64,000 nucleotides of DNA from Asaia siamensis (GTDB taxonomy: Bacteria > Pseudomonadota > Alphaproteobacteria > Acetobacterales > Acetobacteraceae): positions 234,269 to 298,268 of the forward strand of contig NZ_BMCH01000004.1 in the NCBI RefSeq assembly GCF_014635085.1, in the 5' to 3' direction. This document shows positions 1-64,000 of this stretch, in pieces. Position numbers and translations under genes: made by a program. Each line of letters begins with the position of its first letter. Within the stretch, counting starts at the first letter, position 1. The notes under the pieces are model-generated. The model was not told the DNA's origin. It saw only the letters and a program-made list of their open reading frames with translations, and made no database searches.

Positions 1-965
1 CCTCACCGGGCTCTATGATTGGGCAGGCGGTCAATGGCGCGCTTGCGGCATCGAAGCAGGAAAACGGTGTGCTCGGGGTGCTTGGCGGCCTTCAGACGGC
101 GGTGGGTGAGGCAGGAGCCTATCCGAGTGGCGCGTGGAAGAACGACATCATCGGCGTGCAGGCGAGTGTGGGTTTCTCGACCAGCAAGACGGCCTCCAGT
201 CAGAGCCAGACGACACTGCAGGGCTCGTCTGCCAGCGCAGGCGGCACGCTTGCCATGGTGGCGCGTGGTGACAATGCTGCGGATGCGCAGAACGGTGCGA
301 TCAGTGTCACGGCGGGTCAGCTATCGGGCAAGGATGTGGTGCTGGCTGCCAGCAAGGACATCATGCTGCAATTGGGCGTCGAGAAAGGCGAGACGGAAGG
401 ATCGAGCAGTTCCTTTGGCATCTCGGTCGGGGTGCGTGGCAGTGTCGGCATGAAAGGCACGGGTGCCAGCGTGTCGGCGTCAGCGGGTGGTTCGACGCAG
501 CACAGCCAGTCTGACAGCACGATACATGTTGTGACGACAGTGACTGGCATGAACAGTGTCACCATAGTCACGCCGGGCACGACGACGCTTGATGGGGCTT
601 TGGTCTCTGGCGGTCATATCGGTGTGCAGACGGGTAATCTGGTCATCAAGAGCCCGCAGGACGAGGCGCATTACAAGAGCAACGCGACATCGGGCGGGGC
701 AAGTATCACGGTTCTCATACCGGGAGCGGGGCTTGGCCCTGCGGACGGTGGCGCGAGCATGGCGCACACGTCGATCACGGACGAATACCGTTCGACCGGA
801 AAGGACCAGTCGGGCCTTTATGCGGGTGACGACGGTCTTGATGTCGAGGTGTCCGGCAACACGCATCTGACCGGCGGCGTAATCAGCAGCACGGCTGAGG
901 CGGCGCGCAACCATTTCAGCACAGGCAGCCTGACGGCGGAGAGCCCGGAGAACATTTCGCGCTGA
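1..965 (+). CDS. Hemagglutinin/CdiA-type large exoprotein, internal part (5' truncated by window, ends at in-frame TGA)
   Basis: The reading frame is open from the window edge (codons start at base 3), so the gene begins upstream. The 300-odd residues seen are rich in Gly, Ser, Thr and Ala, with repeats of the kind 'T-A-G-Q-L-S-G-K-D-V-V-L-A-A-S-K-D' and 'G-T-T-T-L-D-G-A-L-V-S-G', as in the beta-helical hemagglutinin repeats of two-partner-secreted CdiA/FhaB exoproteins. The frame stops at TGA 963-965, but the same frame reopens at once and continues as hemagglutinin-like sequence to 2303. The stop is therefore a nonsense interruption of one gene, not a natural end. This may be a pseudogene, a sequencing error or a readthrough site. 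Confidence 0.75.
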   Translation, partial: SPGSMIGQAVNGALAASKQENGVLGVLGGLQTAVGEAGAYPSGAWKNDIIGVQASVGFSTSKTASSQSQTTLQGSSASAGGTLAMVARGDNAADAQNGAISVTAGQLSGKDVVLAASKDIMLQLGVEKGETEGSSSSFGISVGVRGSVGMKGTGASVSASAGGSTQHSQSDSTIHVVTTVTGMNSVTIVTPGTTTLDGALVSGGHIGVQTGNLVIKSPQDEAHYKSNATSGGASITVLIPGAGLGPADGGASMAHTSITDEYRSTGKDQSGLYAGDDGLDVEVSGNTHLTGGVISSTAEAARNHFSTGSLTAESPENISR

Positions 966-1022
966 AGCGGCACGAGCGTCTCGGCAGGAGACGGATATTC
1001 GAAAGACGAGGCGCCGGAAGAT

Positions 1023-2303
1023 GTGCTCAAGACGGGCACGTTTGCGGTGGGCCATGAGGACCACAGCGAGAGCAGCGTCACGCAATCGGTCATCACAGGT
1101 AATATCGATGTGCAGAGCGGCAGCACGACGGGGCATTACAGCACCGATCTTGCTGGCGCGAATGGACATCTGGATAATGATTTTGACGCTAAGAAGCTGA
1201 ACACGACGCTTCAGATCCAGACTGCAGGCCAGACGCTAGCAGAAAGCGCAGTCGAAATCGGCGCCGCCGCTTACGACAAATATCAGGCAGATCAGGCTTC
1301 GGCTGCGGTGCATAAAAGCATTGCGGATACCAAAGCAGCGCAGGCTAATTCTGCTGTCGCAGCGAAACGGGGCCAAGACGGAAACGCGAATACGTCATCC
1401 GGAAATGCCGGATCCAGCCTCTCGGGTGATCAAACTCTGACGGGCGAACATTACTATGCCCATGGGCTCGCCTCTTATGATCTCACAGACCCCGATCAGA
1501 GTGGCACACGGACAGACGGTCAGAAGATTAGCGCCTATAGTGATAATCATGGCAATGACACTCTTACAGTTACTGCCCCCCGGCATCACATGGCTCCTGG
1601 CCTTGATTTCCGCTACGGCATAACCGCCTCAGAAGTTGGTAACGCACTACTAACTGGTGGCAGTAACCTGCCGACCATTCTTGGTGCGGGATTTGGAACT
1701 GGGCTAGCTGCCAAGCAGTACATGGATGGAGATAAAAAAGAGGCGGCACTTACTCTGGGTTTTGCGGGAGCAACGGTCATTGACGGTTTCAACCCAAAAG
1801 TTCTTTTAGCCCTTTCCCGCCTGAGGAAAATGAGAGAGGCCACGAGAGATGAGGGCGAAGGAGGCGGTGAAACGTCTGGGGAGCGTAAGCCGGACACAGA
1901 TGATAGAGATGAAGAAAACCCACCACCTGACGACGAAAACGACGTTCCGCCGCCTAACAACGAGGGAAAACCATCTTATCCAGAGCCTAGAAACGAGAGA
2001 GATTTGCGAGGAGGTCCGCTCGAAAACGCAATCAAATGGCGAGGTGACGTGCCAACGGAGGGCGGACCCAAAAACGGGACTGTTTATAGAGCGGATAACC
2101 AAGGAAATATCACTGTTTACGCGACATATGATAAGGACGGAATCATCTTGAAAAGAGTTGACGTTAGAGGGAGAGCCCATGCCGGGGTAGAAACCCCGCA
2201 TGTGCTTGAATATGGTAGGAATACTCTGCCAGATGGTTCCATTAAAGCGCAGAAGCCTAAAGGATCAAAGCCCAGAGAAGCAAGAGTGGATGAAATACCT
2301 TGA
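1023..2303 (+). CDS. C-terminal part of CdiA-type exoprotein with type-24-like polymorphic toxin domain
   Basis: This lies in the same frame as the upstream piece; codons 966-1022 also read sensibly (S-G-T-S-V-S-A-G), so it is the continuation past the internal TGA. It starts with hemagglutinin-like sequence, then has an Ala-rich helical stretch, a glycine-rich hydrophobic patch (about residues 205-260) and an Asp/Glu/Pro-rich linker (about 280-320). The last 85 or so residues carry G-T-V-Y-R-A-D, T-Y-D-K-D-G, R-V-D-V-R-G-R-A-H, T-P-H-V and end in A-R-V-D-E-I-P. I recognise this as the pattern of the polymorphic toxin type 24 (Ntox24) family, a predicted RNase. The toxin part would be delivered into competitors. 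Whether it is made here depends on the upstream stop; ATG 1023 may only be a fortuitous start. Confidence 0.7.
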   Translation: MLKTGTFAVGHEDHSESSVTQSVITGNIDVQSGSTTGHYSTDLAGANGHLDNDFDAKKLNTTLQIQTAGQTLAESAVEIGAAAYDKYQADQASAAVHKSIADTKAAQANSAVAAKRGQDGNANTSSGNAGSSLSGDQTLTGEHYYAHGLASYDLTDPDQSGTRTDGQKISAYSDNHGNDTLTVTAPRHHMAPGLDFRYGITASEVGNALLTGGSNLPTILGAGFGTGLAAKQYMDGDKKEAALTLGFAGATVIDGFNPKVLLALSRLRKMREATRDEGEGGGETSGERKPDTDDRDEENPPPDDENDVPPPNNEGKPSYPEPRNERDLRGGPLENAIKWRGDVPTEGGPKNGTVYRADNQGNITVYATYDKDGIILKRVDVRGRAHAGVETPHVLEYGRNTLPDGSIKAQKPKGSKPREARVDEIP

Positions 2304-2773
2304 AAAAAATAGATACAATACCCAACATTAAAGATCCAATCAAATATACCAATTGGCTTGGTCCTTGCATAAATGATTCTGAATCTCCGTTAGTTTTTTA
2401 CATGAGTTATAATTGCAATCCTTCTGACTGCATTGTGTTCTCTAAAGTTCTTTTCCCTGAATTTTTCTTATTAAACGATTATGTATTTGCGCGAGTTGCC
2501 ATTAGTCCAGAAGCTGCAAAAAAAGGAATGGAAGACAGTAAAAATAAAAAATTCGACGAAGAAAGTTTTAACCAAATTTATATATTTGAATTATTTGATG
2601 GAAACAAAATTCGTGTAGATGATGATATTGCTAAAGATATTGGTAAAATAATTGCATTTTCTTGGGATTTGTCCTTGAAAAAAACATTCCCAGACCGAAA
2701 TTTCGTTGTTAATTATATAGATGATGAGAGTAATTATGGACCGATAGTAAATTTCTACGAAATTCGCGGTTAG
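2300..2773 (+). CDS. Probable immunity protein for the adjacent toxin (157 aa)
   Basis: TTG 2300-2302 overlaps the toxin stop TGA 2301-2303, so the two genes are translationally coupled. The protein is 157 residues, acidic, with no signal peptide or membrane segment. It is clearly AT-rich (runs of A and T, codons such as AAA, ATT, TTT) against the GC-rich DNA around it, which is typical of horizontally exchanged immunity genes at the 3' end of polymorphic toxin genes. I do not recognise its family; immunity is inferred from position, size and composition. Its TAG stop (2771-2773) abuts the inverted repeat of a decayed insertion sequence, so the native C-terminus could have been altered by the insertion. 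Confidence 0.65.
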   Translation: MKKIDTIPNIKDPIKYTNWLGPCINDSESPLVFYMSYNCNPSDCIVFSKVLFPEFFLLNDYVFARVAISPEAAKKGMEDSKNKKFDEESFNQIYIFELFDGNKIRVDDDIAKDIGKIIAFSWDLSLKKTFPDRNFVVNYIDDESNYGPIVNFYEIRG

Positions 2774-3761
2774 GTCACGTTGACAAAGATTTATAGGATC
2801 TGAGGACATCGCGTGTATGGTACGCTAAACAACGTCATGTGAGAACATTGTCGTGACGCTGGTTACCGGCGGAGTTCGATTAGCCCCAGTTTGTGCCACA
2901 TCCACGTAAAATCATAGGTGGTTATTGAGTCATCCGGACCGGTTTTTTTGACCCGTTCTGTATATATTGAGTGGTGATCTCACGTTAAGTGGCGTGAGAT
3001 AAGCGAGTCCCGGGGAACAGGTGTCCAGATTCTGAGAGCGGTCACGTTGCTCCATTGGGCGAGAGCCCTGAGGCGATGGATATGCCGGTAAAGAGCGGTG
3101 GTGATGGAGGCGGGTGGGACGAAGAGATTTCGGATGGCTGAAAAGACAGAGACGAAGCGCGGACATCCGCCCGGCGAGCGGAATTTCTGCATAATGCGTT
3201 CGCGTTTTCGCAAGGGAAGATGACTGTTCTGCGCCCTGCTGTTCAGCCCTTAAGCGAGAGATGCCGGATCGCGAGACCAAGTCTGCGTCTTGCTGCTCCA
3301 TAGGATTTCAGCATGTCAGTTATCATGTAACAGGGGCGTACTTCCTACCGTTTCAAAAGCCAGGTTAACAGACGTCTGGCTGCTTTGATGTTCCGGCGGG
3401 TCTGCAGGATCTCATCGAGAATAATGCCCTCATGATCGACAGCCCGCTACAGCCAATGGGGCTTGCCACGGATCGCGATCCGCACCTCGTCCAGACGCCA
3501 GAGATCACCAGGCCGGGCCTTCGTGCGTTGCAGAGAGCGGGCATAGGCCACACCAAATTTCAGGCTCTATCGTCGGATCGTCTCATACGGGACCCCGATC
3601 CCCCGCTCGTGCAGCATCTCTTCCACAAGATGAAAGCTCGGTGGGAAGCGGAAGTATGGCCACACCGCATGCGCTATCAACTCACCCAGAAAACGGTGCT
3701 GTTTGTAGCTCACAGATGACGCTCTCATCATCAGCACTTATTATGCCGCAGTCAACGTGAC
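2774..3761. mobile_element. Decayed IS6-family-like insertion sequence
   Basis: A perfect 11-bp inverted repeat, GTCACGTTGAC at 2774-2784 and its complement at 3751-3761, encloses a degenerate IS6-type transposase on the minus strand. The flanking 8-mers (2766-2773 and 3762-3769) do not match, so no target duplication is visible. About 200 bp between the left repeat and the end of the transposase hold nothing I recognise. The 108 bp between this element and the next one (3762-3869) also hold no recognisable gene. Confidence 0.6.
2980..3731 (-). pseudogene. IS6-family DDE transposase, multiply broken
   Basis: The minus-strand translation gives, in order, S-Y-K-Q-H-R-F, H-A-V-W-P-Y-F-R-F, V-P-Y-E-T-I-R-R, D-L-W-R-L-D-E-V, H-W-L-(stop)-R-A-V-D-H-E-G, T-R-R-N-I-K-A-A-R-R-L-L and then, in another frame, R-K-R-E-R-I-M-Q-K-F-R-S-P-G. 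This is the colinear layout of IS6/IS26-type transposases of about 235 residues. Two conserved tryptophan codons are TAG (near 3568-3570 and 3447-3449), and at least one frameshift and a further stop lie in the C-terminal half. It cannot make a working transposase. Confidence 0.7.
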
Positions 3762-3869
3762 ATCACCGGCGCCGGTTCCTCTGGAGGATGTAAAAAGCCG
3801 GGAGCTGTATTTAGCCATTTCGTACGACACTGGTGCAGCTCAGATGGAGCAGATCAAGAGAGCGTATGA

Positions 3870-4704
3870 CTAGGCTCAGGACCCGTTGATTTTTGAAGGG
3901 AATTTTGATTCAGGCTCCTTGAGGAGACTGAAGATGAGCGATCTGTTTTGGCTGACGGACGAACAAATGGAGCGTCTGCGGCCATTCTTTCCCAAGAGCC
4001 ATGGCAAACCTCGCGTTGATGACCGTCGTGTGCTGAGCGGGATCATTTTTGTGAACCGCAATGGTCTGCGCTGGCGCGATGCGCCGCGGGAATATTGTCC
4101 ACACAAGACGCTGTACAATCGCTGGAAGCGTTGGGGCGACATGGGCATTTTCATGCGGATGATGGATGGCATGTCTGCTACGCAAGCCAAGCTTCAGACG
4201 ATTATGATTGATGCGACGTATCTCAAGGCGCACCGCACGGCTTCGAGCCTGCGGCTGAAAAAGGGGACCCAGGCCGCCTGATCGGACGGACAAAAGGTGG
4301 CATGAATACGAAGCTGCATGCGGTCACCGATCATAACGGACGACCGCTGAGCTTCTTCATGACGGCGGGGCAGATCAGCGATTATACCGGTGCCGCTGCT
4401 CTGCTGGACAGTCTTCCTATGGCACAGTGGATGCTGGCAGACCGAGGTTATGATGCTGACTGGTTTCGGGATGCGTTGGAGGGAAAAGGGATCAAACCCT
4501 GCATTCCAGGACGAAAATCCCGCGGGAAACCCGTCAGATATGACAAACGAAAATACAAAAGACGCAACCGCATCGAGATCATGTTCGGCCGTCTCAAGGG
4601 CTGGCGGCGGGTCGCAACCCGCTACGACAGATGCCCGACCTTCTTCTTCTCAGCCATATGCCTCGCCGCAACCGTCATGTTCTGGCTATGAGTCCTGAGC
4701 CTAG
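3870..4704 (+). mobile_element. IS5-family (IS427-group-like) insertion sequence, apparently complete
   Basis: Perfect 13-bp terminal inverted repeats CTAGGCTCAGGAC at 3870-3882 and, inverted, 4692-4704 flank a two-frame transposase. The outermost CTAG is palindromic and probably includes the TA target duplication. Element length is about 830 bp, normal for the group. The transposase stop lies immediately inside the right repeat. Confidence 0.8.
3934..4691 (+). CDS. IS5-family transposase, two overlapping frames joined by -1 frameshift
   Basis: Frame one runs from ATG 3934 (GAGGAG ribosome-binding site at 3921) to TGA at 4281: W-L-T-D-E-Q-M-E-R-L-R-P-F-F-P, then R-R-V-L-S-G-I and the first DDE aspartate in I-D-A-T-Y-L-K. 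Frame two carries G-R-T-K-G-G-M-N-T-K, D-R-G-Y-D-A-D-W-F and R-N-R-I-E-I-M-F-G-R-L-K, holding the other catalytic residues, and ends at 4691. Slipping back one base at the AAAAAGGGG run (4258-4266) joins them as K-K-G-D-P-G-R-L-I-G-R-T-K. IS427-group elements are known to use two overlapping frames, so programmed -1 frameshifting is more likely than mutation. Confidence 0.8.
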
Positions 4705-4767
4705 GACCAGAACTCGATTACGCCCCAAAGGGACGACCTGTGGCTTTTGGCCACAGGCGTCTGGCCC

Positions 4768-5121
4768 TTAGTTCGGCTTTGCCATGTCGCCTTTCGAATC
4801 ATTGCTCATCGCGTCATGTTCCATCGGGTCGTGTTTCATCGCATTGCCCATTTTGTTCTTCTTTTCCATACCCTCTGACTTCATCATGCTGCCATGCTTG
4901 CTCATGGACTGCTTCGACACCCCGTGGGGCGCCATTTCGTCCTTCGTCATGGCATGCTTCTTCATGCTGTCGGAGGACATGTCACCGTGGGACATGCTGT
5001 CATGGGCCATAGCGCCCTGCGACATCGTCCCATGTGACATGGTGTCCTGAGCGAAGGCAGGGGCTCCCAGCAGCATTGTCGAAGAAAAGGCACAGGCAAG
5101 TGCGAGTGTACGAAAAGACAT
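4768..5121 (-). CDS. Secreted methionine-rich peptide (MXKDX-like; MrpX-type scavenger candidate)
   Basis: The start at ATG 5121 has an AGGA ribosome-binding site; a TTG at 5145 is an alternative. A Sec signal peptide (L-A-L-A-C-A-F, cleavage after A-P-A-F-A) is followed by a mature chain of about 93 residues with 17 methionines, many Ser, Lys, Asp and His, and no cysteine. Repeats resemble M-S-H-G-D and M-x-K-D-x. Annotation pipelines call such proteins 'pentapeptide MXKDX repeat'. In Azospira suillum a Met-rich periplasmic peptide (MrpX) under SigF/NrsF control scavenges hypochlorite together with a methionine sulfoxide reductase. The neighbours here, and an exact SigF-type promoter just upstream, support the same role. 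Confidence 0.75.
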   Translation of the reverse strand: MSFRTLALACAFSSTMLLGAPAFAQDTMSHGTMSQGAMAHDSMSHGDMSSDSMKKHAMTKDEMAPHGVSKQSMSKHGSMMKSEGMEKKNKMGNAMKHDPMEHDAMSNDSKGDMAKPN

Positions 5122-5186
5122 GATTACATTCCTGGATCGGTTCAAAGGATCGGAAAATGGACGCGCCAGCTTCCGATATCTTTTCT

Positions 5187-5212
5187 TTCGCCTCAGCCTT
5201 GCCGCAGGTTAC
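5187..5212 (-). promoter_or_regulatory. SigF-type ECF promoter for the Met-rich peptide gene
   Basis: On the minus strand GTAACC (5212-5207), 16 bases, then CGAA (5190-5187), lying 66 bp before ATG 5121. The pattern GTAACC-N16-CGAA is the one described for Caulobacter-type SigF (ECF16). The same pattern with identical spacing occurs at the other two transcription units of this locus. Confidence 0.75.
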
Positions 5213-5228
5213 ATGCCTGTGTGCTTTT

Positions 5229-5978
5229 TTATGAACCGCCGAACCAGTCATACCCCTGGTCTTCCCAATATCCGCCCGGGAAATGGTTTGTGACCTCGAT
5301 AGAGGCGAGATATTTCGGGTTTTTGTAGCCGAGTTTTGTAGGGATGCGGATCTTCATCGGGGCGCCATAGGCGGGTGGGAGAGGGTTCCCGCCGAAATCC
5401 AGCGCCATGATTGTCTGCGGATGAAGTGCCGTCGCCATATCTATACTCGTGCTGTAATCATCAAAACAGCGGAAATTCACATATCTTGCCCGCAGATCGG
5501 CCCCGACATGTTGCAGGAATACAGAGAGCGGAACCCCGGACCAATCTCCGATAGCGCTCCACCCCTCCACGCAGATATGTCGCGTGATCTGCCTTTTCTG
5601 CGGCAGGGTACGAAACCGGGCGACCGACCAAGGGCTCTTGTCTGAAACAAGCCCGCTCACCTCCAGCCGCCAGGATGAAGTCTCGACGAGCCTTACGTCG
5701 CTCTCGTCATAATAGGCATTGAATGGAAAGGGATGTGTGATGCGTGACGGGTCAAATTCCCTTGCGAGGCGCTGACGGCTGAAAAGAAGCGCCTGCATCC
5801 GGTCGGTGAAACGTGACATCAGGCTGAGTGCGTGTTCCACCGACGCGTTATCGTCCAGTGCGCAGCCTGACAGCAGGGAAAGCCCACCAAGCGAAAGGCT
5901 GCTCCGCAGGAAGAGCCTGCGTTCGAGCTTGCGCAATTCGGGCGCGACACCGGCGCGGTCTATTTTCGGCGGGCTCAT
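5229..5978 (-). CDS. Periplasmic molybdopterin-dependent oxidoreductase, sulfite-oxidase fold (YedY/MsrP-like)
   Basis: 249 residues. The N-terminus has R-R-L-F-L-R-S-S-L-S-L-G-G-L, a twin-arginine-type signal ending near a cysteine at about residue 39. The core holds I-C-V-E-G-W-S at Cys136, the likely molybdenum ligand, followed by G-D-W-S-G-V-P-L, and the C-terminal part has P-T-K-L-G-Y-K-N-P-K, all typical of oxidoreductase molybdopterin-binding domain proteins. It starts inside the stop of the cytochrome b gene (4-bp ATGA overlap), so the two are co-translated and likely form a quinol-linked pair. Methionine sulfoxide is the substrate suggested by the neighbours; the motif is not identical to E. 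coli MsrP, so another S- or N-oxide is possible. Confidence 0.8.
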   Translation of the reverse strand: MSPPKIDRAGVAPELRKLERRLFLRSSLSLGGLSLLSGCALDDNASVEHALSLMSRFTDRMQALLFSRQRLAREFDPSRITHPFPFNAYYDESDVRLVETSSWRLEVSGLVSDKSPWSVARFRTLPQKRQITRHICVEGWSAIGDWSGVPLSVFLQHVGADLRARYVNFRCFDDYSTSIDMATALHPQTIMALDFGGNPLPPAYGAPMKIRIPTKLGYKNPKYLASIEVTNHFPGGYWEDQGYDWFGGS

Positions 5979-6598
5979 GATGCGCTCTCCTTGTCGCTAT
6001 CTGGCATGCGTCGCCCGAACACCATGCCCCACAAGGTGGCAGGCACCATCAGGGCAAGCGCGACATGAAGTAGAAGAAAGCCCACAATCAGGCTCATCAT
6101 GGCAAAATGGATGCACCGGGCAATGTCGTACCCTCCGAACGACCAGGTCAGCCATCCAAGTTGCACGGGTTTCCAGATCGAGAGGCCCGTCGTGACCGTC
6201 AGCACAGCCACCACAAGCACGCCCGTGTAGAGCGCACGTTGCACGGCGTTGTAGTGACCGGCCTTGTGGGAGAGCTTCAGGCGCACGGCCTGCCCTATAT
6301 CCCTCATCACAGATCGCGGTCCTGCAGGGCGCAGGTCATTGCGAAAATGCCCGCTTGCGACGCCATACACGACGTAAACCAGCCCCGCCCCCATCAGCAC
6401 CCACATGGCAGCAAAATGCCAGGCAATGCCGCCGCCAAGCCAGCCTCCAAGAGTGATGGCAGCGGGGAATTCGAAAGGCAGGATAGGGGAGGCGTTGTAG
6501 ATCTGCCAGCCACTACCGATCATGACGAGCATGGCAAGCGCGCCTGCCCAATGGGTGAGGCGTATGATCGGTGCGGGCGCGCGTCGCGATCGTGACAT
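5975..6598 (-). CDS. Cytochrome b (b561 / hydrogenase b-type family) membrane subunit
   Basis: ATG 6598 gives 207 residues. Four hydrophobic helices are visible, with heme-ligand-type histidines in R-L-T-H-W-A-G near the N-terminus, A-W-H-F-A-A in the second helix and I-H-F-A-M and L-L-H-V-A-L near the end, as in diheme b561/Ni-Fe hydrogenase cytochromes. It would pass quinol electrons to the periplasmic molybdoenzyme encoded next. It is not the ferric-reductase-like YedZ/MsrQ type usually paired with MsrP. The frame could be extended upstream to 6778, but that would run over the promoter region, so ATG 6598 is preferred. Confidence 0.8.
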   Translation of the reverse strand: MSRSRRAPAPIIRLTHWAGALAMLVMIGSGWQIYNASPILPFEFPAAITLGGWLGGGIAWHFAAMWVLMGAGLVYVVYGVASGHFRNDLRPAGPRSVMRDIGQAVRLKLSHKAGHYNAVQRALYTGVLVVAVLTVTTGLSIWKPVQLGWLTWSFGGYDIARCIHFAMMSLIVGFLLLHVALALMVPATLWGMVFGRRMPDSDKESAS

Positions 6599-6641
6599 GG
6601 CAGTTCGTTCCCTGAGTCTTCTGGAGGCTGGCAGAGCTTCC

Positions 6642-6667
6642 TTCGTGCGCAGGCCCCTAAAAGTTAC
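6642..6667 (-). promoter_or_regulatory. SigF-type ECF promoter for the cytochrome b-molybdoenzyme operon
   Basis: On the minus strand GTAACT (6667-6662), 16 bases, CGAA (6645-6642), 43 bp before ATG 6598. It is divergent from the msrB promoter at 6701-6726, only 34 bp away. Confidence 0.7.
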
Positions 6668-6700
6668 GGCACGGAACGAAAAAAAACAGTGTGGCTGCCC

Positions 6701-6726
6701 GTAACCTCTGCACGGTGCAGCACGAA
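6701..6726 (+). promoter_or_regulatory. SigF-type ECF promoter for msrB-msrA-sigF-nrsF
   Basis: GTAACC at 6701-6706, 16-bp spacer, CGAA at 6723-6726, 34 bp before the msrB start. No further copy is seen in front of msrA or sigF, and the gene gaps are short, so this probably drives all four genes and makes the sigma factor autoregulated. Confidence 0.75.
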
Positions 6727-6760
6727 GGATGGAGTGAAATTCAGCAAAAGGGCGAAGTTC

Positions 6761-7222
6761 ATGACATCGCGTCGACAATTCTGCCTTGCTTCAGTCTGTC
6801 TGGCTCTGACGGGCCGCGCCTGGGGCGCAGAACCTTATCCCGTGACGCATAGTGCTGCTGAATGGCGGCACCTGCTCACACCGGAGCAATTCGAGATTCT
6901 GCGCGAGGCTGGCACAGAGGCACCCTGGTCCAGCCCGCTCGTGAACGAACACCGACAGGGGCGTTTTGCCTGCGCAGGCTGCGCAACACCGGCATTTGAC
7001 TCACGCAGCAAGTTCGAAAGCGGGACGGGCTGGCCAAGTTTCACGGCAGCGCTGCCCCATGCTGTTCAGGAGCGTGGGGATGACAGTCTTGGCATGGAGC
7101 GCACGGAGGTACGGTGCGCGACATGCGGTGGTCATCTTGGCCATGTCTTTGATGACGGTCCCCAACCGACCGGATTGCGCTACTGCATGAACGGTGCAGC
7201 CTTTACCTTCAGGCCAGTCTGA
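6761..7222 (+). CDS. msrB: Methionine-R-sulfoxide reductase MsrB, exported form
   Basis: Start ATG 6761 gives 153 residues. A short export signal (T-S-R-R-Q-F-C-L-A-S-V-C-L-A-L, Tat- or Sec-like, cleavage near W-G-A) precedes the SelR domain. Zinc ligands are visible as C-A-G-C and C-A-T-C-G-G-H, the fold signature as G-T-G-W-P-S-F and H-V-F-D-D-G, and the catalytic cysteine at about residue 142 in R-Y-C-M-N-G-A-A. It reduces Met-R-sulfoxide, here on periplasmic proteins. It heads an operon with msrA and the sigma/anti-sigma pair. Confidence 0.92.
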   Translation: MTSRRQFCLASVCLALTGRAWGAEPYPVTHSAAEWRHLLTPEQFEILREAGTEAPWSSPLVNEHRQGRFACAGCATPAFDSRSKFESGTGWPSFTAALPHAVQERGDDSLGMERTEVRCATCGGHLGHVFDDGPQPTGLRYCMNGAAFTFRPV

Positions 7223-7230
7223 AAGTTCGC

Positions 7231-8022
7231 ATGATGATCAGAAAAAACGTGCTTGGCGTCGCGCTCGCCACATTCAGCCTTTATGGCATTCTGCACCAGG
7301 TCACCTCAAGGGCGTCTGCCTATCCGACCTTGCCTGAGCCCGTTATCGTGGCAAAGACTGGTAACGACAAACCCATCGGGCAGATGACGGCACCCCCCGA
7401 TGATTCCCGTCCGGGGATGACCCCATCCAGCGTCGTTTTTGCGGGAGGGTGTTTCTGGGGGGTGCAGAGCATATTCCAGCATGTGCGAGGCGTCACAGCT
7501 ACCCGAGCCGGATATGACGGTGGAGCGCGCGACACGGCCCAGTATGAACGCGTCAGCGAAGGCGATACCGGTCATGCGGAATCGGTCGAGGTTGAGTATG
7601 ATCCTACCCTCGTCAGCTTTGGCACGCTGATGCGGATATTCTTCACCGTGGCACTGGACCCGACGCAGATCGACCAGCAATTCCCCGATACGGGGCCACA
7701 ATACCGTTCCGTCATCTTCACGCGCACAGCGCAACAGGCGCGCGTGGCAGAGGCCTATATCGCGCAACTCGATGCCGCCCACATCTTTGCCCAGCCCATT
7801 GCAACGCATGTTCAGCCTGACAAGGCGTTTAGCGGGGCGGAAAGAGAGCATCAGAATTTTGCGGCGCGTTATCCGCATAATATCTACATCGAGACCTATG
7901 ATGCCCCGCGACTGGACGCACTGCGTGCCAGCTTCCCGGCAAGCTGGCGGACAGAGCCAGTCCTCGCACTTTCTACGGCGCCCGGGTCTTTACGTATGTC
8001 AAATGATAGCGGTAGGAAATGA
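7231..8022 (+). CDS. msrA: Peptide-methionine (S)-S-oxide reductase MsrA, exported form
   Basis: 263 residues. A hydrophobic signal (G-V-A-L-A-T-F-S-L-Y-G-I-L) is followed by a spacer and the MsrA domain with G-G-C-F-W-G (catalytic Cys74), G-Y-D-G-G, G-H-A-E-S-V-E-V, D-P-T-Q-I-D-Q-Q and Q-Y-R-S. The C-terminal tail beyond Y-P-H-N-I-Y is longer than in cytosolic MsrA and has no obvious resolving cysteines. With MsrB it covers both sulfoxide stereoisomers. It starts 8 bp after msrB, so it is cotranscribed. Confidence 0.92.
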   Translation: MMIRKNVLGVALATFSLYGILHQVTSRASAYPTLPEPVIVAKTGNDKPIGQMTAPPDDSRPGMTPSSVVFAGGCFWGVQSIFQHVRGVTATRAGYDGGARDTAQYERVSEGDTGHAESVEVEYDPTLVSFGTLMRIFFTVALDPTQIDQQFPDTGPQYRSVIFTRTAQQARVAEAYIAQLDAAHIFAQPIATHVQPDKAFSGAEREHQNFAARYPHNIYIETYDAPRLDALRASFPASWRTEPVLALSTAPGSLRMSNDSGRK

Positions 8023-8052
8023 TCTCCGGTCACGCATGAAGGCAGCAGATTT

Positions 8053-8583
8053 TTGACAGAAGCGGATTGGAGCCGTTGGATGGAGGCCGCGCAGGCAGGA
8101 GATGCACAGGCTTATCGCCTGGTGCTGGGCGAGGCACAGGCATGGTTGCGCCGTTTTTTCCTCAAACGCCTGCCGCCCTCAATGGTCGATGACGCCGTGC
8201 AGGACACCCTTATGGCGGTGCATGAGAAGCGTCACACCTTCGATCCTTCCCAGAAATTCGGCCCGTGGATTGCGGCGATTGCGCGTTACAAATGGATTGA
8301 TCGCCTCCGGGCCGCCAGGCGTACACAAACGACCCTGCTTGATGAGACGGTGGCTGTGGGCGATCACGAGGAACAGGTGACCACGGCTCATGCACTGGAA
8401 AAGCTTCTGGCGCAGTTGAAGCCGGGGCCAGCAGAAGCGATCAGGTTGGTGAAGTTGCAGGGTTTGAGCATAGAGGAGGCTGCACGTCGCACAGGGCAAT
8501 CCGCGACGCTGGTGAAGGTCAATATCCATCGTGGGTTGAGTCGCATGAGCACTCTGGTGATGGGAGGCAATGATGGTGAATGA
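8053..8583 (+). CDS. ECF-family RNA polymerase sigma factor, SigF (ECF16) type
   Basis: The TTG start at 8053 gives 176 residues; ATG 8080 is possible, but the preceding residues (T-E-A-D-W-S-R-W) look like the family N-terminus. Region 2 is seen as V-D-D-A-V-Q-D-T-L-M-A-V-H and G-P-W-I-A-A-I-A-R-Y-K-W-I-D-R-L-R, region 4 as L-S-I-E-E-A-A-R-R-T-G-Q-S-A-T-L-V-K-V. Pairing with an NrsF-type six-helix anti-sigma factor and with GTAACC-N16-CGAA promoters places it with Caulobacter SigF. It probably turns on its own operon and the two other units of the locus under oxidative or hypochlorite stress. Confidence 0.88.
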   Translation: MTEADWSRWMEAAQAGDAQAYRLVLGEAQAWLRRFFLKRLPPSMVDDAVQDTLMAVHEKRHTFDPSQKFGPWIAAIARYKWIDRLRAARRTQTTLLDETVAVGDHEEQVTTAHALEKLLAQLKPGPAEAIRLVKLQGLSIEEAARRTGQSATLVKVNIHRGLSRMSTLVMGGNDGE

Positions 8584-9214
8584 TCCCCTGATCGAGCAAT
8601 TTGTAACCGATCTTCGCCCCGTCCGGAGGCGCTCGCTCTGGCGCGATGCCTTGACCCTCGCGGTTCTCGCCGGGGTCGAGATTGGTGCAGTGCTCGGGTT
8701 TGGCCTGATGCGCCCTGACATGCCCCATGCCATGCACATGATGAGCTTCTGGTGGAAGGCAATCGGACTGCTGCTGATCGTCGGGCTGGGCGGCGCTTCG
8801 GCGCTGGTCTCGCTCGACCCGACGCGTTCGCCCCGGCAGGGGCTGCGTTGGCTGGGCGTGACCGCTCTTGTTCTTTTTGCCCTTGGCTGGCTTGTGGATG
8901 CGCTTCAGGCTGGGCCAGAGGTTTTATGGCTCAGGCTTGATCCGGCGCACGGCATGGTCTGTGCACGCAAGATCGTAGAGCTTGCTCTGCCCGCTGTCCT
9001 CGCGCTGGGTGTTATCGTGCGCCGCGGCGCACCGGTTGATGTGCGCGGAACGGCGTGGGTCACTGGCATTGCCGGCGCGGCTTTTGGTGCGCTCGTCTTT
9101 ACTTTGGCCTGCCCCTTTGATGACCCGCTTTATCTCGTCGTCTGGTATTCATTGGCCTGTGCACTGGTGGCCTGCAGCACGCGTCTGGTATTGCCGTGGT
9201 TGATACGCTGGTAG
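8570..9214 (+). CDS. NrsF-type (DUF1109) membrane anti-sigma factor
   Basis: 214 residues, overlapping the sigma factor gene by 14 bp. A short N-terminal cytosolic part (D-P-L-I-E-Q-F-V-T-D-L-R-P-V) is followed by about six membrane helices. Cysteines occur in M-V-C-A-R-K, L-A-C-P-F-D-D-P and S-L-A-C-A; two conserved cysteines are the redox-sensing feature known in Caulobacter NrsF. It would hold the sigma factor at the inner membrane until oxidised. Confidence 0.85.
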   Translation: MMVNDPLIEQFVTDLRPVRRRSLWRDALTLAVLAGVEIGAVLGFGLMRPDMPHAMHMMSFWWKAIGLLLIVGLGGASALVSLDPTRSPRQGLRWLGVTALVLFALGWLVDALQAGPEVLWLRLDPAHGMVCARKIVELALPAVLALGVIVRRGAPVDVRGTAWVTGIAGAAFGALVFTLACPFDDPLYLVVWYSLACALVACSTRLVLPWLIRW

Positions 9215-9217
9215 TTC

Positions 9218-9242
9218 CGGGCGATGCGGGGTGCATCGCCCG
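9218..9242. terminator. Hairpin between convergent nrsF and yghU genes
   Basis: A perfect 10-bp stem, CGGGCGATGC (9218-9227) with its complement at 9233-9242 and a 5-nt loop, immediately after the nrsF stop. There is no clear T-run, so termination is inferred from position. Confidence 0.5.
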
Positions 9243-9262
9243 ATGCGGCGGGGTGGAAGCGA

Positions 9263-10147
9263 TCAGATCGCGCTGTCTTTCGGCAATTTGTCCTGCGTTC
9301 TAAGCTCGAAATCCGAGCTGTCATGGCGTTCGCGAAGCTGGGAAGAGAGCGGGCCTGAGAGCCTGTTCACCATCCGGCCCCGCTGGACAGCAGGGCGTTC
9401 GAGCAACCGGGCTGACCACGCCTGCACATGGGAATACTCCTGAACGCTCAGAAACTGTGCAGCATCATTATAGAGCCAGCCTTCAACAAGGCCGCCATAC
9501 CAGGGAAAGATCGCCATATCGGCAATTGTATAGGCGTCGCCTGCTATATATTCATGCCTGGCAAGCTGCCGGTCGAGAACGTCCAGCTGGCGTTTGGTCT
9601 CCATGGCAAACCGGTTGATTGCATATTCGATCTTCTCAGGGGCGTAGGCATAGAAATGGCCAAAGCCGCCGCCGAGATAGGGTGCGCTGCCGACCTGCCA
9701 GAGAAGCCAGTTCAGACAGGCCGTACGCGATGGAACATCCCGAGGCAGAAAAGCCGCGAATTTCTCGGCGAGATAAAGCAGGATCGATCCTGATTCGAAG
9801 ACGGGCAGGGGGGTGCCCCCGCTTTGGTCAACCAGCGCCGGGATCTTGGAATTCGGGTTGATGGCTGTAAAGCCCGATCCGAACTGATCGCCATCCCCTA
9901 TATTGATCAGCCAGGCATCATATTCCGCCCCCTCATGTCCCAGGGCCAGGAGTTCCTCCAGCATGATCGTCACCTTTACCCCATTGGGCGTACCCAGTGA
10001 GTACAGCTGGAGCGGGTGACGCCCTACGGGGAGGTTCTTTTCATGCGTCGGCCCGGCGACAGGGCGATTGGTGCTGGCAAATTTGCCACCATTCTGTTTG
10101 TCCCATGTCCAGACGCTGGGCGGTGTATAGTTTTCCGAAGCGGTCAT
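9263..10147 (-). CDS. yghU: YghU-type glutathione transferase / disulfide-bond oxidoreductase
   Basis: 294 residues from ATG 10147. It matches E. coli YghU along its length: N-R-P-V-A-G-P-T-H-E-K, L-P-V-G-R-H-P-L-Q-L-Y-S-L, T-P-N-G-V-K-V-T-I-M-L-E-E-L, N-P-N-S-K-I-P-A-L, V-F-E-S-G-S-I-L-L-Y-L-A-E-K, then the helical domain with G-G-G-F-G-H-F-Y and Y-T-I-A-D-M-A-I-F-P-W. It is a cytosolic thioredoxin-fold GST-like enzyme with glutathione-dependent peroxidase or disulfide reductase activity. It overlaps the preceding GST gene by 4 bp. The frame runs upstream to 10570, but that part is antisense-type sequence inside the neighbouring gene. Confidence 0.9.
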   Translation of the reverse strand: MTASENYTPPSVWTWDKQNGGKFASTNRPVAGPTHEKNLPVGRHPLQLYSLGTPNGVKVTIMLEELLALGHEGAEYDAWLINIGDGDQFGSGFTAINPNSKIPALVDQSGGTPLPVFESGSILLYLAEKFAAFLPRDVPSRTACLNWLLWQVGSAPYLGGGFGHFYAYAPEKIEYAINRFAMETKRQLDVLDRQLARHEYIAGDAYTIADMAIFPWYGGLVEGWLYNDAAQFLSVQEYSHVQAWSARLLERPAVQRGRMVNRLSGPLSSQLRERHDSSDFELRTQDKLPKDSAI

Positions 10148-10860
10148 GAGCGCTGCTCCCGACTGTGGATAGGGAAATTGGATGGGAAGAGGGCCCGTTG
10201 TGCCTGATCGTCCATATCTGTCTTGAATGCGTGCCTCTTCATGAGCGCCTGCACGCGCGACACGGCCGGGCGGGCGTTGATGTCGTGCATGAAGCGAGCA
10301 AGTGCAGGCCAGCGCTCGAGCGGATAATCTTCCTTGAGCACACGGGGCGCACGCTCCAGCCAACCCCAGGCAGACATATCGGCAATCGTGAAAGTATCGC
10401 CCACGATGTAACGGCGGTCCGTGAGGTGCTGGTCGAGAACTGTGTAATGTCGTTCGACCTCGCGCCTGTACCGATTGACGGCGTAGTCCAGCCCGGCGGG
10501 CGCTGCATGCTGAAAATGCACGGCCTGACCGGAAAAAGGCCCGAGTCCGGATGCGATAAACATCAACCATGACAGCAATTCAGGCCGGTCCGCGGGGGTC
10601 CCAAGATATTGCCCGGTCTTTTCAGCAAGATAGAGCAGTATTGCATTGGAATCGAACACGCGTGTTGCCGGGCCCGCAGGACCTTCGGTGTCGATAATGG
10701 CAGGCACTTTGCCATTGGGGTTGATCGCGAGAAACGCCGGGTCATGCTGATCACCCTTGCGGGTATCGACCGGTATGGCCTCATAGGGCAAACCGGTTTC
10801 CTCGAGCATGAGGGCGATTTTCGCCGGGTTGGGCGTGGGATGGAAATAAAAACGGATCAT
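10144..10860 (-). CDS. Glutathione S-transferase family protein
   Basis: 238 residues. N-terminal thioredoxin fold with F-H-P-T-P-N-P-A-K-I-A-L-M-L-E-E and N-P-N-G-K-V-P-A-I, F-D-S-N-A-I-L-L-Y-L-A-E-K, then an all-helical C-terminal domain with Y-I-V-G-D-T-F-T-I-A-D-M. It resembles YfcG/GstB-type bacterial GSTs. It is first of a two-gene unit with yghU (ATGA overlap). The specific substrate is not evident. Confidence 0.85.
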   Translation of the reverse strand: MIRFYFHPTPNPAKIALMLEETGLPYEAIPVDTRKGDQHDPAFLAINPNGKVPAIIDTEGPAGPATRVFDSNAILLYLAEKTGQYLGTPADRPELLSWLMFIASGLGPFSGQAVHFQHAAPAGLDYAVNRYRREVERHYTVLDQHLTDRRYIVGDTFTIADMSAWGWLERAPRVLKEDYPLERWPALARFMHDINARPAVSRVQALMKRHAFKTDMDDQAQRALFPSNFPIHSREQRS

Positions 10861-10966
10861 GATAGCTCACCCTTGCGAAACCATGTCAGTCTGATTGGCA
10901 GTATGGGCGGGTCCTGCTGACGCTCCACCGTACTGGTGATCGCAATCCTGTGGTGATCACGGAGCC

Positions 10967-11716
10967 CTAGACCGCGGCCGCACCACCGTCGACAATGAGG
11001 TCAATGCCTGCAACATAACTGCTTTCATCAGAAGCCAGAAAGAGCGCGGCCGCAGCAAGTTCCTCTGGCTGCCCCAATCGCTTCATGGGCTCGGCTGCAG
11101 CCCATTGACGCTTGACGGCTTCGGCACCTTCCGGCGTATCGGCCTGACTGTCCATGATTGGTGTGTCGAACGGTCCGGGGCTGAGGGTATTGATCCCTAT
11201 GCCGCGTTCGATCAGTTCGGCCGTCCAGGTTCTGGACAGGCTGCGTATTGCAGCCTTGCTTGAGCTGTATGTGCCATAGCCAGGCACACCCTTATTGGCA
11301 GCGATGGATGAGACAAGGATGACTGAGCTGCCAGACCGCAACAGGCCAAGTGCCTTGCTGATCGTGAAAGACAGGCCTTTCACGTTGATATCGAACGTCC
11401 GATCGTAATTGGCTTGTGTTGCCTGTTCGAGTGTTTGAGGCAGAACGATACCGGCATTGGCGACCAGGATATCGATAGCCCAACGTTCACGCCGTATCGT
11501 TTCCACCATGCGTTCGATATCGCCGGGGAGACTGACATCGGCCTGTATAGAGGCGGCCTGACTGTCCAATGCCGCTACAGCCCGCTCAAGCTCGGCCTGT
11601 CGCCGACCGGTGATATAGACAAATGCGCCTTCAGCGATGAAACGCGTTGCGATTGCAAGCCCGAGCCCGCTGCTTCCTCCGGTCACAAGGGCCGTTTTTC
11701 GATGCAGTTTCGTCAT
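10967..11716 (-). CDS. Short-chain dehydrogenase/reductase (SDR)
   Basis: 249 residues, the usual length of classical SDRs. NAD(P)-binding T-G-G-S-S-G-L-G, N-A-G in V-A-N-A-G-I-V, catalytic Ser in V-S-S-I-A and Y-x-x-x-K in Y-S-S-S-K-A-A, then S-P-G-P-F-D-T-P and a C-terminal V-D-G-G. An arginine after the first strand (T-G-R-R) favours NADP(H). The substrate is unknown. It sits among GST, peroxiredoxin and Old Yellow Enzyme genes, so reduction of reactive carbonyls is a reasonable guess. Confidence 0.85.
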   Translation of the reverse strand: MTKLHRKTALVTGGSSGLGLAIATRFIAEGAFVYITGRRQAELERAVAALDSQAASIQADVSLPGDIERMVETIRRERWAIDILVANAGIVLPQTLEQATQANYDRTFDINVKGLSFTISKALGLLRSGSSVILVSSIAANKGVPGYGTYSSSKAAIRSLSRTWTAELIERGIGINTLSPGPFDTPIMDSQADTPEGAEAVKRQWAAAEPMKRLGQPEELAAAALFLASDESSYVAGIDLIVDGGAAAV

Positions 11717-11866
11717 AACTGTTCCTTTTCGAAGGCAGATTGCCGTGAAGTACTCACGAAGCGCGAGAGGGGCGCAGAGAGATTCGTGAACGCCGCAGGC
11801 TGGATGTCATCGGGAGCGCGAGACGAGGCCCGTTCTACCGGCAGGGTACAGTACTTGGGTGAGGGC

Positions 11867-12283
11867 TCAGAGCAGACCGCGATGGCCTTCATACTCTTCG
11901 CTTTTGTCGAGTCCACGCTCAGCAATGATCTTCGCAGCGACAGGCATGACACCGGAAATGGCGGGGAAGCCGACATAAGGGAGCATCTGTATCAGAGCCT
12001 CCTCTATTTCCTTCAGCTTCATACCGTGATCGAGCGCAAAACCCATATGGAGGCCGAATTCATGAGGCTGGCGCAGCGCAACCATGACGGTCATGGTGAT
12101 GAGACTTCGACGCGCCTGATCGAGCCCTTCACGTGTCCAGATGTCCTCGAAAACATGATCGACTGCATACCCGGCTATGGCTGCGCCAAATGTGCCTGAC
12201 TGTGATGCCGCGATGAGCTTGGCGGACTGTTCGTCACCCATCAAATGGCGAGTGAAGCTATTGCCCATGTCATTGGAGCGCAT
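11867..12283 (-). CDS. Carboxymuconolactone decarboxylase-fold protein
   Basis: ATG 12283 gives 138 residues. The all-helical sequence with T-R-E-G-L-D-Q-A-R-R-S-L-I-T-M-T, E-F-G-L-H-M-G-F-A-L-D-H-G and E-I-E-E-A-L-I-Q-M-L-P-Y-V-G-F-P fits PcaC-type proteins. There is no C-x-x-C pair, so it is unlikely to be an AhpD-like peroxidase. It lies just downstream of the peroxiredoxin gene on the same strand. The 150 bp after it (11717-11866) show no feature. Confidence 0.8.
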   Translation of the reverse strand: MRSNDMGNSFTRHLMGDEQSAKLIAASQSGTFGAAIAGYAVDHVFEDIWTREGLDQARRSLITMTVMVALRQPHEFGLHMGFALDHGMKLKEIEEALIQMLPYVGFPAISGVMPVAAKIIAERGLDKSEEYEGHRGLL

Positions 12284-12350
12284 ATTTCTCTCCGTATCCT
12301 TAGTGAAAAATTCCGCCCCTGCGCGAGCCGGGGCGGTATGGATGGAGTAA

Positions 12351-13025
12351 TCAGTCGGCCGACTGGGTCGCGTGGCGCAGGGCAGGAAGCATGTCGGCAG
12401 GTTCCGGGCGACGCGTATAATCCGGATTGACCTCGGCATAGAGAATGACGCCGTCCTGACCAATGACGAAGCGGCCAGGCATAGGCAGCGTCCAGCTGTC
12501 GTCACCATTGAAACCGGGCAGATCGTTCTTGAGATTCTTGTAAAGCTCAATCAGATAATCAGGCAGGGTGAAGCGAAGGCCAAACTGCGCGGCGACGTCA
12601 TTATGCGTGTCAGACAGGATCGGAAATTGCAGTTCATTCTGGCGGACTGATTTTCGGCTGTTTACCGCAGTTTGCGGGGAGATCGCGATCAGATGGGCGC
12701 CAAGCTCACGAAATGAGGGAAGTGCCGCTTCGAGAGCCTGCAATTCCATGTTGCAGTAAGGGCACCACACACCGCGATAAAAGCTGATGACCAAAGGCCC
12801 CTTGGCCAGAAGATCAGCAGAAGAGACAGTGTTACCCTCGGGGTCGTTCAGCGTAAAAACGGGTGCCTTGTCTCCGGCTTTGAGGGCTTTTTCCGCAGCG
12901 CCGGACGCAACCAGCTCGGCGGTGGCACGGTGCATGGTTTCGATGACGCTATGCGGAACGTTATAGGGGGGCTTTCCGGCTTCGAAATCGGTCTTGAAGG
13001 CGTCGAGCTTTGCCTGAAGTGTCAT
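12351..13025 (-). CDS. Peroxiredoxin (AhpC/TSA family)
   Basis: 224 residues with the thioredoxin-like core F-Y-R-G-V-W-C-P-Y-C (Cys88, Cys91) after a helical N-terminal extension of about 50 residues, and A-I-S-P-Q-T, L-S-D-T-H-N-D-V-A and P-G-R-F-V-I-G-Q-D-G. It is an atypical thiol peroxidase of the family annotated 'AhpC/TSA, peroxiredoxin-like'. An ATTCC-N5-GGAAT palindrome (13112-13126) lies 86 bp before its start and also occurs next to the nearby LysR gene, so this regulator probably controls it. Confidence 0.85.
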   Translation of the reverse strand: MTLQAKLDAFKTDFEAGKPPYNVPHSVIETMHRATAELVASGAAEKALKAGDKAPVFTLNDPEGNTVSSADLLAKGPLVISFYRGVWCPYCNMELQALEAALPSFRELGAHLIAISPQTAVNSRKSVRQNELQFPILSDTHNDVAAQFGLRFTLPDYLIELYKNLKNDLPGFNGDDSWTLPMPGRFVIGQDGVILYAEVNPDYTRRPEPADMLPALRHATQSAD

Positions 13026-13111
13026 GGGTTCGTTTCCTTGAAATCTGGTGACGGATCTGACGATAGGAGGTCGCCGTACCGGAGGGATGATGGCAGGTAC
13101 GACTAATGGTC

Positions 13112-13126
13112 ATTCCCTGGTGGAAT
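13112..13126. promoter_or_regulatory. Candidate LysR-type operator, copy 1 (upstream of peroxiredoxin)
   Basis: ATTCCCTGGTGGAAT, a palindrome ATTCC-N5-GGAAT that contains the T-N11-A signature of LysR sites. The same 5+5 arms with the same spacing occur at 15162-15176 next to the LysR gene. Confidence 0.6.
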
Positions 13127-13137
13127 AACCGCGGTGG

Positions 13138-14241
13138 TTATTGCTCTGGTGTCGAGGCGTCGAAGAAGGGATAATCGGTGTAGCCACGAGCATCGCCGCC
13201 GTAGAAGGTCGAGCGGTCGTAATTTGTCAGAGCAAGGTCCCCGCGCAGGCGCTCAGGCAGATCGGGATTGCTGATGAAATGCCGGCCGAAGGCGACGGCA
13301 TCGGCATCACTGGATGCGAGCACGGCTGCGGCACTGTTTTTGTCGAACCCACCTGCCGCGATCAGCGTGCCCCGAAATCTTTCGCGCAGATCACGCGCGG
13401 CCACAGGTTCGCTCTCGGCGATGAGTTCCGTGCCCTTGATGCGGGGTTCAACCACATGCAGATAGGCGATGCCGAGCCTGTCCAGCTGCTCCGCCACATA
13501 ACCGAAGGTTTCTTGGGGGTTGCTGTCTGACATCGAGCCGTAGGTGCCACTTGGGCTCAGGCGAACACCCACGCGGTCTGCCCCCCAGACGGATATGACT
13601 GCCTGGGTCACTTCCAACAGAAAGCGGGCGCGGTTCTCGATCTGGCCGCCATACTCATCGGTGCGGTGGTTCGTACCGTCCTGCAGGAACTGGTCTGGCA
13701 GATAGCCATTGGCGCCATGAATTTCCACGCCATCAAAACCTGCCTGCTTTGCCCTTGCGGCACCTTCCCTGAACTGCTCGATCACCGCGGGAATTTCCTC
13801 CAGCGAGAGGGCACGCGGCATGGAAAACGGGACAGGGCCATTGGGCGTATAGGCGTCACCTTCTGCCTGGATAGCAGAGGGCGCGACCGGGGCTGCACCA
13901 CCTGGCTGCAGATCAGGATGCGACTGTCGCCCTACGTGCCACAACTGCATGACAATTTTGCCACCGCGTGCATGAACAGCCCCGGTCACCTTGCGCCACC
14001 CGTCTATCTGGGAGTCGTCATAGATGCCCGGCGCGCCGGCATAGCCGTATCCTTCGAGCGCGACGGGTGTTGCCTCTGAGATGATAAGACCGCCGGGTGA
14101 GCTGCGCTGGCTGTAATACAGCGCCATGAGGGCATTGGCCTTGCCAGTATGGTCCGACCGCATGCGCGTAAGGGGTGCCATGACGATTCTGTGGCCGAGC
14201 GACAGCGCCCCGGCATTGAAGGGCGTAAAAAGTTTGTTCAT
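13138..14241 (-). CDS. Old Yellow Enzyme-family alkene reductase (NemA-like)
   Basis: 367 residues. TIM-barrel flavoprotein with M-A-P-L-T-R-M-R, S-E-A-T-P-V, Q-L-W-H-V-G-R-Q-S-H-P, F-D-G-V-E-I-H-G-A-N-G-Y-L-P-D-Q-F-L and Y-G-G-Q-I-E-N-R-A-R-F, then A-F-G-R-H-F-I-S-N-P-D-L. His-Gly-Ala-Asn supplies the substrate-binding pair and the FMN site is complete. It reduces activated C=C bonds of reactive electrophiles or nitro compounds using NAD(P)H. It follows a GST gene in the same direction (30-bp gap) and is divergent from the LysR gene. Confidence 0.92.
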   Translation of the reverse strand: MNKLFTPFNAGALSLGHRIVMAPLTRMRSDHTGKANALMALYYSQRSSPGGLIISEATPVALEGYGYAGAPGIYDDSQIDGWRKVTGAVHARGGKIVMQLWHVGRQSHPDLQPGGAAPVAPSAIQAEGDAYTPNGPVPFSMPRALSLEEIPAVIEQFREGAARAKQAGFDGVEIHGANGYLPDQFLQDGTNHRTDEYGGQIENRARFLLEVTQAVISVWGADRVGVRLSPSGTYGSMSDSNPQETFGYVAEQLDRLGIAYLHVVEPRIKGTELIAESEPVAARDLRERFRGTLIAAGGFDKNSAAAVLASSDADAVAFGRHFISNPDLPERLRGDLALTNYDRSTFYGGDARGYTDYPFFDASTPEQ

Positions 14242-14271
14242 GAGAATAACCTCGGAGCGATCAGAAAAGGA

Positions 14272-14907
14272 TCAGTTTGGGGCGGCGAGCGTCTCAACCC
14301 GGGCGATACCGCGCTGAACGCCAGGTCTGGCCGCAATCCGCTCGTACCAGCGGGCGATATGAGGGGTGTCATCGAGGGTGAGGCCGGGGAAACTGCGCCG
14401 CCAGAGCCAACCGAAATGGGCAATATCGGCGATAGTAAAATGATCGCCTGCCACGAAATCCCGGTGCGCCAGCAAGGTGTCGAGCACATGCAGGACGCGT
14501 TTTGCCTCTTTGTCGAAGCGCTCGATCGCGAGAGGCAGTTTCTCGCTGGCGAAACGCTGGAAGAAACCCGATTGGCCGAAGGCGGGGCTCAGGGCAGAGG
14601 CGTGAAAGAAAAGCTGTTCGAAAACGCGCGCCCGTTCGGCCCCGGTTGCAGGGAGGAGGCGGCCGGTTTTTTCAGCCAGGTACACGAGTATGGCTGCAGA
14701 CTCTGTGAGGACGAGCTTCTCATCCCTCGCGTCGTGATCAACCAGTACCGGAACCTTCTGGTTGGGATTGAGCGTCGTAAAGGCCGTGGTACCCTGTTCG
14801 CCTTGCCGGATATTGATGCCGTGTAGCGCATAGGCGAGATCGAGCTCTTCCAGCGCGATGGTGACCTTGACGCTGTTGGGCGTCGCGAAAGCGTAGACCT
14901 CAATCAT
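14272..14907 (-). CDS. Glutathione S-transferase
   Basis: ATG 14907 gives 211 residues. N-terminal A-T-P-N-S-V-K-V-T-I-A-L-E-E-L, N-P-N-Q-K-V-P-V-L-V and L-T-E-S-A-A-I-L-V-Y-L-A-E-K; C-terminal helical domain with F-V-A-G-D-H-F-T-I-A-D-I-A-H-F-G-W. Cytosolic; conjugates or reduces electrophiles with glutathione. It lies first in an operon with the Old Yellow Enzyme, opposite the LysR regulator. Confidence 0.88.
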   Translation of the reverse strand: MIEVYAFATPNSVKVTIALEELDLAYALHGINIRQGEQGTTAFTTLNPNQKVPVLVDHDARDEKLVLTESAAILVYLAEKTGRLLPATGAERARVFEQLFFHASALSPAFGQSGFFQRFASEKLPLAIERFDKEAKRVLHVLDTLLAHRDFVAGDHFTIADIAHFGWLWRRSFPGLTLDDTPHIARWYERIAARPGVQRGIARVETLAAPN

Positions 14908-15061
14908 GAGCGGTTCCTCCATCAGGTTTTGCAAGGAGAGCGGAGAGCGCCGGGAGAAGGGCAGCGACCATGGCTTGTGGCAGGTCACCCGTGAGCTGAT
15001 AGGCCGAGATGAAATGCGACACCGGTCGTGTTGACACGGCGTTGGTGAAATGAACGATCAT
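14900..15061 (-). CDS. Possible small protein ahead of the GST gene (53 aa)
   Basis: From ATG 15061 the frame reads 53 residues (M-I-V-H-F-T-N-A-V, then a short hydrophobic Ala/Leu stretch) and stops in an overlap with the GST start. An AGG lies in front of the ATG. I do not recognise it. It sits in the divergent control region between GST and LysR and may be no more than leader sequence. Confidence 0.25.
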   Translation of the reverse strand: MIVHFTNAVSTRPVSHFISAYQLTGDLPQAMVAALLPALSALLAKPDGGTAHD

Positions 15062-15161
15062 CCTGAAGCCTGCTCCATCCTTCCCCGACGCTGACCGGGT
15101 TGCAGGTCTGGTTTGCCTCTGTTTCACTGGGCATGGCAGATGGCTCGATGCGATAAGCATC

Positions 15162-15176
15162 ATTCCCCGGAGGAAT
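15162..15176. promoter_or_regulatory. Candidate LysR-type operator, copy 2 (LysR/GST divergent region)
   Basis: ATTCCCCGGAGGAAT, palindromic ATTCC-N5-GGAAT with T-N11-A, ending 3 bp before the LysR start codon. That position fits autorepression and control of the divergent GST-Old Yellow Enzyme unit. Confidence 0.6.
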
Positions 15177-15179
15177 AGG

Positions 15180-16055
15180 ATGGACCGATATCAGGCGATG
15201 ACCACGTTCGTGCGTGTGGTCGAAACGGGTTCATTCTCAGCAGCGGCACGGCAGCTTCATGTTGGTCAGCCCGCTGTGTCGAAAATCGTGGCACAGCTCG
15301 AAGCGAGGCTACAGGTCAGCCTGCTCATACGCTCCACTCATGGCCTTACACCTACCGAAGCGGGGCAGGCATATTATGAACGCGCACGCAATGCGCTTCA
15401 GGAGGCCGACGAAGCGGAGCTGGCCGCGCGTGGTGCGGGGAGCGGCCTGTCCGGGCGCCTGCGTGTATCGGCGGCGACAACATTTGCGCGACTGCACATC
15501 ATACCGCGGCTGCCAGCATTTCTCGATGCGCATCCGCAGCTCGATGTGGATATTCTGCTTGATGACCGGATGATCGATCTCGTGGCCGAGGGGGTTGATA
15601 TCTCGTTGCGTATGGGGGCTTTGGCCGACTCTTCGGCGGTCGCACGCAAGCTGGCGACAGGAAAACGTTCGGTGCTGGCCACACCAGCCTATCTGGCGCG
15701 TGCGGGCATGCCGTTGGTCCCTGCTGATCTGGCTGATCACAACGCGATCGTTTACAGTCAGCTCCCCAATGTCTGGTCATTTCACAGGGATGGCTCGGCT
15801 GTCTCGGTGTCCGTTGCGGGGCGTCTCAGGGTCAGCGCTGCCGAAGGCCTGCGGGCAGCCATACTCGCTGATATGGGCCTGACCATCACCTCGGACTGGA
15901 TGTTTGCCCCTGAACTGGAGAGCGGCGCCGTAACGCACCTGCTTCCGGCATGGTCTTTGCCTGATATCGACCTGTGGGCTGTCTTCCCTACGGGGAGAAT
16001 GATGACCGCAAAGGCAAGGCAATTTGCAGATTTTGTTCAGGGCTTGATGGAATGA
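15180..16055 (+). CDS. LysR-family transcriptional regulator
   Basis: 291 residues, standard for LysR. The N-terminal winged helix reads F-V-R-V-V-E-T-G-S-F-S-A-A-A-R-Q-L-H-V and G-Q-P-A-V-S-K-I-V-A-Q-L-E, followed by a substrate-binding domain with G-R-L-R-V-S-A-A-T and G-L-T-I-T-S-D-W. It belongs to the DhcR/CrgA-like clade that often senses electrophiles or aromatic compounds. It is divergent from the GST-Old Yellow Enzyme genes and probably controls these and the peroxiredoxin through the ATTCC-N5-GGAAT sites. Confidence 0.9.
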   Translation: MDRYQAMTTFVRVVETGSFSAAARQLHVGQPAVSKIVAQLEARLQVSLLIRSTHGLTPTEAGQAYYERARNALQEADEAELAARGAGSGLSGRLRVSAATTFARLHIIPRLPAFLDAHPQLDVDILLDDRMIDLVAEGVDISLRMGALADSSAVARKLATGKRSVLATPAYLARAGMPLVPADLADHNAIVYSQLPNVWSFHRDGSAVSVSVAGRLRVSAAEGLRAAILADMGLTITSDWMFAPELESGAVTHLLPAWSLPDIDLWAVFPTGRMMTAKARQFADFVQGLME

Positions 16056-16773
16056 AGGCAGGGTGCCGCCGCTTGGTGCGCATACGGCCTATTGCGATAT
16101 TCAGAAAGACATGGGTTGGCATTGCGATCGCCTTGGATAAGCTATGCTAGCAAAGCAGGCTTCTGATGAATCTCCGGGGGCGGCTCTGCCTCTGATCGAT
16201 TTGGTTTTCCGTCTGCGACATGCGACGCGCTCAGCAAAGCAGCCTTTCGAAAAGTAGGAAGACTACGAGAGATAACTGTATCTTATGCACTTATTGCAGT
16301 CATCCATACGCGAAGAATACCGCTGTCCCGACATTCCCCATTTGTCGAAGCGGCCTTGAGATCTCACCCAACCATTCCCCACCGATGTTTACCTCCAGTC
16401 GAAGTCTCTGGTTTTGGCGGCCGCGCAGCGTTCGGTGTTACGGGCCATACTCTGACAATCTGCGAAGCAAAATCACTCTCGTGAGACCCATAAGTATACT
16501 GAAATAACTGGACGGATCAGTGTGGAGATGAGCACGCAGCCCTGAAAGTGTGCCAGCTGTGCTGAGACGTTGAGGCGGAGTTCGACATCGACAGGTCAAT
16601 GACGGGTGGCACCTGACTTGATATATTGCTCTCATCGATCCACTACGATCGGGCCCGGCCATTCCATTCAAGAACAAGCGTTATTGCTGTTACCCCGCTC
16701 CCCAAGCGAGAGGAAAATACGAAATCTCCGTTTCCTGATTGTCATATTGGCAAGCAAGGATACAGGAGTTTTC
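16056..16773. other. 718-bp region without a recognisable gene
   Basis: Short frames on both strands (for example 16220-16507 plus and 16438-16677 minus) have no ribosome-binding sites and no family resemblance that I can see. The stretch may contain the remains of decayed genes, and must contain the promoter of the gene that starts at 16774. Confidence 0.5.
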
Positions 16774-17355
16774 ATGATGACGACCAATGCGTTCAAGCTG
16801 CATGATATCGAAAATGCACCGAAGGCATCAGCAGACATTCTCAACGGGGTACAGCAGGCCTGGGGCTTTATCCCCAACTTGCATCGCGTTCTAGCCGAGA
16901 GCCCTGCGGCGCTTGAGGCATACGCTGCCTTGTGGGGGATTGCTGAAAAAACGAGCTTCTCTCCCGTCGAGCGGAATATTGCCTATCTGTCGATCATCTA
17001 TGAAAACGAGTGCACCTATTGCATGGCAGGTCACACCAACCTTTCGCGCATGGCAAAAGTCGACGATGCGTCAATCGGGGCGATCCGTGAGGGGAAGGCC
17101 CTTGCCGACCCCAAGCTTGAAGCCTTGCGCAAATTCGCGGCGCTGGTGACACGCAGTCGTGGCGTCCTGAGCGAAGCTGATGTCGACGCATTCAAGGCTG
17201 CTGGCTACACTAATCAGTCCGTACTCGACGTACTGGTACTTGCAGCCACCAAGCTGATCTCGAATTATACCAACCACCTCGCCCATACACCTTTGGACAG
17301 CTTCATGGCGGGTGCCGAATGGACCGCCCCGGGCAAACTGCGTGTAGCAGACTGA
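16774..17355 (+). CDS. Carboxymuconolactone decarboxylase / AhpD-like peroxidase-family protein
   Basis: ATG 16774 with an ACAGGAG ribosome-binding site gives 193 residues. The AhpD-type motif E-C-T-Y-C-M-A-G-H (Cys80, Cys83, His87) is intact, in a helical protein with L-S-I-I-Y-E-N before and V-L-V-L-A-A-T-K-L-I-S-N-Y-T-N-H after. Such proteins are thiol-dependent peroxidases or AhpD partners. It stands alone, followed by a broken SDR gene. Confidence 0.85.
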   Translation: MMTTNAFKLHDIENAPKASADILNGVQQAWGFIPNLHRVLAESPAALEAYAALWGIAEKTSFSPVERNIAYLSIIYENECTYCMAGHTNLSRMAKVDDASIGAIREGKALADPKLEALRKFAALVTRSRGVLSEADVDAFKAAGYTNQSVLDVLVLAATKLISNYTNHLAHTPLDSFMAGAEWTAPGKLRVAD

Positions 17356-17476
17356 ACACAGCACATTTTGGCAAACGGTCGAGGGAAGTTCCTCGGTCGA
17401 GGTGTCGTGGGGTGTCTTGATACGCCCCCGCGCTCATCGGCTGAACCTCAAATTTGTTTATCGGGGGGGGCTTCCA

Positions 17477-18191
17477 TTGGATAAGTCCATTCTCATCACA
17501 AGCGCGTCGAAAGGCATCGGGCGGGCGGGCGGCAGCGCAGGCGCTTGCTGACGCGAGCTGGCATGTTATCGGCGTAGCCCGTTCGATTGCGGGAAAATTT
17601 CCGGGCGAGTTCATCTCGTGTGATCTGACTGATAGCAACGCGATCCGGAAGCTGGCCAGAAATATCGCCAGCCGCAGTAACGTGCTGGGCGTCGTCAATA
17701 ATTTCGGTATTGCGAGACATGAGCGCTTTGAGGGCGTCACGGACGTAGACTTCATGGCGCTGCTTGGGTCCAACCTCCGTCCGGCGTTACAGATTACGCA
17801 GGCTTTGCTTCCAGGCATGCGCGATGCCAAGTTTGAACGCGTGGTAAATGTTGGCAGTCTCACAACTCGCGGATTGCCGTATCGTGCCGGATATGCGGCT
17901 GCAAAGTCTGCACTCGAGAGCCTCACGCGGACAATCGCGATTGAATACGCTGCATATGGCATCACGGCGAACGTCGTCGCCCCGGACCCAACGGAGACGG
18001 AGCTCTTTCGCGCAAATAATCAGCCTGGTAGCGACGGCGGGGCGCGATATCTTGCAGGTGTGCCTGTTGGACGGTTTGGCCGCCCCGAAGAAATCGCAGC
18101 AGCGATTTCTTTCTTCTGCTCAGACCTTGCCAGCTTCATCACAGGCCAGTCGCTTTTCATCGACGGCGGTAGCAGTCTGGGAAAAGGATGA
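17477..18191 (+). pseudogene. SDR-family oxidoreductase interrupted by a 4-bp repeat frameshift
   Basis: From TTG 17477 the frame reads D-K-S-I-L-I-T-S-A-S-K-G-I-G-R-A, the SDR dinucleotide site, and then leaves frame. The rest of the protein (A-A-A-Q-A-L-A-D-A-S-W, N-N-F-G-I-A, Y-R-A-G-Y-A-A-A-K, F-I-D-G-G) continues in the next frame to 18191. Removing one copy of the three tandem GGGC units at 17519-17530 restores a continuous G-I-G-R-A-A-A-Q-A-L. The catalytic Y-x-x-x-K region is intact. This is a recent disruption, or an on/off repeat, of an otherwise well-preserved gene. Confidence 0.75.
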
Positions 18192-18429
18192 TCGATATCG
18201 GAAGCGGCTCCGCGAACATACTGAATCGTAGCAGGCGTGAACCAAAATCCGCATAGCTTAGTCTTATATCGTCTTCCCCTGATAGAGTCACTCGTCGGCA
18301 CGCGTAGTTGAGCGTGGCTCGCCTCACGACGCGTAATAATACTATGTCGGCAAAATTCTGACGGTTACGCACCAGGGTGGAGACATGCCTCTGAGGAGGG
18401 GATCTTAGGCCTTATAACCCCCTCGCCCC

Positions 18430-18465
18430 CCCTACTTCCGATAATAAGAATTATCGGAAGTAGGG
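18430..18465. terminator. Perfect 16-bp stem-loop downstream of the integrase gene
   Basis: CCCTACTTCCGATAAT (18430-18445), loop AAGA, then the exact complement at 18450-18465, 13 bp beyond the integrase stop. No T-run follows on the integrase strand, so it may be a terminator or a recombination-related repeat. The rest of 18192-18429 shows no gene. Confidence 0.5.
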
Positions 18466-18477
18466 AAATTTAGTCGA

Positions 18478-19572
18478 CTATTTCATAGGCGTTGACTCAT
18501 TAGCCTCAATCTTGTCCGCGAGTTCCTGCATGATGGGCTGGTAGTATCGATCGAGCGATTTCAGATCGCGATGTCCGGTGACCCGCATCAGATCTAGGGG
18601 GTTTGCAAGATAGCGCGCGAGACGCGACGTCGCCTCATGACGAAGATCATGAAAGGTGAGATTGGTCAGGCCCGCGCGTTTTGTCATCCGGCCAAAGCGG
18701 ACAGAGAACGCCTTCTCATTGCCGATATCGAAAATCTTATCATGCGGCTCTGGCCTGCGCGGCATCTGCTCGAGAGGTGTCAGCGGGCGTTTCTCAGGGC
18801 CGAGCTCCTCCCTGTGTCGCGCGCTTTTCACTCGGGCAAGCGAAAGCGTGCGACTGCGGAAGTCGATGTCTTTCCAGCAGAGGGAGACGGACTCCGATAA
18901 ACGGCAGGCTTGTTCGATTGACCATTTGACGAGCCATACATCATCCGCATGCTCAGAGGCTGAAACAACATCTACCAGGCGGTCATATTCACTCTGGTAA
19001 GTGTCGTCATTGTCGAGCATGGCCAATCGCCTGTTACGCTTCCTGTCAGCACCTTGCGGCCGTTTAACAACCCTGCCCGAAGCATGATTGACCGTGTGGA
19101 TATCCCATTCACTGATCGCGTGCTGGACGATGCTGGCGAGGAGATTGAGCCGCTTGACCACGGTTGCTGGCGCATAGCCATCCGCAAGCATACGATCACG
19201 AAAAGCCCGGACGTCAGCGGGCTGCCATCTACTCACCATGGCATTGACGACAGGGTCATCAAGCAGGGCAGGGATGTGGCCAGTGCGGTCCGCCTGGCGA
19301 TGAGCCATGCATTCGTCGCGGTAGCGTTCCACCAGTCGTCTGAGAGGCGTCCTGTCGAGGGACGATGTGTCCTTGAACTGACGCAGATCGACTTCAGCGC
19401 GTTTTTCAGTGAGCCAGCGACGAGCCAGTGCTGAGGATGCGAAGGTCTTTCTCAGGCGTTGGCCATCGACCATCTTGCGGGCCTGATACTGACCTGCGCC
19501 GCGGAACCATACGCCCTTGGGGAGTGGTTTACCTGTGGCCGGATCGATGCCTGATCTTTCTGATTCGCTCAT
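18478..19572 (-). CDS. Tyrosine-type site-specific integrase
   Basis: ATG 19572 gives 364 residues. The N-terminal part has the arm-binding and SAM-like features of phage/island integrases (Y-Q-A-R-K-M-V-D-G-Q-R). The catalytic domain shows the Arg in A-C-R-L-S-E-S, H-x-x-R in F-H-D-L-R-H-E, His in V-T-G-H-R-D and the nucleophilic Tyr in S-L-D-R-Y-Y-Q-P. It starts 130 bp from the 3' end of tRNA-Glu, the classical place for an element integrated in a tRNA gene. No other phage or conjugation gene is in reach, so it marks the edge of a mostly lost or cryptic element. Confidence 0.88.
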   Translation of the reverse strand: MSESERSGIDPATGKPLPKGVWFRGAGQYQARKMVDGQRLRKTFASSALARRWLTEKRAEVDLRQFKDTSSLDRTPLRRLVERYRDECMAHRQADRTGHIPALLDDPVVNAMVSRWQPADVRAFRDRMLADGYAPATVVKRLNLLASIVQHAISEWDIHTVNHASGRVVKRPQGADRKRNRRLAMLDNDDTYQSEYDRLVDVVSASEHADDVWLVKWSIEQACRLSESVSLCWKDIDFRSRTLSLARVKSARHREELGPEKRPLTPLEQMPRRPEPHDKIFDIGNEKAFSVRFGRMTKRAGLTNLTFHDLRHEATSRLARYLANPLDLMRVTGHRDLKSLDRYYQPIMQELADKIEANESTPMK

Positions 19573-19701
19573 GCGAAGCCCCTGATACCAAAGAGCCATA
19601 ATTTCCTGATTGGCTCAGGAATGGCTCAAAATCAACGATATGGTAAATCAGGATTTTGCTCTTTAACCATAAGAACCCGCAGAAAACTGCGGAAAATCAA
19701 A

Positions 19702-19777
19702 TGGCGTCCCATAGGGGATTCGAACCCCTGTTGCCGCCGTGAGAGGGCGGTGTCCTAGGCCTCTAGACGAATGGGAC
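19702..19777 (-). tRNA. tRNA-Glu (anticodon CTC)
   Basis: 76 nt including an encoded CCA. The minus strand reads GTCCCAT at the 5' end, pairing with ATGGGAC before GCCA; D-arm with CGTCTAGAGG, anticodon stem CCGCC/GGCGG with loop CTCTCAC, T-arm AGGGGTTCGAATCCCCT. It closely follows E. coli tRNA-Glu, but the anticodon is CTC instead of TTC. The CTC reading depends on standard loop placement. Confidence 0.92.
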
Positions 19778-19822
19778 GAGGCGAGGTGCGTTCTATGACA
19801 TTTATACGCACCCGGCAAGGGG

Positions 19823-20212
19823 TTATTCGGAAGTTTTTTTAATCAGTTTTGCGCTGAGCTTCGCGCCAGCGAGGAGGTGCACGTGATAATGCGGCACTTC
19901 CTGGCCAGCATCGGGGCCGGTGTTGGAAATCAGGCGATATCCGGAATGCGACAGCCCGAGGTTTTCAGCGACTTTCGTGATAGCGCGTGCCAGACCGGCA
20001 ATCTCTGCATCGCTTGCAGACGCGCCGAAATCGGCTGAGGACACATAGGCGCCTTTAGGGATGATCAAGACGTGGATGGGCGCCTGAGGCGCGATATCAG
20101 GGAAGGCGAGGGCATAATCGTCTTCATAGATAATCTCGACAGGGATCTCGCGGCGCAGAATCCTGGCGAAAATATTGTTCACATCATAAGGCGCTTGCAG
20201 GTCGACCGTCAT
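19823..20212 (-). CDS. hinT: HIT-family purine nucleoside phosphoramidase-like protein
   Basis: 129 residues. It has I-F-A-R-I-L-R-R-E-I-P, Y-E-D-D-Y-A-L-A-F-P-D-I-A-P-Q-A-P and the histidine triad in H-Y-H-V-H-L-L-A-G, matching HinT over its length. It hydrolyses nucleoside phosphoramidates. Last gene of the his operon, 3 bp after hisE; hisE-hint adjacency is common in Alphaproteobacteria. Confidence 0.9.
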   Translation of the reverse strand: MTVDLQAPYDVNNIFARILRREIPVEIIYEDDYALAFPDIAPQAPIHVLIIPKGAYVSSADFGASASDAEIAGLARAITKVAENLGLSHSGYRLISNTGPDAGQEVPHYHVHLLAGAKLSAKLIKKTSE

Positions 20213-20215
20213 GGA

Positions 20216-20713
20216 TCAGGCTCCTTCCTGCGTTGGGCGCGAGGCTTTCTCCTCAACACCGCTCATCGCTTCACGGCGGCGCAGTTCCTGCCATACTTCC
20301 TGTGGCGTCACGCCTGCATCGACCCACATGACGATCAGGTGATACAGCACATCCGCACTTTCACTGATGAACTCGGACTGCTTTCCCGCAACGGCCTCAA
20401 TCAGGCATTCGACCGCTTCTTCTCCAAATTTCTGCGCGATCTTCTTTCTTCCGCGAGAGAGAAGGCGGGCGGAGTGGCTCAGAGCTGGATTGGTGCCACG
20501 ACGTGACTCCACAGTCTCGAAAAGACGATCTAGCACATGGGCATCTACCGTTGTGCTTTCGACGGCATCAAGCTTGATGGCGTCTTTCTTGCCAGACGAT
20601 TTTTTGGCGGGTGACTTTTTTGCCGCAGCCTTGGTTTCCGACCGCTTTGCGCCGCTCTTTTTGCCTGCGCTTTCGTCAGTCTTGCGTGTCGTGCGTTTTG
20701 TTGCCAGCGCCAT
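20216..20713 (-). CDS. hisE: Phosphoribosyl-ATP diphosphatase HisE with Lys/Ala-rich N-terminal extension
   Basis: 165 residues. The C-terminal 105 form the usual His[14 protein letters not shown] and [13 protein letters not shown] supply the metal-binding Glu/Asp residues. It catalyses step two of histidine synthesis. The first 55 or so residues are a basic, low-complexity tail (repeats of [10 protein letters not shown]) resembling histone H1 tails and absent from typical HisE. No convincing ribosome-binding site marks an internal start, so the extension seems real. Confidence 0.9.
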
Positions 20714-20755
20714 GATCGTGATCCGTCTCTTGTTCCGAATGATATGCTTGTGTCG

Positions 20756-21517
20756 TCAGTTGCTCGGTCGCACTGGCAGGCCTGCGTTCTCGAGCGCTGC
20801 CTTGACGCCTGCTATGCCAAACGTGCCGAAATGAAAAACGCTGGCGGCAAGAAGGCCGCTGGCACCCGCCTTTGCACCTGCGACGAAATGATCGAGGGCG
20901 CCGACGCCACCTGAAGCGACGACGGGAATGGTGATTTCACCGCAGACGCGTCGCAGCAGATCCAGATCAAACCCCTTGCCGGTGCCGTCGCGATCCATGC
21001 TCGTCAGCAGGATTTCACCTGCGCCACGCGCCTGAGCGTCCTTGGCCCAAGCAACGGCATCGATTCCGGTCGGCTGCCTGCCACCTTTCGTGTAGACCTC
21101 CCAGCCGCCCTTGCCGTCAGAGCGCGCATCAATGGCCACGACCACACATTGACTGCCGAAGCGATTGGCAGACTCATTAATCAGATCGGGATTAACAACA
21201 GCTGCGGAATTGACTGCACATTTATCGGCTCCAGCAAGCAGAAGGCGCCGCATATCTTCGGGTGCTCGAACGCCGCCCCCCACCGTCAGGGGAAGAAAAA
21301 CCCGTTCTGCCGTGCGCCGCACGACATCATAGATGGTATCGCGATTTTCGACGCTTGCGGTGATATCGAGAAAGGTCAGTTCGTCTGCGCCTGCGGCATC
21401 ATAAACGATAGCCTGTTCGACCGGATCGCCTGCGTCCCGCAAAGAGACGAAATTCACCCCTTTGACGACGCGTCCGTCCTTCACATCGAGGCAGGGGATT
21501 ACTCTCAGCTTGAGCAT
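20756..21517 (-). CDS. hisF: Imidazole glycerol phosphate synthase cyclase subunit HisF
   Basis: 253 residues, full length. [18 protein letters not shown] (catalytic Asp11), V-G-G-G-V-R, N-S-A-A-V and [13 protein letters not shown] are all present. It works with HisH to form imidazole glycerol phosphate and AICAR. Its ATG overlaps the hisA stop by one base (TGATG). Confidence 0.97.
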
Positions 21518-22851
21518 CAGACCCCCTCGAGAATGCTGAGCGCCTCAGCCAGAGAAACCCGCCCGTCATAGAGGGCACGACCAACGATAACGCCTTCAAG
21601 GCCAGGTACATCCTGAGCGACCTGGCGGAAATCGCGCAGATGCTGCGCCGAGCCAACGCCACCGCTCGCGATAACAGGGATGGAGAGCCTGCGCGCCAGA
21701 TCGGCCGTCTGCTCGAGGTCGAGTCCTTCAAGCATGCCGTCGCGTGTGATCTCGGTAAAGATCACCGCAGCGACACCGACATCCTGCATACGCAACGCGA
21801 GATCACGTGCGTTAAGCTCGGACACTTCTGCCCAGCCTTCCGTTGCGACACGGCCTTGTCTTGCGTCGATGCCAGCCACGATCCGACCCGGGAAAGCCTT
21901 GCAAGCCTCGCGCACCAGTTCGGGGTTCTTGACGGCTACCGAGCCAAGAATGACACGGTCGAGCCCCGCCTCGAGCCAGCGCGTGATGCCGGCCATATCG
22001 CGAATGCCGCCGCCCAGCTGAACCGGTAGATCAGTCGCTGCAATGATCGCCTCGACCGCCGCCCCATTAGCGGAGCGCCCGGCAAAGGCACCGTTGAGAT
22101 CGACCACATGCAGGCGCGAGCATCCGGCGCGGGCGAATTCGAGGGCCTGCGCCGCCGGATTGTCAGAATAGACGGTCGCGTCATCCATCTCGCCGCGCCG
22201 CAGTCTAACGCAGGCACCGTCCTTGAGGTCGATGGCGGGATACAGGGTCAGGTGACGGTTCGGTTTCGCGTCGGTGGTCGCCACGCTGCTTTCCTTCTCA
22301 GTGGGTGTCTTGTGTCTCGCCGCCGCGCCGACCCGATCGAGGATCTTGGTCATGAACAGGCCCTTGATCGTGCCTTCATGGCTTCGCGCGTAATAAGGGT
22401 GGGTGCCCCAATGCTCGAACCCCAGCGAGCGAAACATGGCCAGAGCAGAGGACTGGGTTTCGGGCACTTCGCAGTTCAGAACACGACAGCCCATGGCGCG
22501 TGCCGCTGCGATCACAGCATCAGCCAGAACGAAGCCAAGTCCGCGGCCGCGCATATAGGGGGCGACGAAATAGCCCCTTATCTGGGCCGTCTGGGCCTGC
22601 GCCTCATTGTTGCGCGAGGGGCGCAGAAGCTGGGCGCAGCCCTGTATCTGCCCGCTCTCGTCACGAACGACAAAAAAACGGGTTTCCGGCACGAGCAGAA
22701 GTCCGTTGAAATAGCGTTCCAGCACAGCGCGACCTGGCGGTGTCAGCCAGCCAAGGCCGCCCCCGTCGATGATGGCCGCCGTTGTGATTTCGCACAACGC
22801 TGCCATATCGGTGTCATCGATGCGCGAGAGGCGTTCTGCGATGCGTGTCAC
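21517..22851 (-). CDS. hisA: GNAT acetyltransferase-HisA fusion (phosphoribosylformimino isomerase)
   Basis: GTG 22851 overlaps the hisH stop (GTGA) and opens one uninterrupted frame of 444 residues. Residues 1-165 look like a GNAT N-acetyltransferase ([15 protein letters not shown], acetyl-CoA loop R-G-R-G-L-G, F-R-S-L-G-F-E). After a 25-residue polar linker comes a complete HisA of about 245 residues ([26 protein letters not shown]). There is no stop between the domains. A GTG at 22284 with AAGGA 7 nt upstream could also start HisA alone. A second, free-standing HisA product is therefore likely. The acetyl acceptor is unknown. Confidence 0.85.
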
Positions 22852-23489
22852 GGGGTCCAGCTCAGAAAATTGGCCATGATCGTTAGCCCGGTCTTCTGGC
22901 TCTTCTCGACATGGAACTGTGTGCCGCAGCGATTGCCGCGCGCCACGATGGCAGGAACGGAGCCGCCATAGTCTGCTGTCGCCACGATATCGGACTCGTC
23001 CCAACCTGTAAGCGCATAGGAATGGACGAAATAGCCGTGGTCACCCTTTTCCAGCCCAGCCGTGAGATGGTGGGCGCCCGGCTCGAACTCGAGCACATTC
23101 CAGCCCATATGCGGCAGGCGCAGCCCGGCTTCCAGCGCGAAATCCATTCTCGAAATCTCGCCCTTGATCCAGCCGAGCCCGGCGGTGCGGCCATGCTCTA
23201 GCCCCCACTCCGCCATGAGCTGCATGCCCACGCAGATACCCAGGAAGGGCGTTCCACGGTCCGTCGCTTCGACAAGCGCCTCTCGCAAGCCGCCTTGCAG
23301 GCCGGAGGCGCAATGAGCAAAGGCACCCTGACCGGGCAGGATGATATGATCGGCGCTCAGTACCGTCTCAGGATTGCCGGTGATGATGACCTCGGCTGAG
23401 AGGCCTTTTTCCGTGACGACGTGACGGGCGGTTTGTGCTGCCGAGGCCAGATTGCCCCCGTCATAATCGATGACGACTATTTTTCTCAT
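22848..23489 (-). CDS. hisH: Imidazole glycerol phosphate synthase glutaminase subunit HisH
   Basis: 213 residues. Class I amidotransferase with Cys nucleophile in L-G-I-C-V-G-M-Q-L-M, oxyanion region P-G-Q-G-A-F, and the catalytic His in the C-terminal C-G-T-Q-F-H-V-E-K-S. Overlaps its neighbours on both sides by 4 bp or less, so it is tightly coupled in the operon. Confidence 0.96.
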   Translation of the reverse strand: MRKIVVIDYDGGNLASAAQTARHVVTEKGLSAEVIITGNPETVLSADHIILPGQGAFAHCASGLQGGLREALVEATDRGTPFLGICVGMQLMAEWGLEHGRTAGLGWIKGEISRMDFALEAGLRLPHMGWNVLEFEPGAHHLTAGLEKGDHGYFVHSYALTGWDESDIVATADYGGSVPAIVARGNRCGTQFHVEKSQKTGLTIMANFLSWTP

Positions 23490-23833
23490 GATGACGCCTG
23501 CATCTTGTCTGCGAAGCGCAGTTGCGCGTCAGCCTCAGACCGACCGAGCCAGAGTCCAGCCGAGGCGCTGCCTTTGAGGCGTTTTTCCCAGCCGATCAGT
23601 TCTGCACCGAAAAGCGCCAGAGCGAGATTAACACCTATGGCTGCAGGCCAGCCATAGGGGCCGCCAAAATGGACGAGAAGCACATTGAGGCAGGCTGTCA
23701 GCGCAAACGAGATCCAGCATCTCGAAAAAAGCAGCCCCACAGGCCCCAGGATCATGAGCCGCCAGTAGAAGCCCTGACGTACCATGGACGGAACAGCCTC
23801 ATTCTGTGCGCGATAGGCCTGATAATAATTCAC
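23486..23833 (-). CDS. DUF2628-type small membrane protein in the his operon
   Basis: 115 residues. The N-terminus [12 protein letters not shown] and two hydrophobic helices (around residues 25-55 and 62-80) fit DUF2628 proteins. Overlaps hisB and hisH by 4 bp each. No link with histidine synthesis is known to me; its place between hisB and hisH recurs in alphaproteobacterial his operons by my recollection. Confidence 0.75.
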
Positions 23834-24426
23834 AAGACCCCCTTGGTTGAAGGCACGCTTCCGGCGACACGCGGATCAAGTGCGACAGCCATGCGCAGGG
23901 CACGGGCAAAGGCCTTAAATCCACTCTCGGCGATGTGATGCGCATTGCGCCCAGCCTTGCAGGTGACATGCAGGGCGATGGACGCTGCCATGGCAAAGGC
24001 GCGGTAGAATTCCTCGAAGAGATCTGTATCCATCTCGCCGATACGCTCGCGCACGAAACTGACGTTCCATGCCAGATAGGGACGTCCGGAAATATCGACC
24101 ACGACTTCGCAAAGTGCTTCATCGAGTGGCACAAGAGCATGGCCAAAACGGGTGATGCCACGCTTGTCGCCAAGGGCCTGAGCAAAGGCCTTGCCAAGCG
24201 CAATGCCGATATCTTCCACCGTATGATGACCATCGACATGCAGGTCGCCATGGCAGCGCACTTCGAGATCGAAGCCGCCATGCTTGGCCAGTGCCGTCAG
24301 CATGTGATCGAAAAAGCCTATCCCGCTATCGAGCTCGGCCTGGCCGCTGCCATCCAGATTGATGGAAACGGAGATATCGGTCTCACCGGTCTTGCGGTGA
24401 ATGCGGGACTGTCTGGCGTCTGTCAT
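23830..24426 (-). CDS. hisB: Imidazoleglycerol-phosphate dehydratase HisB
   Basis: 198 residues from ATG 24426, which has GGAAGAG in front; ATG 24438 is 4 codons longer but lacks a ribosome-binding site. Family motifs are complete: [25 protein letters not shown] and the C-terminal [10 protein letters not shown] repeat, which bind two Mn ions. Monofunctional dehydratase, first gene of this his operon, divergent from a nitroreductase gene. Confidence 0.95.
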
Positions 24427-24504
24427 GATCTCTTCCATAAACTATTCGAAGCGAATACGCGATGGCCTCTTGGCGAGAGGAGGGGAACTTGCCATCTATC
24501 GCCC

Positions 24505-25113
24505 ATGAGCAGCGCGCACGCATCCCCCTCCGCCCTTGACGTCCTGCTGAGCAGGGCCTCGACTGATCATCTCAGCGCGCCTGCGCCAGACAAGGCGCAG
24601 ATTGCTCGCATTCTCTCGGCGGGACTGAGGGCACCCGATCACGGCAAGATAAGGCCGTGGCGCTACATCGTGATCAAGGGCAAACATCGCGTCGAATTTG
24701 CCGAGCAGGTGATCAAGGCCATGATCTCCGCCGATCCCAAGGTGCCTGAGAAGAAGATCGCCAAACGTCGCCAGCGTTTTTCCGAGATGCCCATGACGAT
24801 TGGCCTCGTGATGGCGCTTGATCCCGAGAGCAAGATCCCGCTCCAGGAGCAGGAATTGTCCGTTGGCGCGGGCGTGATGAATGTCCTCAATGCGCTCCAT
24901 ATGGAGGGTTTTGGCGGATTCTGGGTGTCGAGCGATTTCGCCGGTCAGCCCTGCTTCCGTGAGGCCCTTGGGCTGACGGACTCCCAGCGTCTTGCCGGCT
25001 TCCTGTTCGTTGGTACGCCAGACAAGCCGGTACAGGGCAGCAAGCGACCGGATATCGAGGATTATATGGGCTTCTATAAGGGTGAGCCGGTTAAATTCGG
25101 GGCAGATCAGTGA
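24505..25113 (+). CDS. Nitroreductase-family protein (YdjA-like)
   Basis: 202 residues. FMN-binding S-R-A-S-T-D near the N-terminus, A-P-D-H-G-K-I-R-P-W-R (a YdjA signature), V-G-A-G-V-M-N-V-L-N-A and F-V-G-T-P as in the minimal nitroreductases. NAD(P)H-dependent; physiological substrate unknown. Its TGA overlaps the GTG start of the next gene, so the two are co-translated. The frame extends upstream to 23935, but only as antisense of hisB. Confidence 0.87.
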   Translation: MSSAHASPSALDVLLSRASTDHLSAPAPDKAQIARILSAGLRAPDHGKIRPWRYIVIKGKHRVEFAEQVIKAMISADPKVPEKKIAKRRQRFSEMPMTIGLVMALDPESKIPLQEQELSVGAGVMNVLNALHMEGFGGFWVSSDFAGQPCFREALGLTDSQRLAGFLFVGTPDKPVQGSKRPDIEDYMGFYKGEPVKFGADQ

Positions 25114-26318
25114 CAGAGAAATACGACGTTACCGTCGCCGGTGCAGGGCCGGCGGGTCTTGCCTGCGCTCTCTCCCTTGCCAAGGCTGGCTGGCGCGTAG
25201 CCGTTATCGATCCGGCGCCTGAAACCGTTCTTGCTTCCCCCTCCTTCGATGGGCGCGAAATCGCCCTTACGCATCATTCACGCGACTGGCTGGAACAGAA
25301 TGCCGTATGGGACCGCATCCCCTCAGGGTCCGTTTCTCCGCTCATAACCGCACGGATCGAAACCGGGCAGGAAGCCCCCGCTAACAACTCGGCGGCCCTG
25401 CTTTTCAGGGCACCGCAGGAGAAGTCTGACGCGCTCGGTTATCTCGTGCCCAATCACCTTATCCGCACGGCATTGTATGAAACCGTGCGCGAAGAAAACC
25501 GGATCACGATTCTTTCGGGCAAGGGCGTCGTCGCGAGTTCAGGCAACAGGGATGAGGCGATCACTCTTCTGGATGACGGCAGGCTGATCAGTTCAAGCCT
25601 GCTTGTTGCTGCTGATGGTCGTTTCTCCCGTATCAGGCAGATGCGTGGTATCGGGGCAATCGTGCATGATTTTGGCAAGGAGATCCTTGTCTGCCGCATG
25701 CGTCATCCAGAGCCACATGACGGCGTCGCCCTGCAATGGTTCGACGAAGGTCAGACAATCGCGTTGCTTCCGGTAGCCGATGACGGATTGCCAGGGCACC
25801 TTTCCTCTCTCGTGCTGACGCTCGACCCCGAAGAAATCGGGATACTCAAGGCGATGGGTAAAGAGGCGTTCGATGCAGACATCACGCGCCGGACGCAGAG
25901 CCGTCTGGGCAGCATGAACCTCGAGAGCGCACGGTGCACCTATCCTCTCAAGACGGTTTTCGCCCATCGCTTCGAGACTACCCGTCTGGCTTTGATTGGC
26001 GATGCGGCTGTCGGGATGCACCCGATCACGGCGCACGGCTTCAACCTTGGGCTGAGAGGGCAGGAAATACTCTGTGAGGAGATCGCCAGAGGTGAGGGCG
26101 ATCCCGGTGCTGCGAGCGTGCTGCGCGGCTTCGAAAAGCGTCATCGGCGCGCAACGGCACCCCTTTTCGCTGCGACTAACGGTATCGCGTCGCTCTATAC
26201 CCATGACGCAAAGCCTTCCCTGGCGCTGCGCAAGGCAGGGCTGGCAATTGCCGAAAAGCTGACGCCGCTCAAATCACTGGTGACCGGCTTCCTGATGGAT
26301 CGCGACCACGCCGCCTGA
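25110..26318 (+). CDS. UbiH/UbiF/COQ6-family FAD-dependent monooxygenase
   Basis: 402 residues from GTG 25110. FAD-binding G-A-G-P-A-G-L-A-C-A-L, A-A-D-G-R-F-S and the C-terminal L-I-G-D-A-A-V-G-M-H-P-I-T-A-H-G-F-N-L-G-L are the signatures of the ubiquinone-biosynthesis hydroxylases. It would hydroxylate the ring of a ubiquinone precursor at the membrane; the position cannot be told by eye. Confidence 0.88.
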   Translation: MTEKYDVTVAGAGPAGLACALSLAKAGWRVAVIDPAPETVLASPSFDGREIALTHHSRDWLEQNAVWDRIPSGSVSPLITARIETGQEAPANNSAALLFRAPQEKSDALGYLVPNHLIRTALYETVREENRITILSGKGVVASSGNRDEAITLLDDGRLISSSLLVAADGRFSRIRQMRGIGAIVHDFGKEILVCRMRHPEPHDGVALQWFDEGQTIALLPVADDGLPGHLSSLVLTLDPEEIGILKAMGKEAFDADITRRTQSRLGSMNLESARCTYPLKTVFAHRFETTRLALIGDAAVGMHPITAHGFNLGLRGQEILCEEIARGEGDPGAASVLRGFEKRHRRATAPLFAATNGIASLYTHDAKPSLALRKAGLAIAEKLTPLKSLVTGFLMDRDHAA

Positions 26319-26346
26319 TAGTGTTTTCATATCCTGTGGTTTAGTC

Positions 26347-26385
26347 AAAAAAAGGGGGAGGAGCCGGAGCTCCTCCCCCTTTTTT
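26347..26385. terminator. Bidirectional rho-independent terminator
   Basis: An A-run, GGGGGAGGAGC, loop CGGA, GCTCCTCCCCC and a T-run form a strong symmetrical hairpin between the convergent UbiH-like and mechanosensitive-channel genes. Confidence 0.92.
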
Positions 26386-26398
26386 ATCGCCTAACGCT

Positions 26399-28762
26399 TC
26401 AGGACGGTTTCCCGAGTTCGAGCCCGGCTTCCTGCAGAACGCGGTAGGCATCCAGCATGATGGCATTTGTGACGCCACCCACATCACGAACAGACGAAAC
26501 CTTGGCCGACAGGGCAAGCGTAATACCCGTTTCGGTGATCGCGGAAATGGCCACCCCCGGCGGCGGATTCTGCAGAATGTCCTGTCGCTTGGTCATCATG
26601 TCCATGAGAGCAAGCTGAGCCTTCGTGGCATCGGCGCGCGGCGAAATGGTGACGGTTGCCGAGGCAGCACTCAGCGAGGTGCCCAGCGTGGCGTTACGCA
26701 CCGCCGAAGTGATGAACTGCGAGTTCGGCACGATCATCGTCGAGCCGTCACCGAGACCGATCTCTGTAGAGCGCACACTGATGCGCTTTACGTCGCCCTT
26801 GATGCCACCCAGTTCGATCAGATCACCGACACGTATGGGGCGCTCTGCAAGCAGGATCACGCCGGACACGAAGTTCTGAACAATTGCCTGGAGACCAAAA
26901 CCGATACCGACCGAGAGCGCACTGACAACCCAGGTCAGGTTCTTGACCGTCACACCTGCTTCCGACAGCACCAGAAGGAGAACGGCAATCCAGGCAACAT
27001 AGTTGAAGATATTCAGGATTGAGGTGCGGGCGCCGATATCGAGATTTGTCGTCGGGAAGAGGCGCCTCTCAAGCCACTGGGTAAACGCACCGATCGCGTA
27101 ATAAGCGATGATGAGAATGATGATGCAGTAGACAGCCGTATTGAGCGAAAACTGCACACCGTTAATGGTCTGACCGACGAACAGGCTCTGGACGCGGTCC
27201 GCGACAACCGGAATGCACAGGCTGCCATCCGAAAGACAGATGGCCGCAAAAATGATGATCAGCCCGATATTCACGATGCCGGAAAGCAGCACGCCGAATT
27301 GTGCGACACGATTGGAATGCACGCCCAGATGGGAGAGGCGTCGCGAGATCAGTGATCCCACCGAGAAGGTACGCGACGTAAATTCCTTCATCGCGATCGA
27401 CAGAAGCATCAGAGAGGCGAAGCTGACCGACAGCGCAATGGCCCATACGGCCAAGGCGAAGGCAAAGGCGAGATACCCAAGCGCTATCGCTGCCGAACTG
27501 ATGACCAGAAGAAGCCAGCCGATGCCATAAATGGCCGGGGCCAGGCGCGCATCGGTCCGTTGTGTCAGGCGCTTGCACATCCAGACGAAGAGAATTTCCA
27601 CCAGAAGGGTGAAGATAGCCTCAATCAGACGGCGCGCCGTGACAGGAAATGCGTTCTCGAAGCCGACAATGACGAACAGAGTCTGCAGCAGAACAAAAAT
27701 CGAAACGCACCAGTCGACACCCCACAGGGCACGCGCTGAGCGTTGAGCAGCACCGTCAACAGCCGTGGCGCGGCTCAGGGCGGGCAGACCGGCCCCGAGA
27801 ATGAACCCGCAAAGAGGCATGATCCCGGCAATGCCATGGGCGAATACGGGGCTGCGACCGACATCGAGCGAAAAGACGTTCGAGATGATCTCCCAGACCA
27901 CGAACATGATGATGCCACAGATCAGACCGCTGAGCGCGACCGGAATAAACGAAATGTGGTTCTCAGGAAGCACGTCGCCCGTAAAGCGTCGTACGATATT
28001 GCCCTCAGCCTGCCGGAACAGCCAGAAGGTAGGGCGCGCCAGCAATGCGGTGAGGACGAAAACGCCGATCAGGGAAAACAGCGTGGCAGGCCAGTTGTAG
28101 AGAACTCCCGCATATCCGTTATTCACTGGCGGGGCGAAGGTAAGCGCCAGATCGGGGCCTTCATCCGCAAGGTCGCGCCAGAAACCGAGAGAAAGCGGTG
28201 AGGCAATGCGCTCGGAGAGAAGGGCCTGCTGGCTGACGGTGCCGCGACGCTGCACTTCAAGCTGTACCTGCTTGGCCTGAAGTCCGAGCAGCTTGCCCTG
28301 GGTCACTGTGGATTTGATATCCTGAAGCACGGCCTCAAGGCGGCTGCGCTGGGAGACGATCGTTGCGCTCTCTCCGTCGACCTTTGCCCCTATAATTTCG
28401 AGATAGCTTTGATAGACGGTCTGATAGGACGCCGCCTGGGTCTGTATCGACTGGGCGATGCCGCTGATCTCATCGATCTGATCGGACAGGGAAGACAATG
28501 TTTCATTGCCCAGCGCGATGTCCGTTCTGTTGAGCTGACCGTAGATATATTTCAGGCGGTTCTGGGCCGAAGTGATCTGCCGGTTGAGCGTTGCAGAGAC
28601 GGTCGTCCAGCCATAGCCATCGGCGGCAGTCGGAACGAGGGTGTTACTGCCCGCGCTGCCGGGTGGCGCCGCGAGAGAGGGTTTTGACGATATCGAAAGG
28701 GCGAGGATAAGGAAGAGCCCGTAGATGAGAGTGAGGGCTGGCTGCCTCTTCAAAGCTGACAT
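26399..28762 (-). CDS. Large MscS-family mechanosensitive channel (DUF3772-type)
   Basis: ATG 28762 gives 787 residues. Signal peptide (L-I-Y-G-L-F-L-I-L-A-L), a periplasmic coiled region of about 180 residues (DUF3772-like), a set of membrane helices between about residues 200 and 560, then the MscS core with G-F-G-L-Q-A-I-V-Q-N-F-V-S-G and I-R-V-G-D-L-I-E and the cytosolic beta domain V-R-S-T-E-I and V-P-N-S. An MscK/YjeP-like osmotic safety valve in the inner membrane. Alone in its transcription unit. Confidence 0.9.
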   Translation of the reverse strand: MSALKRQPALTLIYGLFLILALSISSKPSLAAPPGSAGSNTLVPTAADGYGWTTVSATLNRQITSAQNRLKYIYGQLNRTDIALGNETLSSLSDQIDEISGIAQSIQTQAASYQTVYQSYLEIIGAKVDGESATIVSQRSRLEAVLQDIKSTVTQGKLLGLQAKQVQLEVQRRGTVSQQALLSERIASPLSLGFWRDLADEGPDLALTFAPPVNNGYAGVLYNWPATLFSLIGVFVLTALLARPTFWLFRQAEGNIVRRFTGDVLPENHISFIPVALSGLICGIIMFVVWEIISNVFSLDVGRSPVFAHGIAGIMPLCGFILGAGLPALSRATAVDGAAQRSARALWGVDWCVSIFVLLQTLFVIVGFENAFPVTARRLIEAIFTLLVEILFVWMCKRLTQRTDARLAPAIYGIGWLLLVISSAAIALGYLAFAFALAVWAIALSVSFASLMLLSIAMKEFTSRTFSVGSLISRRLSHLGVHSNRVAQFGVLLSGIVNIGLIIIFAAICLSDGSLCIPVVADRVQSLFVGQTINGVQFSLNTAVYCIIILIIAYYAIGAFTQWLERRLFPTTNLDIGARTSILNIFNYVAWIAVLLLVLSEAGVTVKNLTWVVSALSVGIGFGLQAIVQNFVSGVILLAERPIRVGDLIELGGIKGDVKRISVRSTEIGLGDGSTMIVPNSQFITSAVRNATLGTSLSAASATVTISPRADATKAQLALMDMMTKRQDILQNPPPGVAISAITETGITLALSAKVSSVRDVGGVTNAIMLDAYRVLQEAGLELGKPS

Positions 28763-28850
28763 TCCGATGATCGCCTCTCTTTGTAATTCTGGTTCTGGGA
28801 ATGGAAACGGTGTTTCCGCCCCATGGTTTTCCAACACGCCGTGCAGTCGC

Positions 28851-29924
28851 TCAGTGCCTGGCAGATTTCAGGTCGTCGACGGAGTCAAAACCGGCCTTGT
28901 AGATTTCCTGCAGCAGCTCGGCCTTGATGCGCGTGACCAGCGCCGGGCCGTGATAGATGAGCGCGGTATAGATCTGCACCATATCCGCACCTGACCGCAG
29001 CCGCTCGAAGACATCAAAGCCCGTCTCGATCCCCCCACAGGAAATGACGGCCAGCCGTCCCTGAACCAGCGGGACGACGCGCTTGAGCGTCTGGAGTGAA
29101 AGCTGGGCGAGGGGACGCCCGGAAAGGCCTCCGGTCTCGGTTGCCAGGGGTGAACGCAACGAGTGAGGGCGGCTGATGGTCGTGTTGTTGACAATCAGCC
29201 CGGCAGCTCCACCCTCGACGGCAGCTTCAACGATCTCAGGCAGCGCATCGGGGTCGAGATCCGGCGCCAGCTTGACCAGAAGCGGGGGCAGACTGGCATT
29301 GGCACGTGTGATCGCCTGCAGGATGTCCCTCAGCGTTGATGCGCTTTGCAGGTCTCGCAGGCCGGGCGTGTTGGGCGAGGAAAGATTGATGGTGATGTAG
29401 TCGGCCAGAGGGGCGACGCGTGACGCCAGATACGGGTAATCTTCCAGCGGGCGGGCGCCGATCTTGTTGATGCCGAGATTGGCACCGACCGGCACGCTGC
29501 GAAGCGCCGCGTTACGCCCGGCCTGAAGCGTTCTGAAACGCTCCATACGCCGGGTGAAACTTTCGATACCGCAGCCATTGAACCCCATACGGTTGATGAT
29601 GGCGGCATCTTCCGTCAGGCGGAACAGACGGGGCTTGGGGTTACCCTCCTGCGGGCGCGGGGTGACGGTTCCGCATTCTACATGGCCAAATCCCATGCGG
29701 GCCAGTCCCATCGGCGCGCGCGCGTTCTTGTCAAACCCGGCGGCAAGGCCGACAGGATTGGGAAAGCGCAGCCCCATGCAGCGTGTGCTGAGCGCAGGGA
29801 CGTCCTTTGGCGCAGTCGGACCCAGACCCAAAGCGAGTGTCTCGATTGCCGCCTCATGGGCAGCCTCCGGGTCAAGACCATGAAAGAGCTTCGTCGCAAG
29901 GCGCGAAAAAGGTGAGGGGGCCAT
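28851..29924 (-). CDS. pyrD: Dihydroorotate dehydrogenase (quinone), class 2
   Basis: 357 residues. N-terminal amphipathic helix for membrane binding (L-A-T-K-L-F-H-G-L-D-P-E-A-A-H), then N-P-V-G-L-A-A-G-F-D-K, N-R-M-G-F-N-G, I-N-L-S-S-P-N-T-P-G-L-R (with the class-2 catalytic Ser) and G-G-L-S-G-R-P-L. It oxidises dihydroorotate to orotate with ubiquinone in pyrimidine synthesis. Confidence 0.96.
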   Translation of the reverse strand: MAPSPFSRLATKLFHGLDPEAAHEAAIETLALGLGPTAPKDVPALSTRCMGLRFPNPVGLAAGFDKNARAPMGLARMGFGHVECGTVTPRPQEGNPKPRLFRLTEDAAIINRMGFNGCGIESFTRRMERFRTLQAGRNAALRSVPVGANLGINKIGARPLEDYPYLASRVAPLADYITINLSSPNTPGLRDLQSASTLRDILQAITRANASLPPLLVKLAPDLDPDALPEIVEAAVEGGAAGLIVNNTTISRPHSLRSPLATETGGLSGRPLAQLSLQTLKRVVPLVQGRLAVISCGGIETGFDVFERLRSGADMVQIYTALIYHGPALVTRIKAELLQEIYKAGFDSVDDLKSARH

Positions 29925-30145
29925 GTGTCATCCTGAGCTTGAGAGCGTCGTGGCTGTTCTATAGCCCGCCAGGGCGCCGGGGCTAACCCCTGAACATGCG
30001 TCGTTCAACAATAAGCCCTGATGCGGTGTCTGGCTTCAAACCTCCGCCTGTCATGCGCAAAGCAGTTGCGGGGCGGGGGCATTCATGGAAAGAGGTCACC
30101 CGGTCGTGAAGACACCGCCTTGCTGTCTGTCGTGGAGATGCCATC

Positions 30146-30394
30146 ATGTGGGATGAACCCTATCTGGAGACCTGCTGTCGCTCGACACTGCATCGTGCGC
30201 TGCTTTGCGAAGGCATAGGTCGTCCCCAGGCGTTGCGAGATCAGCCCTGCCTCGAGCGGCTTCAGGCGATGGGATTCGTGACCTTGGGCGCAGATGGTCG
30301 CTTCTACATCACACCCGCCGGTCTCAGTCGCCATGACCAGGAAATCGGTCAGCTCAAACCCATGAGCGCGCGTGCGTCTCGCGTGCGTGCCTGA
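30146..30394 (+). CDS. Hypothetical small protein (82 aa)
   Basis: ATG 30146 follows GGAGATG at good distance. The sequence has a helix-turn-helix-like flow (C-L-E-R-L-Q-A-M-G-F-V-T-L-G-A-D-G-R-F-Y-I-T-P-A-G-L-S-R-H) that resembles the recognition wing of small winged-helix domains. I cannot assign a family. It stands alone between pyrD (opposite strand) and the thiC riboswitch; 29925-30145 otherwise holds only the divergent promoters. Confidence 0.55.
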   Translation: MWDEPYLETCCRSTLHRALLCEGIGRPQALRDQPCLERLQAMGFVTLGADGRFYITPAGLSRHDQEIGQLKPMSARASRVRA

Positions 30395-30502
30395 AAAAAC
30401 GCCTTCTGCCGGGTTTCGGCAGGCAGGTCACGCCTTTCCTTACGGTCAGGCAATCTAATTCGGTTGACAGAACCCTGCGGACAACGTCACACTCCGCGCC
30501 AT

Positions 30503-30624
30503 ACCAGGGGGTGCCTCGACAAGAGGCTGAGAGGCTGCTGGCGGTTTACCGCAGCGCAGCGACCCTTTCGCTCCGGCATGTGAGCGAAGAACCTGATCCG
30601 GTTCGTACCGGCGTAGGGATTGGT
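30503..30624 (+). promoter_or_regulatory. TPP riboswitch (THI element) of thiC
   Basis: The conserved pieces are in order: GGGGTGCC near 30507-30514, AGGCTGAGAGGC around 30524-30534, a variable stem, then GAACCTGATCCGGTTCGTACC at about 30589-30609 and GCGTAGGGA near 30611-30619. They lie 85 bp before the thiC start. Thiamine pyrophosphate binding should switch thiC off. Confidence 0.93.
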
Positions 30625-30684
30625 GTGAGCGGCCAGTCTCGTCTTGCGACCCCGTTCATCCTGCTCTTGCGCTGTCGGACATAA

Positions 30685-32580
<1,896 letters not shown>

Positions 32581-32594
32581 GACAAGGACCATCT

Positions 32595-32623
32595 GGCCTG
32601 GCGGCACGACATCCCGCCAGGCC
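32595..32623 (+). terminator. Hairpin after thiC
   Basis: Perfect 10-bp stem GGCCTGGCGG (32595-32604) and its complement (32614-32623) 14 bp after the thiC stop, without a marked T-run. Confidence 0.55.
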
Positions 32624-32788
32624 GTACTCGATTGCTCATGCGGGGAGGCACTATCGCTCGGCGTGCGCGTTTTCTTCCTGCGTGACAGGGAAAGGGGGGG
32701 TTGTTAGAGAAAGTGCCGGATCAGACAAAACCGAATTGAGGTGTCCGTTCCCTCGGTAACCGTCACCCTGGCCCTGACGAGACACATC

Positions 32789-33118
32789 ATGACCTATCTC
32801 TTTCTTTTCGTCGCCATTTGCTCCGAAGTTTTCGCGACGACCATGCTGAAACTTTCGGATAGTTTTGTCCGCCCCCTGCCGGGAATGCTGAGCGTCTTCG
32901 GTTATTGCATCTCGTTCTACGCGCTTTCGTTCACGCTTCGTACCATGCCTACCGGTATCGCCTATGCCATCTGGTCGGGTGTGGGAATTGTGCTGATCTC
33001 GGCCATCAGCTGGGTCAAGTTCAAGCAGGCGCTCGATGCACCTGCGATGATAGGGCTTGGCCTTATCATCGTCGGCGTGGTGGTCGTTAACGTGTTTTCA
33101 AAATCTGTGGGGCACTAA
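32789..33118 (+). CDS. Small multidrug resistance (SMR/EmrE-like) transporter
   Basis: 109 residues from ATG 32789, standard for SMR proteins. Four membrane helices, with the essential glutamate at residue 13 in A-I-C-S-E-V-F-A-T-T, and G-I-A-Y-A-I-W-S-G-V-G in helix 3. Proton-driven export of cationic drugs. I looked for a guanidine riboswitch upstream and saw none. Confidence 0.9.
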   Translation: MTYLFLFVAICSEVFATTMLKLSDSFVRPLPGMLSVFGYCISFYALSFTLRTMPTGIAYAIWSGVGIVLISAISWVKFKQALDAPAMIGLGLIIVGVVVVNVFSKSVGH

Positions 33119-33208
33119 GGATTAATCCGCGTGATTTTTGCGGCGCAAACATTCATTTGATTGACGCTGGCCATGGCGAATTCATATGGCTGGTGTATGA
33201 AGGCGCGC

Positions 33209-33631
33209 ATGGTTCCCCCCCATATTCTCGACAGGCTGGTAGAAGCGCATCGCATTCCGACAGGAGATGCGACGGTGAAAGCTGCCGCCCAGCAGAAGGG
33301 CAAGGGGCGCAAGAAGCGGGAGACGCAACGCCCAGACGTCATCACGCTGCCTGATGAAGCCTTGCGACGTGATCTGGCGCATTCGATCGTCAGATGCACG
33401 AGCTTCTATATGCTGGAGCAACCGGAGGAGCTGGTGGCCCACAGCGCTGCCTTTCTTGAAGCCGTGATGCGTCTATGGGGAGAGCGCAATATTGACGCGA
33501 CAGAAGTCTGGCGTGAAATAGATCACCGGCTTCAGCTGGGCAATCTTCTGACGCAGATCAACAGCGATATCCCCCACAGCCCCGAGACCGCCCGCAAATT
33601 CTGGCGTCCCTCATCAACCAAGCTGCCCTGA
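33209..33631 (+). CDS. Hypothetical protein upstream of cvpA (about 140 aa)
   Basis: ATG 33209 has AAGG at suitable distance; TTG 33161, ATG 33173 and ATG 33197 are alternatives. A basic stretch (K-G-K-G-R-K-K-R-E) leads to a helical domain with A-F-L-E-A-V-M-R-L-W-G-E-R-N-I-D-A-T-E-V-W-R-E-I. This faintly recalls the HisE/MazG helical pattern but lacks its metal-binding acidic cluster. Function unknown. Its stop overlaps the cvpA start (TGATG). Confidence 0.65.
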   Translation: MVPPHILDRLVEAHRIPTGDATVKAAAQQKGKGRKKRETQRPDVITLPDEALRRDLAHSIVRCTSFYMLEQPEELVAHSAAFLEAVMRLWGERNIDATEVWREIDHRLQLGNLLTQINSDIPHSPETARKFWRPSSTKLP

Positions 33632-34158
33632 TGGATAATACTACAGATATCGTCTGCCTCGTCATTCTGGGGCTTTCGGCGCTCTGGGGATTCACGCGTG
33701 GTTTCGCGCGCGAGATCTTCAGCCTTGCCGCATGGGGGGGCGCGTTCGTGCTGGCAGGCCAGACTGCACCGCTCATTCTGCCCTGGCTGTCCGAGAAGAT
33801 CAGTGATGGCATGGCCGCAGGCGCGCTGGCCTATGTCATTTCTTTCATCGTGCTGGTTCTGGTGCTCTCGACCATTGCCCAGCGTTTTGCCACAGGGCTG
33901 CGCAGTGTCCTCGTCGGCGGCACCGATCGCCTGCTTGGCTGCGGCTTCGGGCTGGTTCGCGGCGCCCTTATCCTTGTGGTGTTGTATCTCGGGGTTGTCT
34001 CCTTTGTGGGTGAAATTACTGCCCGTTCCCTCGTTGCAGGCACCTGCTCGGGTCCCTACATCCTGAGTGGCGTGAAGGTGCTGCAAGAGCTGACGCCATA
34101 TTTCCCGCAACTTCATCTTGCCTTGCCGTCCGCAAAAGGCCATGACGCAGCCTTCTGA
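33631..34158 (+). CDS. cvpA: CvpA-family membrane protein
   Basis: 175 residues with four hydrophobic helices; L-G-L-S-A-L-W-G-F-T-R-G-F-A-R-E-I-F near the start and L-L-G-C-G-F-G-L-V-R-G-A-L in the middle are family-typical. Located directly before purF, the conserved neighbourhood of cvpA. Needed for colicin V production in E. coli; general envelope role. Confidence 0.9.
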   Translation: MDNTTDIVCLVILGLSALWGFTRGFAREIFSLAAWGGAFVLAGQTAPLILPWLSEKISDGMAAGALAYVISFIVLVLVLSTIAQRFATGLRSVLVGGTDRLLGCGFGLVRGALILVVLYLGVVSFVGEITARSLVAGTCSGPYILSGVKVLQELTPYFPQLHLALPSAKGHDAAF

Positions 34159-34212
34159 TCGACCCAGCCTCGACCGCCAATGCGTGACCGTGCAAAGGAG
34201 CGCCGCCAGATT

Positions 34213-35640
34213 ATGATTCCTGACACACTCGAAACTTCGAACCGTCCCTATGAGGAATGCGGCGTCGTAGGTATCTGGGGTGCCCCCGATGCGGCCGCGC
34301 TCGCAGCACTCGGTCTGCATGCGCTTCAGCATCGTGGTCAGGAAGCCGCTGGCATTGTCAGCCATGACAGCGAGCGCTTCTGCCAGCACAAGGGGCTTGG
34401 TCTCGTTGGTGACGTATTCAGCGATGCCCGTGTCATGGCGACGCTCAAGGGCAAAAGCGCCATCGGGCATAACCGCTATGCCACGACGGGCGGTACGCTG
34501 CTGCGCAATGTCCAGCCGCTCTACGCCGATTTTGAGTTCGGTGGCCTTGCCGTGGCGCATAACGGCAATCTGACCAATGCGGCTACGCTGAGGCGAGCGC
34601 TTGTGAAGCGCGGCTGCCTGTTCCAGTCCACGACAGACACCGAAGTCTTTGTTCATCTGATCGCTATCTCGCTTTACGCCACTGTGCTCGAGCGGCTCGT
34701 CGACGCGGCAAAGCAGGTGAAGGGTGCCTATTCGGTCCTTGCTTTGGCACCGGAATTCCTCGTCGGGCTTCGTGACCCGCTTGGCGTCCGCCCGCTGATC
34801 CTCGGTCGTACGGCAGATGGCGGCTGGATGCTGGCAAGCGAGACCTGTGCGCTCGATATCGTTGGGGCCGAGTTCGTGCGCAATGTCGAGCCGGGCGAAA
34901 TGGTCATTATCGATAATGACGGCGTGCGCTCCATGCGCCCCTTCGCCCAGACCAGCCCGCGCTTTTGCGTGTTCGAATACATCTATTTCGCGCGGCCCGA
35001 TTCCATCCTTGAAAACCACTCGGTTTACGAGGCACGCAAGCAGATTGGCGTTGAGCTTGCTCGTGAAAGCGGTGTCGAAGCCGATGTGATCGTGCCTGTT
35101 CCCGATTCAGGCGTGCCGTCAGCCATGGGCTTTGCCGCAGAAAGCGGCATTCCCTTCGAGATGGGTATCATCCGCAACCATTATGTCGGACGAACCTTCA
35201 TTGAGCCGACCGATCAGATCCGTAATCTGGGCGTGCGCATGAAGCATTCGGCCAATACGCCGGTGCTGCAGGGCAAGCGCGTGGTCCTGGTGGATGATTC
35301 GATCGTGCGCGGCACGACGTCGCGCAAGATTGTCGACATGGTGCGCGCCGCAGGGGCTACAGAGGTGCATATGCGCATCAGCAGCCCACCGACAAAGCAT
35401 CCCTGCTTTTATGGCATCGACACGCCCGAAGAGAGCCAGCTCCTGGCTGCAACGCACAGCATAGAGGAAATGGCGGAGGCTATCGGCGTCGACAGCCTTG
35501 CCTTCATCTCGTTCGATGGTCTGTACCGCGCCCTCGGTCACGATGACCGCACCGGGGCTGAAGGCCGTTATTGCGACGCCTGCTTTACTGGCGACTATCC
35601 CATCGAGCTGGTCGACAAGGAAGGGCGTCTGGTCGCCTGA
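34213..35640 (+). CDS. purF: Amidophosphoribosyltransferase PurF
   Basis: 475 residues from ATG 34213. The catalytic N-terminal cysteine of the mature enzyme is Cys16 (E-C-G-V-V-G-I-W), exposed after propeptide removal as in the Bacillus-type enzyme. Glutaminase domain with H-R-G-Q-E-A-A-G and H-N-R-Y-A-T-T-G-G; phosphoribosyltransferase domain with V-V-L-V-D-D-S-I-V-R-G-T-T. First committed step of purine synthesis. Confidence 0.97.
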   Translation: MIPDTLETSNRPYEECGVVGIWGAPDAAALAALGLHALQHRGQEAAGIVSHDSERFCQHKGLGLVGDVFSDARVMATLKGKSAIGHNRYATTGGTLLRNVQPLYADFEFGGLAVAHNGNLTNAATLRRALVKRGCLFQSTTDTEVFVHLIAISLYATVLERLVDAAKQVKGAYSVLALAPEFLVGLRDPLGVRPLILGRTADGGWMLASETCALDIVGAEFVRNVEPGEMVIIDNDGVRSMRPFAQTSPRFCVFEYIYFARPDSILENHSVYEARKQIGVELARESGVEADVIVPVPDSGVPSAMGFAAESGIPFEMGIIRNHYVGRTFIEPTDQIRNLGVRMKHSANTPVLQGKRVVLVDDSIVRGTTSRKIVDMVRAAGATEVHMRISSPPTKHPCFYGIDTPEESQLLAATHSIEEMAEAIGVDSLAFISFDGLYRALGHDDRTGAEGRYCDACFTGDYPIELVDKEGRLVA

Positions 35641-35670
35641 CCTGAAACGCCCTCATTTTTCGAAGTGCAT

Positions 35671-35698
35671 AAAAAAACGGGGCTCAGGCCCCGTTTTT
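35671..35698. terminator. Bidirectional terminator between purF and the TetR gene
   Basis: A-run, CGGGGC, loop TCAG, GCCCCG, T-run. The stop codon of the convergent TetR gene (35684-35686) lies inside the hairpin. Confidence 0.92.
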
Positions 35699-36376
35699 GT
35701 TGTCTAGTCCCTTGAGAAACATGGCTACCACACGGTGGAGATAATCCGGGTTGTCCCGCCAGTACTGTTTCGGGCGGCAATGGCTCAATTCGCAGAGTAT
35801 GAATGTGGCCAGCGCGCTGCCAAACAGCATGTCTGATGCTTCTTCGACATCATCGATCTTCAGCAGTCCACGATCACAGAGGCGCTCAAGCCAGAGTCTG
35901 AGCGGAAAGGGGCCGTTCTGGCTCGAAAAAAACTCACGAACAAAGCGGCTGGCTTCCGGATTGCGGGAGACCTCCGAAATCACGACCCTGATCAGATTGA
36001 GCCGCTTCTCTTCCATCATCGTGGCGCCAAGGGCCTGCAGACCATAGACGAGTTGGTCCTCGACCGTTTCACCTTTGAGTTCCAGATCGCGCAGACCTGA
36101 CAGGAGAAGGCGATCGTGCAGAAGCTGCTCAACCATCTCCTGTTTGGAGCTGAACATGTGGTAGAGCGTCTTTTTCGACATATTCGAGCACTGGGCGATC
36201 CGGTCCATCGACGCACCGGAATAGCCGTGCTCCTGCAGGACCTGCTCGGCAGCATCAAGGATTCGATCGCGCCTTTCCGTTTCGCACAGGACGGGTGGAC
36301 GCCCGCACTGACGCCTTCCCTGAAGAGAGTTTTCATCACGCAGGGCGGTGGAAGAGGGTGAGGCCAGATCTGACAT
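35684..36376 (-). CDS. TetR/AcrR-family repressor of the adjacent RND pump
   Basis: ATG 36376 gives 230 residues (six more from an upstream start). N-terminal helix-turn-helix R-I-L-D-A-A-E-Q-V-L-Q-E-H-G-Y-S-G-A-S-M-D-R-I-A, ending in K-K-T-L-Y-H-M-F-S-S-K, followed by a helical ligand domain. A basic tail of about 30 residues precedes the HTH. It is divergent from the RND operon, with a 10-bp inverted repeat between them, so it is most likely its local repressor. Confidence 0.88.
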   Translation of the reverse strand: MSDLASPSSTALRDENSLQGRRQCGRPPVLCETERRDRILDAAEQVLQEHGYSGASMDRIAQCSNMSKKTLYHMFSSKQEMVEQLLHDRLLLSGLRDLELKGETVEDQLVYGLQALGATMMEEKRLNLIRVVISEVSRNPEASRFVREFFSSQNGPFPLRLWLERLCDRGLLKIDDVEEASDMLFGSALATFILCELSHCRPKQYWRDNPDYLHRVVAMFLKGLDNKNGA

Positions 36377-36425
36377 AATGCTGTGAAAAACCACTCCAGG
36401 GCAGCGTCCGGTCCGTTGACCGGGG

Positions 36426-36475
36426 TTCGGAAACCGTATAGTTCCCTATGCATGAGAAACTCAAGGGTTTCCGAA
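36426..36475. promoter_or_regulatory. Inverted repeat in the TetR/RND divergent promoter region
   Basis: TTCGGAAACC at 36426-36435 and its exact complement GGTTTCCGAA at 36466-36475, 30 bp apart, between the two divergent starts. A plausible pair of TetR half-sites or operator arms. Confidence 0.5.
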
Positions 36476-36546
36476 AACCTTTTTTGGCGCAAGCGCGAGG
36501 TTGGCGGCAACTCTTGGGGCCATCGTTATTTCTGGATAGCGCCACT

Positions 36547-37782
36547 ATGCGAGTATTATCGTCTCTCTCTCCACGTTCGCCGTGGACCCTGAAGACCACA
36601 ACAAGCCTTTCCCTGCGCCTTATTCCCCTGGCTCTTTTGACGCTCGATCTTTCAGGCTGCAAACACAAGGCTGCAGCTCCCAAGCCGCCGCCGCAGACAG
36701 TTGGCATTTACACGGTTCATCCGCACCCCCTCAAGACGAGCACGTCCCTGCCGGGCCGCGTCGAGGCCTTTGAACAGGCGCAGGTGCGTCCTCAGGTCGG
36801 TGGTGTGATTCTAAAGCGGACCTTCGAACAGGGAACAGACGTCAAGGCAGGGCAACTGCTTTATGTCATCAATCCTGCACCGTTCAAAGCAAGCTATGAC
36901 CAAGCCAAGGCGCAGCTCCTGCACGCCGAAGCTGCCGCCCTTAGCATTCGCGCCCAGCTCGACCGTTATCGCCCTCTTGCTGCGGCCCATGCTGTCAGTA
37001 AACAGGACTACGACAATACACTTTCCTCGGCACGCCAGGCAGAAGCCGATATTGCGCAGGCCAAGGCCAATGTTGATAGTGCCGCCGTCAATCTGGATTG
37101 GACACAGGTGCGATCCCCCATCGATGGGCGCATCGGACGTATGCTCGTGACCCCCGGCACACTCGTCACCGCTGGCCAGACCACGGCCATTGCCACGGTC
37201 ACGCGCATGGACCCGATCTATGTGGACGTCAACCTTGCCACTTCTGACATGCTGCGCCTGCGACGCGAATTCGCCAGCGGCAAGCTGGAAAAGGTCTCGG
37301 GCAATGCCGCGGCCGTAGAGCTTACGCTTGAAGATGGCAGCCATTACGACAAGGCGGGTCAACTGCGTCTGACCGAAGTCACAGTCGATCCGGCCACCGG
37401 CACCATGATCGTGCGCGCGGAGTTCCCGAACCCTGACCGTCTGCTGATGCCTGGTATGTATGTTCATGCTGAAGTTGCTGAGGGTGTCGATCCCAAGGCG
37501 ATCACCATTCCTCAGCCGGCGTTGCAGCGTGACTCCAAGGGCGATCCCTTCGTTTATGCGCTCGATGGCGACAACAAGGTGACCATGCGCTTTGTTCAGC
37601 TCGACCGTGCCCTCGATGGCGACTGGGTCGTGATGGGTGGCCTGAACGATGGCGACCGCATCATCGTCGAAGGATTGCAAAAGGCCCATCCAGGTGCCGT
37701 CGTAAAGCCGATCGAAAAATCAGCTGACGATAAGGCCAAGGAAGGCAAGCCAGCCGACGCCCAGCCCGCGCACGCAGGATAA
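36547..37782 (+). CDS. RND efflux periplasmic adaptor (AcrA/MexA-like lipoprotein)
   Basis: ATG 36547 gives 411 residues. Lipoprotein signal with lipobox L-D-L-S-G-C, lipoyl halves V-E-A-F-E-Q-A-Q-V-R-P-Q-V-G-G and V-R-S-P-I-D-G-R-I-G around a coiled-coil hairpin, then the beta-barrel and membrane-proximal domain. It bridges the inner-membrane pump and the outer-membrane channel. First gene of the pump operon; the next gene starts 9 bp on. Confidence 0.93.
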   Translation: MRVLSSLSPRSPWTLKTTTSLSLRLIPLALLTLDLSGCKHKAAAPKPPPQTVGIYTVHPHPLKTSTSLPGRVEAFEQAQVRPQVGGVILKRTFEQGTDVKAGQLLYVINPAPFKASYDQAKAQLLHAEAAALSIRAQLDRYRPLAAAHAVSKQDYDNTLSSARQAEADIAQAKANVDSAAVNLDWTQVRSPIDGRIGRMLVTPGTLVTAGQTTAIATVTRMDPIYVDVNLATSDMLRLRREFASGKLEKVSGNAAAVELTLEDGSHYDKAGQLRLTEVTVDPATGTMIVRAEFPNPDRLLMPGMYVHAEVAEGVDPKAITIPQPALQRDSKGDPFVYALDGDNKVTMRFVQLDRALDGDWVVMGGLNDGDRIIVEGLQKAHPGAVVKPIEKSADDKAKEGKPADAQPAHAG

Positions 37783-37791
37783 GAGTAGTCC

Positions 37792-40700
37792 ATGTCTCGT
37801 TTCTTTATCGACAGACCGATCTTCGCCTGGGTTATAGGGCTGATCATCATGCTGGTGGGCGGCGTTGCCATTTTCAGCATGCCGATTGCCCAGTACCCCT
37901 CCATTGCTCCGCCACAGATCGCGATCACGGTTGACTATCCCGGGGCATCCGCCGAGACGGTGAACAACACCACCGTCCGGCCGATCCTGCAGCAGATGTT
38001 CGGCCTCGATCACCTCGAATATCTTTCAGCATCGTCCTATGGCTCTGGCCATATGGAAATCGACCTGACCTTTGCTCAGGGAACAAATCCTGACATCGCG
38101 CAGGTGCAGGTGCAGAACAAACTGCAGCTGGCGCAGCCGCGCCTGCCGACAGAAGTTGTCAATCAGGGCCTGAGCGTCACCAAGGCCGTGAAGAACTTCA
38201 TGCTCGTGCTCGCCTTTATCTCGACCGACAGCAGTATGTCGGGTCAGGATATTGCCGACTATGTGGCTTCGAACGTATCCGATCCGCTTTCACGCGTTTC
38301 CGGTGTAGGTGACCATACGCTGTTCGGTTCTGAATACGCTATGCGCGTGTGGATGGACCCAAACAAGCTTTATAAATACTCGCTTAATGTCAGCGATGTT
38401 CAGACAGCCATCCAGCAGCAGAACATCCAGGTTTCATCGGGTGAACTCGGCGGTCTGCCTTCCACCAAGGAGATCGGCTTTGACGCCACCATCATTGGGC
38501 CGACCCGCCTCAGTGAGCCTGAGCAGTTCAAGAAGATCGTGCTCAAGGTGCAGCAGGATGGATCACAGGTTCTGCTCAGCGATGTCGCCCGTGTCGAACT
38601 GGGCGCTCAGAACTATAACCTGACCTCGTTCTACAACAACCTTCCGACGGTCGGTATGGCTCTCAAGCTCGCGCCGGGTGCGAACCAGCTGACAACCGAG
38701 ACGGCGGTGCGCGCCAAGGTTGCAGAGCTGGAGAAATTCTATCCGCAGGGCCTCAAGACGGTTTACCCACTCGATACCGAGCCGTTCATCACCCTGTCGA
38801 TCCAGGACGTTGTCATCACGCTGCTCGAGGCCATCGCGCTCGTCTTTGTCGTGATGCTGATCTTCCTGCAGAATTTCCGTGCCACGCTTATCCCGACAAT
38901 CGCCGTGCCGGTCGTGCTGCTGGGTACATTCGGTGTGCTCGCAGCGCTGGGCTTTTCCATCAATACACTGACCATGCTGGCCATGGTGCTCGCCGTCGGT
39001 CTCCTCGTCGATGACGCGATCGTGGTGGTTGAGAACGTCGAGCGTGTGATGAGCGAGAGGGGCTTGTCCCCCAAGGAGGCCTCGCGTCAGTCGATGGACG
39101 AAATCACGGGTGCCCTCGTAGGTATCGTGCTCGTTCTGACGGCGGTGTTCCTGCCCATGGCCGCCTTCAGCGGTTCGACCGGTGTGATCTACCGTCAGTT
39201 CTCGATCACCATCGTAGCGGCCATGTGGCTCTCGGTACTGGTTGCAACGGTCATGACGCCCGCATTGTGCGGCTCAATGCTCAAGCCTACCCACAAGGAG
39301 CACAAAACCGGACCGATCGCCTGGTTCAACCGCAACTTTGATCGCATGACTAACGGCTACCTGAAGGGCGTGCGACGCTTGGTGCGCAGCCGTCTGGTGA
39401 GCATGCTCATCTTCGCGGTTTTTGCTGCCGGTGCTGTTTTCCTGTTCCTTCGCGTTCCGGGCGGCTTCCTGCCGGAAGAAGATCAGGGCATTATCTTCGG
39501 TCAGGTCACGATGCGTCCGGGTGCCAATAATGCCCAGACGGCGGCGGTCAACCGCAAGATCACCGATTACGTGATGCACAAATACGGTGATATCGCGCAG
39601 TCGGTCTTTGCCATGAACGGCTTCAATTTTGCCGGTCAGGGCCAGAGCGCTGGTGCCTTCTTCATTCGTCTCAAGCCGTGGGATGAGCGCCCGGGTTACA
39701 AGAACACCACTATGTCGGTGGCTGGCGAAATCATGAAGCACTTCTGGATGGATCCGGAAGCGATCATCTTCGCCATCAATCCACCTGCTGTCATGGAGCT
39801 CGGCAACGCGGCAGGTTTCGATCTTGAGCTTGAGGATAACGGGCATCTGGGTCACAAGGCCCTCCTTGCCGCCCGAAACCAGGTTCTGGCCGAGGCTGCC
39901 AAAAACCCGCGCCTGATGGCTGTGCGCCCGATGGGGCTCGAGGACCAGCCCCAGTTCCATCTGGATATCGACCGTGAGCGTGCCAACGCACAGGGCGTGA
40001 CGAATGCCGAGATCAATACCACCATCCAGGGGGCGTTTGGCTCGATCTACGTCAACCAGTTCATGCGCAGCGACCGTGTCAAACAGGTCTATATCGAAGG
40101 TGAAGCCTGGGCGCGCATGACGCCTGAGGACCTCAATAAATGGTATGTGCGCAATACTGCCGGCAATATGGTGCCGTTCAACTCCTTTGCCACGGGCAAC
40201 TGGATTGTCGGCCCACAGAAGGTGGAAGACTATAATGGTCTGAACTCCTTCGAATTGCAGGGGCAGGGCGCACCAGGCACAAGCTCGGGCGATGCCATGA
40301 AGGAGATGGAAAAGATCCTGACTCATCTGCCCAAGGGTATCGGGTATGAGTGGACCGGCATTTCCTATGAACAGGTCGCATCCAGCGGTTCGACTGGCCC
40401 GCTCTACGCACTCGCAGCGATCGTCATTCTGCTTTGCCTTGCGGCGCTTTATGAAAGCTGGGCCATTCCGCTTGCAGTGCTGATGGTGTTGCCGCTTGGT
40501 GTGCTCGGCGCGATTGGTGCCACGCTCTGGCGTGGTCTGGACAACGACGTGTATTTTCAGGTGGGCCTGCTGACCACAGTCGGCCTTTCGGTCAAGAACG
40601 CCATTTTGATTGTCGAATTCGCGAAAGAGTTTTTCGAGCAGGGTGACTCTCTTGAAGATGCCGTGCTCAAGGCCGGTCGCGAGCGTCTTCGCCCGATCCT

Positions 40701-40947
40701 GATGACGTCCATCGCTTTCGTCTGCGGCGTTTTCCCGCTTGCCATTGCGACGGGCGCCGGCTCGGCAGCACGTGTGGCCATCGGTACCTGCGTGGTTGGC
40801 GGCATGTTGTCCGCAACCCTGCTGGCCGTGTATTTCGTTCCGGTTTTCTTTGTAGTGATCCTGCGTCTGTTCAAGGTGACACGCATGAAAGATCGCGTTG
40901 ACCCGTACGAACACCGCAATGAAGCCGCTCGAGGAGAGGGCGCATGA
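37792..40947 (+). CDS. RND multidrug efflux pump, HAE1 family (AcrB/MexB-like)
   Basis: 1051 residues, full length. N-terminus S-R-F-F-I-D-R-P-I-F-A-W-V, the proton-relay aspartates in helix 4 (G-L-L-V-D-D-A-I-V-V-V-E-N), two large periplasmic loops and 12 membrane helices with the second-half S-V-K-N-A-I-L-I-V-E-F-A. HAE1 pumps expel hydrophobic or amphiphilic drugs and solvents with proton motive force. Its stop overlaps the start of the outer-membrane factor gene. Confidence 0.95.
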   Translation: MSRFFIDRPIFAWVIGLIIMLVGGVAIFSMPIAQYPSIAPPQIAITVDYPGASAETVNNTTVRPILQQMFGLDHLEYLSASSYGSGHMEIDLTFAQGTNPDIAQVQVQNKLQLAQPRLPTEVVNQGLSVTKAVKNFMLVLAFISTDSSMSGQDIADYVASNVSDPLSRVSGVGDHTLFGSEYAMRVWMDPNKLYKYSLNVSDVQTAIQQQNIQVSSGELGGLPSTKEIGFDATIIGPTRLSEPEQFKKIVLKVQQDGSQVLLSDVARVELGAQNYNLTSFYNNLPTVGMALKLAPGANQLTTETAVRAKVAELEKFYPQGLKTVYPLDTEPFITLSIQDVVITLLEAIALVFVVMLIFLQNFRATLIPTIAVPVVLLGTFGVLAALGFSINTLTMLAMVLAVGLLVDDAIVVVENVERVMSERGLSPKEASRQSMDEITGALVGIVLVLTAVFLPMAAFSGSTGVIYRQFSITIVAAMWLSVLVATVMTPALCGSMLKPTHKEHKTGPIAWFNRNFDRMTNGYLKGVRRLVRSRLVSMLIFAVFAAGAVFLFLRVPGGFLPEEDQGIIFGQVTMRPGANNAQTAAVNRKITDYVMHKYGDIAQSVFAMNGFNFAGQGQSAGAFFIRLKPWDERPGYKNTTMSVAGEIMKHFWMDPEAIIFAINPPAVMELGNAAGFDLELEDNGHLGHKALLAARNQVLAEAAKNPRLMAVRPMGLEDQPQFHLDIDRERANAQGVTNAEINTTIQGAFGSIYVNQFMRSDRVKQVYIEGEAWARMTPEDLNKWYVRNTAGNMVPFNSFATGNWIVGPQKVEDYNGLNSFELQGQGAPGTSSGDAMKEMEKILTHLPKGIGYEWTGISYEQVASSGSTGPLYALAAIVILLCLAALYESWAIPLAVLMVLPLGVLGAIGATLWRGLDNDVYFQVGLLTTVGLSVKNAILIVEFAKEFFEQGDSLEDAVLKAGRERLRPILMTSIAFVCGVFPLAIATGAGSAARVAIGTCVVGGMLSATLLAVYFVPVFFVVILRLFKVTRMKDRVDPYEHRNEAARGEGA

Positions 40948-42428
40948 GCCAGTTTTCGAAACTCAAGACGGTGAGCGTCCTGATGGCGTTCACCATGCTC
41001 GCCTCCTGCGATCTGGCGCCGAAATATCAGCGCCCGACGCAACCGGTGCAGAACGCTTTCCCGAGTGATTCCGGCAAGACGCAGCCGCTTGTCGGCCAGG
41101 CTGCCTCCGATATCGGCTGGAAGCACTTCTTTACCGATCCGCGCCTGCGCGCGCTGATCGAGCTGGCATTGAAGAACAACCGTGATCTGCGCAGCCAGGC
41201 TGCGGCGATCATGGAGGCGCAGGGCAGCTACGAAGTGCAGCATGCCTCGCTCTTCCCGCCGATCGGCGTGACAGGGCAGGGGCAGTATTTTGCACCGTCC
41301 GAGACTGCGGGCTTCTCTTTTGCGCCGGGCCTTGGTCGTGGCACTTCAATGCTACGCTATTACGGTATGGGGATCGGGTTTTCGTCCTACGAAATCGATC
41401 TTTTCGGTCGTATCCGCAACCTGTCCAGACAGCAGGCTGAAGAAGTGCTCGGCTCGCGCATGAGTGCGCAATCGGTGCTCATCAGCACTGTGTCGCAGGT
41501 GGCCAATACCTATCTGTCCTGGCTGGCGGACAGGGAGCTCGTGCGTGTCACGAACGAGACCCTGACCTCGCAGACCAACACGTTCAACCTTACCAAGCTC
41601 AAATACGATCATGGTGAGGCCGACGCTCTGACACTGGCCCAGACCCAGACCCAGGTAGAACAGGCCGCGAGCAACAAGGCGCAATATGAGCGCCAGATGG
41701 CGCAGGACGAGCATCAGCTTCAGTTGCTGGTTGGTGTGCCTTTGCCTGACACGCTTCCGGCGCCGCAGCCTTTCGGTGCGCAGACCCTGCTCACCGATCT
41801 GCCCGCAGGTCTGCCTTCAGACCTGATTGCCCAGCGTCCCGACATTCAGGCGGCGGAACATAATCTGATCGGCGCCAATGCGAATATCGGTGCGGCACGC
41901 GCGGCCTTCTTCCCGAAGGTCACCCTGACCGCACAGGAAGGTGTCAGCTCGCTTCAGTTCAGGCATCTCTTCACGCCCGGCGCCCAGACCTGGTCTGTTT
42001 CGCCCAATATCGAGCTGCCCATTTTCACTTGGGGTCAGAACGAAGGTAATCTTAAGGTCTCGAAGGCACGTCGCCTGTCCCAGATCGCGACCTATGAGAA
42101 AACTGTCCAGACGGCGTTCAAGGAAGTGTCTGACGCTCTGACGGCGCGTGAGACCTATCTTGCCCAGGACACGCATCTCAAGGCGCTTGTCGGCTCATCG
42201 CAGCAGGCCTTTGATCTTGCCATGATGCGCTACAACACCGGTATCGACCCGTACCTCACGACCCTGACCCAGCAGCGCAGCCTTTACGATGCGCAGCAGA
42301 ATCTCATAGTCGTGCAACTCGCGCGTTACCAGAATCTGGTAACGTTGTACCGGGCCCTTGGCGGCGGCTGGAGTGCGGCAGATGTTGCTGCTGCCAGCGC
42401 CCAGCCGGGTGCACCGCGTAAAGGTTGA
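40944..42428 (+). CDS. RND outer-membrane factor (OprM/NodT family lipoprotein)
   Basis: 494 residues. Lipoprotein signal ending M-L-A-S-C, D-L-A-P-K-Y-Q-R-P at the mature start, then two OEP repeats (for example S-Y-E-I-D-L-F-G-R-I-R-N-L-S and Q-R-P-D-I-Q-A-A-E-H-N-L). ATGA overlap with the pump gene. Third component of the tripartite pump. Confidence 0.94.
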   Translation: MSQFSKLKTVSVLMAFTMLASCDLAPKYQRPTQPVQNAFPSDSGKTQPLVGQAASDIGWKHFFTDPRLRALIELALKNNRDLRSQAAAIMEAQGSYEVQHASLFPPIGVTGQGQYFAPSETAGFSFAPGLGRGTSMLRYYGMGIGFSSYEIDLFGRIRNLSRQQAEEVLGSRMSAQSVLISTVSQVANTYLSWLADRELVRVTNETLTSQTNTFNLTKLKYDHGEADALTLAQTQTQVEQAASNKAQYERQMAQDEHQLQLLVGVPLPDTLPAPQPFGAQTLLTDLPAGLPSDLIAQRPDIQAAEHNLIGANANIGAARAAFFPKVTLTAQEGVSSLQFRHLFTPGAQTWSVSPNIELPIFTWGQNEGNLKVSKARRLSQIATYEKTVQTAFKEVSDALTARETYLAQDTHLKALVGSSQQAFDLAMMRYNTGIDPYLTTLTQQRSLYDAQQNLIVVQLARYQNLVTLYRALGGGWSAADVAAASAQPGAPRKG

Positions 42429-42442
42429 GACAGGAAACCAGA

Positions 42443-42784
42443 ATGAAACAGGGAAAACTGTTCGGCGCTGTTCTGGGTATGATGACGGCCGGGGCGTTTA
42501 TTCTCCCCGGTCTGGCACAGGCCCAGGATGACGATGACAGCAAGAAGAAGCCTGACATGCACCAGCTCGCCCGGTCTTCGGCTCTGCCGAAAGCCGAGGC
42601 CGATTTCAGCATGTTCAAGTTCCGCCCCAAGGGTGACAAGGTAATCGAACAGCCGGATGCCAATCGCATCCTGTTCAAGCGTCCGGACGGGACACCTGAT
42701 GGTTACGCTCAGCGCCGTGGCAATGCGGTGATCTATTATGATCGCTTCGGCAAGGTCTCTCACGTCCAGACGCTGGATAACTGA
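42443..42784 (+). CDS. Small secreted protein of unknown function at the end of the RND operon
   Basis: 113 residues. Sec signal ending L-A-Q-A, then a charged patch D-D-D-D-S-K-K-K and a compact C-terminal part (F-K-F-R-P-K-G-D-K-V, R-R-G-N-A-V-I-Y-Y-D-R-F-G-K-V). It starts 14 bp after the outer-membrane factor gene, so it is probably cotranscribed and periplasmic. I do not recognise the family. The 174 bp after it hold a 9-bp inverted repeat (GAGCGCATC near 42807) and an AT-rich promoter-like stretch. Confidence 0.75.
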   Translation: MKQGKLFGAVLGMMTAGAFILPGLAQAQDDDDSKKKPDMHQLARSSALPKAEADFSMFKFRPKGDKVIEQPDANRILFKRPDGTPDGYAQRRGNAVIYYDRFGKVSHVQTLDN

Positions 42785-42958
42785 CACAAGCTGCATCATG
42801 AGCGCATCGTGGAAACGTTCGGAATACGGCCCGGATTTCACCTGATGCGCTCGTGCCGCCACCGGAATTCCCGGTTACCGCAGATTTTATTATTTAATTT
42901 ATCATTCAGCCAAGTTTTGTCGCGGATTACGCGCGGTTAATGCGTAAGATCGGGAATC

Positions 42959-44242
42959 ATGTCAGTGATTTCCAGGTCGCACAGGCAGCGCATCAAGGCG
43001 CGGGCTCATTCCTTCTCTTTCAGGAGCTCCCGACTGAGGGGGGCACTCTTCGTCGTGGGTGCCTTTGCGATGGCGCCACCATGCCTGGCCGAGAGCTTTC
43101 ACGAAGCCATCCAGTCGGCATGGGACAGAGATCCGGCCAATCAATCCTTCGCCGTTGATGCGAAGGCTTCCGCCAAAAACGCTCGTGCTGCGCAATCCTG
43201 GTTTCCCGATGGGCCGATCGTTGCCGGGCAATATCTCGATGACCATTTCATCGGCTCCAATCTCGGTTACACGACCTATCAGGGCAGCATCAGCGTGCCA
43301 CTCTGGCTTCCGGGGCAAGGCACAGCCACCATGCGTACCGCCTTGGCCGACGAGGCCGTCGCCAAGGCACGTATCAAGGTGCAGCATTTGCTGAGCGCGG
43401 TTCGCGTACTCGATCTCGCCAGCAACGCGACCCTGCTCCAGAAGAAAATCGGTAATCTGCGCGCCACCAGTGCCTTGTTGAGCCGTGTGGCTCAAAGTTC
43501 GCATCAGGGTCTCCGAGCCGGTGAAATTGCTGCGGCCGATTTCGATGCTGTCATCGGTGAACAAGGCGATATCGACGCCCAGATTGCCCAGTCGGAGCAG
43601 GCGCTCGAAAGCGCCCGTGCCGAGCTCGAGTCCCTGACGGGCACAGATGATATTCCTGATATTCTTTCGCTGGACGGGCGTATTCTGGGCAACCAGACGC
43701 TGACGCTCGATCCGTCTCAGGACCCGCGTATCCAGATGGCGCAAGCTGTCAGCAAAAGCGCTAAGGCCTCTTATGCGCTGGCACGCCATTCCTACATGCC
43801 CGCACCGCAGGTTGGGGTGCAGGTGGTCAAACAGGGACAGTTTGGCAGCCCCTGGGATACGCAGGTCGGCGTGCAGTTTTCGATGGCCCTGCCAAGCGAG
43901 GCACGCAACACCCCCATGATCATGAAGGAAGTCAAGGCCATGGGGGCCGCCGAGCGCGATGCAGTGCTGGCGCAGCGTCAGGTCACGACCGAATACCGGC
44001 GCACTCGGGCAAGTCTCGGCTCTGCGCTGAGCATGATGCGCCATACGAATTCCGCGCGACAGGCGCTCGATGCGCGCGCGCAGGATCTCGAACATGCCTG
44101 GAGTGTCGGTGAGACCCCGGTCATCGAATATCTGCGTGCGCGCCGTGCTGCGCTCGATGCAGGACAAAGAAGTGCTGAGGCCGATGTCATCTGGCATGCG
44201 GCGATGATCAGAATGAGCCTGATGGCGGGGCGTTATCCATGA
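42959..44242 (+). CDS. TolC-family outer-membrane channel of the second RND system
   Basis: 427 residues. Signal peptide after a basic 28-residue head, cleavage near C-L-A; helical body with Q-G-S-I-S-V-P-L-W-L-P-G-Q and long coiled-coil segments of the CusC/TolC kind, no lipobox. First gene of a three-gene efflux unit; overlaps the adaptor gene by 4 bp. Confidence 0.87.
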   Translation: MSVISRSHRQRIKARAHSFSFRSSRLRGALFVVGAFAMAPPCLAESFHEAIQSAWDRDPANQSFAVDAKASAKNARAAQSWFPDGPIVAGQYLDDHFIGSNLGYTTYQGSISVPLWLPGQGTATMRTALADEAVAKARIKVQHLLSAVRVLDLASNATLLQKKIGNLRATSALLSRVAQSSHQGLRAGEIAAADFDAVIGEQGDIDAQIAQSEQALESARAELESLTGTDDIPDILSLDGRILGNQTLTLDPSQDPRIQMAQAVSKSAKASYALARHSYMPAPQVGVQVVKQGQFGSPWDTQVGVQFSMALPSEARNTPMIMKEVKAMGAAERDAVLAQRQVTTEYRRTRASLGSALSMMRHTNSARQALDARAQDLEHAWSVGETPVIEYLRARRAALDAGQRSAEADVIWHAAMIRMSLMAGRYP

Positions 44243-45408
44243 AATATTCCTGTCTGCGGCTTTTGGTCGCGCTTCCACTTTGCGCCCCCGCCGCCTGGGC
44301 CCAGACCGATAGTGACTGGCCAAGCCGCCCGATTGCCATCACGAAGGAAGCCCTCAAAAGCGAAAGTATTCATACGGCAAAAGCCCAGAGCGGCGGGCTG
44401 CCGCCGCATATCGATGTGCCTGCCTATATCGATCAGGATGACAGGCGCAGCGCGCGCATTCATCCGGTCGGGCAGGGGCGGGTACAGAGCATTCTGGTCA
44501 CGCCTGGGGAGCAGGTCAAAAAGGGCCAGGTGCTGTTCACCTATGACGACTTCAGCCTGAGTGATGCGCATCAGCGCCTGCTTTCCGCCGAGGCCTCGCT
44601 TCAGCAGGCTCAGGCGCTGCGCGACGATGCGCGGTTATCCTATGACCGGGGTCGGGCGCTGCAAGGCGGTGCGGTATCGCAAGGTGAAGCACAGCGGCGC
44701 TATTCGCGTCTGAAAGAGGCCGAGGGCACGGTACAACGCAGCCGGGCCATTGTGCAGAACGAGCGCGAGCGGCTTGCCCGGTTCAGCTCTTCTTCAGAGC
44801 GTACCGAGGGGCTCCATTCCGCGGTGATCTCTCCGATTGATGGTATCGTCGACAAGATCACCGTCGGGGTGGGCGAAGAGGTTTCCAATCGCACCGCCCC
44901 TGCTGTCGAAGTCGATGACCTGAGCAGGGTCTGGGTTGTGTCGCAGGTAGGAGAACAGCAGGCTGTCCAGTTGAGCCGGGGCGGGCGTCAGCTCACCTGG
45001 CCGACACCGGACACAAAACCCATCGTCTCGCATATCGATCTGATCGAGGGCAGCGTCGACCCGATGACGCGCCATGTTCTGGTGCGCAGTCTGGTCGAGA
45101 ACACGAAACGCCTCCTGAGGCCCGAGATGCTGGTCAAGACACGCCTTTTCGCATCGGAAACTGTAAAGGGCACGCTCATTCCCGAGGCGGCGATCCAGAC
45201 TATCGGCAGTCAGAGTTGTGTGTTCGTCAGACTGGACGATACGCATTATGAGGCGCGTAAGGTCAGCACCGGCCCCGATCTCGACGGCATGATCGTGGTG
45301 ACGAAAGGCCTCAAGCCCGGCGAGATCGTCGTGACCGCTGGCAGTTTCGTCCTGAAATCGCAGGCACTTCTGGCGCCAGAACCCAATCACGGAGAGGGCG
45401 GGCGCTGA
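44239..45408 (+). CDS. RND efflux adaptor subunit (CusB/HlyD-like)
   Basis: 389 residues. Signal peptide (L-V-A-L-P-L-C-A-P-A-A-W-A), lipoyl halves around G-R-V-Q-S-I-L-V-T-P-G-E-Q-V-K-K-G-Q and S-P-I-D-G-I-V-D-K-I-T-V-G-V-G, beta-barrel with R-V-W-V-V-S-Q-V-G-E. No CusF-like or extra Met-rich metal domain is visible, so the substrate is not evident from this subunit. Confidence 0.88.
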   Translation: MKYSCLRLLVALPLCAPAAWAQTDSDWPSRPIAITKEALKSESIHTAKAQSGGLPPHIDVPAYIDQDDRRSARIHPVGQGRVQSILVTPGEQVKKGQVLFTYDDFSLSDAHQRLLSAEASLQQAQALRDDARLSYDRGRALQGGAVSQGEAQRRYSRLKEAEGTVQRSRAIVQNERERLARFSSSSERTEGLHSAVISPIDGIVDKITVGVGEEVSNRTAPAVEVDDLSRVWVVSQVGEQQAVQLSRGGRQLTWPTPDTKPIVSHIDLIEGSVDPMTRHVLVRSLVENTKRLLRPEMLVKTRLFASETVKGTLIPEAAIQTIGSQSCVFVRLDDTHYEARKVSTGPDLDGMIVVTKGLKPGEIVVTAGSFVLKSQALLAPEPNHGEGGR

Positions 45409-45410
45409 TC

Positions 45411-48400
45411 ATGCGATTCATGCTTTCCCTGCTGCGGGGCCGCGCTGCCATTCTGGGTGCGGTCGTGCTGCTCATGATCGCTGGCATTGCCGATCTCAGA
45501 TCGCTGTCGGTCGAGCCGGTACCCGATATCTCGCCCAAACAGGTTCTGATCTCTGTCCGCGCGCCCGGCTTACCAACGGAAGAGGTGGAACGTCTCGTTA
45601 CGTTCCCGATCGAGACGGTGATGTCGGGCGTGGTTGGCGTCAACTCCATGCGCTCTGTCTCGCGCACGGGTGTGTCCGTCCTCTATCTCCAATTCGACGA
45701 CGGCACCGATATTTATCGAGCCCGCCAGCTTATCGCCGAGCGCCTGCCGCAGGCACGCGCTGCCGTGTCGGTGCGCGGGTTGTCGATCACGATGGGCCCA
45801 ATGGCCACGGGGATGGGAGAGATCCTGCAGCTCCAGATCCACGGCGAGGGGCGCTCTCTGGCTGCTCTGAACCGGATCATGACGTGGAATGTGGTGCCAA
45901 AGCTTCGCCTCATCCCGGGTGTCATTGACGTCAACATCAATGGCGGCGCCTCACAAACCTATGAGGTGGCGCTCAACCCGATGGCGCTGCGACAGTTCCA
46001 GGTCTCGGTTTCCGATGTTTTCAACGCGGTCGATCGCGATAACGAGGCGGCCGGTGGCGCCTGGATCGAGCATAATGACGAGCAACATATCATTGTCGGA
46101 CGCTCCCTGATCGACAGCCTGCATGAGCTGGGTGAGGTGCAGGTGCGCTCCATGCCCAATGGTGGCGTGGTGCATGTGCGTGATGTCGGCACGGTCCAGG
46201 AGGGCACGCTTCCTCGTCTGGGAGGTGTCACGCGCGACGGTGAGGGCGAGATCGTTAATGCCGTCATCCTGCTGCAACAAGGTGCCAATGCCAAGGCCAC
46301 GCTCGCGCGTATCGACGCGGCCTTGCCCAAAATCGTCTCGACCCTGCCGCAGGGCGTCACGCTCGAACCCTATTACAGCCGGGCCACCCTGACCGATGTG
46401 ACCATCCACACCGTCAAGGAAAACCTCCTTCTCGGGGCCCTGCTCGTTCTGATTGTCCTTCTGATCGTGATCGGTGACTGGCGCGCTTCGGTCGTGATCA
46501 TTTCGGTCATTCCCTTTTCGCTCGTTGCAGCCATGGTTGGTATGCGGCATCTGGGTATCTCGGCCAATCTGCTCAGTCTGGGTGCCATCGATTTCGGCAT
46601 GGTTGTCGATAGTGCGCTCGTTATTGTCGAGAGTGTGCTCTCCAGCCAGGCACCCGGTGATGTGCCATTGACGCGACGCATCGCCGAGACGGTTGCCTCG
46701 GTGGCAAGACCGGTGATCTTCGCCATTCTGATCATCATTCTTGTCTATCTGCCGGTCCTCACGCTCGAAGGGGTTGAGGGGCGTATGTTCCGCCCGATGG
46801 CCCAAACGGTCATTCTCGCCCTGATCGCATCGCTGCTTTATGCGCTGATAGCTGTGCCTGCCTTTGCGGCACTGCTCATGCGGATCAAGCCCGGTCACGG
46901 ACCCGGCCACCATGCCGACAGTAATGGTGGGGTTGAGGAAGCAACACGCGGAACTGAGCACGACACGTTCTTCATCCGCTTTCTGCGGCGCGGTTTTGCC
47001 CCCGCCTCGCAATGGTGCATGGCCCACGGCAAAATGGTGATGGGTATCGCGATGGTCATCCTGATCTTGTCCGTCGGGTTGACCACGCGGCTTGGTGGCG
47101 AATTCATTCCGCAGCTGCAGGAGGGCGATCTTATCGTCACCTCCACACGCCTGCCGGGCATATCGCTCGATGCCTCCTTGCGATCGATTCAGCAGATCGA
47201 GCGCACGCTCAAGCAGTTTCCCGATATTCGTATGCTCGTGAGCAATAGCGGCACCTCGGCCATTCCGACCGACCCGCAGGGCGGCGAGCAATCAGACACC
47301 TATGTGCTGCTCAAGCCGCGCTCCGAATGGAAGACAGCCGACACGCAGGAAGGGCTCATCCGCGCCTTCGACGCAGCGCTGCGAAAGAACAATCCGGGGT
47401 CTCTCTACTCCTGGAGCCAGCCCATCCAGATGCGTATGGATGATCTGCAATCCGGCGTGCGGTCACAGATTGCGATTGGCATCTATGGCCCCGATATCGA
47501 CAAGCTCATGAAGCTGGCTGCCCAGATAGCCAAGGTAGTCGACAACGTGCCGGGTGCCGCAGACGTGGCGCCGCAGGATGTAGGCACCATTCCCTATCTG
47601 CATATCGATGCCGATCGTACGGCCGCAGCACGCCTGAATGTCGATACGTCAGAAGTGCTCGACGTGGTTGAGTCCATCGGCGGTCATGTCGGCCCGCCCG
47701 TCTCCTTGCAGGATGCGCTGATTCCGACCGAGGTCCGTATCATGCCGCAGGCACGCGACAGCCTTGACGACATCAAGCTTCTGCCGGTGCTGACACGCGA
47801 CGATCATACGGTGCGTCTCGACCAGGTTGCCGATATCACCTTGCGTGACGGCCCCGCTGCTATCAGACGCAATCAGGGTGAGCGACGCATGATGGTGCAG
47901 GCCAATGTGCGCGGGCGCGATCTGAGTTCCTTCGTCCAGGAGGCGCAGAAGGCGGTCAAAACCCAGATTAAGCTGCCGCCGGGCTATCGCGTCGAATGGA
48001 GCGGGCAGTTTCGTAATCTCCAGACCGCTGTTGCCCGTCTCGAAATCGTTGTACCGATCACCCTCGTGCTGATTTTCTGCCTGCTCATTTTGGCCCTTGG
48101 CGATGTCTGGCTTGCCGGTCTGGTGTTCGTGAACCTGCCTTTTGCCGCAACAGGTGGCATTATCGCTCTCTGGCTGCGTGCCATGCCGTTCAGCATCTCG
48201 GCGGGCATAGGCTTCATCGCCCTTTTCGGTGTCGCCACGCTCAACGGCGTAGTGCTGATTTCCTACATACGTGACAAGAGACTGGCCGGGTTCGATGCCG
48301 TATCTGCCGCCGTCAGTTCGGCGCGTGAGCGGTTTCGTCCTGTCATGGCGACAGCGACCGTCGCCTGTCTCGGGTTCTTTCCGATGGCTTTCTCTATGAG

Positions 48401-48551
48401 TGAGGGCGCAGAGGTAGAAAAACCACTGGCGACCGTGGTCATTGGCGGGCTGATCTCCTGTACCGCTCTGACCCTGCTGGTCTTGCCGACGCTCTATATC
48501 AAGCTCTCACGATTTCGTGAAAACAGAAAAGAAAACCGAATAGTTTCGTAA
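45411..48551 (+). CDS. RND permease, heavy-metal-efflux-like (CzcA/CusA family)
   Basis: 1046 residues with the RND two-fold plan. N-terminal V-E-P-V-P-D-I-S-P-K-Q-V and helix-4 motif A-I-D-F-G-M-V-V-D-S-A-L-V-I-V-E-S follow the D-F-G-x-x-V-D pattern of HME pumps rather than the D-D motif of HAE1 pumps. Likely exports divalent or monovalent metal ions, though some HME-like pumps carry other substrates. No metal-responsive regulator is next to it. Confidence 0.9.
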   Translation: MRFMLSLLRGRAAILGAVVLLMIAGIADLRSLSVEPVPDISPKQVLISVRAPGLPTEEVERLVTFPIETVMSGVVGVNSMRSVSRTGVSVLYLQFDDGTDIYRARQLIAERLPQARAAVSVRGLSITMGPMATGMGEILQLQIHGEGRSLAALNRIMTWNVVPKLRLIPGVIDVNINGGASQTYEVALNPMALRQFQVSVSDVFNAVDRDNEAAGGAWIEHNDEQHIIVGRSLIDSLHELGEVQVRSMPNGGVVHVRDVGTVQEGTLPRLGGVTRDGEGEIVNAVILLQQGANAKATLARIDAALPKIVSTLPQGVTLEPYYSRATLTDVTIHTVKENLLLGALLVLIVLLIVIGDWRASVVIISVIPFSLVAAMVGMRHLGISANLLSLGAIDFGMVVDSALVIVESVLSSQAPGDVPLTRRIAETVASVARPVIFAILIIILVYLPVLTLEGVEGRMFRPMAQTVILALIASLLYALIAVPAFAALLMRIKPGHGPGHHADSNGGVEEATRGTEHDTFFIRFLRRGFAPASQWCMAHGKMVMGIAMVILILSVGLTTRLGGEFIPQLQEGDLIVTSTRLPGISLDASLRSIQQIERTLKQFPDIRMLVSNSGTSAIPTDPQGGEQSDTYVLLKPRSEWKTADTQEGLIRAFDAALRKNNPGSLYSWSQPIQMRMDDLQSGVRSQIAIGIYGPDIDKLMKLAAQIAKVVDNVPGAADVAPQDVGTIPYLHIDADRTAAARLNVDTSEVLDVVESIGGHVGPPVSLQDALIPTEVRIMPQARDSLDDIKLLPVLTRDDHTVRLDQVADITLRDGPAAIRRNQGERRMMVQANVRGRDLSSFVQEAQKAVKTQIKLPPGYRVEWSGQFRNLQTAVARLEIVVPITLVLIFCLLILALGDVWLAGLVFVNLPFAATGGIIALWLRAMPFSISAGIGFIALFGVATLNGVVLISYIRDKRLAGFDAVSAAVSSARERFRPVMATATVACLGFFPMAFSMSEGAEVEKPLATVVIGGLISCTALTLLVLPTLYIKLSRFRENRKENRIVS

Positions 48552-48591
48552 ATCGAACCCCGAGGGGCTGGCAGCGTTAGGACGATATGTT

Positions 48592-48640
48592 ACGGAAGAC
48601 GCAGGCGCGTACCCCAAGGGGTCCAAGCGCCTTTTTCCGT
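48592..48640 (+). terminator. Nested hairpin terminator after the HME pump
   Basis: ACGGAA...AGGCGC...ACCCC-AA-GGGGT...GCGCCT...TTCCGT forms a nested stem, with a short T-run at 48632-48636, between the pump gene and the dehydrogenase gene. Confidence 0.6.
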
Positions 48641-48672
48641 AATATTCAGAATAACGAAACCGGAGAGAGCCC

Positions 48673-49728
48673 ATGCTGTCCTGCATTGGATATGGCGCAC
48701 AGAAAGCGTCAGACCGTCTCGCCCCCTTCAAGTTCGATCGTCGCGACACGGGGCCTGAAGATGTGCGTATCGACATTCTCTATTGCGGTGTCTGCCACTC
48801 CGACATTCATCAGGCGCGCAATGAGTGGCACAACACTGTCTATCCCTGCGTTCCCGGTCATGAAATTGTCGGCCGCGTAAGCGAAGTTGGCGCATCGGTC
48901 ACCAAGTTCAAGGTGGGTGACCTTGCTGGCGTTGGCTGCATGGTCGATTCCTGTCGCGAATGCCCGAGCTGCAAGGAAGGTCTGGAGCAGTATTGCGAAA
49001 ACGGCTTCGTCGGCACCTATAACGGTGAAGACCGTCAGGGTCGTGGCAACACCTATGGTGGCTACTCCAAGGCTATCGTGGTTGATCAGGCTTTTGTGCT
49101 GAAAGTCCCCGAGAACCTCGATCTCGCGGCTGTCGCGCCGCTGCTTTGCGCAGGCATCACAACCTACTCGCCGCTGCGTCACTGGAAGGTTGGCCCCGGT
49201 CAGCGTGTTGGTGTGGTGGGTCTGGGTGGCCTCGGCCATATGGCTGTTAAGTTCGCCCGCGCCTTCGGTGCCCAGGTGGTGCTTTTCACCACTTCACAGA
49301 GCAAGGTGGAAGACGGTCTTCGTCTCGGTGCCCATGAAGTCGTGCTGTCGAAAGACCCGGAAGCCATGGCGAAGGAGACTGCCAGCTTCGATTTCATTCT
49401 GGATGCGGTTGCGGCCGACCATGACATCAATGCCTATCTCAACCTGCTGAAGCGTGAAGGCACACTGGTTCAGGTTGGTGCTCCGGAAAAGCCGCTGCCT
49501 GTTTCTGTGTTCAGCCTCATCATGAAGCGTCGCAACTTCGCCGGCTCGCTGATTGGCGGTATCGCCGAAACGCAGGAAATGCTCGATTTCTGCGGTGAGC
49601 ATGGCATCACGTCAGATATCGAGATGATCGCCATGGACGAGATCGAGACGGCATATTCACGTATGATGAAATCCGACGTGAAATACCGCTTCGTAATCGA
49701 TATGGCGACGCTCGAAAACGCCGCCTGA
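48673..49728 (+). CDS. Zinc-dependent NAD(P) alcohol dehydrogenase (YahK/cinnamyl-type)
   Basis: 351 residues. Catalytic zinc site C-G-V-C-H-S-D-I-H and G-H-E-I-V-G-R-V, structural zinc cysteines in D-S-C-R-E-C-P-S-C-K-E-G-L-E-Q-Y-C, and the nucleotide-binding G-L-G-G-L-G-H. Reversible reduction of aldehydes, usually with NADPH in this clade. Monocistronic. A role with the neighbouring tetrose locus (erythrose/erythrulose reduction) is possible but unsupported. Confidence 0.93.
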   Translation: MLSCIGYGAQKASDRLAPFKFDRRDTGPEDVRIDILYCGVCHSDIHQARNEWHNTVYPCVPGHEIVGRVSEVGASVTKFKVGDLAGVGCMVDSCRECPSCKEGLEQYCENGFVGTYNGEDRQGRGNTYGGYSKAIVVDQAFVLKVPENLDLAAVAPLLCAGITTYSPLRHWKVGPGQRVGVVGLGGLGHMAVKFARAFGAQVVLFTTSQSKVEDGLRLGAHEVVLSKDPEAMAKETASFDFILDAVAADHDINAYLNLLKREGTLVQVGAPEKPLPVSVFSLIMKRRNFAGSLIGGIAETQEMLDFCGEHGITSDIEMIAMDEIETAYSRMMKSDVKYRFVIDMATLENAA

Positions 49729-49742
49729 TCGAGGTATGAGCC

Positions 49743-49774
49743 TTTTCACTCCCGGCTTTTACCGGGGGTGAAAA
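49743..49774. terminator. Bidirectional terminator between the dehydrogenase and DeoR genes
   Basis: TTTTCACTCCCGG pairs with CCGGGGGTGAAAA (one bulge) around a 6-nt loop, with T/A runs at the outside, between two convergent stops. Confidence 0.8.
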
Positions 49775-49775
49775 C

Positions 49776-50591
49776 TCAGCAGATCTCGATCGGAATACCG
49801 GCCGTTTCAAGCTCGGACAATGTCTCAGGCTTGATCTGGTTGTCGGTCAGGATGCGTGAGAATTCCGAGAGGGAGGTGAGGCGATGCAGCCCGCCCTGAC
49901 GGAATTTCGTGCTGTCGACCAGCAAAACGCTGTCATCGGCAATGGCCATGAGCGCGCGCTTTACCTTCACCACGTCCTGGTCATTCTGGAATGCCGTGTC
50001 ACCCGAAATCACCGAGGTGGACATGAACATGACATTGGCCCGCAGCGATCGCGCTGCCTGCTCGCAGACAAGCCCGAAAAACGCGTTGCGTGAATTGCTG
50101 TAATCTCCACCAAGGCAGATGATCTTGATGCCGGGGAAGGGCGCAAGAGCCTGTACTACACCAACCGCATTGGTGATGACGGTAAGAGGCGCTCTGGCAG
50201 GCAGAAGCGGCAGCATTTCAGCAACGGTCGTCGAATCATCAAGAATGATGACCTGACCGGGTTCGATCATCGAGACGGCACGCTGGATGATCGTCTTTTT
50301 CAGATTGGCTGCACGGTGCTGACGATAGGCAACGTTCTTTTCCGTACGTGCGCGGTTCTTGAGAGTGATGCCGCCATGAATCTTGTCAATCAGCCCCTGG
50401 CTGGCCAGCGCATGTGCATCGCGATGGATCGTCATACGGCTTACATCGAAATGTTCAGCCAGAAATTCGATGCTCGCATTGCCCTGCTCAAAGAGCAGAT
50501 CAAGAATTTGCTGCTGACGTGATTTGAGATTCTGACGTTTGATCCCTGAAAAACCATCCAGGGAGGGCGCTGACTTGATGTCATCACTCAT
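49776..50591 (-). CDS. DeoR/GlpR-family regulator, divergent from the tetritol operon
   Basis: 271 residues. HTH R-Q-Q-Q-I-L-D-L-L-F-E-Q-G-N-A-S-I-E-F-L-A-E-H-F in short pieces, followed by V-S-R-M-T-I-H-R-D and the G-G-I-T-L turn. The sensor domain shows D-D-S-T-T, T-N-A-V-G and C-L-G-G-D-Y-S typical of sugar-phosphate-binding DeoR proteins. It is related to, but clearly different from, the second DeoR gene of the locus. It probably represses the kinase-dehydrogenase transcript until a tetrose phosphate appears. Confidence 0.88.
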   Translation of the reverse strand: MSDDIKSAPSLDGFSGIKRQNLKSRQQQILDLLFEQGNASIEFLAEHFDVSRMTIHRDAHALASQGLIDKIHGGITLKNRARTEKNVAYRQHRAANLKKTIIQRAVSMIEPGQVIILDDSTTVAEMLPLLPARAPLTVITNAVGVVQALAPFPGIKIICLGGDYSNSRNAFFGLVCEQAARSLRANVMFMSTSVISGDTAFQNDQDVVKVKRALMAIADDSVLLVDSTKFRQGGLHRLTSLSEFSRILTDNQIKPETLSELETAGIPIEIC

Positions 50592-50873
50592 GGTCTGAAA
50601 CTGCCTTTGACAGATATGCTTGCTTTTGTTGGGACCAAGCGTAGCAGAAAATAAGATAACAAAAATATCACAAAGATATCATCCTCACAAGCCGTCCTTA
50701 TCAAGGTTTTGTCATCAGGCGTAAGCACTCGGGCTTACCTTATGCAGGATGCTCTTCTCCGCGGAACTGCCCATATATATCATATATAGCACCAATTTGT
50801 GATTTTGTTAACACAACAACCAACTTTAGAACATCAAGCACCGATAGCGAGCCGAAAGAGCGAAGAGGCGATC
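50592..50873. promoter_or_regulatory. AT-rich divergent control region with DeoR-like operator motifs
   Basis: Two related motifs lie between the DeoR gene and the kinase: ATAACAAAAATATCACAAAG at 50656-50675 and, inverted, TTTGTGATTTTGTTA at 50796-50810 (complement TAACAAAATCACAAA). A third relative precedes the isomerase gene. The stretch CATATATATCATATATAG near 50771-50788 is promoter-like. Confidence 0.55.
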
Positions 50874-52415
50874 ATGGGTGCAGGTTATGTCTTGGGCGTT
50901 GATTGCGGCTCGACCACTGCGAAATCTGTCGTCTTCACACCTGGCGGGCGCATTGTCGGTATAGGGCAGGCGCGTGTTCCCCAAGTGACGAGCACACCTC
51001 GGGAGGTTGAGCGCGATATGAAGGCGACGTGGCTCCTCGTTGCCGAAACCATCCGTGATGCGCTGGCTGATGCTGGCTGCACGGGGGCAGATATCGCAGG
51101 CATAGGCATGACCGCCCATGGCGATGGTGTTTTCCTGCTCGACCACCACGCCGAACCACTTGGCAGAGGTATCATGTCCCTCGATAGCCGCGCCTTTGGT
51201 GTGCACGAGGGGTGGAAAGAGGCGGGGCTTCTCGACCACCTCCTGCCCGTTGCCGGCCAGAGGCCCTATCCTTACTCAGCAACCACGTTACTGGCCTGGA
51301 TAAAGCGTTTCGAGCCTGAGCGTTACGGGGCCATCGGCACCGTCTTTTTCGCCAAGGACTGGCTTCGCTTCTGCCTGACAGGCCGGATTGCGACCGATCT
51401 GACCGAAGCGAGCACGGCGTTCACCGATCTTCATACGCAGAGTTACAGTCAGAAAATCCTTCAGACGCTCGATCTGCAGGAAATTGCGAGCGCGCTGCCG
51501 CCAATGCTGAACTCCTGCGACCGGGCAGGCCATGTCAGCGCTGAAGCGGCACTCATGACAGGTCTGCTGCAGGGCACACCTGTCTCCGCAGGGCTGCATG
51601 ATGTCATCGCCGCCTCTGTCGGGTTGGGTCAGGTGCGGGCGGGCGACATGACCGTGACAGCCGGAACGTTCTCGATCAATGAGGTGCTGCGTGATCGACC
51701 GGTGACTGGTGCAGAGTGGGCCTGTCGCGCCGGTTATCGAAAAGGCCTGTGGAATTGCATGGCAATTTCACCGGCCTCTGCAAGCAATCTCGAGTGGATG
51801 GCGCGTTATATCGCGCCCGACGACCCCGACGCGGCTGCCCATCTCATTGAGGCCTCCATAGCAAGGTTCGAGCAGGGGCGTGTTGAACGGCAGATCCCGC
51901 TTTATCATCCGTATCTGTTCGGCTCGCCTTTCGAGACACCGGCCACGGCCTCTTTTCTGGGGCTGCAATCCTGGCATGACCGCGCCGATCTGTTTCAGGC
52001 GATGATAGAGGGCACGATCTTCAACCACCGTCATCATGTCGAAGATCTGATGCGCACGGGGCCGGTCAACAGCATCGGCGTTTCAGGCGGCGGAAGTCGC
52101 CGCCCTGAGATAGGCCAGCTCTTTGCAGATATCTTCGGCAGACCTGTCATGACGTCGCCGGTGCGTGAGGCAGGGGCTCTCGGGGCCGCACTGACGGCCA
52201 GCGTTGCCTGTGGCAATCATCCAACACTCGAGGACGCCGTTGCCGGGCTCGATATGCAGCATACACGCTTCGCCCCCGACCCGGCGCTCTCACGTTATTA
52301 CGACGCCATATACACGCGTTACACGACGCTGGCTCAGATTCTCGAGCCCTTCTGGCCATCCCTGCACAGCGCACCTGTCCCTCATGAACAGTCTTTGCGC
52401 GCCGCCACGGCCTGA
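50874..52415 (+). CDS. FGGY-family carbohydrate kinase, erythritol kinase-like (EryA-like)
   Basis: ATG 50874 with AGAGG upstream gives 513 residues; ATG 50799 is upstream in frame but lies in the operator. N-terminal G-V-D-C-G-S-T-T-A-K-S binds ATP phosphate, M-T-A-H-G-D-G lies near the sugar site, the catalytic Asp is probably Asp243 in G-L-H-D-V-I-A-A-S, and G-G-G-S-R-R-P closes the second domain. FGGY kinases phosphorylate polyols and ketoses. The next genes (GlpD-like dehydrogenase, TIM-like and RpiB-like isomerases) are the EryB/EryH/EryI set of Brucella, which points to erythritol or another tetritol, giving erythritol 4-phosphate. Xylulose or glycerol are less likely. Confidence 0.75.
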   Translation: MGAGYVLGVDCGSTTAKSVVFTPGGRIVGIGQARVPQVTSTPREVERDMKATWLLVAETIRDALADAGCTGADIAGIGMTAHGDGVFLLDHHAEPLGRGIMSLDSRAFGVHEGWKEAGLLDHLLPVAGQRPYPYSATTLLAWIKRFEPERYGAIGTVFFAKDWLRFCLTGRIATDLTEASTAFTDLHTQSYSQKILQTLDLQEIASALPPMLNSCDRAGHVSAEAALMTGLLQGTPVSAGLHDVIAASVGLGQVRAGDMTVTAGTFSINEVLRDRPVTGAEWACRAGYRKGLWNCMAISPASASNLEWMARYIAPDDPDAAAHLIEASIARFEQGRVERQIPLYHPYLFGSPFETPATASFLGLQSWHDRADLFQAMIEGTIFNHRHHVEDLMRTGPVNSIGVSGGGSRRPEIGQLFADIFGRPVMTSPVREAGALGAALTASVACGNHPTLEDAVAGLDMQHTRFAPDPALSRYYDAIYTRYTTLAQILEPFWPSLHSAPVPHEQSLRAATA

Positions 52416-52469
52416 GGCCTGCGCGGTCGCTAACCCGTTTCAGAACCGCTTCACAAATCGAGATACCCG

Positions 52470-54161
52470 ATGACCTACTCCGCCAAACAAATCGACTCTG
52501 CCCATTTCGATGTCACGATCATCGGGGCAGGCATCAATGGTGTGGGTCTCTTTCGTGAACTGGCGCTTCAGGGGCTCAATGTTCTCCTGATCGACAAGGG
52601 TGATATCTGCACTGGTGCTTCAGCGGCCCCATCCAGACTGATCCATGGCGGCATCAAATATCTCGAGACCGGCGAGTTTCGTCTGGTTGCGCAGTCGACC
52701 CTCGAGCGCAATCTGCTGCTGCGCAACGCACCGCACGTGGTCAAGCCGCTTCCGACAATCATACCGATCCATTCCTGGTTTGGCGGGATTCTGCCTTCGA
52801 TCAAGCGGTTCTGCGGTCTAAAGACAAAGCTTGCCGATCGGGGAGTCGCGATTACCGAAGTCGGCATGCAGATCTACGATTATCTCGGCCGCCGCGCACG
52901 CGTGATGCCTCGCCACACCTTTTCTTTCGGGCACTCTGTCAGGCGCGATTGGCCGCATATGACACGAAAGGTCATCGCGACCGGACGATATTATGATGCT
53001 GCCATCACCCAACCTGAAAGACTGGGTTTCGAATGCGTCGAGGATGCGCTTCGCCTGTCTTTGGGCTGCGCAGTGAGAACCTATTCGAGAGTGACGTCAT
53101 TCCATGAGGGGGCCGTGACCCTGCGTGATGATATCACCGGTCAGGTTGAGCATGTCCACACCGATCTGGTCGTCAATGCCGGTGGAGCATGGATCGATCA
53201 GGTCAATGCCGGGATTGGCCTTTCCACACGCTATATTGGTGGCACGAAAGGATCGCATCTCGTTATGCGCCATCCCGAATTGCTGCGCGAACTCAACGGG
53301 CAGATGGTCTATTTCGGCACGGCAGACGGTCGCATCTGCCTTGCCTATCCGTTCATGAACCATGTTCTGATCGGCTCGACCGATATCCCATGCAAGGACG
53401 CCGACAAGGCAATCTGTTCACAGGAAGAACAGAGCTACATGCTGGCCATGCTTCAGGAGCTGTTTCCCGGTTTCCATTTCAGCGACAGCGATGTCGTCTA
53501 TCGCTATTGCGGCGTAAGACCGCTTCCTGCCACGCGCACGGACGACCCTGGCGAGATCAGCAGAGACCACATCATCCACACCGATTATGCCGGGACGACC
53601 CCAGTCCTGTCTCTGGTTGGCGGTAAGTGGACCACATTCCGTGGCCTCGCGGAAGAAACTGCCGATAAGGTGCTGGGGCTTCTCCACCGTAAACGGACGC
53701 GCTCTTCGCGGGAGAGGGCGATCGGGGGCGGGGTCGGTTACCCGGGGCAGAAATCACGAAACGCCTATATCCGGCACCTTGCCGAGATGCAGGATCTGTC
53801 ATTGGCACGTGCGACCCTGTTATTCGAGCGCTATGGCACTACTGCAGAGCGCGTTGCTGCTTTCTGTGCACGCACACCCGATCAAGAACTCACGTCTCTT
53901 CCCGGTTATACGAGGAACGAGATCCAGTATCTCACGAAGGAAGAACTCGTGCGCAAAGCTGCCGATCTTCTTTTCCGGCGCACACCGATCGCGCTCTCGG
54001 GCAAGATCAGCCGTGCTGTGGTCGAAGAGGTTTGCGCGATCATGGCGCCAGCCCTTGGCTGGACAGAGGCCATTTGCGCATCCGAAATCGACAGCGTCTG
54101 GAAAATTGCGGTTGAGCAACATGGTGTTTCTGACAGCACTGCAGGCAACGCGGCAAGCTGA
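52470..54161 (+). CDS. GlpD-like FAD dehydrogenase, erythritol-4-phosphate dehydrogenase-like (EryB-like)
   Basis: 563 residues. FAD site I-G-A-G-I-N-G-V-G-L-F-R-E-L-A, then D-K-G-D-I-C-T-G-A-S, S-R-L-I-H-G-G-I-K-Y-L-E and S-W-F-G-G-I, and a substrate-region G-V-R-P-L-P. GlpD proteins oxidise sn-glycerol 3-phosphate at the membrane and feed quinone. No glycerol kinase, GlpF or other glycerol gene is nearby, while tetrose-phosphate isomerases follow, so oxidation of erythritol 4-phosphate is the more likely role. Starts 54 bp after the kinase gene. Confidence 0.75.
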   Translation: MTYSAKQIDSAHFDVTIIGAGINGVGLFRELALQGLNVLLIDKGDICTGASAAPSRLIHGGIKYLETGEFRLVAQSTLERNLLLRNAPHVVKPLPTIIPIHSWFGGILPSIKRFCGLKTKLADRGVAITEVGMQIYDYLGRRARVMPRHTFSFGHSVRRDWPHMTRKVIATGRYYDAAITQPERLGFECVEDALRLSLGCAVRTYSRVTSFHEGAVTLRDDITGQVEHVHTDLVVNAGGAWIDQVNAGIGLSTRYIGGTKGSHLVMRHPELLRELNGQMVYFGTADGRICLAYPFMNHVLIGSTDIPCKDADKAICSQEEQSYMLAMLQELFPGFHFSDSDVVYRYCGVRPLPATRTDDPGEISRDHIIHTDYAGTTPVLSLVGGKWTTFRGLAEETADKVLGLLHRKRTRSSRERAIGGGVGYPGQKSRNAYIRHLAEMQDLSLARATLLFERYGTTAERVAAFCARTPDQELTSLPGYTRNEIQYLTKEELVRKAADLLFRRTPIALSGKISRAVVEEVCAIMAPALGWTEAICASEIDSVWKIAVEQHGVSDSTAGNAAS

Positions 54162-54301
54162 AACGCGGGCGCGAGAGTCCTGACAAAGCAGGATAATGCG
54201 CAGACCAGTCACAAGGGCCTCAGCGCTTGTAAGGCGCTGGGGGTGGGCTACACGACGGTGCTCGGCAAGGTCTGCTGATCACAGGATTTAGTGATCGCCC
54301 G

Positions 54302-54341
54302 ATAACAAAATCGCACAAAATCCAGAACTTTGCTTTTGTTC
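54302..54341. promoter_or_regulatory. DeoR-like operator and internal promoter region before the isomerase gene
   Basis: ATAACAAAATCGCACAAAA at 54302-54320 and, inverted, TTTGCTTTTGTTC at 54329-54341, related to the two motifs in front of the kinase gene. The 330-bp gap 54162-54490 is otherwise without a gene and probably carries the promoter of the isomerase-regulator-transporter transcript. Confidence 0.55.
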
Positions 54342-54490
54342 GGTTTTTCTGAAAAACCAAGCTTCTCCTAGCGCTAAATCATATCAATGTGAACGCTATA
54401 GGTGATATTTTATCTACCCTAATGTTATTTAAATCCCTATCACAACATCAGGACGTTACACTTATCGTCACTGCGTCACAGAGAGAGAAC

Positions 54491-55258
54491 ATGATGCCCT
54501 TAAAGTCGCTCTGGATCGGAACAAGCTGGAAGATGAACAAGGGGCCAGCCGCCGCCCGGGAAGCGGCCGAGCAGATCGCGTCCATAGCCGTACCCTCCTC
54601 CGTGACGCCATTCGTCATTCCGCCTTTCACATCGCTCGAAATGGTTGCGTCCCGCCTCGCAGATACGCGCTGGAGCGTGGGTGCGCAGAACATGCACTGG
54701 GAAGACGAGGGCGCTTGGACCGGGGAAATCTCGCCCCATATGGTACGCGAATGCGGTGCCGATATTGTCGAACTCGGCCATTCAGAGCGTCGCGAGCATT
54801 TCGGCGAGTCAGACATCACCGTCAATCTCAAGGTCAAGGCCGCCATACGCTACGCTTTGCGCCCGCTCATCTGCATCGGCGACAGCGCTGAGGAATATGA
54901 GTTCGGCGTGACGCATGAGACACTTGCCCGTCAGACCAAGATGGCCCTCCATGGGCTGACGTCGGATCAGATTGAAACTGTTCTGCTGGCCTATGAACCC
55001 GTATGGGCCATTGGCGCCAAGGGAAGGGCCGCCGAGCCCGCTTTCGTCGGAACCGCGCATACACGCCTGCGCCACGTCCTGGCCGACTTGGTCGGGGAAA
55101 CGACTGCGCGCCGTGTGCCTATCCTCTATGGCGGCAGCGTCTCGCTTGAAAACGCAGCACGCTATACAGCGCTGGCCGATGTCGACGGCGTGTTCATCGG
55201 TCGTTCCGCCTGGGATCCTTCGGGTCTTGCCGCCATCATCCAGTCGGTTGTGTCATGA
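54491..55258 (+). CDS. tpiA: TIM-family isomerase, erythrulose-1-phosphate isomerase-like (EryH/LerI-like)
   Basis: 255 residues. The triose-phosphate isomerase fold is complete, with Lys14 in G-T-S-W-K-M-N-K, His97 in E-L-G-H-S-E-R-R, Glu169 in L-A-Y-E-P-V-W-A-I-G, and Y-G-G-S-V. The start G-T-S-W-K replaces the usual G-N-W-K of glycolytic enzymes, as in the second TpiA of ery/ler loci by my recollection. It probably isomerises L-erythrulose 1-phosphate to D-erythrulose 4-phosphate. Its stop overlaps the second DeoR gene. Confidence 0.78.
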   Translation: MMPLKSLWIGTSWKMNKGPAAAREAAEQIASIAVPSSVTPFVIPPFTSLEMVASRLADTRWSVGAQNMHWEDEGAWTGEISPHMVRECGADIVELGHSERREHFGESDITVNLKVKAAIRYALRPLICIGDSAEEYEFGVTHETLARQTKMALHGLTSDQIETVLLAYEPVWAIGAKGRAAEPAFVGTAHTRLRHVLADLVGETTARRVPILYGGSVSLENAARYTALADVDGVFIGRSAWDPSGLAAIIQSVVS

Positions 55259-56082
55259 GCGGCGCGACCGGCGTAGAGAGCAAGGCCGTCTCGGCACGGC
55301 GTCGCGAAATTCTCGATTACGTGCTCGAAAACGGGGGTGCCCAGATCGAGGAGCTCGTCGATCGTTTCTCGACCAGTCGCATGACGATCCATCGCGATCT
55401 GCACGCGCTGTCCGAGCAGGGACTGGTACGCAAGGTTCATGGTGGCGTGACCATGCTGGCCAGCGGCGTGATGGAAACAAGCGTCGTCCATCGCCTGCGT
55501 CGTGCCTCTCGTGAGAAACAGGCCATTGCGCGTGTCGCGACGAGCTTCATCAAGGCGGGCGATATCATCGCCCTCGATGATTCCACCACGTCACGCATTC
55601 TGTCGGAAAACCTTCCCTCGGGTATGCCTCTGACAGTGCTGACCAACAGCATGGGTATTGCTACCCAGCTTGCAGGCATGCGCGATATCAGTCTGATCTG
55701 CCTCGGTGGTAAATATCACCCGCGGTTCGACGCGTTTCTCGGCATTCTCTGCGAACAGGGCACGAAGTCGCTTCGGGCAAACACGCTGTTCATGTCTGTC
55801 TCTGCGGTACGCGATCTCGGTGCCTATCATCAGGAGCAGGAGATCGTGAAGTGCAAGATGGCACTCATGGAAATTGTCGACCGTCGTATCCTGATGATCG
55901 ATAGTCAGAAATTTGACGTCACCGCGTTGAACCGTCTGGCCAATCTCTCTGATTTTGACGTTGTGATTACCGATTCAGGCGTCTCTGAAAGTCAGAAGAA
56001 CCGCATGCTCGATGCGGGCATCAATCTGCATGTCGCTCCACTTGACGACACGCCGCCCGCCTCGCGCACCGTCCCTCTCTAG
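55255..56082 (+). CDS. Second DeoR/GlpR-family regulator, inside the tetrose operon
   Basis: 275 residues, ATGA overlap with the isomerase. HTH R-R-R-E-I-L-D-Y-V-L-E-N-G-G-A-Q and T-S-R-M-T-I-H-R-D-L, then K-V-H-G-G-V-T; sensor domain D-D-S-T-T-S-R, T-N-S-M-G and C-L-G-G-K. Likely controls its own operon in response to a phosphorylated tetrose or tetrulose, separately from the divergent DeoR protein. Confidence 0.88.
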   Translation: MSGATGVESKAVSARRREILDYVLENGGAQIEELVDRFSTSRMTIHRDLHALSEQGLVRKVHGGVTMLASGVMETSVVHRLRRASREKQAIARVATSFIKAGDIIALDDSTTSRILSENLPSGMPLTVLTNSMGIATQLAGMRDISLICLGGKYHPRFDAFLGILCEQGTKSLRANTLFMSVSAVRDLGAYHQEQEIVKCKMALMEIVDRRILMIDSQKFDVTALNRLANLSDFDVVITDSGVSESQKNRMLDAGINLHVAPLDDTPPASRTVPL

Positions 56083-56105
56083 AACACCATAAAAGGAAGA
56101 CGATC

Positions 56106-56573
56106 ATGAAAATTGCAGTTGGTGGCGATAGCGCCGGTGAGGGTCTGGCCCAGCAGATCGTGGCGCATCTCAAGGCAAAAGGGCTCGATGCAGTCGACCT
56201 CTCACGCCCTGCAGATGACAAGAGCGAGCTCTACTCCGAGCTGAGCGAACGCGTCGGCCTTGCTATTCTTTCCGGAGAGTATGAGCGCGGCATTCTGTGC
56301 TGCGGCACGGGCATCGGGGTTGCGATTTCGGCCAACAAGATCCCCGGCATCCGCGCAGCACAGGTGCACGACAGCTACTCTGCGGAACGTGCAGCGCTGT
56401 CCAACAACGCCCATATCATCACACTGGGTGCGCGCGTTGTCGGTGCTGAACTCGCCAAGACCATTGTTGATTCGTTCCTTTCCAAAAAATTCGACCCGGC
56501 CAGCGCCTCGGCGCGCAATGTCGATGGTATCGATGCGCTCGATCGTAAATATTCACCAAATTCCTGCAAATAA
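56106..56573 (+). CDS. rpiB: RpiB-family isomerase, probable erythrulose-4-phosphate isomerase (EryI-like)
   Basis: 155 residues. C-G-T-G-I-G-V-A-I-S-A-N-K and H-D-S-Y-S-A-E-R are RpiB motifs with the catalytic Cys. The first loop reads G-G-D-S-A-G-E-G-L, whereas ribose-5-phosphate RpiB has D-H-A-G or D-H-V-G, so the substrate-binding His is Ser. The same D-S-A-G-E form is, to my recollection, found in tetrose-phosphate members (EryI/DerI). Predicted to form D-erythrose 4-phosphate. Confidence 0.82.
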   Translation: MKIAVGGDSAGEGLAQQIVAHLKAKGLDAVDLSRPADDKSELYSELSERVGLAILSGEYERGILCCGTGIGVAISANKIPGIRAAQVHDSYSAERAALSNNAHIITLGARVVGAELAKTIVDSFLSKKFDPASASARNVDGIDALDRKYSPNSCK

Positions 56574-56603
56574 TGGGTCAACGCGACCATAAGGTCTGAT
56601 CTC

Positions 56604-57530
56604 ATGAAAAAAGCACTGCTCGCCACCGCAACCCTGCTCTTCGCCCCGCTCGCCGCCCATGCGGCGGCGGACAATGCGCCGATGCGGTTTGTCATGATAC
56701 CGAAAGCCGTTCATCCTTGGTTCGACAAGGCCAATAACGGCGCGCAAGCCGCCGCGGCCCTGCTGAGCAAGTCCACGGGACGCACCATCACGGTTGAATA
56801 TCGCGCGCCGCAAACCGCCGATGTCTCGACCCAGAACGACATCATCGAACGCGCCATCGCGACACATCCCGATGGTCTGATCCTCGACCTTCTCGACGAA
56901 AAGGGAAACCGGTCGACCATGCAGGAAGCGGTCGATGAGAAGATTCCGATGACTGTTTTCGACTCCCTCCCACCTGAGGGCATGGACATCACGGCGGTCG
57001 GTGCGGATTTTTGCGAGCAGGGCACGCTAGCGGCGGAGCGGCTCGCTAGGCTGATCAATCACAAGGGTGAGGTTGCAGTGATGATGGGCGTGCCCACTGC
57101 GCCCAACCATGCCCTTCGCGCGCGCTGCGAGCTGAAGGTGTTTGCCAAATATCCCGATATCAAGGTCGTGGCGACGGGTATCGATAACGACAGCATCGAA
57201 ACCGCGCAAAAACAGGCCTCTGCCATCATGCAGGCCCATCCCAACCTTGAAGGCTGGGTAGCCTGTGATGCAGCAGGCCCTGTGGGCATCGGTCAGGCCA
57301 TTCGCGAAAGCGACAAGATCGGCAAGGTTCAGGAGGTCGGTCTGGATAATCTGAACGACATGCTTCAGCTGATCAAGGATGGCGTGGTCGATTCCTCTGC
57401 CTCAAGCCGCCCTGAAATGCAGGGCTACTGGGCCGTTATCGCCGCCTGGCAGAAAGCGCTGGGGCAGCAGACGCCTAAAAACATCGATACAGGCATCGAT
57501 ATCATCACCAAATCAACGCTCTCCAAATAA
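56604..57530 (+). CDS. Sugar ABC transporter periplasmic binding protein
   Basis: 308 residues. Sec signal peptide (L-L-A-T-A-T-L-L-F-A-P-L-A-A-H-A) and the Peripla_BP_4/RbsB-like two-lobe fold (F-V-M-I-P-K-A-V-H-P-W-F, D-G-L-I-L-D-L-L-D, A-C-D-A-A-G-P-V-G). Partner of the following ATPase and permease. Most likely binds a tetritol or tetrulose such as erythritol or L-erythrulose. Confidence 0.88.
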   Translation: MKKALLATATLLFAPLAAHAAADNAPMRFVMIPKAVHPWFDKANNGAQAAAALLSKSTGRTITVEYRAPQTADVSTQNDIIERAIATHPDGLILDLLDEKGNRSTMQEAVDEKIPMTVFDSLPPEGMDITAVGADFCEQGTLAAERLARLINHKGEVAVMMGVPTAPNHALRARCELKVFAKYPDIKVVATGIDNDSIETAQKQASAIMQAHPNLEGWVACDAAGPVGIGQAIRESDKIGKVQEVGLDNLNDMLQLIKDGVVDSSASSRPEMQGYWAVIAAWQKALGQQTPKNIDTGIDIITKSTLSK

Positions 57531-57547
57531 CCGATCGGGAGGGGGCT

Positions 57548-59053
57548 ATGGTCCTTCTCAAGGCTTCGGGCATACGAAAGACCTATCCAGGGGTCGTAGC
57601 CCTCGATCACATTGATCTGACTCTCGAACCCGGCAAGGTGCATATCCTTGCCGGTGAGAACGGCGCAGGGAAATCCACGCTTATCAAGACCCTGTCCGGT
57701 CTGGTCAAACCGGATACTGGCACACTTGTCATTGACGACGCCGATGCACTGCGTGACCAAAAGCTTTTCGTGCGCGTGTCTTATGTGCCCCAGGAACTCA
57801 ATCTCTTTCCCTACCTCACCGTCGCAGAAAACATGTTCATGCCATTTGCCCGCTCAGGCTTCGGCAGGTTCACCGTATCGGAAAAGGCAATGGAGGTGGA
57901 GGCCGCGAAATTCATTGCGCGTTTTGGTATTCACGCACGGCCGGATCAGAAAGTCGCTGAAATCAGTGTCCCCGATCAACAGCTTCTGCAGATTGCCCGC
58001 GCGGCAACCCAGGAAAATTTTGGCGTCATGATTCTCGACGAGCCCACCTCGTCTCTCACGGCCAAGGAGACGGAGCGTCTCTTTCGTATTGTCAATGACC
58101 TGCGCGAACAAGGCGTTGCCATTGTCTTCGTCTCTCACAAGATGGAAGAAATCTTCGCGCTAGGCGATACGGTGACCGTCCTGCGTAACGGTCGCAGCGT
58201 CGGTACTTTCCCGATGGACGGTATGACCGAGGGCGAGCTGATCCGTCTCATGTCCGGCAGTACCGTCAAGCTGGACGAGCAGTTTCAGCCGGCATCCTCT
58301 GCGCGTACCGGCGAAACTATTCTCTCGGTTGAAAATCTGACCGGTCCGGGGTTTGAAGATATCTCGTTCGACCTGAAGCGTGGAGAAATTCTCGGCTTTG
58401 CGGGCTTGGTCGGGGCAGGGCGCTCCGAAATCATGCAGGCCATGTTCGGATTTCGCAAAATCCAGAGCGGCCGCGTCATTCTCGACGGCAAGCCGATTGC
58501 GCCTAACCGACCGGACAGGGCGGTGCAGGCCGGAATGGTGTATCTCTCCGAAGAACGCAAGCATCACGGTATTTTTCCGATGCTGAGCCTGCGCGAAAAT
58601 ATCTCGCTTGCTGTAACAGGAAACATCACTAAAGCCGGGCTGATTTCGCGTTACCGCGAAAACGCACTGGTGAAAGAGATCATCGAGCAGTTCGATGTTC
58701 GCACCTCGTCATCTGCCAAGAAGATCATGTTCCTTTCAGGCGGCAACCAGCAGAAGGCCATTATCGGTCGGGCGATGGCCCGCAGGCCACGTCTGCTAAT
58801 TTTCGACGAGCCTACGAAGGGCATCGATATAGGCACCAAGTTCCAGATCTACCGCATCATGCAGCGCCTAGCCGAAGAGGGCGTGGGGATTATCCTTGTC
58901 TCATCTGAGATGAGCGAGCTGCAGCGCTGCGCTACCCGTATTGTCACGCTCTATTCGGGCCGGATCAACGGCTCATTCGAGCACGAAACAACCGAAATCA
59001 GCACATTGGTCGCCTCGATCATCGGCTCACCGGAGACAAGCCATGTCGCATGA
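57548..59053 (+). CDS. Sugar ABC transporter ATP-binding protein (RbsA/MglA-type, two nucleotide domains)
   Basis: 501 residues with two tandem ABC domains. The first has Walker A G-E-N-G-A-G-K-S-T and Walker B L-D-E-P-T-S-S-L, with a degenerate signature region. The second has the G-A-G-R-S-E loop and signature L-S-G-G-N-Q-Q-K, with F-D-E-P-T-K-G-I-D. This is the single fused ATPase of CUT2 importers. Confidence 0.93.
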   Translation: MVLLKASGIRKTYPGVVALDHIDLTLEPGKVHILAGENGAGKSTLIKTLSGLVKPDTGTLVIDDADALRDQKLFVRVSYVPQELNLFPYLTVAENMFMPFARSGFGRFTVSEKAMEVEAAKFIARFGIHARPDQKVAEISVPDQQLLQIARAATQENFGVMILDEPTSSLTAKETERLFRIVNDLREQGVAIVFVSHKMEEIFALGDTVTVLRNGRSVGTFPMDGMTEGELIRLMSGSTVKLDEQFQPASSARTGETILSVENLTGPGFEDISFDLKRGEILGFAGLVGAGRSEIMQAMFGFRKIQSGRVILDGKPIAPNRPDRAVQAGMVYLSEERKHHGIFPMLSLRENISLAVTGNITKAGLISRYRENALVKEIIEQFDVRTSSSAKKIMFLSGGNQQKAIIGRAMARRPRLLIFDEPTKGIDIGTKFQIYRIMQRLAEEGVGIILVSSEMSELQRCATRIVTLYSGRINGSFEHETTEISTLVASIIGSPETSHVA

Positions 59054-60059
59054 GACGCCTGCGCCGCATGATGGCGCTGCCAGACCACACCAGCCCGATA
59101 TCATGACCCGCTTCAAGGCTGTGGCATCCAATCCCCTCTTTGGGGTGGTGATTGCGCTCGCGGTCATCTTCATTCTTTCCTGCACGCTTTCGTCGAATTT
59201 TTTGACAGCGTTCAACATGAAGATCATCGCGCGCTCGCTCGCCTTCGTCGGCTTGGTCACGATCGGCCAGGCCATTCTGATGATTCTCGGCGAACTCGAT
59301 CTCTCCGTCGGTGCCATAGGCGGTCTCGCTGGCGTTGCGGGTGGCATTTTTATGGTGCAGGCAGGGCTCGATCCCTGGCTCTCTCTTGTGCTCTGCCTCG
59401 CGCTTGGCACGGGATGCGGGCTGCTGAACGGTCTGTTAATCACGAAGCTGAAGTTGCACTCCCTCGTGCTTACCATCGGCATGGCAGGAGTCTATGGCGG
59501 CGCCAATCTGGTGCTTACAAAGGGCGTCGCTATCACGGGTATTCCGAGCAATATCTCGTTTCTGGGGCGCGGGATGCTGTTCGGTCTCCCGGTTCCTTTC
59601 GTGATCCTGCTTCTTTGCCTCGTGATCGTCTCCTTCGTCATGATCCGCACACCGCTAGGCCGTTACGTCTATGCGATTGGCAGCAATAACGCGGCAGCGC
59701 GTATGCTTGGTATTAGGGTAGATGCCATCAGGATCTGTGCCTTCTCTGCTGCTGGCTTTTTTTCGGCGCTGGCAGGCATCCTGATGGTTGCTCGGCTGGG
59801 CACTGCTCAGCCCTCCATCGGTGATACCTGGGTGCTGGCCCCCATCGCAGCTGCCGTCATCGGTGGCGTTGCGACCACCGGCGGTCTGGGGAGCCCGTTT
59901 GGAGCGGTGCTCGGCGCTGTCATCATCGGCATCATTGAGAACGTCATCGTCCTGTTCGGCATCTCGCCTTACTGGCAGTCGATCGTTAGTGGCGGGATCG
60001 TAGTCGCCGCAATCTCCTTCGACTCTCTTGCCCGACGCTATTTCAACCGGGAAGCCTGA
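59043..60059 (+). CDS. Sugar ABC transporter permease (RbsC-type)
   Basis: ATG 59043, inside the end of the ATPase gene (11-bp overlap), gives 338 residues. About nine hydrophobic helices; G-E-L-D-L-S-V-G and the coupling region Y-A-I-G-S-N-N-A-A-A-R-M-L-G-I are typical of RbsC permeases. CUT2 importers usually work with this one permease as a homodimer. Confidence 0.93.
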   Translation: MSHETPAPHDGAARPHQPDIMTRFKAVASNPLFGVVIALAVIFILSCTLSSNFLTAFNMKIIARSLAFVGLVTIGQAILMILGELDLSVGAIGGLAGVAGGIFMVQAGLDPWLSLVLCLALGTGCGLLNGLLITKLKLHSLVLTIGMAGVYGGANLVLTKGVAITGIPSNISFLGRGMLFGLPVPFVILLLCLVIVSFVMIRTPLGRYVYAIGSNNAAARMLGIRVDAIRICAFSAAGFFSALAGILMVARLGTAQPSIGDTWVLAPIAAAVIGGVATTGGLGSPFGAVLGAVIIGIIENVIVLFGISPYWQSIVSGGIVVAAISFDSLARRYFNREA

Positions 60060-60111
60060 CCCACGCTCGTTTTCCACTTCTCCGCTTATCTGTACTGAGG
60101 ACGACTATCCC

Positions 60112-61833
60112 ATGACAAAAATCTGTGGCGACGCCGAGAATTTCGCGACATCCGCCCTTCGCGGCTTTGCGAGCATCTATCGCGATATCGTCCAGCCCGT
60201 GCGGGGCGGTGTGGTCAGAACGACGCCGGGTAAACAGGGCAAGGTTGCTCTTGTCGTGGGCGGCGGTTCTGGTCATTTTCCGGCATTCAACGGCTATGTC
60301 GGCGAGGGCTTTGCCGATGCAGCCGTTGCGGGTGACGTCTTTGCCTCGCCCTCGACCCAGGCCATCCTGCGTATCGCCCGAGAGGCCAATCTTGGCGGCG
60401 GCGTTGTTCTCGGTTACGGCAACTACGCGGGTGATGTCCTCAATTTCAGCATTGCGGCCGAGCGTCTGCGTGCCGAGGGCATCGATACACGCATGATCGC
60501 GACGACAGACGATATTGCGAGCGCCCCGGCCAGCGAGGAGAGCAGGCGGCGCGGCACAGCAGGCGATCTGCCTGTTTTCAAGATTATTGGGGCCGCCGCC
60601 GAAGCCGGGTTGAGCCTTGACGAGGTCGAAGCGGTAGGACGCCGCGCCAATGCGCAGACGCGCTCGTTCGGCGTGGCTTTCGATGGCTGCACCCTGCCAG
60701 GAGAACGCGAAAAGCTGTTTCAGGTGCCGAAGGGGCGTCTGGCGCTCGGGCTTGGGGTGCATGGTGAACAGGGCATCGATGAACTCGATCTGATGCGACC
60801 ATCCGAGCTGGCCGCCATCCTGTGCGACCGCCTGCTGAAGGAAGCCCCCGCCAATGCAGGCTCGCGCATCACGGCCCTGTTGAACGGGCTTGGCAGCACG
60901 AAATACGAAGAGCTTTTCGTGTTGTGGGAGGCCATTATCCCCCATCTCGAAAACGCGGGTTATACGGTCATTGCGCCTCTGGCGGGTGAATATATCACCA
61001 GCCTCGACATGGCTGGTTGTTCGTTGACGCTCACCTGGCTGGACGAGGAGCTGGAGAAATTCTGGCGCGCGCCCGTCAACAGCGCGGCCCTGAAGCGTGA
61101 TGAAATGGCAGGAGATTATCGCGACTCCCTGCCGGTTCTGACCGAAGCGCCTGCGGTTTACATGAAGTCGCTCACTGAAGAGGGCAGAAAGGGCGGGCGT
61201 TGTGTCGCCTCCATGATGATCAGGCTGTCGGCAGCTCTTACGGAGGCTGAACCTGCGCTTGGCCAGATCGATGCCCATGCGGGTGACGGCGATCATGGTC
61301 AGGGCATGGCACGCGGTGCAGCCGCAGCGGCGAAAGCTGCACGCGCCGCAGTCGAGGCCGGGTCCGGTCCGTCGACGGTGCTTGCCGCTGCTGCCGATGC
61401 CTGGGCTGATCGGGCAGGAGGCACATCAGGTGCACTATGGGGGGCAGGGCTATTTGCTTTCAGCACGGCTTTCGATGAGTCCGCCGTGCCGGATGCACAA
61501 AGTCTTTCGCTAGGGCTCCGTCGCGCCATGGAAAAAATCACAGCCCTCGGGAAAGCCAAAAAGGGCGACAAGACCCTTATGGATGCGCTCGAGCCGCTGG
61601 TCGAGGGGTTCGAAGGCGGTCTGAGAAAGGGTTATTCCATTGCAAAAGCCTGGACTGAGGCCGCTGAAGCCTCGACGTTGGCCGCTGAGGCCACGAAGGA
61701 TCTGCTTCCTCGTCTGGGCCGGGCTCGCACTCATGGGGAACGTAGCAAGGGCCACCCCGATGCAGGCGCCATTTCCATGGCGCTTTGCGCCCGTGTGATC
61801 GCGCATGAGCTTTCGGAGCAGGCGGTCAAGTAA
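60112..61833 (+). CDS. DhaK-DhaL fusion kinase, probable erythrulose kinase (LerK/DerK-like)
   Basis: ATG 60112 gives 573 residues, the length of ATP-dependent two-domain dihydroxyacetone kinases. DhaK domain: V-G-G-G-S-G-H-F-P and A-V-A-G-D-V-F-A-S-P, with the covalent substrate-binding His217 in L-G-V-H-G-E. DhaL domain: D-A-H-A-G-D-G-D-H-G (about residues 387-396), the Mg-ATP aspartates, and W-A-D-R-A-G-G-T-S-G-A-L-W. The loop after G-S-G-H is F-P-A-F-N where dihydroxyacetone kinases have E-P-A-H-A, which could widen the pocket. Last gene of the ABC operon, next to tetrose isomerases: it would make L-erythrulose 1-phosphate or D-erythrulose 4-phosphate. Plain dihydroxyacetone kinase remains possible. 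Confidence 0.82.
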   Translation: MTKICGDAENFATSALRGFASIYRDIVQPVRGGVVRTTPGKQGKVALVVGGGSGHFPAFNGYVGEGFADAAVAGDVFASPSTQAILRIAREANLGGGVVLGYGNYAGDVLNFSIAAERLRAEGIDTRMIATTDDIASAPASEESRRRGTAGDLPVFKIIGAAAEAGLSLDEVEAVGRRANAQTRSFGVAFDGCTLPGEREKLFQVPKGRLALGLGVHGEQGIDELDLMRPSELAAILCDRLLKEAPANAGSRITALLNGLGSTKYEELFVLWEAIIPHLENAGYTVIAPLAGEYITSLDMAGCSLTLTWLDEELEKFWRAPVNSAALKRDEMAGDYRDSLPVLTEAPAVYMKSLTEEGRKGGRCVASMMIRLSAALTEAEPALGQIDAHAGDGDHGQGMARGAAAAAKAARAAVEAGSGPSTVLAAAADAWADRAGGTSGALWGAGLFAFSTAFDESAVPDAQSLSLGLRRAMEKITALGKAKKGDKTLMDALEPLVEGFEGGLRKGYSIAKAWTEAAEASTLAAEATKDLLPRLGRARTHGERSKGHPDAGAISMALCARVIAHELSEQAVK

Positions 61834-61852
61834 GCCTGCTTTCTGGGTCTGC

Positions 61853-61883
61853 AAAAAAGGGGGGAGCCGAACGCCCCCCCTTT
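61853..61883 (+). terminator. Rho-independent terminator of the tetrose operon
   Basis: A-run, GGGGGG, 9-nt loop, CCCCCC, TTT, 20 bp after the kinase stop. Also faces the end of the convergent permease gene. Confidence 0.85.
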
Positions 61884-61975
61884 CTGATTCTTGTGCGACC
61901 CTTATCCACAGCCTTACCCACGAACACATCCACGAAATCTGTGGGTAATTTGGGGAGACCGCTTCACACTCTGTC

Positions 61976-63388
61976 TCAGTCAGCGCTCTTCTTCGCGAAG
62001 CTGGAGTTATGACGGGAATAGTACCAGTAGGTGACAAAGCCGAGACCAGCATAGGCGAGCAGAAGCAGGGCGGGCACCGGGTTACCATGCAAGAGGGCCC
62101 GCGCCATGTCTGCGAAAAGCGGGGCAATCATCACAATACAGAAGAGTATGCCCAGTAGCGGGGTAAAGCCGATCCACCAGCCTTTGACCCTGAAACCGCC
62201 CAGTGGCACGCTGAAGCTGCGCGGCATGTCGGGATGCATGTTGCGCTGCCAGATTACCGTAAAGCAGACGATGCCGAACGCGGCCGCTGTACCAATGCTG
62301 ACGAGATCGCTGATCACGTCGATCGGCAGGGTTGCGGTCGCAAGAGCCACGATGATTCCCAGCAGTATCGTACCCGTCCACGGGGTATGATAGCGCTTGT
62401 GGACGTAAGAAAAGATCGGGGGTAGCAAGCCGTCGCGGCTCATGGCGAAGAAAATGCGCGTCTGACCATAAAGCAGGCCAAGAAGTACCGAACAAAGGCC
62501 GATGGTCGCTCCGAGATTGACGAAGAGCGCGAGCCAGGGCTGGTGCATCGCGCGCACCGCAATTGAGAGCGGGTCTGCGACGTTGAGCTGCTGATACGGC
62601 ACGATACCAATCAGGATGGACGCCACGCATACATAGACAAAAGTGCAGATTACCAGACTGCCGATAATGCCTATCGGCACGTCACGACGCGGGTTACGGG
62701 CTTCTGCCGAAGCCGTAGAAACTGCCTCGAACCCGACATAGGCAAAGAAGATGATCGAGGCCGCGCGGAACATGCCGGGTATGCCGTACTGGAATCCCCC
62801 GCGATATTCAGGAATGAACGGGTGCCAGTAGGATGGATGCAGCGCGAACAGGCCGCAGGCGACAAAGAGGAACAGGACGCCGACCTTGATGAACACGATA
62901 ATCGTGTTGACCCGTGCAGATTCCTGCACGCCGCGCACCAGACAGGCAGTGACGACAGCAATGGCAATGGTCGCAACCAGATCGAAACGCCAGCCTGAGG
63001 TGATAGCCATGCCACCACTGCCAGGAACGGTCTGAAACGTGGCCTGACTCAGGGCCGCCGGTATATGGACACCAAAGCTCGACAGCAGGCTCGTGGCGTA
63101 GCCAGAGAGGCCGGAAGCAACTGCCGCGCAGGAGATGCCGTATTCGAGCAGAAGCAGCCAGCCCACTGTCCAGGCAGCGCGCTCGCCCATGGAAACATAG
63201 GCATAGGAATAGGCCGATCCCGATACCGGCAGGCTGGAAGACAGCTCGCCGTAGGAAAACGCCGTGAAGAGACAGGCGAGAGCGGCAATGACGAATGACA
63301 CGAGAATGGATGGCCCGGCATATTCCGCTGCCGCCGTTCCGGTCATGACATAGATACCGGCGCCAATGGTCGAGCCGACACCCAGCAT
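61976..63388 (-). CDS. APC-family amino acid permease (CAT-like), 5' end probably frameshifted
   Basis: From ATG 63388 there are 470 residues and about 12 membrane helices, starting in helix 1 (G-V-G-S-T-I-G-A-G-I-Y-V). Upstream, the same frame continues with sensible sequence (K-T-L-E-Q-V-T-A-D-Y, L-K-R-S-L-T-A-T-Q-L-V) but has no start codon. ATG 63533 begins M-G-D-F in another frame and stops at once. Removing one T from TTTT (plus strand A-run 63522-63525) joins them as M-G-D-F-T-I-P-D-L-A-T-P-P-L and completes a normal 519-residue permease. So the true gene is probably 61976-63533 with a one-base indel. It imports amino acids, possibly cationic; the substrate is uncertain. Confidence 0.85.
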   Translation of the reverse strand: MLGVGSTIGAGIYVMTGTAAAEYAGPSILVSFVIAALACLFTAFSYGELSSSLPVSGSAYSYAYVSMGERAAWTVGWLLLLEYGISCAAVASGLSGYATSLLSSFGVHIPAALSQATFQTVPGSGGMAITSGWRFDLVATIAIAVVTACLVRGVQESARVNTIIVFIKVGVLFLFVACGLFALHPSYWHPFIPEYRGGFQYGIPGMFRAASIIFFAYVGFEAVSTASAEARNPRRDVPIGIIGSLVICTFVYVCVASILIGIVPYQQLNVADPLSIAVRAMHQPWLALFVNLGATIGLCSVLLGLLYGQTRIFFAMSRDGLLPPIFSYVHKRYHTPWTGTILLGIIVALATATLPIDVISDLVSIGTAAAFGIVCFTVIWQRNMHPDMPRSFSVPLGGFRVKGWWIGFTPLLGILFCIVMIAPLFADMARALLHGNPVPALLLLAYAGLGFVTYWYYSRHNSSFAKKSAD

Positions 63389-63588
63389 GACCAGCTGGGT
63401 TGCCGTCAGAGAGCGTTTCAGCCCGTTCGTCTCATAATCAGCCGTGACCTGTTCGAGCGTCTTGCGACGGCTCCCGGCAGGAGAAGGTGAGAGTGGAGGT
63501 GTAGCCAGGTCAGGAATGGTGAAAATCGCCCATGTTCGAAAAAGCCGATCATGACGGATCGGCCGTCAAAGTGGAAATTATTTCGTTA

Positions 63589-64000
63589 TCAGAAGAGAAC
63601 GAGTGCCAGCAGCGAGAACAGGCCGGCCCCCATGCAGTAGAAGGCAAAAGGCGACAGCGCCCAGCGGTCGTGATTGCGGAAGTATTTCAGCAATACGGCA
63701 GTGCTGATCAGCGCGGTAACGCCTGCGGCGATCGCCGCCATCACCGAGATCTGCGCCATCTCGTGGCTGACGGTCATGTGGCGCAGCTGCCAGGCCTCGT
63801 GCACCGTTGCTGCCAGCACGGCAGGCTGAGCCATCAGAAGCGAGAAGCGTGCCGCTGTCTCATGATTGAGTCCGCGAACCAGGCCGGCATTGATGGTCGA
63901 GCCAGAGCGCGAGATGCCGGGGAACAGGGCAAGACACTGCCAGCAGCCGATCACCAGTGCGTCCTTGGCCGACATATCGGCAATGGCACGCTGTGGGCGA
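63589..64000 (-). CDS. uppP: Undecaprenyl-diphosphatase UppP/BacA, C-terminal part (cut by window)
   Basis: The frame is open to the window edge; the N-terminal half lies beyond it. The visible 137 residues hold the second catalytic motif L-F-P-G-I-S-R-S-G-S-T and R-F-S-L-L-M-A-Q-P-A-V, followed by four hydrophobic helices. It dephosphorylates undecaprenyl diphosphate for cell-wall lipid carrier recycling. Confidence 0.93.
   Translation of the reverse strand, partial: RPQRAIADMSAKDALVIGCWQCLALFPGISRSGSTINAGLVRGLNHETAARFSLLMAQPAVLAATVHEAWQLRHMTVSHEMAQISVMAAIAAGVTALISTAVLLKYFRNHDRWALSPFAFYCMGAGLFSLLALVLF

Follow-up and report, generated by a model that had tools for sequence, protein, structure and literature searches.

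The window, a 64,000-nucleotide stretch of Asaia siamensis DNA, contains a run of sugar-related genes that were identified from Pfam and NCBIfam profile matches. A DeoR/GlpR-type regulator, DeoR1 (49776..50591, minus strand; PF00455 and PF08220), is divergent from a plus-strand run that begins with an FGGY kinase (50799..52415, likely start 50874; PF00370/PF02782) and its partner, a GlpD-like FAD dehydrogenase (52470..54161; PF01266/PF16901). A gap of roughly 329 bp (54162..54490, plus strand) is a possible second promoter region, and is followed by a TIM-like isomerase (54389..55258, likely start 54491; PF00121) and a second regulator, DeoR2 (55255..56082; PF00455), whose start overlaps the TIM stop. 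Next are an RpiB-like isomerase (56106..56573; best NCBIfam model NF051858), a periplasmic binding protein (Peripla_BP_4; 56604..57530; PF13407), an RbsA-type ABC transporter ATPase (57548..59053; PF00005 in two stretches), an ABC permease (58941..60059, likely start 59043; PF02653) and a DhaK-DhaL fusion kinase, DAK (60028..61833, likely start 60112; PF02733/PF02734). Likely starts are the points at which the family alignments begin. The first-pass annotation named only genes that are indeed present, but omitted the two DeoR regulators. An Ahr-type zinc dehydrogenase (48673-49728) lies outside the run of 50799-61833.

Gene spacing suggests two plus-strand units, of which one comprises FGGY-GlpD and the other extends from TIM through DeoR2, RpiB, the binding protein, the ATPase and the permease to DAK. 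The same gene order recurs in further Asaia, in Swaminathania, in Gluconobacter morbifer (whose stretch has no DeoR1 match) and in other Acetobacteraceae, and therefore is not a chance arrangement. The closest named relatives are from the acetic acid bacterial genus Asaia, and several recurrent loci carry an additional gene, X330, after GlpD. With approximate region boundaries, no operator common to the regions upstream of FGGY and TIM was found in five other genomes, and these two regions of the window have short T-rich matches. TIM, RpiB and DAK are kept without FGGY-GlpD in A. astilbis (within the stretch, with split frames) and in two small genomes (G046 and G126), and a further genome (G001) has the importer, DAK, RpiB and EryH with no GlpD match at an E-value of 1e-60. 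Homology and synteny thus support two separable entry modules.

The RpiB-like isomerase, which is predicted to be of the EryI/DerI type, is 59% identical to Sinorhizobium meliloti EryI, and its best model scores 232.3 bits, just under the cut-off of 240. The TIM-like isomerase, probably of the EryH/LerI type, is 49% identical to S. meliloti EryH (46-51% across the EryH clade), compared with 35% to the host's other TIM. In the TIM tree it is sister to the EryH clade (94/97) and apart from the second TIM of the host, which represents the ordinary TIMs alone in this tree; A. astilbis is missing because it gave no single alignment of about 200 residues. In the eryABCD and eryR-tpiB-rpiB genes of S. 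meliloti, Rhizobium leguminosarum and Brucella, an EryH/EryI-type pair also lies by a DeoR regulator, and DeoR1 and DeoR2 are 44% and 40% identical, respectively, to that of the S. meliloti locus. Given these identities, a four-carbon pathway with erythrose 4-phosphate as its end product is likely, and with the synteny they support the EryH/EryI logic of the first-pass annotation. Neighbors of TIM and RpiB on plasmids and in other genomes were also considered as erythritol loci, but several belong to other pathways; at one (L019) the neighbors are a run of transketolase, fructose-bisphosphatase and aldolase genes.

DAK stands beside these isomerases and scores 355.9 bits against the glycerone kinase model TIGR02361, below the cut-off of 574.95. 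Its clade contains isomerase-linked kinases of Acetobacteraceae and is apart from two of the other host Dak proteins. A host Dak protein at C3 fits the model better at 499 bits, also under the cut-off. LerK of Mycobacterium smegmatis is of the DhaK-DhaL type as well; the comparison covered sequences from other organisms. The importer adjoins DAK in all 15 distinct loci fetched, and FGGY-GlpD in 12 of them, and so it probably carries the DAK substrate. A tetrulose-type kinase with its own importer, as had been proposed, is thus consistent with both homology and synteny, and we consider L-erythrulose the likely substrate. The binding protein meets no curated NCBIfam cut-off, and its solved relatives gave no pointer to the ligand. 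Kinases of other Dak groups also occur beside RpiB genes, which weighs against DAK as a tetrulose kinase: the L057 kinase groups with the host's C1 kinase in the DAK tree, and those of L033, L054 and L156 match the C1 kinase better. Four loci with DAK near RpiB (L033, L050, L059 and L069) were left out of this tree, which takes single alignments of about 450 residues.

The host genome encodes a two-subunit PQQ dehydrogenase that could make L-erythrulose. Its small membrane subunit precedes the large PQQ subunit, which we take to be the sldBA layout. This agrees with the earlier expectation of membrane oxidation of erythritol. Passages of PMC9171043 and PMC11837542 describe conversion of meso-erythritol to L-erythrulose by acetic acid bacteria, and the latter refers to a PQQ-dependent membrane enzyme for this reaction. 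PMC9171043 elsewhere gives the product as 'l-erythrose', and states that erythritol is not a substrate of the flavoprotein sorbitol dehydrogenase. Acetic acid bacteria are used to produce L-erythrulose (same passages), and no description of its re-consumption by them was found in the literature searched. The locus supplies candidates for the importer and kinase behind L-erythrulose loss.

Tentatively, and with less than even confidence, we favor the reading that the locus is a four-carbon catabolic cluster in which two entry modules feed a shared EryH/EryI-type core; the substrates, products and importer cargo that we infer are as follows. L-erythrulose from periplasmic erythritol oxidation would be the most likely cargo of the RbsABC-type importer, and DAK would convert it to L-erythrulose 1-phosphate. 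The TIM-like enzyme would then yield D-erythrulose 4-phosphate, and the RpiB-like enzyme D-erythrose 4-phosphate. It is also conceivable, although rather unlikely, that DAK acts on D-erythrulose, or on tetruloses broadly, and makes D-erythrulose 4-phosphate from D-erythrulose, so that RpiB alone would be needed. At three loci (L030, L034 and L148) DAK neighbors RpiB and the stretch contains no match to TIM, and M. smegmatis EltD and LerK supply both L-erythrulose 1-phosphate and D-erythrulose 4-phosphate (passages of PMC10733421). However, the run that contains DAK here also includes TIM, and the membrane oxidation of erythritol described in the passages above gives the L form.

The first-pass annotation likened the FGGY kinase and GlpD-like dehydrogenase to EryA and EryB of Brucella. 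This does not hold: they are only 28% and 29% identical to S. meliloti EryA and EryB, trees place them outside the EryA clade and the EryB/GlpD clade, and the search found no EryC, an enzyme on which the Brucella logic depends. The clade of the GlpD-like protein has the signature GG[IL]KYLETGE, where EryB/GlpD rows have GGLRYLEYYE. Two relatives have both kinase-dehydrogenase pairs within one stretch. Assignment of FGGY to XylB (216.8 bits; cut-off 380.25) or GlpK (119.6 bits; cut-off 590.35) was rejected on these scores and its separate clade, and the GlpD-like protein scores 280.5 bits against NCBIfam GlpD, below the cut-off of 360. Ordinary use of glycerol or xylulose and of dihydroxyacetone, to which only the family-level names point, is highly improbable, because both proteins and DAK score under their cut-offs and the host encodes another FGGY kinase next to a GlpD elsewhere (C1:578353-580509) as well as the better-fitting C3 Dak.

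Relatives of the GlpD-like protein (at least 58% identity) and EryI-like RpiB (at least 59%) occur together in 10 of 11 genomes versus 8 of 139 others, by thresholds set after the data were seen and with kinship uncorrected. The FGGY-GlpD pair adjoins canonical ery genes on pRL12 of Rhizobium johnstonii 3841 and in two further genomes (G048 and G079), and directly precedes EryH and RpiB in another (G041). In trees built from single alignments of about 300 residues, the pRL12 gene, Sinorhizobium B11 and G041 are the FGGY rows that come closest beyond the main Acetobacteraceae group. For GlpD, the closest rows from outside Acetobacteraceae belong to three rhizobial genes (48-50%), whose neighbors encode a zinc dehydrogenase and the subunits of a ketoacid dehydrogenase complex rather than ery proteins, and these settings weigh against FGGY-GlpD as a direct tetritol entry. 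The FGGY gene of A. platycodi, split in the draft, entered as its longest piece, and A. prunellae is absent from the FGGY, GlpD and TIM trees.

In the Brucella-type erythritol route, EryC links the EryB product to EryH. No EryC match was found at an E-value of 1e-5 in the host (100% complete) or in two other genomes of its genus. Five of 150 family genomes have EryC at 62-68%, each time within an EryA-EryB-EryC run, and one more has a weak match (24%). The host has eight EryC-superfamily proteins, the best of which reaches an E-value of 0.007 against EryC when nine proteins of S. meliloti are compared. A kinase-first route therefore needs either another substrate or a replacement epimerase and, given also that the pair is not EryA-EryB, erythritol is not the obvious kinase-first substrate. 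Thus the dual entry envisaged in the first-pass annotation stands as two separable kinase modules, with erythritol no longer the obvious choice for the kinase-first role.

Because no EryC was found, our favored reading has FGGY phosphorylate a tetritol and the GlpD-like enzyme oxidize the carbon next to the phosphate, which would give L-erythrulose 1-phosphate directly. With the ordinary stereochemistry of sn-glycerol 3-phosphate, this product corresponds to L-threitol, our best guess for the substrate and one that membrane oxidation is not expected to handle. A pair unrelated to EryA-EryB and lacking EryC bears on whether L-threitol has its own kinase-first pathway. The title of a 1968 paper (cited in PMC4437456) connects L-erythrulose 1-phosphate with erythritol use by Propionibacterium pentosaceum, so phosphorylation of erythritol at the opposite end is another candidate reaction beside that of L-threitol.

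Of 17 distinct loci with FGGY-GlpD, 7 have X330 immediately behind GlpD; L013 and L160 are from very close relatives. In six of the seven, the order FGGY-GlpD-X330-TIM-DeoR-RpiB parallels eryA-eryB-eryC-eryH-eryI, with X330 at the eryC place. Perhaps, then, erythritol is the FGGY substrate after all, and D-erythrulose 1-phosphate from FGGY-GlpD is epimerized to L-erythrulose 1-phosphate by a protein with at most a distant relationship to EryC; we regard this as doubtful. The epimerase might be X330 or AP-E, a subgroup to which two of the eight host proteins belong. AP-E tracks EryI-like RpiB, which makes it a possible replacement, and it lies between TIM and DAK at one locus (L018). X330 or EryC is present in 9 of the 11 GlpD-positive genomes, and X330, EryC or AP-E in 10, the exception (G012) being 86% complete; two genomes with the full locus (G060 and G135, 99-100% complete), both among the six with X330 at the eryC place, have no PF01261 (EryC-superfamily) protein. 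However, X330 is missing at this position from the operon in the window and from several further Asaia loci, one genome (G008) has neither X330 nor EryC, and X330 also occurs beside PfkB kinases, away from isomerases, and with a distant GlpD-FGGY pair.

At the thresholds used, X330 matches no model of Pfam or NCBIfam. Its profile has a remote similarity to the LsrF aldolase (E-value 1.1e-5), one lysine is kept in all 19 rows, and LsrF-like proteins are not known to have epimerase activity. It might be a lysine-dependent epimerase or aldolase of erythrulose 1-phosphate that stands in for EryC within a tetritol route otherwise unrelated to the known one. This idea is speculative, but draws attention to an unnamed protein family that may act on erythrulose phosphates and, if true, would mean a kinase-first path assembled in acetic acid bacteria without EryA, EryB or EryC. 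X330 has no role in the direct FGGY-GlpD route, which counts against that route.

Alternatively, FGGY-GlpD might serve a pentitol or hexitol and merely share an operon with the tetrulose genes, while X330 acts as an aldolase that cuts a ketose 1-phosphate into dihydroxyacetone phosphate and an aldehyde. The LsrF similarity, the conserved lysine and the non-ery settings of the nearest rhizobial GlpD rows fit this idea, as do an Fba gene that faces FGGY-GlpD on pRL12 and an Agrobacterium run (pAt1D1460) of GlpD, FGGY, ABC importer and X330 without TIM, RpiB or DAK. We nonetheless judge it quite unlikely, because the pair in Agrobacterium is distantly related and sits on a long branch, GlpD co-occurs with EryI-like RpiB as noted above, and 10 of the 17 loci have no X330 after GlpD.

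Under the favored two-entry reading, the locus probably channels sugars and sugar alcohols of four carbons to central metabolism via two separate kinases. Tetrulose-kinase and kinase-first tetritol routes are each already known. According to passages of PMC10733421 and PMC12780249, the M. smegmatis pathways use EltD, LerK, LerI and DerI (Huang 2015), and several tetritols merge at erythrulose phosphates via a tetrulose kinase; growth of E. coli via FucA or RhaD products required EryC ahead of LerI/DerI (PMC10733421). The merging at erythrulose phosphate put forward in the first-pass annotation thus has a precedent, whereas both entries joined in one locus were not found described in the literature searched. 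As in these passages, a tetrulose kinase would feed isomerases of L-erythrulose 1-phosphate and D-erythrulose 4-phosphate, with the routes merging before D-erythrose 4-phosphate. In contrast, periplasmic oxidation would replace the cytoplasmic tetritol dehydrogenase (the run of 50799-61833 has no EltD-like gene), and a kinase-first pair is additional here.

The arrangement resembles the ery operon in having an FGGY kinase and a GlpD-like enzyme ahead of the isomerases, and differs from it in the identity of this pair, the lack of an EryC match and the added DhaK-DhaL kinase. For rhizobial ery loci, no description of an additional kinase pair was found in the literature searched, including passages of PMC3599248. 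On pRL12, the FGGY-GlpD pair is in a transporter run divergent from eryABC. Unlike the Asaia locus, pRL12 has a full eryABC-tpiB-rpiB set alongside and no DAK within the 30 kb examined, and for GlpD the three other rhizobial genes are nearer in the tree.

The putative tetritol locus (positions 49776 to 61833) resides in a 3.3-Mb genome whose nearest named relatives are Asaia, and its RpiB-like protein is 96% identical in A. platycodi. Gene calls and domain searches recover every gene named in the first-pass annotation at the positions given there, and also a second DeoR regulator. Gene spacing, with a 329-bp gap ahead of the TIM gene, suggests two units on the plus strand. The same gene order is found in other Asaia, Swaminathania, Gluconobacter morbifer, and further Acetobacteraceae. 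An Ahr-type zinc alcohol dehydrogenase gene (48673-49728) is immediately upstream of the divergent DeoR gene, and a gene of similar length occupies this position in the A. prunellae, A. astilbis, and A. bogorensis loci.

The FGGY kinase and GlpD-like dehydrogenase had been read as following the EryA-EryB logic of Brucella, which did not hold. FGGY is 28% identical to S. meliloti EryA and GlpD is 29% identical to S. meliloti EryB, and both fall in clades separate from these proteins (trees of 35 FGGY and 34 GlpD rows, with some long branches). The sequence GGLRYLEYYE is present in all eight EryB/GlpD rows and GG[IL]KYLETGE in 22 rows (20 different) of the other clade, the pattern being unmatched in four rows. 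Moreover, in two Acetobacteraceae genomes (G048 and G079) the two kinds of pair occur within a single stretch. On these grounds, the FGGY-GlpD pair is not EryA-EryB. A separate FGGY-GlpD pair elsewhere in the host (site C1) includes a GlpD that clusters with EryB and not with the window GlpD. The nearest GlpD rows outside Acetobacteraceae occur in non-ery gene settings, which favors a non-C4 substrate. In R. johnstonii pRL12 (L199:3837-12514), a second FGGY-GlpD pair lies within the transporter run that is divergent from eryABC; the excerpts consulted do not mention its substrate.

S. meliloti EryC (E 1e-5) matches proteins in 6 of 150 Acetobacteraceae genomes, five at 62-68%, each within an EryA-EryB-EryC run having its own transporter, and one at 24%. 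This search found no match in the host or two other genomes of its genus, and the closest to EryC of the eight EryC-superfamily (PF01261) proteins in the host reaches only E 0.007. The product of EryA-EryB is D-erythrulose 1-phosphate. Enzyme names in excerpts of PMC12542623 fit this assignment, and excerpts of PMC10733421 describe engineered E. coli that lacked EryC and did not grow, which its authors interpret as D-erythrulose 1-phosphate requiring EryC. If the FGGY-GlpD pair of the host, in which no EryC match was found, made that compound, the product could not reach the TIM step without a substitute.

At host site C9, a gene for a small membrane subunit precedes that for a large PQQ subunit, as in sldBA. 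Acetic acid bacteria oxidize meso-erythritol to L-erythrulose, according to excerpts of PMC9171043 and PMC11837542. If the DhaK-DhaL kinase (DAK) converts L-erythrulose into L-erythrulose 1-phosphate, erythritol would be usable without EryA, EryB, or EryC. Stereochemically, GlpD-type oxidation of L-threitol phosphate also gives L-erythrulose 1-phosphate, and oxidation of threitols by the membrane enzyme is not expected. We infer that the two entries would then be complementary, with DAK receiving erythritol-derived L-erythrulose and FGGY-GlpD receiving L-threitol. Another route to L-erythrulose 1-phosphate would start from erythritol carrying the phosphate on the opposite end; the title of a 1968 article on Propionibacterium pentosaceum points to such a route.

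According to excerpts of PMC10733421 and PMC12780249, a tetrulose kinase brings several tetritols of M. smegmatis together as erythrulose phosphates. Kinase-first use of erythritol is known from Brucella and rhizobia (same sources, and PMC3599248). No description of the locus was found in the literature listings consulted on erythrulose and threitol kinases, Asaia and erythritol, or acetic acid bacteria and L-erythrulose.

Homology supports the expected EryH-like isomerase and makes an EryI-like one likely. The TIM-like protein shares 49% identity with the TIM of the S. meliloti ery locus and forms a sister set of the EryH clade (support 94/97); the other TIM of the host is 35% identical to it and is placed apart. 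The RpiB-like protein is 59% identical to the ery-locus RpiB, and its best model is D-erythrulose 4-phosphate isomerase, at a score of 232.3, just below the cut-off of 240. The S. meliloti EryA, EryB, EryC, EryH, and EryI labels were assigned in this analysis from gene order and product names, and are consistent with the pRL12 set. A Rhizobium run (L019:5078-13771), close to a 3-oxo-isoapionate kinase-like gene, places EryH/EryI-type isomerases (TIM and RpiB) alongside transketolase, fructose-bisphosphatase, and class II aldolase genes, apparently as part of a different pathway.

The host has four Dak1 genes. The window DAK scores 355.9, far below the glycerone kinase cut-off of 574.95, and the Dak at site C3 fits that model better (499). 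In a 24-row tree, from which the RpiB-neighboring kinases of four loci are omitted because their alignments were too short, the window DAK belongs to a 19-row clade (99/100) with kinases adjoining such RpiB genes in Acetobacteraceae and in loci L018 and L044, and with a second host kinase (site C4b); the C1 and C3 kinases are outside. As counter-evidence, the RpiB-adjacent kinase of L057 clusters with that of C1, and those of L033, L054, and L156 are closer to C1. The binding protein, ATPase, and permease genes adjoin DAK in 15 of 15 distinct loci and FGGY-GlpD in 12 (exceptions L147, L152, and L158), in a set retrieved via RpiB or GlpD and hence not a free sample. In genome G001, the importer and DAK occur alongside RpiB and an EryH, but there is no GlpD match at E 1e-60. 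These arrangements probably link the importer to the substrate of DAK.

The modules appear separable. TIM, RpiB, and DAK are retained without FGGY-GlpD in G046, G126, and A. astilbis (the last judged on a stretch with split frames), and G025 has DAK-RpiB at one site and EryABC-EryH at another. The A. prunellae draft has broken FGGY and GlpD frames, and its stretch is without the importer, the sole DAK being of the C4b type. With thresholds set afterwards (GlpD at least 58%, EryI-like RpiB at least 59%) and kinship uncorrected, EryI-like RpiB accompanies the GlpD group in 10 of 11 genomes, versus 8 of the other 139.

Erythritol could be the FGGY substrate after all, via either of two families. 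Of the 17 distinct loci with FGGY-GlpD, seven have the gene for X330, a protein of about 330 residues, directly 3' of GlpD; X330 occurs in 7 of 11 GlpD-positive genomes versus 10 of 139 others. Because the near-complete genomes G060 and G135 have the full locus with X330 (L154 and L153) and no EryC-superfamily protein, X330 could replace EryC. No Pfam match was found for the host protein (E 10) or two relatives (E 0.1), nor any NCBIfam match at 1e-20; a three-member profile matches LsrF aldolase at E 1.1e-5, and one lysine, in an FLKxxFN-like motif, is conserved in 19 of 19 rows. X330 also occurs next to PfkB kinases and, in Agrobacterium, together with a distantly related GlpD-FGGY pair; this distribution suits an aldolase with a broader role. 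The second family, AP-E, is an EryC-superfamily subgroup. At E 1e-60 it is present in 15 of 150 genomes, including 13 of the 18 that have EryI-like RpiB, and in L018 it is between TIM and DAK.

In the host, X330 adjoins the second DAK (site C4b), 7.8 kb beyond the operon on its downstream side. The family includes L006:5886-6878 and homologs in L013, L017, L145, L151, L153, L154, L160, L175, L177, L182, L186, L196, and L197. Wherever neighbors are named, X330 is near a sugar kinase; those in L176, L178, L179, L181, and L183-L185 are unnamed or partly named. Beginning about 2.9 kb beyond the window end, L006:3177-8881 comprises the second DhaK-DhaL kinase with X330, a D-erythronate dehydrogenase-like domain fused to an EryC-superfamily domain, and a rhamnose dehydrogenase-like SDR, possibly an acid-sugar pathway. 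Farther along are genes encoding an OprB porin and an MFS transporter.
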